DNA of 41,202 nt from Pseudomonadota bacterium (GTDB lineage: Bacteria > Pseudomonadota > Gammaproteobacteria > Eutrophobiales > Eutrophobiaceae). The notes below the pieces were generated by a model. It ran no database searches. It was given only the letters and a program-made list of their open reading frames with translations, and was not told the DNA's origin. Of this stretch, positions 1 to 41,202 are shown one piece after another. A program made the position numbers and the translations under genes. Each line of letters begins with the position of its first letter. The stretch's first letter is position 1. The stretch covers positions 1 to 41,202 of the forward strand of contig JACZSJ010000009.1 in the NCBI GenBank assembly GCA_022574295.1, read 5' to 3'.

Positions 1-200
1 GCGAGTACCTTCTTTTTGCATGCCCAAAAAGAAGGTACGAAGAAAAAGGGCACCCTGATGTCTTACCCTGCGGGTTCCTGAATTCATCTTGATGACCTAC
101 GCGCCGTCCACAGGCTCGTCCCTGATCCGGTGGACTAAAAATCGCATCCCTGCGATTTTTGCGCTATTCATCAAAATAAATTCAGTAAGACATCAACGGG
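1..200. repeat. Composite palindromic repeat, copy 1 (no gene in 1-292)
   Basis: Nothing coding is seen in the first 292 bases. Positions 5-17 and 26-38 form a perfect 13-bp stem around the loop GCATGCCC. Positions 137-146 and 151-160 form a perfect 10-bp stem (AAAAATCGCA / TGCGATTTTT). Outer arms GATGTCTTAC (57-66) and GTAAGACATC (186-195) also pair and enclose the second hairpin. A second copy with the same order lies at about 20180-20415, and part of a third at 21202-21275. The element is non-coding and repeat-like; whether it is a mobile miniature element or a structured transcript cannot be told from one window. Confidence 0.75.
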
Positions 201-292
201 GTATAAAAATAACAGAACATTGACTACAGTGGAATGATGAAAAGAATCGATCTACTCTGAACCAGTTAGCTTGCAGCTTAGAGCATGAGATA

Positions 293-530
293 ATGACAGA
301 CAAATTTATGACAAATTGCGAAGTATGTGGCTCTGAATTTCAGTATGGCCCACATAATATACGATGGAAAACATATTTCTTCATACAATCTTACAGTTTG
401 CTCAACATGCTATAAAATGAATTGGGACGGTTGGGCTTCTCAATGGGAATCAAAAATCATCGCACACCTAAAAAAAAACGATATCCCTATACCTGAGCGG
501 AACAAAAAGGATTGGTTACCTCGTGAATGA
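293..530 (+). pseudogene. Small zinc-finger protein gene with a one-base frameshift
   Basis: An ATG at 293 opens a reading frame containing CEVCGSEFQYGPH and runs out of frame near 355. The frame beginning at 327 continues with IYDGKHISSYNLTVCSTCYK and NWDGWASQWE to the stop at 530. Removing one A at about 355-356 joins them into one protein of about 78 residues with two CxxC pairs (CEVC and CSTC), which looks like a small zinc-binding protein. The join is my inference; the two half-motifs are seen. It is either a decayed gene or a sequence error. It sits 51 bases before the PIN gene on the same strand, and both are more AT-rich than the genes that follow, which suggests a transferred pair. 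No function is known to me. Confidence 0.55.
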
Positions 531-581
531 AATTCGCCAAATAAAGCCATCTAATAAATTTTCCCCCTATTCGATTTGATT

Positions 582-1217
582 ATGGCGCGAGTTAGGAAAA
601 TAGAACGAAATCCTAAGGATGGTAAAAATTATTTTTTAGTTGATGCCAATTTTCTAGCCATGAAATATATCCCGTCAAAAATTGCTCCAAATAGCAAAGA
701 AAAGAATCGCATTGATAAATGCATGGAATGGTGGAATGAAATTAATAGCCAACTAAAGAATGGAAAAGCTAGAGTATATGTTCCTGATATTTGTATCGCT
801 GAAACATTTAAAGTAATTGCTAAAAAATATTACGAAGATAAATGGTATAAGACATCAAGCGCAATGAATAATGCTAGACGACGGTTCAGGAGAGATATTG
901 TAAATAAACCTGAAACATTACGTTCAGCTAATCGGATTATAAAATTTCATGATCTCCCTACTTCGAGGGATGTAATTATATCTGTCGATAGATTTTATCG
1001 ATTATTTATGAAGCATAAAAAGAAAGTGCAATTACCTGATCTAATAATTGTTGCTTCTGCAAAATACCTTATAGATTTTTTTGATATTCAAAAAAGTAGA
1101 TTACATATAGTTACATTAGATAAAGCTTTATGGGAAGGGACAAAGAAAATATACGAGCTGCCAAATGCATATGATCCCGTTCAGCCTCCCGACTATAAAG
1201 ATAGAATTTTTATATGA
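582..1217 (+). CDS. PIN-domain protein, putative ribonuclease
   Basis: The 211-residue product has the acidic residues expected of a PIN-domain metal-dependent nuclease: D21 in FLVDANFL, E74 in CIAETF, D153 in LPDLIIVASA and D180 in TLDKAL. PIN proteins cleave RNA and are often toxins, but no antitoxin-like gene lies next to it; the upstream neighbour is the broken zinc-finger gene. I chose the ATG at 582; a TTG at 576 is an alternative two codons longer. A basic stretch (NNARRRFRRD, residues 96-105) could contact nucleic acid. The gene is clearly more AT-rich than the following plsY, consistent with horizontal transfer. The PIN call rests on motif order and spacing; the substrate is unknown. 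Confidence 0.7.
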   Translation: MARVRKIERNPKDGKNYFLVDANFLAMKYIPSKIAPNSKEKNRIDKCMEWWNEINSQLKNGKARVYVPDICIAETFKVIAKKYYEDKWYKTSSAMNNARRRFRRDIVNKPETLRSANRIIKFHDLPTSRDVIISVDRFYRLFMKHKKKVQLPDLIIVASAKYLIDFFDIQKSRLHIVTLDKALWEGTKKIYELPNAYDPVQPPDYKDRIFI

Positions 1218-1279
1218 TGAACCGACAATAATAAGTGTAAAAACGCGGTTTTCTCCCCGTATATCGTGCCGAGGAGATG

Positions 1280-1365
1280 AATGATTTTAAGGTTATTTGA
1301 ACAGGACGTTCAAATAAGCGGAACCAGGACAGGAGTCTTGTATCCGCGACCTTTAAAAATCATTT
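1280..1365 (+). other. Branched inverted-repeat structure with two AGGA-loop hairpins
   Basis: Positions 1280-1292 pair imperfectly with 1349-1364. Inside are a perfect 10-bp hairpin (1293-1302 with 1308-1317, loop AGGAC) and a second hairpin (1318-1322 with 1343-1347, then 1325-1330 with 1335-1340, loop AGGA). Read on the plus strand this is a three-way junction with GGA in both loops, the arrangement CsrA/RsmA proteins bind. It overlaps the plsY stop codon on the other strand and lacks a clear U-tract on either strand, so it is not a standard terminator. The pairing is seen; the CsrA link is inference. Confidence 0.4.
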
Positions 1366-1977
1366 AGCTGCGCCGATCTTGTCTTCTTCGCCACTGAGTA
1401 ATTTTTTGATGTTTGAGGTATGGCGCCAGAATAGCAATATAGTCATCAATAGTGTGCTGATGATGAGCCATTCAGAATCAAAAGGTGTATTCCATGAAGA
1501 TTCCAGAAGAAGGGCAATGTAGACCGGTGTCATCGCTGCAGCAGTGAGGCCTGATAGTGATGAATAACGAAAGATGACCGCCATCAACAGCCAGGTGCCT
1601 ATGAACGCTAGTCCTAATATCCAGTACGTGCCAAGCAGTACTCCTATAAGGGTGGCGACGCCCTTTCCCCCCTTAAAATTAAAAAACACGGGAAACAGGT
1701 GGCCTGAAAAAGCGGCCAGGCCGATACAGGCAAGTACCATGTCGGGTGAATTCAGGGAATGGCCAATGACAACTGGAACGGCTCCTTTCAGCATATCGCC
1801 GATCAGTGTTGGTATGGCGGCCTTTTTCCCAAATAGGCGTAATACATTTGTCGCACCTGGATTTCTTGAGCCCTGAGTGCGGGGATCTTCTAACTGTAAC
1901 AGCTTGCATACGATCACGGCGGAAGAGACTGAGCCAATGAGATAGGCAAGAGCAATGAGTAAAATATCGGTGATCAT
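1360..1977 (-). CDS. plsY: Glycerol-3-phosphate acyltransferase PlsY
   Basis: PlsY transfers an acyl group from acyl-phosphate to glycerol-3-phosphate in the inner membrane, the first step of phospholipid synthesis. The 205-residue product begins with a membrane segment and carries the family motifs GSRNPGATNVLR near residue 36, GDMLKGAVPV near 60 and FNFKGGKGVAT near 100, followed by further hydrophobic segments. Length is normal. It is divergent from folB at 2064, the arrangement seen in many gammaproteobacteria. Its 3' end overlaps the inverted-repeat structure at 1280-1365. Start at ATG 1977. Confidence 0.95.
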   Translation of the reverse strand: MITDILLIALAYLIGSVSSAVIVCKLLQLEDPRTQGSRNPGATNVLRLFGKKAAIPTLIGDMLKGAVPVVIGHSLNSPDMVLACIGLAAFSGHLFPVFFNFKGGKGVATLIGVLLGTYWILGLAFIGTWLLMAVIFRYSSLSGLTAAAMTPVYIALLLESSWNTPFDSEWLIISTLLMTILLFWRHTSNIKKLLSGEEDKIGAAK

Positions 1978-2063
1978 GCAGACATTGGAATCTGTCTTGC
2001 TTGACAGGTCAAGGGAATATCAGTTTAAGTAGCACCAATTTGAGATGAAATAGATATCAAGAT

Positions 2064-2438
2064 ATGGACATTATTTATATAAACGACCTTCGCATTGAAA
2101 CCATCATCGGTATTTATGGCTGGGAACGTAAAATCAAACAAACAGTTGTGCTGGATATTGAAATGGGTACAGATATTCGCAAGGCATCTGCGAGTGATGC
2201 TGTCGAGGACACGCTGAATTACAAATCTGTCGCCGAAAGGTTAATTTCTTTTATTGGTGATAGTGAATTTGAGTTGATTGAGACCTTGGCCGAGCAGGTT
2301 GCGAATATTTTACTAGATGAATTTGCTGTGCCCTGGCTGAGACTACGGGTAAATAAGCAAGGTGCCTTGAAAGGTGTGCGGGATGTCGGTGTGATTATCG
2401 AAAGGGGCCATAAAGAGATAGGCAATCAGGAAAGCTGA
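2064..2438 (+). CDS. folB: Dihydroneopterin aldolase FolB
   Basis: FolB converts 7,8-dihydroneopterin to 6-hydroxymethyl-dihydropterin in folate synthesis. The 124-residue protein has the expected N-terminus (MDIIYINDLRIETIIGIYGW), the central LNYKSVAERLISF segment and the C-terminal RVNKQGALKGVRDVGVIIER strand with the conserved lysine. Length is standard. The ATG at 2064 follows the divergent plsY promoter region by 86 bases. No folK or folE lies alongside. Confidence 0.95.
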   Translation: MDIIYINDLRIETIIGIYGWERKIKQTVVLDIEMGTDIRKASASDAVEDTLNYKSVAERLISFIGDSEFELIETLAEQVANILLDEFAVPWLRLRVNKQGALKGVRDVGVIIERGHKEIGNQES

Positions 2439-2573
2439 TGCCACATGTGTCTGAAACAGGCAATAAATACTATGCCCAAATGGTTTTTGATGTAATTATA
2501 ACGAATAATTTCCATCAGCCACGCTAGTGTAGTAGCAACAAGTGCAAGCTCTATATGTTTTCGGAGGATTCAT

Positions 2574-3002
2574 ATGAAACCAGGAATTTTGGTATCAATC
2601 GCTGTAGCAATATGTGTCATGTCAATATCAGGATGTGGGACGATGTCTGCCAGAAATCAGGCAGATAAGCTCGAACGATCAGTCACACATTATGCTTCAG
2701 CGTTAAGATGGGGGCGTCTCCAGGAGGCCATCAATTATCATATGACGCAGGATGGAAAATCTGCCGAAGTAAACCTTGAATACCTTGAACAATTCAGTGT
2801 CACAAGTCTTGATGTTATTTCAAAGACCATCATCCCCAGTTCAGAAAAGGGAGGTATAAATGAAGCAATCATTGTTGCAGAGATGAGCTATTTTCATAAA
2901 GAGCAGGGGACGATTAGAAAAGCAAAACTAAATCAGCTCTGGTGGTATAGCACGGAAATTAAACGTTGGCTGGTCGAAACGGATTTCCCAGAATTTAAAT
3001 AA
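2574..3002 (+). CDS. Predicted lipoprotein, unknown function
   Basis: A 142-residue protein with a lipoprotein signal: a short basic start, a hydrophobic stretch, then ISGC with the acceptor cysteine at residue 21. A strong ribosome binding site (CGGAGG) precedes the ATG. The mature part looks like a small alpha+beta domain: HYASALRWGRLQEAINYH near the start and WWYSTEIKRWLVETDFPEF at the end, reminiscent of NTF2-like accessory lipoproteins, but I do not recognise a family with confidence. It lies 27 bases before the MidA-type methyltransferase on the same strand, so the two may share a transcript. Confidence 0.75.
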   Translation: MKPGILVSIAVAICVMSISGCGTMSARNQADKLERSVTHYASALRWGRLQEAINYHMTQDGKSAEVNLEYLEQFSVTSLDVISKTIIPSSEKGGINEAIIVAEMSYFHKEQGTIRKAKLNQLWWYSTEIKRWLVETDFPEFK

Positions 3003-3029
3003 CATCTGCATTTAAGTAACCGGGCTGAA

Positions 3030-4265
3030 ATGATAGCTGCGCAAAACTCCTCTGAACTATCTTTGCCAGTCCCTGATGAATTTGCACTCAAGCTAAGTGC
3101 AGATTTAAAGCAAATAATATGTAAGGCCATCATGGAAAATGGTGGTTCGATAAGCTTTGAACAATATATGCAAATGGCATTGTATGAACCGGGCCTGGGT
3201 TATTACAGTGCTGGCTCAATCAAGTTTGGTGAAACAGGTGATTTTGTAACCGCGCCAGAAATTTCTTCCATATTTTCTCGTTGTCTTGCCAGGCAATGCC
3301 AGCAGGTTTTATCGGAAACTTCATTCTCAGAGGTCTCTTCGGCCTGCATTCTTGAACTCGGTCCTGGTACTGGCGTTATGGCAATTGACATCTTGCGGGA
3401 ACTTGAACTCAATCATTCTCTACCTAAGATTTATTATATGCTGGAACCCAGCGCCGATTTACGTCAGAGACAACAGTTGAACGTTAAGAACGCAATTCCT
3501 CATCTTAAGGAGCGAATTGTTTGGCTTGATCATCTCCCTGAAAAAAAAATAGACGGTATTATTTTGGCGAATGAAGTCATTGATGCAATGCCCGTAAAGC
3601 GCATTGTATTTGATGGTGGAGTAGAAGAGTGTGTTGTCGCCTGTGAATTGGAATCGGACGACCAGATCAGGTTTCAATGGCTTAGGAAGGAAGTTGCTCC
3701 AAAGTTGGAGTCAGCCCTGCAAATGATACTGGATGAATTGCGAGAAGAAATACCAACACCCTATATCACTGAAATCAATCTTAATATCAAGCCGTGGTTA
3801 AACTCCTTAAATGATGTATTAAATAAAGGTCTTATATTGATTTCTGATTATGGTTATCCTCGTCAGGAATTTTTTCATCCGCAGAGAAGTGCAGGGACAT
3901 TGATCTGTCACTATCGTCATCATGCGCATGATGATCCATTTTTATATCCGGGACTGCAGGATATTACAGCCTCGGTTGATTTTACAGCTGTTGCCGAGGC
4001 AGCCGTTGATATTGGCCTGGATGTCTCGGGGTTTACCACACAAGCACATTTTTTAATTGCATGTGGACTGGATCAGTTTGTCTCAGGTGATGAGTCAGGC
4101 CATGAAACAGATGACGTGATAAAAAGAGCGCAGATCACACATCAGGTGAGCAAGTTGACCATGCCAGGTGAAATGGGTGAAAAATTTAAATTTATCGGTC
4201 TAAGTAAATCACTAGATATTCAATTATGTGGCTTTGATTTTATTGATCAACGGGCACGCTTGTAA
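3030..4265 (+). CDS. SAM-dependent methyltransferase of the MidA/NDUFAF7 family
   Basis: The 411-residue product has the family N-terminus (ISFEQYMQMALYEPGLGYYS), the conserved FGETGDFVTAPEISSIF segment near residue 70 and the SAM-binding loop ILELGPGTGVMAIDI near 110. NEVIDAMPVKR near 185 is another family signature. The mitochondrial homologue NDUFAF7/MidA methylates an arginine in a complex I subunit; the bacterial substrate is not established, so I leave the symbol empty. It follows the lipoprotein gene and directly abuts the next gene (stop 4265, next ATG 4267), suggesting one operon. Confidence 0.9.
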   Translation: MIAAQNSSELSLPVPDEFALKLSADLKQIICKAIMENGGSISFEQYMQMALYEPGLGYYSAGSIKFGETGDFVTAPEISSIFSRCLARQCQQVLSETSFSEVSSACILELGPGTGVMAIDILRELELNHSLPKIYYMLEPSADLRQRQQLNVKNAIPHLKERIVWLDHLPEKKIDGIILANEVIDAMPVKRIVFDGGVEECVVACELESDDQIRFQWLRKEVAPKLESALQMILDELREEIPTPYITEINLNIKPWLNSLNDVLNKGLILISDYGYPRQEFFHPQRSAGTLICHYRHHAHDDPFLYPGLQDITASVDFTAVAEAAVDIGLDVSGFTTQAHFLIACGLDQFVSGDESGHETDDVIKRAQITHQVSKLTMPGEMGEKFKFIGLSKSLDIQLCGFDFIDQRARL

Positions 4266-4266
4266 G

Positions 4267-4980
4267 ATGAGTAAGATAGTTTTGCTTCTGCAAATGTTTT
4301 TATTTGTTTTAGTGTCAGGTGGCTGTAGTCGTGAAATAAAGCCCGATCAGGATCCTGTAGAAAGGGAATTCAGTGTACAGTCATTAGCCAAGGGCGATAT
4401 CGATAATGTACTGGATATTCATGTTCATGAAATTCGACAATTATTACGTGAGCTCATGACAAAACTTTATAAAAGAAATCCGAAAGAACTAAAAAAATCT
4501 CCATTTAACGATATCGATAAAAATGTATCGCGTGTTTTCGATAAATACCATGACTGGTCGTTTAAGCAACTGGAGTACAAGGAAAGCATCGATGCGATAA
4601 AAATGACGTTTGACAATCATTACCAGGGAGACAGGGTATTCTCTTTTATTGTCGGCCTGTCCTCCATGCTTATGGCATCCTATGGTGATAAAACAGATTT
4701 TTATATACTAGATAAGGTCGAAGGGCAGATGTTATATAACAGCGCCAGGAACATTGAGATTGCAGTATGGAAATTAAGCAACAATAAAAACGAACTAGGT
4801 GATCTGTTTCTTTACAGCAATTCATTACCAGATGAGGCAGCCTATCTAAGTTATGAACGATTGTTTGGAAAGCTGATCGCAATTCAGGATACAATGGCGA
4901 TTATTATGGAGAGCAAGAACAAAAGGCTCATTAAAAAAGTATTTCAAAGAATGGCAACGGCAGTTTTCCTCCCCATATAA
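4267..4980 (+). CDS. Predicted lipoprotein or exported protein, unknown function
   Basis: The ATG at 4267 gives a 237-residue protein starting MSKIVLLLQMFLFVLVSGGC, a typical lipoprotein signal with cysteine at residue 20. A longer frame from 4228 would overlap the methyltransferase and hide the signal, so I prefer 4267. The mature part is mostly helical, with NIEIAVWKLSNNKNELGDLF in the middle and YLSYERLFGKLIAIQDTMA near the end. I do not recognise the family. It directly follows the methyltransferase stop and ends 50 bases before uppP. Confidence 0.75.
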   Translation: MSKIVLLLQMFLFVLVSGGCSREIKPDQDPVEREFSVQSLAKGDIDNVLDIHVHEIRQLLRELMTKLYKRNPKELKKSPFNDIDKNVSRVFDKYHDWSFKQLEYKESIDAIKMTFDNHYQGDRVFSFIVGLSSMLMASYGDKTDFYILDKVEGQMLYNSARNIEIAVWKLSNNKNELGDLFLYSNSLPDEAAYLSYERLFGKLIAIQDTMAIIMESKNKRLIKKVFQRMATAVFLPI

Positions 4981-5030
4981 CTCCATCTTCCTGTATTAAA
5001 ACTATTATCTGAAATATCCTGGACCAAAAC

Positions 5031-5828
5031 TTGGACTTTCTGTACCTCATTTTGCTAGGCCTGGTTCAGGGATTCACGGAATTCCTGCCGGTTTCAAGTT
5101 CAGCACATTTGATCCTGTTACCGCTGATAACAGATTGGCAGGATCAAGGCCTGGTACTTGATGTCGCAGCGCATTTTGGCACATTGATCGCGGTAATCAT
5201 TTACTTCCATCGGGACCTGAAAGGTATCATTTCTGCAGGTGTTAAGTCGGCACCCTGGCAGGACAATGATCTTAATGCCCGATTATTCTGGTTCCTTATC
5301 TTTGCGACAATTCCTGTTTCTGTGGTTGGTCTCTTTGGGCATGATTTTATCGCGAACTATTTCCGAGATCCGCTTATCATTGCAATCGCAACAATTTTAT
5401 TTGGGCTATTGCTCTGGTGGTCTGATGCAAGTGGTGAGCAAGATCGAGATGAAAAAAATCTGAGCTTGAAAGATATTATCTGGATTGGTTTTGCACAAGT
5501 ACTGGCATTAATTCCTGGCACATCGAGATCTGGCATTACCATGACAGCCGGGTTAATACTCGGCCTTAATAGAAAAGCAGCTGCGCGTTTTTCATTTCTT
5601 TTATCAATTCCCGTGATATTTCTTGCAGGATCTTATGAAGCCTTTTCGCTCATCAGGAAAGGCAGCGAGACTGATCTTGTCTCTTTTATTACCGTGTTTC
5701 TTGTTTCCTGGTTCGCAGCATGGTTAACGATTGATCTGTTTTTAAGATTTGTCGAAAAAACAGGTATGCTTCCTTATGTCATCTATCGTTTCTTATTGGG
5801 CAGTGTATTACTCTATTTTTTCTTATGA
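5031..5828 (+). CDS. uppP: Undecaprenyl-diphosphatase UppP (BacA)
   Basis: UppP dephosphorylates undecaprenyl diphosphate in the inner membrane to recycle the carrier for peptidoglycan and other envelope polymers, and confers bacitracin resistance when abundant. The 265-residue protein has the two signature motifs, GFTEFLPVSSSAHL near residue 15 and PGTSRSGITMTAGL near 164, and about eight hydrophobic segments. The start is TTG at 5031: a stop in frame at 5010 leaves no ATG or GTG upstream, and the protein begins where family members begin. It converges with the CDGSH gene, six bases apart. Confidence 0.95.
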   Translation: MDFLYLILLGLVQGFTEFLPVSSSAHLILLPLITDWQDQGLVLDVAAHFGTLIAVIIYFHRDLKGIISAGVKSAPWQDNDLNARLFWFLIFATIPVSVVGLFGHDFIANYFRDPLIIAIATILFGLLLWWSDASGEQDRDEKNLSLKDIIWIGFAQVLALIPGTSRSGITMTAGLILGLNRKAAARFSFLLSIPVIFLAGSYEAFSLIRKGSETDLVSFITVFLVSWFAAWLTIDLFLRFVEKTGMLPYVIYRFLLGSVLLYFFL

Positions 5829-5834
5829 GGGCTT

Positions 5835-6071
5835 TTAGCCTTTGTGGCTACCATCACACAGGGGCTGATTTTTCGTTGCCTTACATCCACAGAAATAAAT
5901 CGCTGTTGATTCAGTTGCATCATATTGAACAGGGCTGAACTCTGTATCGGCATGAGAACCATCACAAAAAGGCTGCGTATTACTTTTCCCACATGCACAC
6001 CAGTAATAGGATTTGCCTGCCTGGACTTCAACAACAAAAGGCTTATCTGATGCTCGGGTTGGTTCACTCAT
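5835..6071 (-). CDS. Double CDGSH-type iron-sulfur protein
   Basis: A 78-residue protein with two CDGSH zinc-finger-like motifs, each of the form CxC...C-D-G-S-H: C25, C27, C36, H40 and C61, C63, C72, H76. In this family each three-Cys-one-His set holds one redox-active 2Fe-2S cluster, so two clusters are expected in one small soluble chain. The frame can be read from 6158, but the ATG at 6071 has a good ribosome binding site (GGGAG on the minus strand at 6081-6085) and removes residues that fall in a repeat. The biological role of bacterial members is not settled. Confidence 0.9.
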   Translation of the reverse strand: MSEPTRASDKPFVVEVQAGKSYYWCACGKSNTQPFCDGSHADTEFSPVQYDATESTAIYFCGCKATKNQPLCDGSHKG

Positions 6072-6145
6072 GAAAATATTCTCCCGTTTGGAAAAAACCA
6101 TATTTAAATAATAGTTCGCAAGATCAGGGTAACTGATAAATTTTT

Positions 6146-6210
6146 GATATATACCCAAGCTATCTGAACTCTGAAGCCTGTATTTCCAGGTAGTTTGGGT
6201 ATATATCCAG
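6146..6210. repeat. Dispersed inverted repeat, TACCCAAACTAC family, copy A
   Basis: Positions 6146-6162 and 6191-6208 are inverted arms (GATATATACCCAAGCTA and its near complement), giving a hairpin between the CDGSH gene and cca. The reverse complement matches the sequence at 13685-13758, including the block CTACNTGGAAAT just inside the arm. Two copies in one window make this a dispersed repeat rather than a local terminator. Confidence 0.7.
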
Positions 6211-6225
6211 TATACGGCAATTTAA

Positions 6226-7443
6226 TTATTTTCCGAGAGCTAGCGCTTCACTTATGGAATTCAATCTTTCTTTTTTGATGGCGTCTGCCATGGTTTTGCC
6301 TTTGAGACCCTGTTGATTGAGCGATTCGGTATCAATACTATTTGCAGCATCTAAAGCTTTTTTAAAATAGCCTGCCTGTGGGTAGGCACGATCTTCAAAT
6401 CCTGTACGACCCCGGGCATCGGCTTCACAACAGATCAGAAATTGATCAAAACGTTCTGGTTTTCGAAATGCATCCAGAGATTCCAGTTTTTTCAAAACTG
6501 TATCGGCATGCATTTCTTCTATACGATGACAGGTCAGGTGATGTCTGGAGACCTGTATTGCCAGGTCTTTATATTGATTGGGCGCACGGTAACGTGCACA
6601 AAGTTTTTCAATTAATTTTACACCACGTTCTTCATGACCGTGGTGACTAGGTAACTTATCTTTAGCTGTTGTCCCTTTTCCCAAATCATGAACCAGAGCC
6701 GCGAATCGAATATGTGGATCATTACTAAGACGCGCAGCCTGGTTCAGTGCCATTAAGGTATGGATCCCAGTATCAACCTCTGGATGATGTTTTTTCGGCT
6801 GGGGGACACCGAACAGTTGATCAACCTCTGGAAGAAGAATGTTCAGTGCATGACAGGCGCGTAATGCCAGTATAAAGCGTGACGGGTAAGTTTCTCCCAT
6901 AGCCCGTTCCAGTTCACTCCAGACTCTTTCGGGGACCAGTGCTTCAAGCTCGCCTGATTCTGAAATCTCCCGCATGAGGGCCATGGTTTCTGGTGCGATG
7001 CGGAAGCCAAAACGCGCGGCAAAACGTGCAACCCTGAGTACGCGTAAAGGATCTTCTACAAAGGCCGGTGATACATGACGCAGAATTTTGTTTTTAAGAT
7101 CTTCTCTGCCGTTAAAGGGGTCGATTAAACATCCTTCTTTATCTTCGGCAATGGCATTGATAGTTAAATCACGTCGTGCCAGATCTTCTTCCAGCGTAAC
7201 ATCTTTGGATGTGTGAAACGTAAAGCCTTTGTAGCCTTTCCCTGTTTTTCTCTCAGTTCGTGCCAGGGCATATTCTTCTTTTGTTTCGGGATGTAAAAAG
7301 ACGGGGAAATCTTTCCCAACGGCCTTGAAATTTTGGGTTTCCATCTCTTGCCGTGTACTACCAACGACAACCCAGTCATTATCTTTGCCTGGTTTGCCAA
7401 GCAATTTATCACGGACTGCACCACCCACAAGATATATTTCCAT
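6226..7443 (-). CDS. cca: Multifunctional CCA-adding tRNA nucleotidyltransferase
   Basis: Adds or repairs the 3' CCA of tRNAs. The product (405 residues from the ATG at 7443; a TTG two codons upstream is possible) starts [16 protein letters not shown], with the class II nucleotidyltransferase signature, the [10 protein letters not shown] acidic pair and the [12 protein letters not shown] motif near residue 90. A C-terminal HD domain ([12 protein letters not shown] and [11 protein letters not shown]) identifies the multifunctional proteobacterial form with phosphatase and phosphodiesterase activity. Full length. It is followed on the same strand by the CDGSH gene, with a repeat hairpin between. 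Confidence 0.95.
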
Positions 7444-7541
7444 CGTCAAGCATTATAGTTTATAGGATGGGTTTGCACGAGCCATCTCATCCTTAGTTTG
7501 CCTTGCCAGGCAATATCAGATGGACGGAGTACCAGATTTAA

Positions 7542-9584
7542 CTAACTGGAACAACTCATGTTAAATGGCTTTACAACTGATTTTGGGCTATAGGGATAGA
7601 TCGCTGTCATTCTTTGTTTAAGCGGAGTTATCTGCTGATTTAGACGCCAGTCGTAAATACTGGCATAAAACATGACACGTTTCACATAGGCCCTGGTTTC
7701 ATTGAATGGAATTTGTTCCACCCATATGTCAGGTTCTTTGCAATCTTTTTTGGGTGACCATTTAACCGATCGTCCAGGACCTGCGTTGTAGGATGCAGTC
7801 GCCAATATGCGGTTACCATTAAATTTGTCCAGCATCTCTTTCATATAGGCAGTACCAATCGCAATGTTTTTTTTGCCAATCAGGAGATCGCTAGTACGAA
7901 AATTTTTCAAGCCAATTTTTCTGGCGGTTAATCTGCCCGTGGCTGGCATGATCTGCATGAGGCCTAATGCACCTGCAGGTGATCTGACCTTTTCCATAAA
8001 TGCGCTTTCCGATCTCATTAAGGCAAATATCCAGCCGGTATCCAGGTTCCTTTTCTTCGCATATTTTTCTATATCATCGCGGTAGGTGATTGGAAATCTG
8101 AGCTCTAAATCATCGTAGGCATGTGCAGCAGCCATGGTAAAAATAGCGCGATCATACCATCCCCATTCCGAGGCCAGCCTTGCGGCTATTTGCTTCTGGT
8201 AATTGGTCATAGAGCGTAAGGCATATTGCCACTCACGTCTGGCCCTGTAATCACCATACAGGATAAATAATTCCCTGGCTCGGCGTATACCTGGCATATG
8301 AGCAATCTTATTTTTTACCTCAAGATCTTCCGGCAGGGGAAGATGATGCATTTGATATTCTGAGCCGATGCGATCAGCCGCAAGGAACCCATAGTAGTCA
8401 CGCTGATCCGCAATGGAAGCGTAAGATTCTTGCGCCTTTTCAAACTCTCCAATTTGTTCAAGTGCCCTGCCGCGCCAGTAGATCCAGCGATATTTGACGG
8501 ATGCTATTTCTGGTGGCGTACCCTTTGTCCATTGATAAAGTCTTTGCCAGTTCTGGTTTTTGAGTGCGGTTCGGAGACGCCAATGGAATATTTCGTCACT
8601 GTCCAGAGCCGGGTTCAAATTATCCAATAGTTCAGCAGCCCTGGGGTGTTTGTTTTTTGCTGCGCGTACGGTAATGACAAGATCAACTGCATCTATTTCG
8701 GCAGGTATAAAGCTGTAATTGGTCTGTAGTGTTTCCCAGTTACTTAAGGATCTACTGATATTTTGTCTGGCCAGTCGTTTTATGCCGTAAAGTAATATCT
8801 CCCGTGCAATTGTGGTATCCGGATACTGTGGGTTTTTAGTTCCTACCGATGGGTTATGGTGAATGGTGACCCATCGTTTTGCCCAGATCTTGTAGCCTTT
8901 ATCCAGACGTTTACTAAGATAGTTCACCAACCCGGTATTACCATTATCCATTGCTAATCGAATACGTTCCCATACCAGTTCATTTGTCATCAGATCGCTT
9001 TTGTAGAGTCGTTCAAAGGCTTGATCACATTGAGGAGGCAATGATTTTCCTGTTAGCCAGAGTGTCCGGGTGTCTTCCAGTAGATAAGTGTGATTATTGA
9101 TATTGATGCGTGCCTGCAATTGCTGGCAACGTAGTTTTAATTCCTTTTGCGGTGTGTAATTGTCCAGAAAAATTAGCCACTTTCTCTGTTTGGCAAGTTG
9201 CTTTAGCCAGCTTGTTCTCAATGAATTTGTAGAGATGAAACCAGGATATGAGGTGATGAAATCCTTAATTTCAGTATTATCAATTTTGTGAAGTCGGGGT
9301 CGCAGGTAGTTATACCGCAGATAAGGATACAGTGGATATGTTTTGAGTTTTTCAGCGAGTGTTGCAAAGGTTTTAATCTTGCCGGCCTTCAGTGCCTTCT
9401 GGGCATCAAGATATTGCTGACGTTGTTCCTCGATCATTGCCGCTGATACCTGAAGACTGACTGGGAGTAGTGAAAAAATAATGACGAATTGTAGTAATGG
9501 CCAGACCATACCCGTTCTGAGAACAGGCAGCATTCCTTTTAATAAAAAATTGTTTTGCGGGGACATCCTCATAGAGAGAGGCAA
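7542..9584 (-). CDS. slt: Soluble lytic murein transglycosylase Slt
   Basis: Cleaves peptidoglycan glycan strands in the periplasm to form 1,6-anhydro-muropeptides. The 680-residue frame starts with an over-long N-terminus; a hydrophobic signal (VWPLLQFVIIFSLLPVSLQV) ends with a likely cleavage near VSAA at about residue 50, so a later start (one of several internal ATGs) may be used. The middle is a long alpha-helical, TPR-like superhelix. The C-terminal lysozyme-like domain has ALMRSESAF with the catalytic glutamate near residue 525, GALGLMQIMPATG and ATASYNAGPGR. Length fits Slt70. The TSUP gene is divergent. Confidence 0.93.
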   Translation of the reverse strand: MPLSMRMSPQNNFLLKGMLPVLRTGMVWPLLQFVIIFSLLPVSLQVSAAMIEEQRQQYLDAQKALKAGKIKTFATLAEKLKTYPLYPYLRYNYLRPRLHKIDNTEIKDFITSYPGFISTNSLRTSWLKQLAKQRKWLIFLDNYTPQKELKLRCQQLQARININNHTYLLEDTRTLWLTGKSLPPQCDQAFERLYKSDLMTNELVWERIRLAMDNGNTGLVNYLSKRLDKGYKIWAKRWVTIHHNPSVGTKNPQYPDTTIAREILLYGIKRLARQNISRSLSNWETLQTNYSFIPAEIDAVDLVITVRAAKNKHPRAAELLDNLNPALDSDEIFHWRLRTALKNQNWQRLYQWTKGTPPEIASVKYRWIYWRGRALEQIGEFEKAQESYASIADQRDYYGFLAADRIGSEYQMHHLPLPEDLEVKNKIAHMPGIRRARELFILYGDYRARREWQYALRSMTNYQKQIAARLASEWGWYDRAIFTMAAAHAYDDLELRFPITYRDDIEKYAKKRNLDTGWIFALMRSESAFMEKVRSPAGALGLMQIMPATGRLTARKIGLKNFRTSDLLIGKKNIAIGTAYMKEMLDKFNGNRILATASYNAGPGRSVKWSPKKDCKEPDIWVEQIPFNETRAYVKRVMFYASIYDWRLNQQITPLKQRMTAIYPYSPKSVVKPFNMSCSS

Positions 9585-9712
9585 AGTATCAATAATTTTT
9601 ATTTATATCGAGTATTTTATGTGAGATATGTTGCTTTTGTTTGGGGCCCTCTTTCTTTACGCCGCAACCATCACCTATGCCATAATGGCTTGCATGATTA
9701 AACAGGCGGATC

Positions 9713-10519
9713 ATGGGGGAGAAGTTGACTGACTTAATCATCTTGTCTACTTATCTTCTGCTGGGCATGGTTGCAGGAATTGTTGGAGGCTTACTCGGAC
9801 TAGGTGGAGGAATAATTATTGTCCCCTCGCTTCTGTTCCTTTTTATGTGGCAGGGCTTACCTGCTGATGTTCTGATGCATTTTGCGGTTGCGACTTCCCT
9901 GTTCACCATTGTCTTTACTTCGGTATCTTCAAGCTATGCACACCATAAGCACAAGGCTGTCTTATGGCCTCAAGTGTTCCTTTTAACCCCGGGAATAATA
10001 GCCGGGGCAATCTTTGGTGCATTTATTGCTGATTGTTTATCCAGTGATGTTCTACGAAGGGCATTTGGAATTTTTGAAATATTTGTCGCATGTCAAATTG
10101 GACTTGCAGTGAAACCGACAATACAAAGAGTTTTGCCGGGACGAAAAGGAATGCTCTTTGCGGGGGCAGGGATAGGGACTTTATCAACTATTCTAGGGAT
10201 TGGTGGCGGGACGATAACTGTACCGTTTTTGATATGGTGCCAGATAGATATTCGAAAGGCGGTAGCAACCTCATCTGCATGTGGTTTTCCAATCGCTTTG
10301 GCGGGGACCCTGACGATGATTTTTACCGGGCTGGATTACAGCAATCTCCCAGAAAATACCATCGGATATGTCTATTGGCCAGCTGCGGTAGCGATACTTT
10401 TTACCAGTGTTCTGTTCGCGCCTGTTGGCGCAAAGCTCGCGCATACCATGCCAGTTAATTCTTTAAAGCGTGTTTTTGCGATCGTCCTGGCGTGCGTTGG
10501 GTTAAGGATGTTGTTCTAG
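9713..10519 (+). CDS. TSUP (TauE/SafE-type) membrane permease
   Basis: A 268-residue polytopic membrane protein with the TSUP repeat signature: GIVGGLLGLGGGIIIVPSLL near residue 22 and its internal echo STILGIGGGTITVPFLIW near 158, the two halves of the family's inverted duplication. About eight membrane segments. TSUP members move sulfur-containing or organic anions such as sulfite, sulfolactate or sulfoacetate; the substrate cannot be read from sequence. The CULT-domain gene follows 27 bases after on the same strand, so the two may be cotranscribed. Confidence 0.9.
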   Translation: MGEKLTDLIILSTYLLLGMVAGIVGGLLGLGGGIIIVPSLLFLFMWQGLPADVLMHFAVATSLFTIVFTSVSSSYAHHKHKAVLWPQVFLLTPGIIAGAIFGAFIADCLSSDVLRRAFGIFEIFVACQIGLAVKPTIQRVLPGRKGMLFAGAGIGTLSTILGIGGGTITVPFLIWCQIDIRKAVATSSACGFPIALAGTLTMIFTGLDYSNLPENTIGYVYWPAAVAILFTSVLFAPVGAKLAHTMPVNSLKRVFAIVLACVGLRMLF

Positions 10520-10546
10520 CGGCAAACAAAATATGCTGGAGTCATT

Positions 10547-10921
10547 ATGATATTTGATATGACTAGTGAAAATGAAACATCATCAGCGGAGCAAACGGAA
10601 CAATCTGCTGATGATAAGTCGATTATCTGCAAGATATGCAAGGCAGCCATCACCCGGCAAGAAGATCGTGTCTCGATACAGGGGCAGCACTGTCATACTT
10701 GTACTAACCCGACAGATATTACTTATACGATCGGCTGCTTCCGGGCAGCGCCCGGCTGTCGCCAGATTGGCCCGGCCAGTTTTGAACATACCTGGTTCCA
10801 GGGCTATCAATGGCAGAGTTCAGTTTGTGCAGGTTGTGGTGAGCACCTTGGCTGGTGCTTCAATAATACCGAATGTTTCTATGGTTTAATTCTGGATAGA
10901 CTGCTGTCTCAACAGTGTTAA
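10547..10921 (+). CDS. CULT-domain (cereblon-like) zinc protein
   Basis: The 124-residue product matches the CULT domain, the thalidomide-binding domain of cereblon, found alone in some bacteria. Seen in sequence: two zinc-binding CxxC pairs (CKIC at 28-31 and CAGC at 94-97) and three tryptophans in HTWFQGYQW (W83, W89) and LGWCF (W103). Human cereblon uses W380, W386 and W400, so spacing of 6 and 14 is identical. The first 22 or so residues are polar and probably disordered. In bacteria the domain is known to bind uracil-like and cyclic imide ligands in an aromatic cage; its cellular role is unknown. It lies just behind a TSUP permease gene. Confidence 0.88.
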   Translation: MIFDMTSENETSSAEQTEQSADDKSIICKICKAAITRQEDRVSIQGQHCHTCTNPTDITYTIGCFRAAPGCRQIGPASFEHTWFQGYQWQSSVCAGCGEHLGWCFNNTECFYGLILDRLLSQQC

Positions 10922-10942
10922 GGATAGATTAAAACCACAAAA

Positions 10943-11224
10943 CTAGGAGGGCTTTTTGTCAGATGCGCCAAATTTTTTCAGTTTTACCTTGCCGTTGAAG
11001 AATTGAATACTGATTCTTGCCTTACCATCATCCCATACAGAAGATTTTCCTGTTAAAGAGCCAATTCCCATGCTTGAAGTTTCATCAGGATCACCAAGAA
11101 TTTTAATCACGGCAGCTTCTTCCATACCGCTTTCAATGCGGTTGTAGTTTTCCTCCGTGACCCGGCCGCAGGCAACAAGTAATATAAAAAAGAAAAGGAT
11201 TGATAAATTTCTAATGAATTTCAT
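10943..11224 (-). CDS. BamE/SmpA-like small lipoprotein
   Basis: A 93-residue lipoprotein: basic start, hydrophobic core, LVAC with the lipidated cysteine at residue 19. The mature segment (NYNRIESGMEEAAVIKILGDPDETSS) has the helix-turn-G-x-P pattern of the SmpA/OmlA (BamE-like) fold, followed by beta strands containing VWDDGKARISIQFFNGKVKLK. It is much like the DUF3862 group. It is not BamE itself as far as I can tell. Divergent from the DUF1499 gene, with a 46-base shared promoter region. Confidence 0.75.
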   Translation of the reverse strand: MKFIRNLSILFFFILLVACGRVTEENYNRIESGMEEAAVIKILGDPDETSSMGIGSLTGKSSVWDDGKARISIQFFNGKVKLKKFGASDKKPS

Positions 11225-11270
11225 AATTTAATACCTGACAATGAGTAATCATCCGGATTCAAGTTGATCT

Positions 11271-11753
11271 ATGTTAACCAAGATAATTATTATTGTCCTC
11301 TGTTTGATAAGTATTCCTATGGTTTTGATCCTTAGCGCTTTCAAACATAACGATCTTCCGTGGACAGAGCCCCCCGGCCCCATGGCTCGAGTGAAACATT
11401 ATCTTACGACGAATGTAGCGGAAACTACTCAAGACTCTCCTTATCCTGAATTGCGTATCAGGGAATATGATTATCCTGCAGATCAGTTATTTTCATTATT
11501 GGAAGCATCAGTGGCTGAATTAGGCTGGCAAATTGATAGCCAGCGTGATCAGGCATACTCGCTGCATGCTGTCGTTACGACGCCTTTGCTTGGATATCAG
11601 GATGACGTCCACATAAGATTGATACCTGTTTCAACAAACAGGAATCAGTTGTATGTACGTTCGAGTTCGAGAAAGGGACGCGGTGATTTCGGAACTAACA
11701 CACGCCATATTCTGGATCTATACAATCAAATCGAGAAGCTGGCAGGTAAATAA
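11271..11753 (+). CDS. DUF1499 family protein
   Basis: A 160-residue protein with one N-terminal membrane segment (about residues 3-24) and a periplasmic domain of the DUF1499 type, with the strand pattern AELGWQIDSQRDQAYSLHAVV followed by DDVHIRLIPV and a C-terminal helix. No enzymatic role is established. It is separated by two bases from the next gene (stop 11753, next ATG 11756), so translation of the two is probably coupled. Confidence 0.8.
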   Translation: MLTKIIIIVLCLISIPMVLILSAFKHNDLPWTEPPGPMARVKHYLTTNVAETTQDSPYPELRIREYDYPADQLFSLLEASVAELGWQIDSQRDQAYSLHAVVTTPLLGYQDDVHIRLIPVSTNRNQLYVRSSSRKGRGDFGTNTRHILDLYNQIEKLAGK

Positions 11754-11755
11754 TC

Positions 11756-12166
11756 ATGCAGGAAACAATCAGAATCAGGACGCAAGGCAGGGGTACGGTC
11801 GATATTACCGCAGAAGTTGAAAAATTGGTCAGCCGATCTTGCGTTGAAACTGGCTTGTGCAACCTGTTTATACAGCATACCAGTGCATCACTCATTCTTT
11901 GTGAAAATGCTGATCCAGATGTGCGGGCTGATCTGGAAAATTTCATGCAGCAATTAGTCAGGGATGGTGATCCGCTATTCAGACATCGGGCAGAAGGCCC
12001 CGACGATATGCCAGCACATATACGTAATGTGTTAACCAGTTCGAGTTTAACGATCCCAATTGCAGATGGACGATGTTTGCTTGGGACATGGCAAGGAATT
12101 TATCTATGGGAGCATCGGTTTAACGCGCATATGAGGAATATTATCGTGACGATTCAAAGAGGCTAA
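11756..12166 (+). CDS. YjbQ/UPF0047 family protein
   Basis: A 136-residue protein with the complete UPF0047 signature: NLFIQHTSASLILCENADP near residue 40, FRHRAEGPDDMPAHIRN near 78 and LGTWQGIYLWEHR near 110. The histidines and the glutamate in the last motif form the family's conserved pocket. E. coli YjbQ can substitute weakly for thiamine-phosphate synthase, but the natural role is open. Directly follows the DUF1499 gene and precedes a short DUF427-like frame. Confidence 0.92.
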   Translation: MQETIRIRTQGRGTVDITAEVEKLVSRSCVETGLCNLFIQHTSASLILCENADPDVRADLENFMQQLVRDGDPLFRHRAEGPDDMPAHIRNVLTSSSLTIPIADGRCLLGTWQGIYLWEHRFNAHMRNIIVTIQRG

Positions 12167-12182
12167 TTCGGAGAGACTGATG

Positions 12183-12338
12183 ATGGTCAAGGCAGCCTGG
12201 TATTACCCTCAGCCAAAGACAGGAGCAGAATACATCAGCAATTATATTGCTTTCTGTAAAGGAGTTGAAATATTGAAATGGGTAGAAACTTTTGAAAAAA
12301 CAGAATTTAGTCTCAGGTTGGCAAAGACTTTGCAGTGA
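12183..12338 (+). CDS. Short DUF427-like protein or remnant
   Basis: A 51-codon frame with a ribosome binding site (GGAGAG at 12170-12175) seven bases before the ATG at 12183; a further ATG at 12180 is possible. The product contains KAAWYYPQPK and YIAFCKGVEIL, which match the second half of DUF427 domains (pattern AAWYYP-P ... AFWKGV). The first half of that domain is missing, so this is either a truncated remnant or a genuine mini-version. Spacing of 16 bases after the YjbQ-like gene suggests it was once part of that operon. Confidence 0.5.
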   Translation: MVKAAWYYPQPKTGAEYISNYIAFCKGVEILKWVETFEKTEFSLRLAKTLQ

Positions 12339-12473
12339 ACAAGGCTGAAATACAGTAAAAACCATGAGGTTTATCCTTGATCTGGCTTGTCAATTCAGAT
12401 TTATATGTCATCCTTACGGGATAGGCTTGCCCAAGCCTGGGCTTAAATTTATGAGATAAAAGGGGGGTATGTT

Positions 12474-12638
12474 ATGGCTCATGGGGAACGACGAAGCGAC
12501 AGTGGTCGCAGAGCGGAAAAAGATCGTAGGCATGAGGGTTCTGGAATGATATCGGCTTATGTTGATTACAGTGGTCCTGAGCGCAGGAACAGTATCGTTA
12601 GAAGGGTGATATCTAACAGACGTGCAGCAACTCCATGA
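12474..12638 (+). CDS. Small arginine-rich ERR/DRR-motif protein
   Basis: A 54-residue frame that starts at an ATG close behind a purine-rich site (AGGGGGG at about 12461-12467). The product has repeated charged motifs: GERRSDSGRR, EKDRRHEG, YSGPERRNS and VRRVISNRR. Short proteins with repeated ERR/DRR units and a YxGPERR core are common, uncharacterised, in proteobacteria. The motif repetition supports a real gene despite the size. It is highly basic, so nucleic acid or acidic-partner binding is possible, but no function is known. It converges with hemH, 32 bases away. Confidence 0.6.
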   Translation: MAHGERRSDSGRRAEKDRRHEGSGMISAYVDYSGPERRNSIVRRVISNRRAATP

Positions 12639-12670
12639 TTTTTTCAGCTCTGGGTTTCTAAAAATACACT

Positions 12671-13684
12671 CTAGCCGTGTTTTAGTATGATGTTCGCCAG
12701 GGCGCGCATATGTATCGGGCAATCGTTGAGTGCGGGGATGTAAGAGAACTTTTCACCGCCAGTTTGAAGAAAGAGATCTCGGTATCGCATATTGATTTCT
12801 TCAAGTGTTTCGAGGCAGTCCGCAGAAAAACCAGGACATACAATACTTACATTTTTGGTGCCTGTTGAGGCCAGCTCTTTTAAAGTTACATCGGTGTAGG
12901 GTTTAAGCCATTCTTTAGGCCCGAAGCGCGATTGAAAAGTCAGTATCCATTCCTCTTCATTCAGGTTTAATTTTTCAGCGACGAGTCTGGCTGTCTTATG
13001 ACACTCGCAATAATACGGATCACCGGCATCGAAATAGGCTTTTGGGATGCCATGAAATGAGAACAATAATTTTTCAGCGCGATGATTTTGTTGCCAATGT
13101 TCATTAATGCTTTCAGCAAGTGCATCAATATAGTCAGGCATGTCATGATAATGCTTGACCAGATGTAATTCAGGTATGTCACGCCAGGCCTTCAGAACAT
13201 CAACGACGGCATCGAATGTTGATGCCGTCGTTGATGCGGAATATTGCGGATAAAGTGGTAAGACAATAATTCTTTTTGCATTAGCTTGTTGAAGTTTTTT
13301 CAGTCCTGACTGGATTGATGGTTTACCATAGCGCATGGCTAACTCCACATGGAATTTGTCTGTCGTATGCTCATCAAGATATTTTTGGATTCCGGCTGCC
13401 TGCCTTTTTGAAATAGTCAATAAAGGGGAACCTGCCTCTGTCCAGATTTTTTTATAAGCAGCGGCAGAGCGTTTTGGTCGTGTCCGTAAGATAAAGCCAT
13501 GCAGAACGAACCACCAAATGACCCTCGGTACTTCAACTACACGGGGATCTGCCAAAAACTCTCCAAGATAGCGTCTTAAGGCCGAAGGTGTCGGCGCGTC
13601 TGGTGTGCCCAGATTTGTAACAAGGACACCCGTACAGGATTCTGAGTCGTGTTTAAAATCTCTATTGCCGATATAATTTATCAT
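12671..13684 (-). CDS. hemH: Ferrochelatase HemH
   Basis: Inserts ferrous iron into protoporphyrin IX, the last step of protohaem synthesis. The 337-residue protein has the family start GVLVTNLGTPDAPTPSALRR, LPLYPQYSASTTAS near residue 140, the catalytic histidine in LFSFHGIPKAYFDAGDPY near 205 and FQSRFGPKEWLKPYT near 250. The C-terminal part has PGFSADCLETLEE. Full length. A dispersed repeat lies immediately upstream of its start at 13685-13758, so its promoter is within or beyond that element. Confidence 0.96.
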   Translation of the reverse strand: MINYIGNRDFKHDSESCTGVLVTNLGTPDAPTPSALRRYLGEFLADPRVVEVPRVIWWFVLHGFILRTRPKRSAAAYKKIWTEAGSPLLTISKRQAAGIQKYLDEHTTDKFHVELAMRYGKPSIQSGLKKLQQANAKRIIVLPLYPQYSASTTASTFDAVVDVLKAWRDIPELHLVKHYHDMPDYIDALAESINEHWQQNHRAEKLLFSFHGIPKAYFDAGDPYYCECHKTARLVAEKLNLNEEEWILTFQSRFGPKEWLKPYTDVTLKELASTGTKNVSIVCPGFSADCLETLEEINMRYRDLFLQTGGEKFSYIPALNDCPIHMRALANIILKHG

Positions 13685-13758
13685 GTGATACCCAAACTAC
13701 TTGGAAATGGAGGTTTCAGCAAGACGAGAAGCAGGCATATTCAAGTAGTTTGAGAATA
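13685..13758. repeat. Dispersed inverted repeat, TACCCAAACTAC family, copy B
   Basis: Arms GATACCCAAACTACTTG (near 13686) and CAAGTAGTTTGAGAATA (near 13742) form an imperfect hairpin. It is the opposite-orientation relative of the element at 6146-6210. It fills most of the space between hemH and the divergent cupin gene, so it sits where both promoters are expected. Confidence 0.65.
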
Positions 13759-13779
13759 AACTTTATATAGGAGCCTCAA

Positions 13780-14141
13780 GTGTTTGTAAAAAAACTTCAG
13801 CATGTGATGCATTTGTTGCGAATGATGGTTGTGTAATACGTGAATTATTACATCCTAAGAATGATCCTGTTGATTTGCCTTATTCACTAGCACTTGCGAC
13901 GGTGGATGTAGGTCAGAAAAGCTATCAACATAAACTGCAACAGACTGAGGTTTACCACATTTTTCAGGGTCATGGCCGCATGAGGATTGAAAATGAAAAA
14001 AATGAGGTGGTAGCAGGTGATGTTATTGTCATACCTGCAGAGGCGCTGCAGTGGATTGAAAATATTGGCAATGAAGCGCTGATTTTTGCTGCAATTGTTA
14101 GCCCACCCTGGACAGAAGACGGTGATGTGAGGCTAAAGTAA
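13780..14141 (+). CDS. Small cupin protein; apparent one-base frame break in an A7 run
   Basis: The cupin core is clear: YQHKLQQTEVYHIFQGHGRM, then EVVAGDVIVIPAEALQWIEN. This is the single-domain cupin_2 fold, whose metal or ligand is unknown. The open frame has only a TTG at 13875 as start, but homologous-looking sequence continues upstream in frame (SACDAFVANDGCVIRELLHP), with no start codon. A GTG at 13780 with a well placed AGGAG (13769-13773) is in another frame, and the A7 run at 13788-13794 separates the two. One more A would join them as MFVKKTSACDAF. So I place the start at 13780 with an indel, or a -1 slip at A-AAA-AAA, in the homopolymer. The upstream neighbour hemH is divergent. 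Confidence 0.65.
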
Positions 14142-14144
14142 AAA

Positions 14145-14729
14145 GTGAAATTTTGTAATCAATGTGGCGCCGAAGTCGTCGGAAAAATACCGGCAGGGGA
14201 TAAGCGCCTACGTTATGTTTGCATCTCATGCGAAGCAATTCATTACCAAAATCCCAAGATAGTGGCAGGCTGTATACCTGAACATGAAGGAAAGGTGCTC
14301 TTATGTAAAAGAGCCATCGAGCCACGGTATGGTTACTGGACCTTGCCAGCAGGATTTATGGAACTGGAAGAAACTTCTCTTGAAGCTGCATTGAGAGAGA
14401 CGCTAGAGGAAGCCAATGCAAGAGTGACTGTGTCGGAGTTATATACGGTTTTTAATCTGCCCAATGTAAGTCAGGTTTATATGATGTATCGGTCGCAGTT
14501 ACAGGATCTGGATTTTTCAGCAGGGGATGAAAGTCTGGAAGTGAAATTATTTGCCGAAGATGAAATTCCCTGGGATGACATCGCCTTTACAACAATAAAA
14601 TATACGCTGAAATTTTACTTTAAGGATCAGCAAAACAAGCAGTTTCGTTTACATACTGGAGATATTATCAACCAGGACGATGGTAGTCATGGTTTCCGGG
14701 CAGGCCCAGAACAAGATCAAGAATTGTGA
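14145..14729 (+). CDS. Nudix hydrolase with N-terminal zinc ribbon
   Basis: The 194-residue protein starts (GTG at 14145) with a zinc ribbon, C4xxC7 and C26xxC29, followed by a Nudix domain with IVAGCIPEHEGKVLLCKRAI and the Nudix box GFMELEETSLEAALRETLEE from about residue 69. The box keeps the REXXEE core and lacks the usual second glycine. Nudix enzymes cleave nucleoside diphosphates linked to another group; zinc-ribbon members of this size often act on NAD-like or ADP-ribose substrates, but the substrate is not readable. It begins three bases after the cupin stop, so the two are probably cotranscribed. Confidence 0.88.
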   Translation: MKFCNQCGAEVVGKIPAGDKRLRYVCISCEAIHYQNPKIVAGCIPEHEGKVLLCKRAIEPRYGYWTLPAGFMELEETSLEAALRETLEEANARVTVSELYTVFNLPNVSQVYMMYRSQLQDLDFSAGDESLEVKLFAEDEIPWDDIAFTTIKYTLKFYFKDQQNKQFRLHTGDIINQDDGSHGFRAGPEQDQEL

Positions 14730-14752
14730 ATATGTTTGTTTGCCGATAGGGC

Positions 14753-14971
14753 CTAGTCATCGACCTCAACCCATCTGGTATAACTACACTCATAGCATTT
14801 CCCGTCAACGGTAACCTGATCTCCATGTGAGTACTCTGCATCGTTCCAGTAACAATTCTCATTCTGCAAGTCCATCTTGACCGTCGCTTCTTCACTCATT
14901 GGGCCAAGAATTTCCGATGTTTTTTTCGCTGGATCAGGTGCTTCAACTTCTACAGGGTTGCTGTTCGACAT
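14753..14971 (-). CDS. Small cysteine-containing protein, DUF1496-like
   Basis: A 72-residue acidic protein on the minus strand. The C-terminal half, NENCYWNDAEYSHGDQVTVDG followed by KCYECSYTRW, has the pattern of small DUF1496-like domains (C-Y-W/Y ... Y-S-x-G ... C ... W). It has no signal peptide. A ribosome binding site (GGAGG on the minus strand, about 14979) supports the start at 14971. Family assignment is tentative and function unknown. It converges with the Nudix gene. Confidence 0.6.
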   Translation of the reverse strand: MSNSNPVEVEAPDPAKKTSEILGPMSEEATVKMDLQNENCYWNDAEYSHGDQVTVDGKCYECSYTRWVEVDD

Positions 14972-15416
14972 GAGTAGACCTCCTTGCAGGCTTGGTCTTA
15001 ATCATAAAACCTTGAAGGAGTTTCTGCTAGTAGTTATTGCTGGTTACGTTGGTATTTTGTCTTGGGTGTGGGGCTTTGATTTATAATTGATTTCACTAGG
15101 CACATCCTTGTGCCTAGCCTACGGCGACATGCTGTCTTGCAAATCGTCAATCCTGACTATTTGTCGCCTTTTAGCGGCATTCGTTATACCGGCCTTGAGC
15201 CGGTATCCAGTCAATGATAACCATCAATATTCTTTTTTAGTTTTGGTTTCGCCCTGTACGGCGAGCTCACTGCTCTTTCGCATCCATGCACGTCATACCG
15301 GCTCAAGGCCAGTATGACGATAGAATCACTAGGTTCCCTTTTTCACGGGAATGACGGGTGTTTAATGATTGTATTTAAAAAAATAAAGAGTCGCCGATAA
15401 AGGCGAAACCAGACGT
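14972..15416. repeat. Repeat-rich intergenic block between the DUF1496-like gene and rho
   Basis: No gene is seen. It contains two palindromes of one family: 15186-15206 (ATACCGGC / GCCGGTAT) and 15291-15319 (CGTCATACCGGC / GCCAGTATGACG). It also holds fragments of the GGTTTCGCC-N-GGCGAG repeat, at about 15245-15265 and, inverted, at about 15388-15410 directly beside the rho stop codon. A short hairpin around 15096-15115 (CTAGGCAC / GTGCCTAG) is also present. The same sequence families recur at 20100-20240 and 21187-21470. Confidence 0.7.
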
Positions 15417-16673
15417 TTACCGCTTCATTGCGTCAAAAAATTCTGCGTTATTCTTGGTGGCTTTGAGCCGTTCCATCAAGAATTCCATTGCGGCCAGATC
15501 TTCCATCGGATGCAATAACTTGCGAAGTATCCATATCTTCTGGAGATCATCCTCATTCGTCAATAATTCTTCGCGACGTGTTCCGGAGCGATTAATATTG
15601 ATTGCAGGATAAACGCGTTTTTCAGCAATATATCTGTCCAGATGTAATTCCATATTACCTGTACCTTTAAATTCCTCGTAGATCACGTCATCCATACGTG
15701 AGCCAGTTTCAACCAAAGCAGTTGCAATAATTGTCAGGCTACCACCTTCTTCAATATTACGTGCGGCACCAAAAAATCGTTTTGGTCGTTGCAGTGCATT
15801 GGCATCAACGCCACCAGTGAGCACCTTTCCCGAAGAGGGGACAACGGTGTTATAGGCACGGGCAAGTCGGGTGATTGAATCGAGCAGGATGATAACATCC
15901 TTTTTATGTTCAACCAGGCGCTTCGCGCGTGCGATGACCATCTCGGCGACCTGGACATGGCGGCTTGCTGGTTCATCAAAGGTACTTGAGATGACCTCAG
16001 CCGTTGTGGTCCTCTCCATTTCGGTCACTTCTTCGGGACGTTCGTCAATCAGAAGAATAATCATATGACACTCAGGATGGTTGTGAGCAATGGACTTGGC
16101 AATGCTCTGTAGCATCATTGTTTTACCTGCTTTCGGGGGTGAAACAATTAAGCCACGCTGACCCTTACCAATCGGTGACATTAGATCAATAATTCTAGGT
16201 GTAATATCTTCGGTACTTCCGTTGCCGATCTCCAGCGTCAATCTATCGTTAGCAAATAACGGGGTCAGATTTTCAAAGAGTATTTTGCCCTTGGCCTTTT
16301 CCGGAGGTTCGAAGTTGATCTCCCTAACCTTCAGCAGAGCAAAATAACGTTCACTATCCTTGGGCGGCCTGATCTTTCCGGCAATATTATCGCCAGTGCG
16401 CAGATTGAATCTTCTTATCTGACTAGGTGAGACGTATATATCATCCGGGCCTGCAAGATAGGAGCTATCTGCTGATCTAAGAAATCCAAAGCCATCCTGT
16501 AAGATTTCCAGTACACCATCGCCATAGATATCCTCACCTTTTTTGGCGTGTGCCTTCAGTATTTCAAAGATGACATCCTGTTTACGAGATCTGGCCAGAC
16601 CATCAAGGCCAAGTTCTTCTGAAAGTGTGACAAGTTCTGTTGCGGGTTGTTGTTTGAGTTCGGTGAGGTTCAT
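15417..16673 (-). CDS. rho: Transcription termination factor Rho
   Basis: Hexameric RNA helicase that ends transcription. The 418-residue protein has the N-terminal RNA-binding start [15 protein letters not shown], the cold-shock-like domain with [23 protein letters not shown] near residue 65, Walker A ([11 protein letters not shown]) near 180, [13 protein letters not shown] near 210 and the Q-loop/R-loop region [23 protein letters not shown] near 285. Length is normal. The order trxA-rho on one strand with rhlB divergent is the classic gammaproteobacterial arrangement. A 200-base leader separates it from trxA, as expected for an autoregulated gene. Confidence 0.98.
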
Positions 16674-16794
16674 GGGCTTGATCTGGTTTTGTTATTTACA
16701 TGGAATCGTGAAAACGTGGCTAAAACACGTCATGGATCTGCTTTTGTTAAAACTTATTTATAAAAAAATTATTTAAACTTCTTGAGGGGCTGTT

Positions 16795-16837
16795 ACTAAA
16801 AAAGAAAGGTTTTTTTGTTAGTAATGACCTAAACGTA
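16795..16837 (-). terminator. Inverted repeat between trxA and rho (terminator or attenuator)
   Basis: TTACTAAAAAA and the later TTTTTTTGTTAGTAA form an inverted repeat of about 7 bp of mixed sequence plus an A/T tract. Its position between trxA and rho on the minus strand fits either the end of the trxA transcript or part of the rho leader. Stability is low, so confidence is modest. Confidence 0.4.
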
Positions 16838-16874
16838 GCACGTCATTAGCTTTTCGTCCAGCGAAAACTTCAAC

Positions 16875-17201
16875 TCAAATTGTACTATCGATAAATGCGG
16901 TGAGCTGTGACTTGGATAATTGTCCGACTTTCGTGCCAATTACATCCCCATCCTTGAATATCATTAGGGTTGGTATGCCTCTGACGACATATTTCTGTGG
17001 TGTTTGCTGATTATCATCAACATCCATCTTTGCTACGATTAATTTACCCTGATATTCGCCGGCAATTTCTTCCAATACAGGCGCAATGGCCTTACATGGG
17101 CCACACCATTCTGCCCAGTAGTCGACGATGACAGGCATATCTGATTTTAATACTTCTTCTTCAAAGCTAGAATCTGTAACATGTACGATGTTTTCACTCA
17201 T
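16875..17201 (-). CDS. trxA: Thioredoxin TrxA
   Basis: Cytoplasmic protein disulfide reductase. The 108-residue protein has the active site WCGPC (W32-C36) inside [17 protein letters not shown], the cis-proline segment [14 protein letters not shown] near residue 73, and normal length. It lies upstream of rho on the same strand and is divergent from rhlB, 100 bases away. Confidence 0.98.
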
Positions 17202-17301
17202 TATTCCAAGTTGTCCTTGTGGCTATTGCGGAAAGAAGCTTAATTTCAACGAAATTAAGACACGATTGCAAGCTAAACCGGTTAATTAAATTGAAATTTC
17301 T

Positions 17302-18585
17302 ATGAATGCACCACATACGACGGATGTCGAGTTCAGTCATTTAGGTCTGGATGAGCGCCTGCTTAAATCACTTAATGAGCACGGGTTGACTCATTGTACT
17401 CCGATACAAGCTGAATGTTTACCTCTTGCCCTTGCAGGCAAGGATATTGCGGGCCAGGCACAAACGGGAACCGGGAAAACAGCCGCGTTTTTACTGACAA
17501 TCATGCAACATCTGTTAAAAACGCCGGAACGCCCGGGACGAAAACAACAGCAACCAAGAGCAATCATCATTTCTCCGACAAGGGAACTCGCCATTCAAAT
17601 TCACAAAGACGCAAAGATGCTAAATAGCTACGCGGGACTTTCATTAGGGCTAGTTTATGGTGGCGTAGACTATGAAAAACAACGTGCGAGCCTGAATCAG
17701 AAGATTGATATCCTGATTGGTACACCAGGGCGTTTGATTGATTATCATAAACAGAAAGTGTTCAGTCTCAAGGGCATAGAGATTGTTGTGTTGGATGAGG
17801 CGGATCGTATGTTTGATCTGGGCTTTATTGCCGATATTCGTTATATGTTCAGGCGCATGCCAACACCTGAAAATCGGCAGAATATGTTGTTTTCAGCGAC
17901 ACTGTCACATCGGGTCAGTGAACTGGCGTACGAACACATGAACAGCCCTGAGAAGGTGGTGATTAATCCAGACCAGGTAACGGCCGAGAATGTCAAACAA
18001 GTCATGTACCATGTTGCCAATGATGAAAAAATCCCGTTACTTCTGGGATTAATGCGAAGAATTGATCCTAAACGCACCATTGTTTTTGTTAATACGAAAA
18101 GGGCAGCAGAAAAAGTCTGGTCCTATCTTGAAGGCAATGGATTTCATGCGGCTATTCTTTCCGGCGATGTACCACAGAAAAAACGGCAGCGATTATTTGC
18201 TGAATTTTCGGAAGGTAAACTCCCCGTGTTGGTCGCCACAGATCTGGCGGCAAGGGGTTTACATGTGCCAGATGTGAGCCACATATTCAATTATGATTTG
18301 CCCCAGAATGCCGAAGATTATGTGCATCGCATTGGTCGGACCGCGCGGGCAGGAGCCTCGGGCGATGCCGTCAGTTTTGCCTGTGAAGAATTTGTTTACT
18401 CTCTGATGGAAATTGAAGAGTATATTGGTCATAAATTACCAGTCATTAACGTTGAAGCAGAGTTGCTGCTTAAGCCAGAACCGCCAGTAAAAATAGAAAG
18501 AAAACGATCTGGGAATGCAGGAGGTCGGCGCAATAAGGGCGGTGGTCGACACAAGCACAACAGAGCCACATCAAGAAGAGTTTAG
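17302..18585 (+). CDS. rhlB: DEAD-box RNA helicase RhlB
   Basis: ATP-dependent RNA helicase, in E. coli a degradosome partner. The 427-residue protein has a Q motif, Walker A (AQTGTGKTAAF) near residue 53, PTRELAIQ near 93, DEAD in VVLDEADRMFDLGF near 165, SAT in LFSATLS near 197 and HRIGRTARAG near 347. It ends in a basic tail (RKRSGNAGGRRNKGGGRHK) typical of RhlB. The position divergent from trxA supports the RhlB assignment over other DEAD-box proteins. Confidence 0.95.
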   Translation: MNAPHTTDVEFSHLGLDERLLKSLNEHGLTHCTPIQAECLPLALAGKDIAGQAQTGTGKTAAFLLTIMQHLLKTPERPGRKQQQPRAIIISPTRELAIQIHKDAKMLNSYAGLSLGLVYGGVDYEKQRASLNQKIDILIGTPGRLIDYHKQKVFSLKGIEIVVLDEADRMFDLGFIADIRYMFRRMPTPENRQNMLFSATLSHRVSELAYEHMNSPEKVVINPDQVTAENVKQVMYHVANDEKIPLLLGLMRRIDPKRTIVFVNTKRAAEKVWSYLEGNGFHAAILSGDVPQKKRQRLFAEFSEGKLPVLVATDLAARGLHVPDVSHIFNYDLPQNAEDYVHRIGRTARAGASGDAVSFACEEFVYSLMEIEEYIGHKLPVINVEAELLLKPEPPVKIERKRSGNAGGRRNKGGGRHKHNRATSRRV

Positions 18586-18679
18586 TCCTGAGTATCAGAA
18601 TGTCGTTTTGCGAAAGGGGTTTATTTGTTACTCTTGGTCATCATCTTTAGCTGTTTGTATTAATCATCGGGGAAATAAC

Positions 18680-18826
18680 ATGCCTGGCCGTAGCTGTGGA
18701 AAAATCGTTGGATTATTGGTGCTCCTGTTTGCCTTGAGTCAGGTGGTCTCGTGCGGTCAAAAAGGCAAGCTGATCCTTCCAGATGAACAGTCATCGTCAC
18801 TCGTGTCTGTCTCTATCTTTACCTGA
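18680..18826 (+). CDS. lptM: LptM (YifL)-like small lipoprotein
   Basis: A 48-residue lipoprotein; I chose the ATG at 18680 with its GGGGAA site because the longer frame from 18515 overlaps rhlB. Hydrophobic signal, then VVSCGQKGKLILPDE: the conserved CGQKG-L-LP motif directly after the lipidated cysteine (residue 25) identifies the LptM/YifL family. In E. coli LptM helps oxidative maturation of the LptDE lipopolysaccharide translocon in the outer membrane. The gene is followed six bases later by lysA, its normal neighbour. Confidence 0.85.
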   Translation: MPGRSCGKIVGLLVLLFALSQVVSCGQKGKLILPDEQSSSLVSVSIFT

Positions 18827-18832
18827 TTCGAA

Positions 18833-20083
18833 ATGACTGCGTTCGCCTATCACAGCGGCCAGCTTTGTGCCGAGAGTGTGGGACTTGCCGAGATTGCAAA
18901 ACAGTTCGGCACCCCCTGTTATGTTTATTCGAGGTCTGCTATCGAACAGCGATGGCGGGCGTTTGATTCAGCTCTGACTACACAAAAACATTTGATCTGT
19001 TATGCCGTGAAGGCCAATTCAAATCTGGCCGTACTCAATGTGTTGGCCCGGCTCGGATCGGGTTTTGACATTGTTTCTATAGGCGAACTTGAACGTGCAC
19101 TGAAAGCCGGAGGAGAACCGGGAAAGATTGTGTTCTCAGGCGTTGGTAAGAAAGCTGATGAAATGCAGCGGGCACTGGAAGTTGGGATCAAGTGTTTTAA
19201 TGTGGAGTCTCTGGCAGAACTGGATCGTTTAAATCAGCTTGCGGGTGATATGGACAAAGTTGCGCCGGTATCGCTACGGGTGAACCCGGATGTCGATGCA
19301 GAGACACATCCTTATATTGCCACTGGCCTGAAAGAAAATAAATTCGGGATTGCTTTCAAAAATGCACTGACAGGCTATGAAAAAGCGTCCTCAATGGCAC
19401 ATATCAATGTGCTTGGTATTGATTGTCACATTGGATCACAGATCACAAGCATGGCGCCTTTTATTGATGCACTTGATCGCCTGATGGAACTCGTGCAGAA
19501 GATTGAAGAGGCTGGAACAACTCTCCAGCATATTGATATTGGTGGTGGTTTAGGCATTCGTTATCAGGACGAAAACCCTCCGTCAGCACAGGAGTATGCA
19601 GAGAGTGTATGTAAAAAATTAGTAGGCACGGCATATGAGTTAATCCTTGAACCCGGCCGTAGCATTGTCGGCAATGCTGGTGTGTTGTTAACACAAGTTG
19701 AATATTTAAAAGAAGCACTGGACAGAAATTTTGCTGTCGTTGATGCTGCCATGAATGATTTGTTGCGGCCATCCCTGTACAGTGCCTGGCACGAAATTTT
19801 ACCTTTGACAGAACAAAAAGGTGAAGCTGAAAAACAATACGATATTGTTGGGCCTGTTTGTGAAACCGGAGATTTTCTGGGGAAAGAACGACATTTAGAT
19901 TTGCAGCAGGGTGATTTGTTGGCCGTGCTATCAGCAGGAGCCTATGGCTTTACCATGGCATCAACCTACAATTCACGTCCGAAAGTATGTGAAGTGATGG
20001 TGGATGGGGGTAAGGTTTTTGAGATCAGGAAGAGGGAGATGGTTGAGGATTTGATGGTGGGGGAGTCATTGCTTCCTGATTAG
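18833..20083 (+). CDS. lysA: Diaminopimelate decarboxylase LysA
   Basis: PLP enzyme that decarboxylates meso-diaminopimelate to lysine. The 416-residue protein has the PLP lysine in CYAVKANSNLAVL near residue 62, HIGSQITSMAPF near 203, the phosphate-binding GGGLGIRYQDENPP near 240, EPGRSIVGNAG near 274 and the active-site cysteine in GPVCETGDFLG near 340. Full length. It forms an operon with lptM. The usual next gene, dapF, is absent; a repeat block starts immediately after the stop. Confidence 0.97.
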   Translation: MTAFAYHSGQLCAESVGLAEIAKQFGTPCYVYSRSAIEQRWRAFDSALTTQKHLICYAVKANSNLAVLNVLARLGSGFDIVSIGELERALKAGGEPGKIVFSGVGKKADEMQRALEVGIKCFNVESLAELDRLNQLAGDMDKVAPVSLRVNPDVDAETHPYIATGLKENKFGIAFKNALTGYEKASSMAHINVLGIDCHIGSQITSMAPFIDALDRLMELVQKIEEAGTTLQHIDIGGGLGIRYQDENPPSAQEYAESVCKKLVGTAYELILEPGRSIVGNAGVLLTQVEYLKEALDRNFAVVDAAMNDLLRPSLYSAWHEILPLTEQKGEAEKQYDIVGPVCETGDFLGKERHLDLQQGDLLAVLSAGAYGFTMASTYNSRPKVCEVMVDGGKVFEIRKREMVEDLMVGESLLPD

Positions 20084-20415
20084 TTGTTGATTGGAAAGAG
20101 CGGCTTATCGTCATCGTCATACCGGTCTTGAACCGGTATCCAGTCGATAATAGATTCCTTATTTCTTTTTTATAATGGATTCCGCCTTTTAGCGGCGAGA
20201 ACCTTCTTTTTGCATGCCCAAAAAGAAGGTACGAAGGTCGCTCTTGTGCATCCATGCACCCGCGACATTCGTGCATCCTGCACATCAAAAAGGGCACCCG
20301 AATGCCTTGGCCTACGGCTACCCGATCTGCTTACCATCGCTAACGCGTCGTTCAAATTCGCATCCCTGCTCAGTTGAACTAAAAATCACATCCTTGTGAT
20401 TTTTACGCTATCAAT
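20084..20415. repeat. Composite palindromic repeat block, copy 2
   Basis: No gene seen. In order: palindrome 20119-20139 (ATACCGGT / ACCGGTAT), the CCGCCTTTTAGCGGCGAG fragment, an 11-bp stem ACCTTCTTTTT / AAAAAGAAGGT (20201-20211 with 20220-20230) around GCATGCCC, then AAAAAGGGCACCC, and a 10-bp stem AAAAATCACA / TGTGATTTTT (20381-20390 with 20395-20404). The order and motifs match copy 1 at 1-200. The inner stem differs from copy 1 by a paired change (G-C to A-T). Confidence 0.8.
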
Positions 20416-20551
20416 GGTAACCAGTCCGGCGAGGCATAACGGGATTGATCCCTTCGTTGCTCTTTCGGTAAGGTGGAGACTGGTTGGAACGATATCAATC
20501 GACATTGGCCCTGTTGATCTAAAAATTGCTTTACCAGGGCATCCACTCTAT

Positions 20552-20576
20552 AGTTGTACGGGTATACCGTACAACT
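20552..20576 (+). promoter_or_regulatory. Palindromic operator of the toxin-antitoxin operon
   Basis: AGTTGTACGG (20552-20561) and CCGTACAACT (20567-20576) are perfect inverted arms around GTATA, ten bases before the antitoxin ATG. Each arm contains TTGTAC, matching the TGTACA core bound by the YefM-YoeB complex in E. coli. It is therefore the likely site of autorepression. Confidence 0.75.
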
Positions 20577-20586
20577 GGTGATTATT

Positions 20587-20859
20587 ATGGATTCCATTAG
20601 TGTAAACCGTTTCAGAGACAATTTAAAAACATTTGTAGAACAAGTAGTTAACAATCACACCCCAATTAAAGTAACACGGCGAGCTGGTGAAGATTTTATT
20701 GTGATGAGTGCCGATGATTGGGAGCGAGAGCAGGAAACCTTATATGTTTTGCAGAATGATAGTTTGATGCAGCAAATTGCCGCCTCACTCTCTAGTTATT
20801 CCCAGGGAAAGGGCTATAAACCTAGCAAGGAGCAAATGAATGAGATCACTGATCTTTGA
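20587..20859 (+). CDS. YefM/Phd-family antitoxin
   Basis: The 90-residue product has the Phd/YefM N-terminal DNA-binding fold: MDSISVNRFRDNLKTFVEQV, HTPIKVTRRAGEDFIVMSAD. A C-terminal helix region (YVLQNDSLMQQIAASLSSYS) would wrap the toxin. The start is ATG 20587, just after the palindromic operator; a longer frame from 20554 would run through the operator. It overlaps the toxin start by 20 bases, so translation is coupled. It neutralises the YoeB-type nuclease encoded next and autoregulates. Confidence 0.9.
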   Translation: MDSISVNRFRDNLKTFVEQVVNNHTPIKVTRRAGEDFIVMSADDWEREQETLYVLQNDSLMQQIAASLSSYSQGKGYKPSKEQMNEITDL

Positions 20860-21112
20860 AGGTGAAACCTGGTTTGTTTACGAGCAACTTAGAGCCAAGG
20901 ATAAAAAGCTGCATAAAGCGCTTTGTAAATTATTAAAGGGCATGCTCCGTTCTGATGATCCGGCTTCTGGGCCTGGGAAACCGGAACCGCTTAAACACAA
21001 TTTATCCGGCCTTTGGTCAAAGCGTATTTCCCAAAAAGACAGACTCATTTATAAATTTGATGATGAGCATATTTATATATTCGCAATTGGAGGCCACTAT
21101 GATCAGCGTTGA
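20840..21112 (+). CDS. YoeB/Txe-family toxin, ribosome-dependent mRNA interferase
   Basis: The 90-residue product matches YoeB along its length: RSLIFEGETWFVYEQLRAKD at the start, GPGKPEPLKHNLSGLWSKRI near residue 52 (the family's most conserved segment), and RLIYKFDDEHIYIFAIGGHY at the end with the catalytic-position histidine. YoeB cleaves mRNA at the ribosomal A site. The gene overlaps its antitoxin by 20 bases. The C-terminus GGHYDQR differs from the usual CRYHY, which could affect activity slightly. Confidence 0.93.
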   Translation: MRSLIFEGETWFVYEQLRAKDKKLHKALCKLLKGMLRSDDPASGPGKPEPLKHNLSGLWSKRISQKDRLIYKFDDEHIYIFAIGGHYDQR

Positions 21113-21546
21113 ACTCTAGGGTCCAAGTATCTGACCCTGGTGTTTTTATTCCTTTTGCTATTCGAGCATAACAATATCTCTAGTCATTAATTCAGTTTTG
21201 GTTTCGCCTTTTATCGGCGAGTACTTTCTTTTTGGGCATGCAAAAAGAAAGTACTCGCCGGTCAAAGGCGAAATAAAAAACTAAGAAGAATCACTAGATG
21301 CCTAGTGTTGACTGGATACTCGCCTTTGCGGGTATGACGTGCCGTTGTTATTTCAAGCCTTGGTTACTTCTTGTGGGGTGAGCAACAAGAAGTAACTTAC
21401 CGTAAAAGGTGAAGCCAATTATAAAAAATAACTGGGTGAGAAGGACCAGTGAACTCGCCATAGGGGCGAAACAAATATTTAAAAATTACTGGATGTGAAG
21501 GAGTGGCGAAATTAAAACTAAAAAGAGAAGATCAAACCAAACAGAA
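21113..21546. repeat. Repeat block with long hairpin, copy 3
   Basis: No gene seen. A long hairpin spans 21202-21275: outer TTTCGCCTTT / AAAGGCGAAA (10 bp), a small internal loop, then a perfect 19-bp stem (21215-21233 with 21242-21260) around GGGCATGC. A second hairpin at 21363-21396 has 12-bp arms (GTTACTTCTTGT). A weaker palindrome lies at about 21316-21336 (ATACTCGC / GCGGGTAT), and an inverted GCCATAGGGGCGAA fragment at about 21455. The loop GGGCATGC is the exact reverse complement of the loop in copies 1 and 2. Confidence 0.75.
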
Positions 21547-23472
21547 CTAAATAACTTCCTTCTCCCTCAACATTTCAAGCACCTTCTCCGTACACTCTTC
21601 AATAGAGTCTTGATCTGAATCCAAAACTAAATCAGCATTCTCCGGTGCTTCGTAAGGAAAAGAAACCCCCGGTAAAGTCCCTGTTTCTATGTTTTCTTCT
21701 GCGGCATAAAGCCCGCTGGGATCTCTTTGTTTGCAAATTTCCAGTGGCGGATTCAGATAGACAATAAAACAATTATCTTTACCAATGGTTTTCAGGGCGT
21801 GTTCGCGGGATTCCTGATCCGGTGCGACAAAAGCACCACAGCAAATCAGCCCAGAGTCATTCAGGTGTTTTGCGATATATACACTGCGACGCAAGTTCTC
21901 TATACGACCTTCTTTATCGTGTGGTAAATCTTTACTGATTCCCAGACGCATGGTTTTGCCATCAAGCACTGTGCTGACTCTTCCCATGTCGAATAGTCGA
22001 CGCTCCAGTGCATGTGCCAGCGTGGTTTTACCTGAACCGGATATTCCAATAAACAGCACAGTGACCGGTCTCTGTCCATAACGTGCAGCGCGTTCTTCCC
22101 TGGTGACATGGCTGACAGAATCTCGGTGGTGAGATACTGAACTTGTTGTCCCTTCCTTCTGCTCATCTTTTTGGGCATCGACAATCATACCTGCACCGAT
22201 GGTGACATTGGTCAGGCGGTCGATAATAATGAATGCGCCTGTTCCTCGATTTATCTTATAGTTGTCAAAACAGATAGCTTGATCCAGAGTAATTTCGCAT
22301 AGCCCAATTTCATTCAATTGTAATGATGGAGATAACTCTTCCTCCAGGGTATTCACATTGATTCTGTGTTTCAGTGCTGAGATGTGGCCAGTGATATTTT
22401 TATTTGCGTGTTTGAAATCATATTGTGTGCCGGGGAGCATAGGCTGATCTGTCATCCATACAACAGTGGCTTCAAACTTGTCCTGCACGGAAGGCATATT
22501 GTCGGAGTGAACCAACATGTCCCCACGACTGATATCGATTTCATCTTCCAGTGTTAGTGTGATGGCCATTGGCGTGAAGGCCTGTTCCAGTTCTTCATCA
22601 TAAGTGACGATAGATTTAATTTTGCTGGTTTTACCGGAAGGAAGTACGGTGACGGTATCGCCTTTATGGACAATACCTGAGGCTAATGTGCCACAGTAAC
22701 CGCGGAAATTCAGATTGGGACGATTAACATATTGCACCGGGAAGCGCATATCCTGGTAATTGTGATCGGCGGCAATTTCTATGTTTTCTAAAATAGTCAT
22801 TAATACATCCCCGGTATACCAGGGCGTCTGGTCACTGAGGTTAACGACATTATCGCCATGCAGAGCTGAGATCGGGATAAACCGAATATCAGTCAGTTCC
22901 AGATTTTTGGCAAAATCGAGATAATCCTGTTGAATCTTGTCAAACACCTCTTTGCTGAAGTTCACCATGTCCATTTTATTAATGGCAACGATGAAATGCT
23001 TGATACCCAGTAGAGAAGTAATAAAACTATGACGCCGGGTTTGAACCTGCACCCCATGTCGTGCATCAATCAAAAGGATGGCCAGATCACAGTTCGAAGC
23101 GCCCGTCGCCATGTTGCGTGTGTATTGCTCGTGGCCGGGCGTATCAGCAATAATAAATTTACGTTTGGCGGTGGAGAAATAACGGTACGCGACGTCGATG
23201 GTGATGCCTTGTTCTCTCTCGGCCTGTAAACCATCCACCAGAAGAGATAGATCAAATTCACCTTCCGTCGTTCCTGATTTTATACTGTCAGCTTTAATCG
23301 ATGCCAACTGGTCTTCGTAGATCATTTTTGAATCATGTAGCAAGCGCCCGATCAGGGTGCTTTTGCCATCGTCAACGCTGCCGCAGGTGAGCAATTTTAA
23401 TAGCTCTTTCCGCTCATGTTGTGCGAGATAAGCGTCAATGTCTGTGCTGATTAAGTCGGATTGATGTGACAT
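21547..23472 (-). CDS. cysNC: Fused sulfate adenylyltransferase large subunit / APS kinase CysNC
   Basis: Two domains in one 641-residue chain. The N-terminal GTPase part (about 1-440) has [20 protein letters not shown] near residue 30, [17 protein letters not shown] near 113 and NKMD near 168, typical of CysN. The C-terminal part (about 465-641) has the APS kinase P-loop [15 protein letters not shown] and [17 protein letters not shown]. Together with CysD it makes adenosine phosphosulfate at the cost of GTP and then phosphorylates it to PAPS. The linker is a charged low-complexity stretch near 440-460. It lies 34 bases downstream of cysD on the same strand. Confidence 0.97.
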
Positions 23473-23506
23473 GAATAAATGACCAGATAAATAATCTTAA
23501 ATATTG

Positions 23507-24415
23507 CTAGAAATAACCTTCACGTTTTTTCTTTTCCATCGAGCCTGATTGATCGCTGTCGATCAGACGTCCCTGACGTTCTGAGGTGGTAGTCAGCAAC
23601 ATCTCCTGAATAATTTCAGGTAATGTGGTGGCCTCGGATTCCACTGCACCCGTGAGCGGGTAGCAACCCAGCGTTCTAAAGCGTACGGTTTTCATTTCTG
23701 GTTTTTGCCCCTCCGCTAACGGCACACGATCATCATCTACCATAATATCTATACCTTCATAGTTAATGACAGGACGTAGTTTGGCGTAATACAAAGGGAC
23801 AATATCGATGTTGTTTAGATGGATATACTGCCAGATGTCCAGTTCAGTCCAGTTGGATAGTGGGAATACACGAATACTTTCCCCTTTATTTATTTTGCCG
23901 TTGTACAAGTTCCATAATTCAGGACGTTGGTTTTTGGGATCCCAGCGATGGTTCTTGTCCCTGAAAGAATACACACGTTCCTTGGCCCTTGATTTTTCCT
24001 CGTCACGACGGGCACCACCAAAGGCTGCGTCAAACTGATATTTGTTGAGTGCCTGTTTCAAGGCCTGGGTCTTCATAATATCAGTGTGTTTCTGGCTACC
24101 ATGTGTAAAAGGGCCGATGCCCGCATCGACACCTTCCTGGTTGATGTAAACAATCAGATCCAGCCCAAGTTTTTCCATTTGCTGATCGCGGAACTCAATC
24201 ATTTCACGAAATTTCCAGGTGGTGTCTATGTGCATCAGAGGAAAGGGCAATTTCCCCGGATAAAAGGCCTTCAGAGCCAGATGCAGCATGACGGTTGAGT
24301 CCTTGCCTATCGAATAAAGCATCACTGGCTTATCGAATTCGGCAGCGACTTCACGAATAATATAAATGCTTTCGGCTTCGAGTTGTTTGAGGTGCGTTAA
24401 ATTGTAATCTGTCAT
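23507..24415 (-). CDS. cysD: Sulfate adenylyltransferase small subunit CysD
   Basis: The 302-residue ATP sulfurylase subunit has the PP-loop [17 protein letters not shown] near residue 36, the segment [20 protein letters not shown] near 130, and [18 protein letters not shown] near 185. It adenylates sulfate with the GTPase CysN acting as the energy coupler. Full length, first gene of the cysD-cysNC pair. The sequence cannot show whether PAPS feeds sulfite reduction or sulfotransferases; no cysH, cysJ or cysI is in the window. Confidence 0.97.
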
Positions 24416-24739
24416 GCAAAAATATCTCTGCTTGCTTTTCGCCCAGTGTACGTTCTGGGTCTATCCTGCGCCTGTTTCATGATTGTGTGTAGGAAAAAGG
24501 CCGCAAAGTATAGTGCAACTGCTTTGTTAACCCAAGCGCCAGCGGCCTGATTATCAATAGATAAAAAGAATTAGGTTATTCATTTAGCTTACAAGGTTCG
24601 GCAACTGTTACGATGAATACGGATGTGCAAATGCCTCGCTCTGGTGCCAGGCATGAGAGCAATAGATATTGTGCATGGTGCTTGAATGTTTTGAATCTCA
24701 ATATTATCTTACCCCATAATTAATAGGGGGCCCTGGGAC
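24416..24739. other. Intergenic region between cysD and a divergent methyltransferase gene
   Basis: No gene seen. It must carry promoters for both flanking genes, but I could not assign -35/-10 boxes with confidence. Two inverted repeats are present: GGCCGC (near 24500) with GCGGCC (near 24550), and ATGCCT / AGGCAT around 24630-24653. Their role is unknown. Confidence 0.4.
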
Positions 24740-25402
24740 ATGCAGCGAATTACCGAACCAGAACTGATGAATAATGAAGCGCAGGCGCTGGCCTACGCGC
24801 AGGCTAATTTTGATGAGCCACACGACATGTTCATCCAGGAATTTAAGGCAGCCTTTCCAGAAATGGATGTAAGTGGTCACATACTTGATCTGGGCTGCGG
24901 GTCTGCTGACATCAGTATTCGTTTTGCCCAATCTTTTCCTGATTGTGTGATAGATGGACTTGATGGTGCAAACCGAATGCTTGAGCATGGCAAACTGGCG
25001 ATACAGAAAGCACAACTGGATGACAGAATTCATCTAATACTGGGTAGCTTACCCGGCACCAGCTTGCCCAGGGACCACTACGAAGTGGTCATGAGTAATA
25101 GCTTGTTACACCATCTACACGAGCCTGAAGTTTTGTGGCAAAGCATAAAACAATTTGGTATTTCCGGAAGTCGGGTTTTCGTTATGGATTTGATGCGTCC
25201 TGAGTCAGAGAAAGTCGCCAGGAAGCTTGTTGATCTGTATTCGATGGATGAACCTCAGATTTTAAAGGACGATTTTTACCATTCCCTATGTGCCGCGTTC
25301 TTGCCGGAGGAGATTCAGTCACAATTAGAACCCGCAGGTTTGTCACATTTCAGGATTAAGCTTGTTTCTGATCGTCATGTAATTGTGTTCGGGATTTTAT
25401 AA
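24740..25402 (+). CDS. Class I SAM-dependent methyltransferase
   Basis: The 220-residue protein has motif I HILDLGCGSADISIRFAQSF near residue 46, the acidic turn VIDGLDGANRMLEHGKLA near 75 and the post-motif SNSLLHHLHEPEVLW near 115, the usual Rossmann methyltransferase layout. The substrate is unknown; the SNSLLHHLHEP segment is typical of small-molecule methyltransferases. A strong purine-rich site (AGGGGG) precedes the ATG. It stands alone between cysD (divergent) and the glnA regulatory region, which begins three bases after its stop. Confidence 0.85.
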   Translation: MQRITEPELMNNEAQALAYAQANFDEPHDMFIQEFKAAFPEMDVSGHILDLGCGSADISIRFAQSFPDCVIDGLDGANRMLEHGKLAIQKAQLDDRIHLILGSLPGTSLPRDHYEVVMSNSLLHHLHEPEVLWQSIKQFGISGSRVFVMDLMRPESEKVARKLVDLYSMDEPQILKDDFYHSLCAAFLPEEIQSQLEPAGLSHFRIKLVSDRHVIVFGIL

Positions 25403-25404
25403 AC

Positions 25405-25450
25405 GCACAATATTAGTGCGGTTTCGGGAGTAATAGCACAATAATAGTGC
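25405..25450 (+). promoter_or_regulatory. Two NtrC-type enhancer boxes upstream of glnA
   Basis: GCACAATATTAGTGC (25405-25419) and GCACAATAATAGTGC (25436-25450) both fit GCAC-N7-GTGC, the NtrC half-site layout. Their centres are 31 bp apart, about three helical turns, as with the paired NtrC sites before E. coli glnA. They lie about 270-300 bp upstream of the sigma-54 promoter, compatible with action by DNA looping. Confidence 0.8.
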
Positions 25451-25689
25451 GTTTGCTCAGGTCAGATTGTTTTTATCGTGTAGAGTTCGACTCGCTGAAG
25501 TCGTTCCGACGATAGCCCAGCGTTAAATGACATCAAGTGTTCGAAATCTGTGCAGATTTATTAAGTGTTTGAAATGTATTGTTTAATCTTTTTATATACT
25601 GTCAAAATCTGAACTCATCATTATGCTGAACTGGTGATTTCTGGTACCTTCATGTCACCTGGCAGAATTAAATTTGCATGTTTAATTAT

Positions 25690-25706
25690 TGGCATGTTAA
25701 ATGCAA
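25690..25706 (+). promoter_or_regulatory. Sigma-54 promoter of glnA
   Basis: TTGGCATGTTAAATGCAAA contains the GG (25691-25692) and GC (25703-25704) dinucleotides exactly ten bases apart, with the surrounding TGGCA and TGCA close to the RpoN consensus. It lies about 110 bases upstream of the glnA ATG. With the two NtrC boxes upstream, this is the expected nitrogen-controlled promoter. Confidence 0.75.
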
Positions 25707-25816
25707 AACTTTCGGTTCTAAAAATAATAAATTGACCCGGCTGCGGCACAAGTGGCTAAGGGGGTCACAACCGCTTTCAAAAGCTAATCAGTCACGACAT
25801 TGACGAGGAGAAAATA

Positions 25817-27226
25817 ATGTCTAAAGAGAATGTGATGAAGCTCATCAAAGACAATGAGGCCAAGTTTATTGATCTGCGCTTTACTGATACACGGGGGAAG
25901 GAACAACATGTCACCATCCCTGCTTCAGTTGTCAATGATGATTTTTTTAACAATGGCAAGATGTTCGATGGATCATCAATTTCCGGATGGAGGGGTATCA
26001 ACGATTCTGACATGGTATTGATGCCTGATACAGAGACTGCAGTCATGGATCCTTTCTATGACGATTCGACAGTCAACATCCGTTGTGACGTTCTGGTGCC
26101 TACTACCATGCAAGGTTACGAACGTGATCCTCGTTCTCTGGCTAAACGTGCAGAGGCATATCTGGAATCTACAGGTATTGCCGATACTGCATACTTTGGT
26201 CCGGAACCAGAATTTTTTATCTTTGATGATGTACGTTGGTCAGATAATGTGAACAGTGCATTCTACGAGATTGATTCAGATGAAGGTTGCTGGAACAGCG
26301 ATGCTATTACTGAAGACAAGAATATCGGTCACCGCCCTGGCGTAAAAGGTGGTTACTTCCCGGTACCGCCCGTTGATTCACAACAGAATATTCGTTCTGC
26401 CATGTGTACGATCCTGGAAGAAATGGGTGTTACCACTGAAGTGCATCATCATGAAGTGGCTACTGCAGGTCAGGCTGAAATCGGCACCAAATTTAATACA
26501 TTGGTAAAACGTGCTGACCAAAATATGATACTCAAATACGTTGTGCTGAATGTCGCGCACGCCTATGGTAAAACAGCGACCTTTATGCCTAAGCCATTGG
26601 TAGGTGATAATGGTAACGGTATGCACGTACATCAATCATTATTTAAAGATGGTAAAAATCTGTTTGCGGGTGACCAATATGGTGGATTGTCTGAAACGGC
26701 TTTGCATTATATTGGCGGTATCTTTAAACACACACACGCACTTAACGCTTTTGCAAATGCCAGTACCAATAGCTACAAGCGATTGGTTCCAGGTTTCGAA
26801 GCGCCAACCTTATTAGCCTATTCGGCACGTAACCGTTCTGCTGGCATTCGAATTCCCTGGGATCCAAACCCACAGGGTCGCAGAATTGAAGTTCGTTTTC
26901 CGGATTCATGCGGTAACCCATACTTTCTCTTTGCATCATTAACGATGGCAGGTCTTGATGGCATACAGAACAAGATTGATCCTGGTCAGCCAGTGGAACT
27001 GGATCTTTATGACCTGACCAAAGAAGAAGAAAGGGAAATCCCAACTGTTGCATCTTCTCTGGATATCGCACTTGAGGCATTGGATGCTGATCGTGGATTT
27101 CTGACAGCAGGTGGTGTTTTTACGGATGATATGATTGATGCTTATATCGAATTGAAGATGGAAGAAGTTGATCGTCTGCGTTTGGCTACCCATCCGGTCG
27201 AGTTCGATCAGTACTACAGTTTGTAA
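25817..27226 (+). CDS. glnA: Glutamine synthetase, type I
   Basis: Condenses ammonia and glutamate to glutamine with ATP; dodecameric. The 469-residue protein has [19 protein letters not shown] near residue 50, [15 protein letters not shown] near 127, [19 protein letters not shown] near 265 and [19 protein letters not shown] near 340. Y398 in DLYDLTKEE is at the usual adenylylation site, so GlnE-type control is likely. The ATG is preceded by GACGAGGAG. It is transcribed from the sigma-54 promoter above and ends at a strong terminator. Confidence 0.98.
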
Positions 27227-27253
27227 ATCAAAAGACTTAAATAGTGGATAATG

Positions 27254-27278
27254 AAAGCCCCCTCTTGGGGGCTTTTTT
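27254..27278 (+). terminator. Rho-independent terminator of glnA
   Basis: AGCCCCC (27256-27262) pairs with GGGGGCT (27267-27273) around a TCTT loop, followed by a T run. It lies 28 bases after the glnA stop and separates glnA from the downstream ntrBC transcript. Confidence 0.9.
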
Positions 27279-27396
27279 ATGCCCATGGACGGGTGGTATG
27301 CCGCGGGTGCAGGACGCATGGAGCGGCGATGCCCATGGGGACGGGTGGTATGCCGCGGGTGCAGGACGCATGGAGCGGCGATGCCCAGGGGGGGGG
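27279..27396. repeat. GC-rich tandem repeat, two units and a fragment, downstream of glnA
   Basis: A unit of about 50-52 bases beginning ATGCCCATGG and containing GGTGGTATGCCGCGGGTG and GGACGCATGGAGCGGCG occurs at about 27279-27328 and again at about 27329-27380. A third copy breaks off after ATGCCCAGG into a run of G. Units are almost identical, with a two-base GG insertion in the second. The block is much more GC-rich than its surroundings. The rest of 27227-27589 is non-coding in my reading. Confidence 0.8.
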
Positions 27397-27589
27397 GAGG
27401 TAAAGTATGTCGTTTGTGCAGGACAGGCACTGATTGCAGCGCCTTAAGGGCAGGCTTTGTGCTTGCAGACAATCCTTGTGTATTGCCCACATCCCTGTGG
27501 GTCAGACTCCGGAGACAGCGATATGGAACTCCATTAGGTTTCATCACTCAAATGTTGTGACGACCACTTATATGGAATATGCTGAAATC

Positions 27590-28099
27590 ATGCGTATCTT
27601 GCTGTTATTTGTTACTTTATTTTTTCTGACCTCAATATCTGCTGGGGTATATCGCTCAGTTGATGAGGACGGCAATGTCATTTTCACTGACAGGCCTTCT
27701 CCGGATGCCGAGAAAATCAGAGTAGATAAAGTACAGACCATCAGCCCACCTGCAGTTAAAGATTTCGAATACACTTCCCCCGAAAAACCAGCTAAAGAAG
27801 GCTACGCAAAACTAGAGATTATAAGCCCTCAGAATGATCAGACATTTACTGGTGGTGCGGGTATTGTCACGATAAATATCTTGATAGAGCCAGCATTGGA
27901 TACCGAGCAAGGTGATCGTTTGATTCTGACCATGGATGGCGAGAAGCAGGCTGAATCAAGCTCGACGTCATTCAGTTTTACCAACCTTGACAGAGGCACG
28001 CATACAACGAAGGCAGATATCGTCAACAAAGGTGGTAGATCTTTGAAGAGTTCTGCTACTGTGACGTTTTATGTCATTCGTCCTACTGTTTCGAATTAG
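27590..28099 (+). CDS. DUF4124-domain exported protein
   Basis: From the ATG at 27590 the product has 169 residues: a signal peptide (MRILLLFVTLFFLTSISAG), then the DUF4124 domain GVYRSVDEDGNVIFTDRPSP, a proline-rich linker and a C-terminal Ig-like beta domain. Longer frames starting further upstream run into the tandem repeat and lack a signal, so I prefer 27590. A DUF4124 gene between glnA and ntrB is a recurrent arrangement in gammaproteobacteria such as pseudomonads. Function unknown. Confidence 0.85.
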   Translation: MRILLLFVTLFFLTSISAGVYRSVDEDGNVIFTDRPSPDAEKIRVDKVQTISPPAVKDFEYTSPEKPAKEGYAKLEIISPQNDQTFTGGAGIVTINILIEPALDTEQGDRLILTMDGEKQAESSSTSFSFTNLDRGTHTTKADIVNKGGRSLKSSATVTFYVIRPTVSN

Positions 28100-28290
28100 A
28101 ATTGCTCGCGTTTTACCCTCCTGGCTCAAATAAATTTTATTTTCCTGGTTTCGCTGATCCTGGTCTGCTTTTTGCACTTATATGGTGAGCAGAGGCGACC
28201 GCATTGATGCCTCAGAGTTATTAATTCATAACTTATTGATATTTATAATTATTATAGTTAAGCAATGTTAAATATATAAATTTTATGCGT

Positions 28291-28311
28291 TACAATGCAC
28301 CAAATCTGTGC
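28291..28311 (+). promoter_or_regulatory. NtrC box and -10 element in front of ntrB
   Basis: GCACCAAATCTGTGC (28297-28311) matches GCAC-N7-GTGC, the same layout as the two glnA boxes. TACAAT at 28291-28296 is a good -10, with a weak -35-like TTAAAT 17 bases upstream. The box would cover the start point, which suggests repression of ntrBC by NtrC, as at the E. coli glnL promoter. The rest of 28100-28336 is AT-rich and without a gene. Confidence 0.65.
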
Positions 28312-28336
28312 GTATCTATGCTACTTTGAATGAATA

Positions 28337-29398
28337 ATGACCTTTATTGCAGAAACAACAGCACGTGTTTATGACAATTTGGCAACAGCTGTTTTGTTGT
28401 TTGACAACCAATTAAGACTGACTTGTGTGAATGCAGCGGGTGAAAACCTGTTATACGTCAGTAATCGTCAGATGACAGGCCAAAGGCCTGATGAAATCAT
28501 GCCGGGCTCGCACGTATTTGATGCGGTGCTAAAAAGAACACTGGAAACAAATACGTCGTTTAGTGAAAGGGGCATGGTTTTACAGTTACCTCATAAAGAG
28601 GCAATTACCGTTGATTGTTGCGTAACACCTGTTATGGAAGATGATGTTTGTATTGAACTCATCGTTGAATTAACTGATGTAAATGCTTTCCATCGTGTCA
28701 TGCATGATGAGAGCTTATACGTTTTACATGATGCATCAAGAGAAGCGTTTCGTGGTATGGCCCATGAAATCAGAAATCCGTTGGGAGGAATTCGTGGCGC
28801 AGCGCAGCTCTTGCAAGGTGAGTTGGATGACAAGGAGTTAATTGAGTACACAAGTATCATTATCCAGGAAGCAGATCGCCTGAGGAACTTTATTGATCGA
28901 ATTTTGGCAAGTGATCAACAGCTTCATTGTGTTGATCTGAATATCCATGAGGTGATCGAGTATGTATGCAGTTTAGTCAAGGCAGAGTTTGAAGCCTGCC
29001 CAGAATTTAAACGAAATTATGATCCAAGTCTGCCATTCATCAAAGCCGATCGTGAACAGCTGATCCAGGTTTTTTTGAACGTCATGAGGAACGCACTACA
29101 GGCGACAGAATGCGAGGGACAGATAGAATTACATACACGCATTATTCGTCATTTTACGATTCGCCAAAAAATACATCGCATGGTTGTACGTATTGATATT
29201 ATTGATGATGGCCCAGGTATTCCATCTGAGATAGAAAAAAATGTTTTCTACCCAATGGTAAGCGGTCGACCGGATGGGACCGGTCTTGGTTTATCCATAG
29301 CACAGTCCCTGATAAATCTGCACGGCGGGGTTATCGACTATGAAAGGAAAGATGAAAAAACAATATTCAGTATCTATTTACCGATGAGTGATAATTAA
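28337..29398 (+). CDS. glnL: Nitrogen regulation sensor kinase NtrB (GlnL)
   Basis: The 353-residue cytoplasmic histidine kinase has an N-terminal PAS domain (about 10-115), the H-box AHEIRNPLGGIRGAAQLL with H143, an N-box in FLNVMRNALQATE, DDGPGIP and TGLGLSIAQSLI near the end. It phosphorylates or dephosphorylates NtrC according to GlnB state. Its stop overlaps the ntrC start (TAATG), so translation is coupled. Size and motif order match NtrB rather than other sensors. Confidence 0.95.
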   Translation: MTFIAETTARVYDNLATAVLLFDNQLRLTCVNAAGENLLYVSNRQMTGQRPDEIMPGSHVFDAVLKRTLETNTSFSERGMVLQLPHKEAITVDCCVTPVMEDDVCIELIVELTDVNAFHRVMHDESLYVLHDASREAFRGMAHEIRNPLGGIRGAAQLLQGELDDKELIEYTSIIIQEADRLRNFIDRILASDQQLHCVDLNIHEVIEYVCSLVKAEFEACPEFKRNYDPSLPFIKADREQLIQVFLNVMRNALQATECEGQIELHTRIIRHFTIRQKIHRMVVRIDIIDDGPGIPSEIEKNVFYPMVSGRPDGTGLGLSIAQSLINLHGGVIDYERKDEKTIFSIYLPMSDN

Positions 29399-30795
29399 TG
29401 GAAAATAATAAAAATATATGGGTCGTTGATGATGATAAATCGATTAGATGGGTGCTTGAAAAAGCACTTACAAAGGAAGGAATGTCACCCCGTTGCTTTG
29501 AAGACCCCACAGAGGTCCTGGCTCAACTAAAAAATAGTCATCCTGACGTCATTATCTCTGATATCAGAATGCAGAAGATGGATGGAATATCATTACTGGA
29601 AAAATTAAAGCAGCGCGTGCCAGATATTCCAGTCATTATCATGACCGCTTATTCAGATCTGGATCGGGCCGTGTCGGCTTTCCGTGAAGGGGCCTTCGAA
29701 TATCTTTCCAAACCGTTCGATGTTGATGAGATAATCGGTCTGGTGAACCGTGCTCTAAGTGAGCGACAGCAAGCATTGATGGATACAGATGTCAGGGACC
29801 CGAATGGTGTTTCTGGAATTATTGGATCTGCACCAGCAATGCAGGAGGTTTTCAGGGCGATTGCAAGATTATCCAGTTCTAATTTAACTGTATTGATCAC
29901 GGGTGAATCAGGGACGGGTAAGGAACTGGTTGCCAGAGCGCTTCATCAGCATAGTCCACGTGGTGATAAGCCATTCATCGCACTCAATACTGCGGCGATC
30001 CCAAGAGAATTACTGGAGTCTGAATTATTCGGTCATGAAAAGGGTGCATTTACAGGTGCTATTGCCAGACGGGCGGGTCATTTTGAACAGGCAGACGGCG
30101 GAACATTATTCCTGGATGAGATTGGCGATATGCCTGCTGATATGCAAACCCGTTTATTACGTGTATTGGCTGATGGCGAATTTTATCGCGTTGGTGGTCA
30201 TGCGCCTGTTAAAGTTGATGTGAGAATTATTGCAGCAACGCACCAGGATATCGAACAACGTGTCAAAGAAGGGTCATTTCGTGAAGATTTGTTACACCGT
30301 TTGAATGTAATACGTGTTCATGTTCCACCTTTGAGAGAGAGACCTGAAGATGTTACTGAATTACTAAAGCATTTTCTCAGTCTTGCAGCTACAGAATTGC
30401 AGGCGGAAGCAAAAATACTTTTGCCTGAAACAGAGAAATTTCTATTACATGCGGAATGGCCGGGTAACGTAAGACAACTGGAAAATTTTTGCCGTTGGGT
30501 CACAGTGATGGCATCGGGTAGAGATATTCATGTAGATGATCTGCCACCTGAATTACGTGGGGCCAGCGATTCTGAAAAATCATTTTCGGATTGGGAAGCG
30601 GGGTTATTTAGCTGGATCAATGCAAATATTTCAAATGGGGAAACTGATTTATTAAAGGAGGCATTACCCAGGTTTGAGCAGGTCATGATCGAAGCAGCAC
30701 TTCAGCATACGCGGGGGAAACGTCAGGAAGCTGCAAAGTTACTGGGTTGGGGAAGGAATACGCTGACCAGAAAGATTAAAGAACTCAATCTTTAG
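29398..30795 (+). CDS. glnG: Nitrogen regulator NtrC (GlnG), sigma-54 activator
   Basis: A 465-residue response regulator: receiver domain with phospho-acceptor D55 in VIISDIRMQKMDG, AAA+ domain with Walker A GESGTGKELVARALH near residue 166, the sigma-54 contact loop GAFTGA in GHEKGAFTGAIARR near 215, GGTLFLDEIGDMP near 232, and a Fis-type helix-turn-helix (EAAKLLGWGRNTLTRKIKEL) at the end. It binds the GCAC-N7-GTGC boxes and drives the sigma-54 promoter at glnA. Confidence 0.97.
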   Translation: MENNKNIWVVDDDKSIRWVLEKALTKEGMSPRCFEDPTEVLAQLKNSHPDVIISDIRMQKMDGISLLEKLKQRVPDIPVIIMTAYSDLDRAVSAFREGAFEYLSKPFDVDEIIGLVNRALSERQQALMDTDVRDPNGVSGIIGSAPAMQEVFRAIARLSSSNLTVLITGESGTGKELVARALHQHSPRGDKPFIALNTAAIPRELLESELFGHEKGAFTGAIARRAGHFEQADGGTLFLDEIGDMPADMQTRLLRVLADGEFYRVGGHAPVKVDVRIIAATHQDIEQRVKEGSFREDLLHRLNVIRVHVPPLRERPEDVTELLKHFLSLAATELQAEAKILLPETEKFLLHAEWPGNVRQLENFCRWVTVMASGRDIHVDDLPPELRGASDSEKSFSDWEAGLFSWINANISNGETDLLKEALPRFEQVMIEAALQHTRGKRQEAAKLLGWGRNTLTRKIKELNL

Positions 30796-30840
30796 GACAC
30801 TCTCTTAATTGTATTTTTCTGCGATTGCAGTGTTAGTTCC

Positions 30841-30915
30841 GTGCTCATATCCTCATGTATTTCATATACACTCCGGTCTTGCGCGCGGCACTTCCTTGCT
30901 CTCACAAAAAAATCC
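30841..30915. repeat. CTCAT-hairpin-CTCCGG repeat, copy 1
   Basis: The sequence GTGCTCATATCCTCAT, a small hairpin (TGTAT / ATACA, 30856-30870), CTCCGGT, a GCGCGC-rich segment and a final ACAAAAAAATCC aligns over its length with 32708-32780, and in skeleton with 40625-40690. It fills most of the gap between ntrC and the DUF1456 gene. Confidence 0.7.
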
Positions 30916-30940
30916 TAATTAATAGAGTTGTCCTATGCTG

Positions 30941-31408
30941 TTAATTATTATCGCGATATTTAAGCTGCATCCCTTTTAGGAAATTACGTAAAATCTGATC
31001 TTTACATTTACGGTAATGTTTATGACCTGGCTTACGGAAAAACGCACTTAATTCGTGTTTACTCATGAGAAAACCAGCCAGCTCCATAATTTCCAATACA
31101 TCTTCGGCTTTCAGATTTAATGCGATTTTTAATTTCATGAAAATAATGTTGTTAGTTAAGTGACTTTCTGGTTCGGGTTGTGCCCCTTCTTTTTTGCCTC
31201 GCTTATCGTTAATCAAACCATTCAGAAAAATCGCCAGTTGCGTGTCCCCGCATTCGTGATACGCAGGATCATCATCTTTTTTCAACCAATCGCTGATCTG
31301 CTCCCGCGTTACCAGATGATCAGCCAGACCAAATAAAGCAATCATTTTCGAATCACCAAAGTCGAAGATATAGCGGAGTCGGCGCAAGATATCATTATTA
31401 GTCATCAT
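30941..31408 (-). CDS. DUF1456 family protein
   Basis: A 155-residue protein built of two similar helical halves: NDILRRLRYIFDFGDSKMIALF with CGDTQLAIFLNGLI, and NNIIFMKLKIALNLKAEDVLEIM with CKDQILRNFLKGMQ. This internal duplication is characteristic of DUF1456 (E. coli YehS). Function unknown. Two adjacent ATG codons (31408 and 31405) are possible starts behind AGGA. It stands alone between a repeat and the PhoX-like gene. Confidence 0.88.
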   Translation of the reverse strand: MMTNNDILRRLRYIFDFGDSKMIALFGLADHLVTREQISDWLKKDDDPAYHECGDTQLAIFLNGLINDKRGKKEGAQPEPESHLTNNIIFMKLKIALNLKAEDVLEIMELAGFLMSKHELSAFFRKPGHKHYRKCKDQILRNFLKGMQLKYRDNN

Positions 31409-31499
31409 TTATGTCCTGATTTAAGTTGTATTTAATTATTTTACGGAAACTTTCGATTATTTCAGTTTGTCATCTGATTATTCTTTTCTTTATAAAGAG

Positions 31500-32723
31500 T
31501 TAAAAGAGGCCGGTAATTTCAAAAGTGATTCCATCTGCAGATCGACCCGTCATCCCACGTTGAGAACTAAAATAGAGCCTTGAACCGTCTGGGCTAAAGG
31601 CGGGGCCAGTGATCTCAGAGCGGTCGTGTCCGACAAGTTGTAACAGGGGTATTGTTTCCCCAGATTTTGTAATGACAACAATCTGCAAGTCGCCACCATC
31701 TTCGGCAACAAGTAGTTCCCCCGATGCATTTGAAGTAATGTTATCGACACCGGTCAATACAGGCCATATATATAGTGCAGCATTATAAATGATACTGAGA
31801 TCAGTATTCTTGATGTCGTAGGCATAGACACGATTGTCGCCTTTAGTGGTAAAGAAGATGCTCCCCTGGTGATACCAGATACCTTCACCACCATTAAAGC
31901 GCGAGCTTTGCTTGACCTGTTTGCGTGTGGGGATCTTCATCGCCAATGGATCAGGCAGCAAATGCCAGCGTAGTTTTCCTTCTTTTCCATTAATTATTTC
32001 AGCGACTTCGAGAATGCCATCATCCAGATCGGGATAACCATGAGCATTCGTTGTTTTTGCAGAGTAACGATATAAACAGCCATCACGTTTATCTTCTGTA
32101 AGATATAGTTGCATTGTGTTCGTATCAACGGCAACAGCCTCGTGTGTAAAGCTGCCTAAAGCTTTGCGCAGGACTGGATCGTTTTTACCATAAGGATCAC
32201 ATTCCCAGACCTGACCAAGGTCAATTTCTTCACAGGATAACCAGGTTCCCCAGGGTGTCGGGCCACCTGCACAATTACGACTGGTGTTGTTTAATATTGT
32301 GTAGGCATCAACGAGCTTTCCATCCTTGTCAAAACGAAGTGAACCAACGCCGCCCTTGCCTTTATCTATTTCACTATTGGAGACATAGAACCAGCCGCCG
32401 TCATCTGCGGTAAATGTGGCACCACCATCTGGTGCGCCATGCCAGTGATAGCCAAAATAGTTGTGACCTGAACGCGCGACAATGCGCGATGTAAATCCTT
32501 CAGGCAGACGAACGCCATTTTTATCGGGGGACTGTAAATCTCCAATAGAATCCAAAGTTGGATATGAATTTGCTGTAGAGGGTAAAAGCAGACTGTTGCC
32601 GACGAAGGCACTGAGCCCCATGAAACTATACTGTAGGAAGCGGCGTCGGTTTTGATTGTAGGGCACTTCTAAAAATGCACTTTTCCCGCGATTATGGTGT
32701 CGGCTCAGTGCTCGAATCCTCAT
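31500..32723 (-). CDS. PhoX-like (DUF839) protein with Tat signal
   Basis: A 407-residue beta-propeller-type protein of the DUF839/PhoX group. NRRRFLQYSFMGLSAF near residue 25 is a twin-arginine signal, so it is exported folded. PhoX-like features include GYHWHGAPDGGATF, NCAGGPTPWGTWLSCEE near residue 150, FTHEAVAVD and FNGGEGIWYHQGSIFF. PhoX enzymes are calcium- and iron-dependent phosphatases, but many DUF839 members are uncharacterised. The ATG at 32723 falls inside a dispersed repeat. A GTG at 32666 would put the twin arginines near the start (MPYNQNRRRFL) and may be the true start. Confidence 0.8.
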   Translation of the reverse strand: MRIRALSRHHNRGKSAFLEVPYNQNRRRFLQYSFMGLSAFVGNSLLLPSTANSYPTLDSIGDLQSPDKNGVRLPEGFTSRIVARSGHNYFGYHWHGAPDGGATFTADDGGWFYVSNSEIDKGKGGVGSLRFDKDGKLVDAYTILNNTSRNCAGGPTPWGTWLSCEEIDLGQVWECDPYGKNDPVLRKALGSFTHEAVAVDTNTMQLYLTEDKRDGCLYRYSAKTTNAHGYPDLDDGILEVAEIINGKEGKLRWHLLPDPLAMKIPTRKQVKQSSRFNGGEGIWYHQGSIFFTTKGDNRVYAYDIKNTDLSIIYNAALYIWPVLTGVDNITSNASGELLVAEDGGDLQIVVITKSGETIPLLQLVGHDRSEITGPAFSPDGSRLYFSSQRGMTGRSADGITFEITGLF

Positions 32724-32780
32724 GTATGCTTATACATTCCGGTTCTCCGCGCGGTGCCTTCTTGTACTCGCGAAAAAATC
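32708..32780. repeat. CTCAT-hairpin-CTCCGG repeat, copy 2
   Basis: Aligns with 30841-30915 along its whole length: GTGCTCGAATCCTCAT, hairpin ATGTAT / ATACAT, TCCGGT, CGCGCGG and CGAAAAAATC. It lies between hemB and the PhoX-like gene, overlapping the annotated 5' end of the latter. Confidence 0.7.
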
Positions 32781-32833
32781 ACTATTTTTAGAGGTACCCT
32801 CAACGTTTGTTGCTTCCCTATCATGCAACTATT

Positions 32834-33892
<1,059 letters not shown>

Positions 33893-34007
33893 CTATTGTT
33901 AGCTCTGTATATAGCATGTGAACCCACGATACGTGAACCTTGTTGCTGAGCTCAGGTCAATATATTACTTCGGTTTAAGTCGCCTGATAATTTAGTTAGG
34001 ATGGGTT

Positions 34008-34847
34008 GTGGAGCAAATATTAATTAGTCATGAAGCATGGTTTCGGCTAGGTGCCTTTGCATTGATCCTGTTATTGATGCTGTTGTGGGAGGCAACGGAT
34101 CCAAGACGGATACCCTCACTGGGTTGGAACAGACGCCTGAATAACCTGGCATTGGTGAGTATGGATGTTGTATTGGTTCGCTTATTAGTGCCCGTTGCCA
34201 CGGCGACCATGGCTGAAATATCCATCACACGTGGCTGGGGATTATTTAATATTGTGGATGCAGGGCTCTGGCCAGCATTTTTCCTGTCCCTGTTATTGAT
34301 GGACTTGCTGATTTATGGTCAGCATGTCGTCATGCATCAAATCCCATTGCTCTGGCGTATACACAGGCTTCACCATACCGATCTGGATATTGACGTGACT
34401 ACGGCCTTACGTTTTCATCCCTTTGAAATTATCCTTTCGATGTTTCTGAAATTACTTTTTATCGCCTTGCTAGGTGCCCCTGTTGTTGCAGTGATTGTTT
34501 TTGAAATCATATTAAATATTTCGTCCATGTTTAATCATAGTAATATACAGATCCCTCTACGCATTGATCGCATATTGCGTTATTTTATCGTCACTCCGGA
34601 CATGCACCGTGTGCATCATTCGGTCATTAAAGTAGAGACGAATAGCAATTATGGCTTTAACATTCCCTGGTGGGATTACATTTTTCGTAACTATAGATCA
34701 CAGCCGGCAGCGGGCCATATAAAAATGAAAATAGGCCTGAATGAATTCCGTGGAGACAAAGAGATTTTTTTGCATTGGTTATTGCTACAACCTTTTGTTT
34801 CAGGGAAGAAGGGATCCGGGGAAGAGACGTTATCGGAAGGGGATTGA
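34008..34847 (+). CDS. Sterol desaturase / fatty acid hydroxylase superfamily protein
   Basis: A 279-residue membrane protein with the di-iron histidine boxes of PF04116: HVVMHQ and HRLHHTD near residue 107-125, FNHSNI near 178, and MHRVHHSV near 200, with NYGFNIPWWD following. About four membrane segments precede and separate the boxes. Members hydroxylate or desaturate lipids; the bacterial substrate is unknown. Start is GTG at 34008. The following region to 35035 contains only hairpins. Confidence 0.9.
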   Translation: MEQILISHEAWFRLGAFALILLLMLLWEATDPRRIPSLGWNRRLNNLALVSMDVVLVRLLVPVATATMAEISITRGWGLFNIVDAGLWPAFFLSLLLMDLLIYGQHVVMHQIPLLWRIHRLHHTDLDIDVTTALRFHPFEIILSMFLKLLFIALLGAPVVAVIVFEIILNISSMFNHSNIQIPLRIDRILRYFIVTPDMHRVHHSVIKVETNSNYGFNIPWWDYIFRNYRSQPAAGHIKMKIGLNEFRGDKEIFLHWLLLQPFVSGKKGSGEETLSEGD

Positions 34848-34860
34848 TCAGAAGTTTAAG

Positions 34861-35010
34861 GAAACTCTGAATTTATTCAGAGTTTCTGCAGCACAGGGAA
34901 GTGCCGCCATTTTCAATGAAGGAAAGTCATTGAAAATGAATAAAAATAAAAATCACATTTTTTGTTTTTCGTGCTCTGAGAATTCAGGGATGAATTATTC
35001 AGAGCTTTCT
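34861..35010 (+). ncRNA. Candidate small RNA or leader with serial AGGA/AGGGA-loop hairpins
   Basis: Four hairpins follow in series: 34861-34886 (12-bp perfect arms GAAACTCTGAAT / ATTCAGAGTTTC), 34891-34904 (GCAC / GTGC, loop AGGGAA), 34908-34938 (12-bp perfect arms, loop AGGAAAG) and 34973-35005 (GCTCTGA / TCAGAGC with inner AATTC / GAATT, loop AGGGAT). The last is followed by a T-rich stretch and could terminate transcription. ACAGGGAAGT is close to the CsrA/RsmA consensus ACARGGATGT. It may be an Rsm-type sponge RNA or the leader of the next gene. The pairing is seen; the function is inference. Confidence 0.4.
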
Positions 35011-35035
35011 TAAATTTTAAAATGAGGTCTGGATT

Positions 35036-36154
35036 ATGAATGTAAAGTCTGCCGTGCTCGAGCGGTATTCTGAAGGTGCAAATGAGCGACAGGAAAGTTT
35101 ATGTTGTCCAGTTGATTATGATGCTTCGCTATTAAAGTTGTTACCACAGGAAATCATTGAGAAAGATTATGGTTGTGGCGATCCTTCGCGTTATGTTCAG
35201 GAAGGAGACGTCGTTCTGGATCTGGGCAGCGGTAGCGGCAAGATATGCTATATGGCAGCACAGTTAGTCGGTGATAAAGGTAAAGTCATTGGTGTTGATA
35301 TGAATGATGATATGTTGGCATTGGCACGCAAATATCAGGACGAGATGGCAACAAAACTGAGAGGTGATCGTGTTGAATTTCGTAAAGGGCATATTCAGGA
35401 CTTGGCGCTGGATTTGGTCTTGATGGATGAATGGTTGGCTGAGCATCCAGTGAAAGATGTCGAGGGCGCACATCAACTTGAAGTCTGGCAGGCAGAGCAA
35501 CGAAAAAACAGGCCATTAGTTGCCGATAATTCGATTGACCTGGTTATTTCAAATTGTGTTTTGAATCTGGTAGGAGAACAGCAAAAGCGACAACTGGTCA
35601 GTGAAATCTTTCGTGTTCTGAAGCCTGGTGGTCGTATTGCGATTTCAGATATTGTTAGCGACGAGCCTATACCAGAACATTTGAAAGCAGACGATGAATT
35701 ATGGAGTGGCTGTATCTCAGGGGCCTTCGAGGAAGAAGAGATGCTAAATGCATTTCACGATGCAGGATTTCTTTCTGTCAATCTTGACAAATGGGATGCA
35801 AAACCATGGCAGGTGGTGGAAGGTATAGAGTTCAGATCAGTGACGGTAACGGCTGTTAAAGGCAGTGATGAAGCATGCCTGGATGTCGGGCAGGCCGTGA
35901 TCTATAAGGGACCATTCAGGACGGTCTTTGATGACGAAGGACACGAATTCCCACGCGGAGCCAGGATGGCTGTGTGTGAACGGACTTTCCGTTACTTAAC
36001 TGAAGGCCCACACAAAAATGATTTCATTGGCATCACACCAGCAGAAGAACGAGAAGCTGTTACATGGTGTACTCCAGCAGGAACAAAACGGCCAGCAAGT
36101 GAAACGAAGGGTGGTCTACATAAACAGGCCGCTGATAAAACTAGTTGTTGTTAA
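35036..36154 (+). CDS. arsM: ArsM-like arsenite methyltransferase, arsenosugar-pathway type
   Basis: A 372-residue SAM methyltransferase: SLCCPVDYD with a Cys pair at about residue 23, KDYGCGDPSRYVQEGDVVLD, the SAM loop LDLGSGSGKICYMAAQLVG near 62, NCVLNLV near 180, GRIAISDIVSDEPIP near 203, LWSGCISGAF near 223 and EFRSVTVTAVKG near 265. It has a C-terminal extension ending in TSCC. The conserved cysteines and the tail fit the long ArsM type that supplies dimethylated arsenic for arsenosugar synthesis, usually beside a radical SAM ArsS, which is not in the window. GAGG precedes the ATG at 35036. The function is inferred from family resemblance. Confidence 0.75.
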   Translation: MNVKSAVLERYSEGANERQESLCCPVDYDASLLKLLPQEIIEKDYGCGDPSRYVQEGDVVLDLGSGSGKICYMAAQLVGDKGKVIGVDMNDDMLALARKYQDEMATKLRGDRVEFRKGHIQDLALDLVLMDEWLAEHPVKDVEGAHQLEVWQAEQRKNRPLVADNSIDLVISNCVLNLVGEQQKRQLVSEIFRVLKPGGRIAISDIVSDEPIPEHLKADDELWSGCISGAFEEEEMLNAFHDAGFLSVNLDKWDAKPWQVVEGIEFRSVTVTAVKGSDEACLDVGQAVIYKGPFRTVFDDEGHEFPRGARMAVCERTFRYLTEGPHKNDFIGITPAEEREAVTWCTPAGTKRPASETKGGLHKQAADKTSCC

Positions 36155-36172
36155 AGGGCATCCTAATATTGT

Positions 36173-37228
36173 TTAATGTTCTCTAAACTCATGTCTGGCC
36201 CAAAGCATCGCTGTTAATAATACTAATGCTCCTGCCTGGTGTAACGCTGCCAGCGGCACAGGGACAACAAACAACAATGTTGAAATGCCAAGTGTCACTT
36301 GCAGAATGACTGCCGCTAACAAGCAATGCAAAGCTGTTTGGGTACGTCGAGGGAATTCCTGATTCAGGGTCTTAAACCAGAAACCAAGCACAGAAACAAA
36401 AATCAACATCGTTAATACGCGATGTGTGAATTGAATGGTCACAACATTTTCGAAGAAATTTTTGATCAAGGGTTGAAAAGCGAATAAATCTTTTGGAAAA
36501 AATGTTTCTCCCATAAGGGGGAAGGTGTTGTAAATAAAACCCGCATCAGTCCCGGCAACAAAACCACCTGACATAATGGCAATCACAAGCAGGAACGTTA
36601 ACGCCGAAACAAATCTTTTGTAAGCGTGGATTGAGCCTTGTTTGAATGTGTGAGGCTTTGGAAATAATAAACCCAGCGCTGTCCAGAATATCCAGCCATA
36701 AAGGATAAAAGCAAAGATCAGATGCGCAGTTAACCGATATTGACTGACATCCGGTCGATCGGACAAGCCACTCTTGACCATGAACCAACCAAGAACACCC
36801 TGTAAGCCGCCGAGAATAAACATGGTAATCAATTTCGGTATCAAATTTCGATCCAGTTTTCTGTTAAACAAAAAAAACATGAACGGAACCAGGAAGACAA
36901 TGCCGATACTCCGACCCCAGACACGATGAATGAATTCCAGCCAGAAGATAGATTTAAATTCTGCCAGATCCATATCCGGGTTTTTAATCTTGAATTCCGG
37001 GTATTGCTGATACTTTTCAAATGTTTCCTGCCAGACCAACTCGGTCATTGGCGGCAGGAAACCGGTGGCAGGTTTCCATTCAACCATGGATAAACCGGAA
37101 TGTGTCAGCCGTGTGACGCCACCCAATACCACCATCACAAAAATCATGATTGCACAGATAAACAACCAGACAGCAATAGCACGTGAGTCAGTGTTGGCAT
37201 TTGAAGAATGGGTGTTATTTAATGGCAT
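36173..37228 (-). CDS. ctaA: Heme A synthase CtaA/COX15
   Basis: Oxidises the C8 methyl of heme O to give heme A for aa3-type oxidases. The 351-residue membrane protein has GGVTRLTHSGLSMVEWKP near residue 36, the histidine-containing EFIHRVWGRSIGIVFL near 98, TAHLIFAFILYGW near 170, and IQFTHRVLTMLIF and ALHQAGALVLLTA near the end, with about eight membrane segments. This is the COX15-type (type 2) layout. The partner genes ctaB and the oxidase subunits are not in the window. It converges with arsM, 18 bases apart. Confidence 0.95.
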   Translation of the reverse strand: MPLNNTHSSNANTDSRAIAVWLFICAIMIFVMVVLGGVTRLTHSGLSMVEWKPATGFLPPMTELVWQETFEKYQQYPEFKIKNPDMDLAEFKSIFWLEFIHRVWGRSIGIVFLVPFMFFLFNRKLDRNLIPKLITMFILGGLQGVLGWFMVKSGLSDRPDVSQYRLTAHLIFAFILYGWIFWTALGLLFPKPHTFKQGSIHAYKRFVSALTFLLVIAIMSGGFVAGTDAGFIYNTFPLMGETFFPKDLFAFQPLIKNFFENVVTIQFTHRVLTMLIFVSVLGFWFKTLNQEFPRRTQTALHCLLAAVILQVTLGISTLLFVVPVPLAALHQAGALVLLTAMLWARHEFREH

Positions 37229-37557
37229 AATCCAGACTAATCAGGATGAAATGAATAGGGCAAAAATCTTTTTTATTGTTCTATTTTTGAGAGCGGAATT
37301 ATACCGGGGAGTGTGTAAGAATACAGTCTAATTTTATGCCTGTTTGTACGATATCCAGTGCTGCTCAGCTTATGCGAATTTTGTCTAATAATAGCTGCCA
37401 AAATCAGTGTCATTTCGATTTTGAAAATGCTATAAATTCCACATGGTGTTATCGTCACTAAAGCTAAGGGAAAAGCCGTTTACCAGATATTCTTAATGTA
37501 ATTTCTCTTTATTAAACAAGCACTTCGAAACTAAGTTTAAGTAATTGAATTTAGTGT

Positions 37558-37623
37558 TTGCATTGTTACAAAAACCACTATATATTGTGGTTAGACTGGG
37601 TAGCAAACCACTAGATGTTGTGT
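37558..37623 (+). promoter_or_regulatory. Promoter with two NrdR-like boxes upstream of nrdJa
   Basis: TTGCAT (37558-37563), 17 bases, then TATATT (37581-37586) form a plausible promoter. CCACTATATATTGTGG (37575-37590) is a palindrome matching NrdR boxes and covers the -10. A second box, CCACTAGATGTTGTGT (37608-37623), lies 33 bp centre to centre, about three helical turns. NrdR represses ribonucleotide reductase genes when dATP is high. The rest of 37229-37709 holds no gene, and I see no cobalamin riboswitch in it. Confidence 0.75.
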
Positions 37624-37709
37624 ATTTTGCTGCGACGCAAGATATAAAAATCAGAAAAATATTGTTTACCAAATAAGTAATTTAGGGATTCTAAGGGGAA
37701 GAACTTTTG

Positions 37710-39857
37710 ATGAATACAGTACCAGCTGAAATCGTCCAAACAACTGCTGTTGAGATACCTTTTCAACCTGCTTCCATGGATATTTGGGAGAAGAAATATC
37801 GCCTGGTAAAAAAGGACGGGACACCCGTTGATCTGGCCATGGATGACACCTATACGCGTGTCGCAAGAGCCATCGCAGATGTCGAGGAAACAGAAGAAAA
37901 ACGTGAAGCCTGGTATCAGGAATTTGTCTGGGCATTGCGCCGTGGCGTGATCCCTGCTGGCCGCATTATTTCCAATGCCGGTGCCACACAATACAAGCCT
38001 GCAACATCGACGATTAATTGTACTGTCTCAGGCCTGGTCGAAGATTCTATGGATGACATTCTGGGTAAAACTCATGAAGCAGGTCTGACATTAAAGGCCG
38101 GTTGCGGTATTGGTTATGAGTTTTCAACCTTGCGCCCTAAAGGGGGCTATGTCTCCGGCGCCGGCGCATATACCTCTGGCCCGCTTTCCTTCATGGATAT
38201 CTTTGACAAGATGTGTTTTACCGTCTCATCTGCGGGGGGGCGTCGCGGTGCACAGATGGCCACATTCGATATCGGTCATCCTGATGTGGTGGAGTTCATT
38301 CGTGCCAAACGTGAAGACGGTCGTCTACGCCAATTTAATCTTTCCCTGTTGATTACGGATGAATTTATGGCTGCCGTCAAAAGTGACGGAGACTGGATAC
38401 TGGCTTTCCCGGTAAACGAAAGGGAAAGTAAAGCACTGGATCTGAATGATCCTGAACAGACTATCTGGCGTGAATGGCCAACTCACAAAGATTATATCGT
38501 CAACGATGAAGGCCTGGTGGCCTGTAAGATCTACAAGACCATTCGTGCACAGCGTCTGTGGGACATCATCATGGCTTCTACGTATGACTATGCTGAACCG
38601 GGTTTTATTCTTATTGATAAAGTCAACGAAATGAACAACAACTGGTTCTGCGAGGATATTCGTGCAACCAATCCCTGTGGCGAACAGCCTCTGCCCCCCT
38701 ATGGTTCCTGCTTACTCGGCTCAGTCAATCTCACGCGTTTTGTGATAGAACCCTTTACTGAACGTGCCCGTTTCGATTGGGATGATTTCCGTAAGGCGGT
38801 CAAGATCTTTTCTCGGATGCTGGATAACGTGGTCGAAATTAATGGCCTGCCTCTGGCTGGCCAGCGCGCTGAGATCGTGCGTAAGCGTCGTCATGGTATG
38901 GGCTTCCTCGGATTAGGTTCAACCATGACGATGTTGAAGGTGAAATATGGCAGTGAAGAATCTGTTGATTTCGCTGAAAAGGTCAGTCGTGAACTGGCGA
39001 TTGCCGGCTGGGAAGAAGCACTTGAGCTGGCAAAAGAAAAAGGTGCTGCACCGATCATGGACGAGGAATTCACAGTGACCGGTGAAATGTTGCGCATGCG
39101 TCCGGAAATGGTCGTCGATGGATTCAAACTCGGTGACAAGGTCAAAGGCAAGATCCTGCATGCAAAATACAGTCGTTACATGCAGCGTATTGCCGAAGTC
39201 GCACCAGAGCTGGTCAATGAATTAGCAGAAGTAGGCGCTCGCTATACACATCATAATTCCATTGCGCCCACGGGCACAATCTCTCTGTCATTGGCGAACA
39301 ATGCCAGTAATGGAATTGAGCCCAGCTTCGCGCATCATTATTCACGTAATGTGATCCGTGAAGGCAGAAAGACCAAGGAAAAGGTCGACGTATACTCTTT
39401 TGAACTGCTGGCCTATCGCGAATTGGTGAACCCAAATGCTATGCCATTTTCTGAAGATGAGGAAAATGCGCTGCCGGATTATTTTATCTCGGCAGATCAT
39501 GTGACACCGACCCAGCATGTGGATATTCAGGCAGCAGCACAGAAATGGATCGATTCATCCATTTCAAAAACAGCGAATGTACCGACTGATTTTGCCTTCG
39601 AAGAATTCAAGGATATTTACGAATATGCTTACGATGAAGGTTTAAAAGGGTGTACCACCTTCCGGTTTAACCCGGAAGCCTTCCAGGGGGTGCTGGTCAA
39701 AGAGGCCGATCTGGAAAATACGCTTTACCGATTTGAACTTGAGAACGGTGAAACCATAGAATTAAAAGGTAATGAAGAAGTAGATTACGATGGCGAAATA
39801 CATACCGCTGCGAATCTCTTCGATGCACTCAAGGAGGGTTATTACGGCAAGTTCTAA
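37710..39857 (+). CDS. nrdJa: Class II (adenosylcobalamin-dependent) ribonucleotide reductase, catalytic part NrdJa
   Basis: Reduces ribonucleotides using a B12-generated thiyl radical. The 715-residue protein has STINCTVSGLVEDSMDDIL near residue 104 with the first redox cysteine, LKAGCGIGYEFSTLRPKGG near 130, FNLSLLITDEFM near 210, the active site NPCGEQPLPPYGSC near 322 and SIAPTGTISLSLANN near 525. ATG 37710 is chosen over TTG 37707. The C-terminal cysteine tail needed for turnover is missing here and is supplied by the next gene, so this is the split NrdJa/NrdJb form known from pseudomonads. Confidence 0.95.
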   Translation: MNTVPAEIVQTTAVEIPFQPASMDIWEKKYRLVKKDGTPVDLAMDDTYTRVARAIADVEETEEKREAWYQEFVWALRRGVIPAGRIISNAGATQYKPATSTINCTVSGLVEDSMDDILGKTHEAGLTLKAGCGIGYEFSTLRPKGGYVSGAGAYTSGPLSFMDIFDKMCFTVSSAGGRRGAQMATFDIGHPDVVEFIRAKREDGRLRQFNLSLLITDEFMAAVKSDGDWILAFPVNERESKALDLNDPEQTIWREWPTHKDYIVNDEGLVACKIYKTIRAQRLWDIIMASTYDYAEPGFILIDKVNEMNNNWFCEDIRATNPCGEQPLPPYGSCLLGSVNLTRFVIEPFTERARFDWDDFRKAVKIFSRMLDNVVEINGLPLAGQRAEIVRKRRHGMGFLGLGSTMTMLKVKYGSEESVDFAEKVSRELAIAGWEEALELAKEKGAAPIMDEEFTVTGEMLRMRPEMVVDGFKLGDKVKGKILHAKYSRYMQRIAEVAPELVNELAEVGARYTHHNSIAPTGTISLSLANNASNGIEPSFAHHYSRNVIREGRKTKEKVDVYSFELLAYRELVNPNAMPFSEDEENALPDYFISADHVTPTQHVDIQAAAQKWIDSSISKTANVPTDFAFEEFKDIYEYAYDEGLKGCTTFRFNPEAFQGVLVKEADLENTLYRFELENGETIELKGNEEVDYDGEIHTAANLFDALKEGYYGKF

Positions 39858-39883
39858 ACAGGATTGCCAGCGGAGAAAATAGT

Positions 39884-40579
39884 ATGGCTACAAAAATTAA
39901 AGATAAAATCGTCGGCTTTGAAGTTGTTCAGGAGAACAACGATGAAGAAAAGTTAAAAGCAGCTGAAGCAGAGGCGCAGAGTAATGTTGTACAAATGCAT
40001 GAAAAGGTTGAGCGCCCGGAAATGTTGTTGGGGACGACCTATAAGATAAGCACGCCCCTGTCTGAGCATGCGCTGTATGTGACAGTCAATGACATCGTTC
40101 TGAACCCAAATACAGAACATGAGTTGCGTCGTCCCTTTGAAATGTTTATTAACTCAAAGAACATGGATCACTTTCAATGGATAGTCGCACTGACAAGAAT
40201 TATTTCTGCCGTGTTCAGAAAAGGTGGTGATATAAACTTTCTCGTCGAAGAATTGCGTTCCGTTTTTGACCCCAGCGGTGGATATTTCAAAAAAGGCGGC
40301 AAGTATATGCCATCACTGGTCGCGGAGATTGGTGATGTCCTGGAAAGTCATTTGAGATTGATTGGTTTGTTGAAAGACGAGGGTCTCGACGAACACCAAA
40401 AGAAACTGATCAAAGAAAAACGTGCAGAATATGAAAGCATGTTAAAAGGTGCAGAAGAAAAATCCCCGGATGATTTCCCGGGCGGCGCAAAATTGTGTCA
40501 CAAGTGCAGCACCAAGGCGGTGATCAAGATGGATGGGTGTCTTACCTGCCTGAATTGTGGTGAATCCAAGTGCAGCTAA
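39884..40579 (+). CDS. nrdJb: Class II ribonucleotide reductase, small C-terminal subunit NrdJb
   Basis: A 231-residue partner of NrdJa, encoded 26 bases downstream with GGAGAAAA before the ATG. It has the TSCPD-like region (LYVTVNDIVLNPNTEHELRR, then FMF-type segment MFINSKNMDHFQWIVALTR and ISAVFRKGGDINFLVEELRS). It ends with a zinc ribbon, LCHKCSTKAVIK and CLTCLNCGESKCS, whose last cysteines are the expected shuttle pair that re-reduces the NrdJa active site. Full length for the split form. Confidence 0.93.
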   Translation: MATKIKDKIVGFEVVQENNDEEKLKAAEAEAQSNVVQMHEKVERPEMLLGTTYKISTPLSEHALYVTVNDIVLNPNTEHELRRPFEMFINSKNMDHFQWIVALTRIISAVFRKGGDINFLVEELRSVFDPSGGYFKKGGKYMPSLVAEIGDVLESHLRLIGLLKDEGLDEHQKKLIKEKRAEYESMLKGAEEKSPDDFPGGAKLCHKCSTKAVIKMDGCLTCLNCGESKCS

Positions 40580-40600
40580 GTAATTTGCCTATTTTCACGG

Positions 40601-40622
40601 AGGCGTCGTTATGGCGCCTTTT
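40601..40622 (+). terminator. Weak terminator after nrdJb
   Basis: AGGCG (40601-40605) pairs with CGCCT (40615-40619), and a TTTT run follows. The stem is short, so this is a modest candidate. Confidence 0.5.
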
Positions 40623-40624
40623 CC

Positions 40625-40690
40625 GCTCCTCATTAGCTTAATGCTAACTCCGGTGCTCAAAAGCACCACGCCTCGCCTCCGCAAAAATCC
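40625..40690. repeat. CTCAT-hairpin-CTCCGG repeat, copy 3
   Basis: The skeleton GCTCCTCAT, hairpin TTAGC / GCTAA (40633-40647), ACTCCGGT, hairpin GGTGCT / AGCACC (40652-40667) and final GCAAAAATCC matches copies 1 and 2, but with different stem sequences. It lies between nrdJb and the transposase gene. Confidence 0.55.
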
Positions 40691-40770
40691 TTCAAATTAC
40701 AAAAGCATTCATTGATGGGGCAGAAGTAAATTAAGCTCCGCGACCGTCCGCTTTCCAGCGAAAGCAATGG

Positions 40771-41202
40771 GATGGACTCCTCCTCTCTTACACGGCATCG
40801 ATGTGCCAAACTGGAATTGTTATTAACCAGTGAATAGAAAGAAGGAGTCCACCATGAATAACCTTAGTCGAGTAGGCATTGATTTGGCAAAGAATATTTA
40901 CCAATTACACGGTGTAAATCGCACTGAAACATCAACCTGGTGTCGACGATTGAAGCGAGACAACTGGATCAAGGTATTACTCAACAAGGTTGAACCGGGA
41001 TGTGAGATTGGTATGGAAGCGTGTACCGGTGCGCACCATTGGGCACGACTGCTTCAATCCAAAGGCTTCCATGTCAAGTTAATTGCGCCACAGTTTGTAA
41101 AACCTTATGTAAAGAGTAACAAGAACGATGCCAATGATGCCGAGGCAATCTGTGAGGCCATGAGTCGGCCTGGTATGCGGTTCGTGACGGTCAAGACGGT
41201 TG
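40771..41202 (+). mobile_element. IS110-family insertion sequence, 5' part, cut by window end
   Basis: The transposase gene and its leader define the element; the left end cannot be fixed because IS110 elements lack clear terminal repeats. A 9-bp inverted pair TGGACTCCT (40773-40781) and AGGAGTCCA (40843-40851) flanks a leader of 61 bases and covers the ribosome binding site. Such elements are now known to use a structured bridge RNA encoded at one end; the 5' leader or the missing 3' end could hold it. Confidence 0.6.
40854..41202 (+). CDS. IS110-family DEDD transposase, partial (3' end outside window)
   Basis: The first 116 codons are present, starting at an ATG six bases after GAAGGAG. 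The RuvC-like DEDD residues are seen: D10 in VGIDLAKN, E55 in IGMEACTGAHHWA, D92 and D95 in KNDANDAEAI. IAPQFVKPYVKSNK is another family signature. The intact frame up to the edge suggests a recently active copy. The C-terminal serine-containing Tnp_20 domain is outside the window. Confidence 0.93.
   Translation, partial: MNNLSRVGIDLAKNIYQLHGVNRTETSTWCRRLKRDNWIKVLLNKVEPGCEIGMEACTGAHHWARLLQSKGFHVKLIAPQFVKPYVKSNKNDANDAEAICEAMSRPGMRFVTVKTV

Follow-up and report, generated by a model that had tools for sequence, protein, structure and literature searches.

A single-domain bacterial CULT protein with an intact tryptophan cage, a conserved N-terminal motif and an inherited TSUP permease neighbour

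The gene at positions 10547 to 10921 of the window, by which we mean the whole 41,202-nucleotide stretch of DNA that was analysed, is virtually certain to encode a genuine bacterial CULT (cereblon-type) protein. We propose, at a rough probability of 0.5, that this protein, best explained as cytosolic and single-domain, reads cyclic imides and has a tail for docking. The TSUP permease gene directly upstream adjoins it by inheritance; the adjacency is real and old, and the permease is very probably not an obligatory partner of CULT. The features of the locus are the following.

6226..7449, minus strand: cca, CCA tRNA nucleotidyltransferase, upstream anchor of the gene block (NF008137, 644 bits, cut-off 451; synteny)
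7542..9584, minus strand: slt, soluble lytic murein transglycosylase, upstream anchor of the gene block (PF01464, PF14718; synteny)
9713..10519, plus strand: TSUP (TauE/SafE) permease, 268 amino acids (Pfam PF01925, 4.4e-57)
10538..10541, plus strand: GGAG, from the sequence the probable ribosome-binding site for CULT, within the 27-base gap between TSUP and CULT
10547..10921, plus strand: CULT gene, 124 codons with an ATG start, encoding a single-domain protein of 124 amino acids
10550..10567, plus strand: IFDMTS, residues 2-7, short copy of the N-terminal motif (EM motif search)
10628..10639, plus strand: first zinc CxxC, C28/C31, invariant in 40 homologues
10706..10711, plus strand: N54-P55, aligned counterpart of the Asn-Pro pair in the CULT ligand site (in 40 homologues, N54 is invariant and P55 is conserved in at least 90%)
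10787..10813, plus strand: H81, W83 and W89 of the ligand cage (MsCI4 alignment; W83 and W89 invariant)
10826..10837, plus strand: second zinc CxxC, C94/C97, invariant in 40 homologues
10853..10861, plus strand: W103, third cage tryptophan, and F105, fourth aromatic residue (MsCI4 alignment, conservation)
10943..11224, minus strand: small putative lipoprotein gene, convergent with CULT and directly following TSUP in both CULT-less congeners
11271..12166, plus strand: genes for a DUF1499 protein and a YjbQ/UPF0047 protein, both in the block and downstream of CULT (PF07386, PF01894; synteny)
12671..13684, minus strand: hemH, ferrochelatase, downstream anchor of the gene block (TIGR00109; synteny)

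The protein comprises the short N-terminal motif, a disordered acidic linker at about residues 8-23 and a zinc beta-tent CULT domain at about residues 24-121, as delimited by phmmer, AlphaFold and Foldseek. The profile libraries searched contain no CULT model; the nearest Pfam entry is Yippee-Mis18 (PF03226), a related beta-tent zinc fold that scores 16.2 bits on the window protein, below its cut-off of 26.6, and the NCBIfam profile search matched nothing. Since no CULT profile matched, homology to solved chains was taken as the test of family membership. In a phmmer search against PDB chains, MsCI4 (MGR_0879), the CULT protein from Magnetospirillum gryphiswaldense (PDB 4v2y among many entries), matched residues 26-120 at 2.8e-21, and human cereblon chains matched residues 25-109, homologous to their thalidomide-binding (CULT) domain, at 8e-10 to 3e-7. 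AlphaFold assigned a pLDDT of about 97 across the domain, as opposed to 50-56 for the first 20 residues. MsCI4 structures headed the Foldseek list for this model (E about 1e-10, TM about 0.9 on the target, rmsd 1.2-2.2 Å), and a beta-tent fold is predicted on this basis. The CULT identity assigned in the preliminary description is thus upheld by homology to MsCI4 and human cereblon as well as by AlphaFold and Foldseek. The Pfam matches of the protein to Phage_capsid_2 (15.8 bits, cut-off 25) and to Cript were discarded as sub-threshold noise.

W83, W89 and W103, spaced by 6 and 14 residues, match the cage tryptophans of MsCI4 without gaps, so that the tryptophan cage is complete, as had been read from the sequence, and both zinc CxxC pairs are likewise in place. 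Across 40 homologues with a mean column identity of 37%, the three tryptophans, all four zinc-ligand cysteines and Asn54 are invariant, and no other cysteine is. At about 36% identity, the window protein and MsCI4 share the single-domain architecture, the fold, the three tryptophans, the two CxxC pairs and the NP pair; they differ in His81, which is Phe in MsCI4, in Phe105, which is Tyr101 there, and in the N-terminal extension, which unlike that of MsCI4 carries an FD motif. His81 and Phe105 presumably correspond to His378 and Phe402 of human cereblon, and the window protein may therefore offer structural studies a bacterial stand-in that is closer to the human protein. In contrast, the LON domain and DDB1-binding region of human cereblon, which we sought ahead of the CULT domain, are absent, the extension amounting to 23 residues of this 124-residue protein. 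Bacteria are not known to have a CRL4 ubiquitin ligase, and thus the window protein is not an orthologue of whole cereblon; judged by its sequence, it is not a cereblon proper, that is, a CRL4 substrate receptor. It is an ordinary member of a known family, the function of which is unsolved. That bacterial CULT proteins are without a known cellular role, as previously stated, holds for the literature searched, in which no in-cell ligand, partner or phenotype was shown for any of them; the founding paper leaves the physiological ligand open (PMC4287342).

The CULT gene starts 27 bases past the TSUP stop codon, as noted before. For the neighbourhood survey, genes were re-called in 76 loci including the window, with the CULT frame forced in; the simple gene caller overlooked the TSUP frame at two of them (L069 and L076), where a direct search shows it. 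CULT follows TSUP in four gammaproteobacterial families, directly in the window's own (f1), f98 and f219 and near-adjacently in f178, and mostly within the same gene block. In f1, f98 and f219, the upstream part of this block contains cca, usually together with slt and an NAD-epimerase gene, and the DUF1499, YjbQ and hemH genes often lie downstream of CULT. Members of the window's family that lack TSUP usually retain CULT in its unchanged position beside slt. A further small protein, encoded at 5835-6158 on the minus strand, shows by eye two CDGSH-type iron-sulfur motifs (CxCxxSxxxPxCDGSH) and was found at the same position in both congeners. In other families, CULT neighbours BatA/BatD genes, rhodanese, FIST, EF-G, a CoA-binding protein and many others; these neighbours differ between families, so that each lineage has its own arrangement, with no partner recurring throughout. 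In four genomes of f48 (L077, L079, L081, L082), a BatA-BatD type run with VWA and BatD domains directly precedes CULT, and in f67 and f70 (L083, L086, L087) a single-domain rhodanese gene follows it, in f67 with an overlap or at most 12 bases between them.

The 37 species of the window's family comprise 17 with both genes, eight with CULT only, seven with TSUP only and five with neither. Presence of the two genes is uncorrelated, TSUP being found in 17/25 species with CULT and 7/12 without it (Fisher p = 0.72); the genomes are assemblies, some of them incomplete, and all seven loci with TSUP and no CULT were read directly. CULT changed state about nine times and TSUP four times on a tree built from cca, slt, hemH and the epimerase, and TSUP was unchanged in about seven of eight independent CULT-differing pairs (0.7 same, 0.2 opposite and 7.2 without a TSUP change). 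The closest relative of the window differs from it in CULT and shares TSUP (89% identical), the cca, slt, hemH and epimerase proteins of the two being 94% identical. In both congeners, TSUP is kept and CULT is absent, and the TSUP stop runs straight into the lipoprotein gene. One genome (G402, locus L092) carries a 17-codon CULT pseudogene remnant, WLFSNDEYFYGLIRDRL, after an intact TSUP gene. At least one TSUP gene occurs in 341/369 sampled gammaproteobacterial genomes. The window TSUP also matches the transporter-like part of the magnetosome protein MamO (1.5e-19, far under the model's cut-off), which reflects a shared domain and is no evidence for magnetosomes.

Three other explanations of CULT function were weighed against that of the proposed imide reader. 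The preliminary description had hinted at a role together with TSUP, in which CULT would sense or chaperone a small cyclic or uracil-like compound moved by the permease, the two forming a working operon. The shared strand, the 27-base gap and the adjacency in at least four families speak for it, as do the binding of uracil and uridine by MsCI4 (PMC4287342) and, in a second class, the position of CULT beside a gene for rhodanese, a family that also handles sulfur. Co-transcription of the two genes in the window is possible; promoter and terminator scans of 9500-11400 were at chance level. However, the two genes occur and are lost independently, and outside the block CULT mostly has other neighbours, so that a transport link is unsupported and we regard this explanation as highly improbable. 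Of the earlier claim that the pair is conserved, the part concerning position stands, since the pair exceeds chance as an inherited block in at least four families, and the part that would tie the genes functionally does not, in the absence of joint presence or loss.

CULT might instead bind free metabolites such as uracil, dihydrouracil, hydantoin or cyclised glutamine and thereby, independently of TSUP, buffer or sense the breakdown of pyrimidines or imides. The conserved pocket residues and the published nucleobase screen of MsCI4 are in favour of such a function (PMC4287342), yet no catabolic gene recurs beside CULT, and a conserved N-terminal peptide is not obviously needed by a sensor. 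A link to D-hydantoinase was considered and rejected: the enzyme exceeded the NCBIfam cut-off in only 2/58 relatives, and the one D-hydantoinase-bearing member of the window's family lacks CULT. Overall, we judge free-metabolite binding unlikely, albeit well worth keeping in mind. A structural or enzymatic role akin to that of the beta-tent relatives MsrB and GFA, with a cage not meant for imides, draws on the enzymes among these relatives (PMC4287342). It is at odds with the invariance of those cage residues to which imides bind in solved homologues and with the lack of any invariant cysteine beyond the four zinc ligands, and appears very unlikely to us.

Whole-genome searches detected CULT in 28/58 near relatives, in 20/48 species from a small second class within the same phylum, and in 29/369 gammaproteobacterial genomes from 24/272 genera, that is, in about 8% of a class-wide sample with mostly one to three species per family. 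These searches replaced a single-sequence scan of genome contigs, which had found one relative only. In the founding paper, CULT members were mainly deltaproteobacterial, with few from alpha- and gammaproteobacteria (PMC4287342). Plasmids, phages and viral contigs yielded zero matches, which rules out CULT as a mobile cargo gene at the sensitivity of the search. In the three close CULT pairs with usable synonymous distances, dN/dS was about 0.07, 0.10 and 0.24. The roughly nine state changes in the window's family are best read as mostly losses, and this frequent loss, taken together with the low dN/dS, suggests that the function of CULT is useful yet conditional.

Most gammaproteobacterial CULT proteins carry an N-terminal motif of the approximate form [L/W][Y/Q]-hydrophobic-F-D-x-[T/S]. 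It precedes the domain, lies about 28-35 residues ahead of the first zinc cysteine and is followed by a variable linker; the window protein has a short copy, M-IFDMTS. The EM motif search with one sequence per genus (35) gave a log-likelihood ratio of 130.9, compared with a mean of 70.8 and a maximum of 77.8 in 20 shuffles, with start codons chosen by rule that may be wrong for some members. No description of the motif was found in the literature searched. As the peptide is conserved while the linker drifts, a usual sign of docking, its sequence suggests that it may dock to another molecule. Its disorder in the AlphaFold model (pLDDT 50-56) is what one would expect of a docking peptide requiring a partner. 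Folding of the motif back onto its own domain was considered and rejected, since AlphaFold models with full N-termini did not place it on the domain (pLDDT about 51-54); likewise, the bacterial clamp-binding motif was dismissed, as the pattern does not fit QLxLF.

Because of its link to aspartimide chemistry, protein-isoaspartate methyltransferase (PIMT) was picked as a candidate ahead of the search, and the class-wide test was added after a suggestive family-level outcome. At least one PIMT was present in 29/29 CULT-bearing genomes of the class sample versus 258/340 others (287/369 overall). Two or more copies occurred in 17/28 CULT-bearing genomes versus 69/226 others (p = 0.0025; PIMT-bearing genomes of at least 2 Mb only, copy numbers transcribed by hand). 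With genome size as a covariate, family-level copy number was higher with CULT (permutation p = 0.004), the families being not fully independent. Within-family contrasts outside the window's family were mixed. Within that family, the raw association with a second copy (Fisher p = 0.0097) gave p = 0.5 on the tree and is therefore not claimed. We consider the PIMT-CULT association a lead, not a result.

In the proposed cyclic-imide reader, the CULT cage would bind a cyclic imide or uracil-like ring, and the N-terminal motif would hand the cargo so captured to a partner such as a protease or repair enzyme. This cargo would most likely be a C-terminal cyclic imide on damaged proteins, an identification we favour tentatively and at less than even odds. 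The reported binding of uracil and uridine by MsCI4 keeps the small-molecule reading alive (PMC4287342); a free small imide or pyrimidine is a possible but unlikely cargo, and some other cargo is given equal weight. In work cited by a 2026 review, human PCMT1, a PIMT, is reported to generate C-terminal cyclic imides that are read by cereblon (PMC13001092), and the presence of PIMT in all sampled CULT-bearing gammaproteobacteria echoes this pair. One may speculate on a bacterial protein-damage pathway older than eukaryotic cereblon, in which PIMT would help to turn C-terminal residues of damaged proteins into cyclic imides, CULT would read these ends and the FD motif would deliver the proteins to a protease or repair enzyme, although we rate this whole scheme as improbable. 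If it were true, the human PCMT1-cereblon pair would be a ubiquitin-coupled descendant of a bacterial pathway.

Thalidomide-type drugs and many protein degraders act on a domain whose bacterial relatives are of unsolved function. The N-terminal motif and the PIMT lead make the question of this function more testable, and these two clues, together with the dropping of the transporter link, narrow the search for what CULT does.
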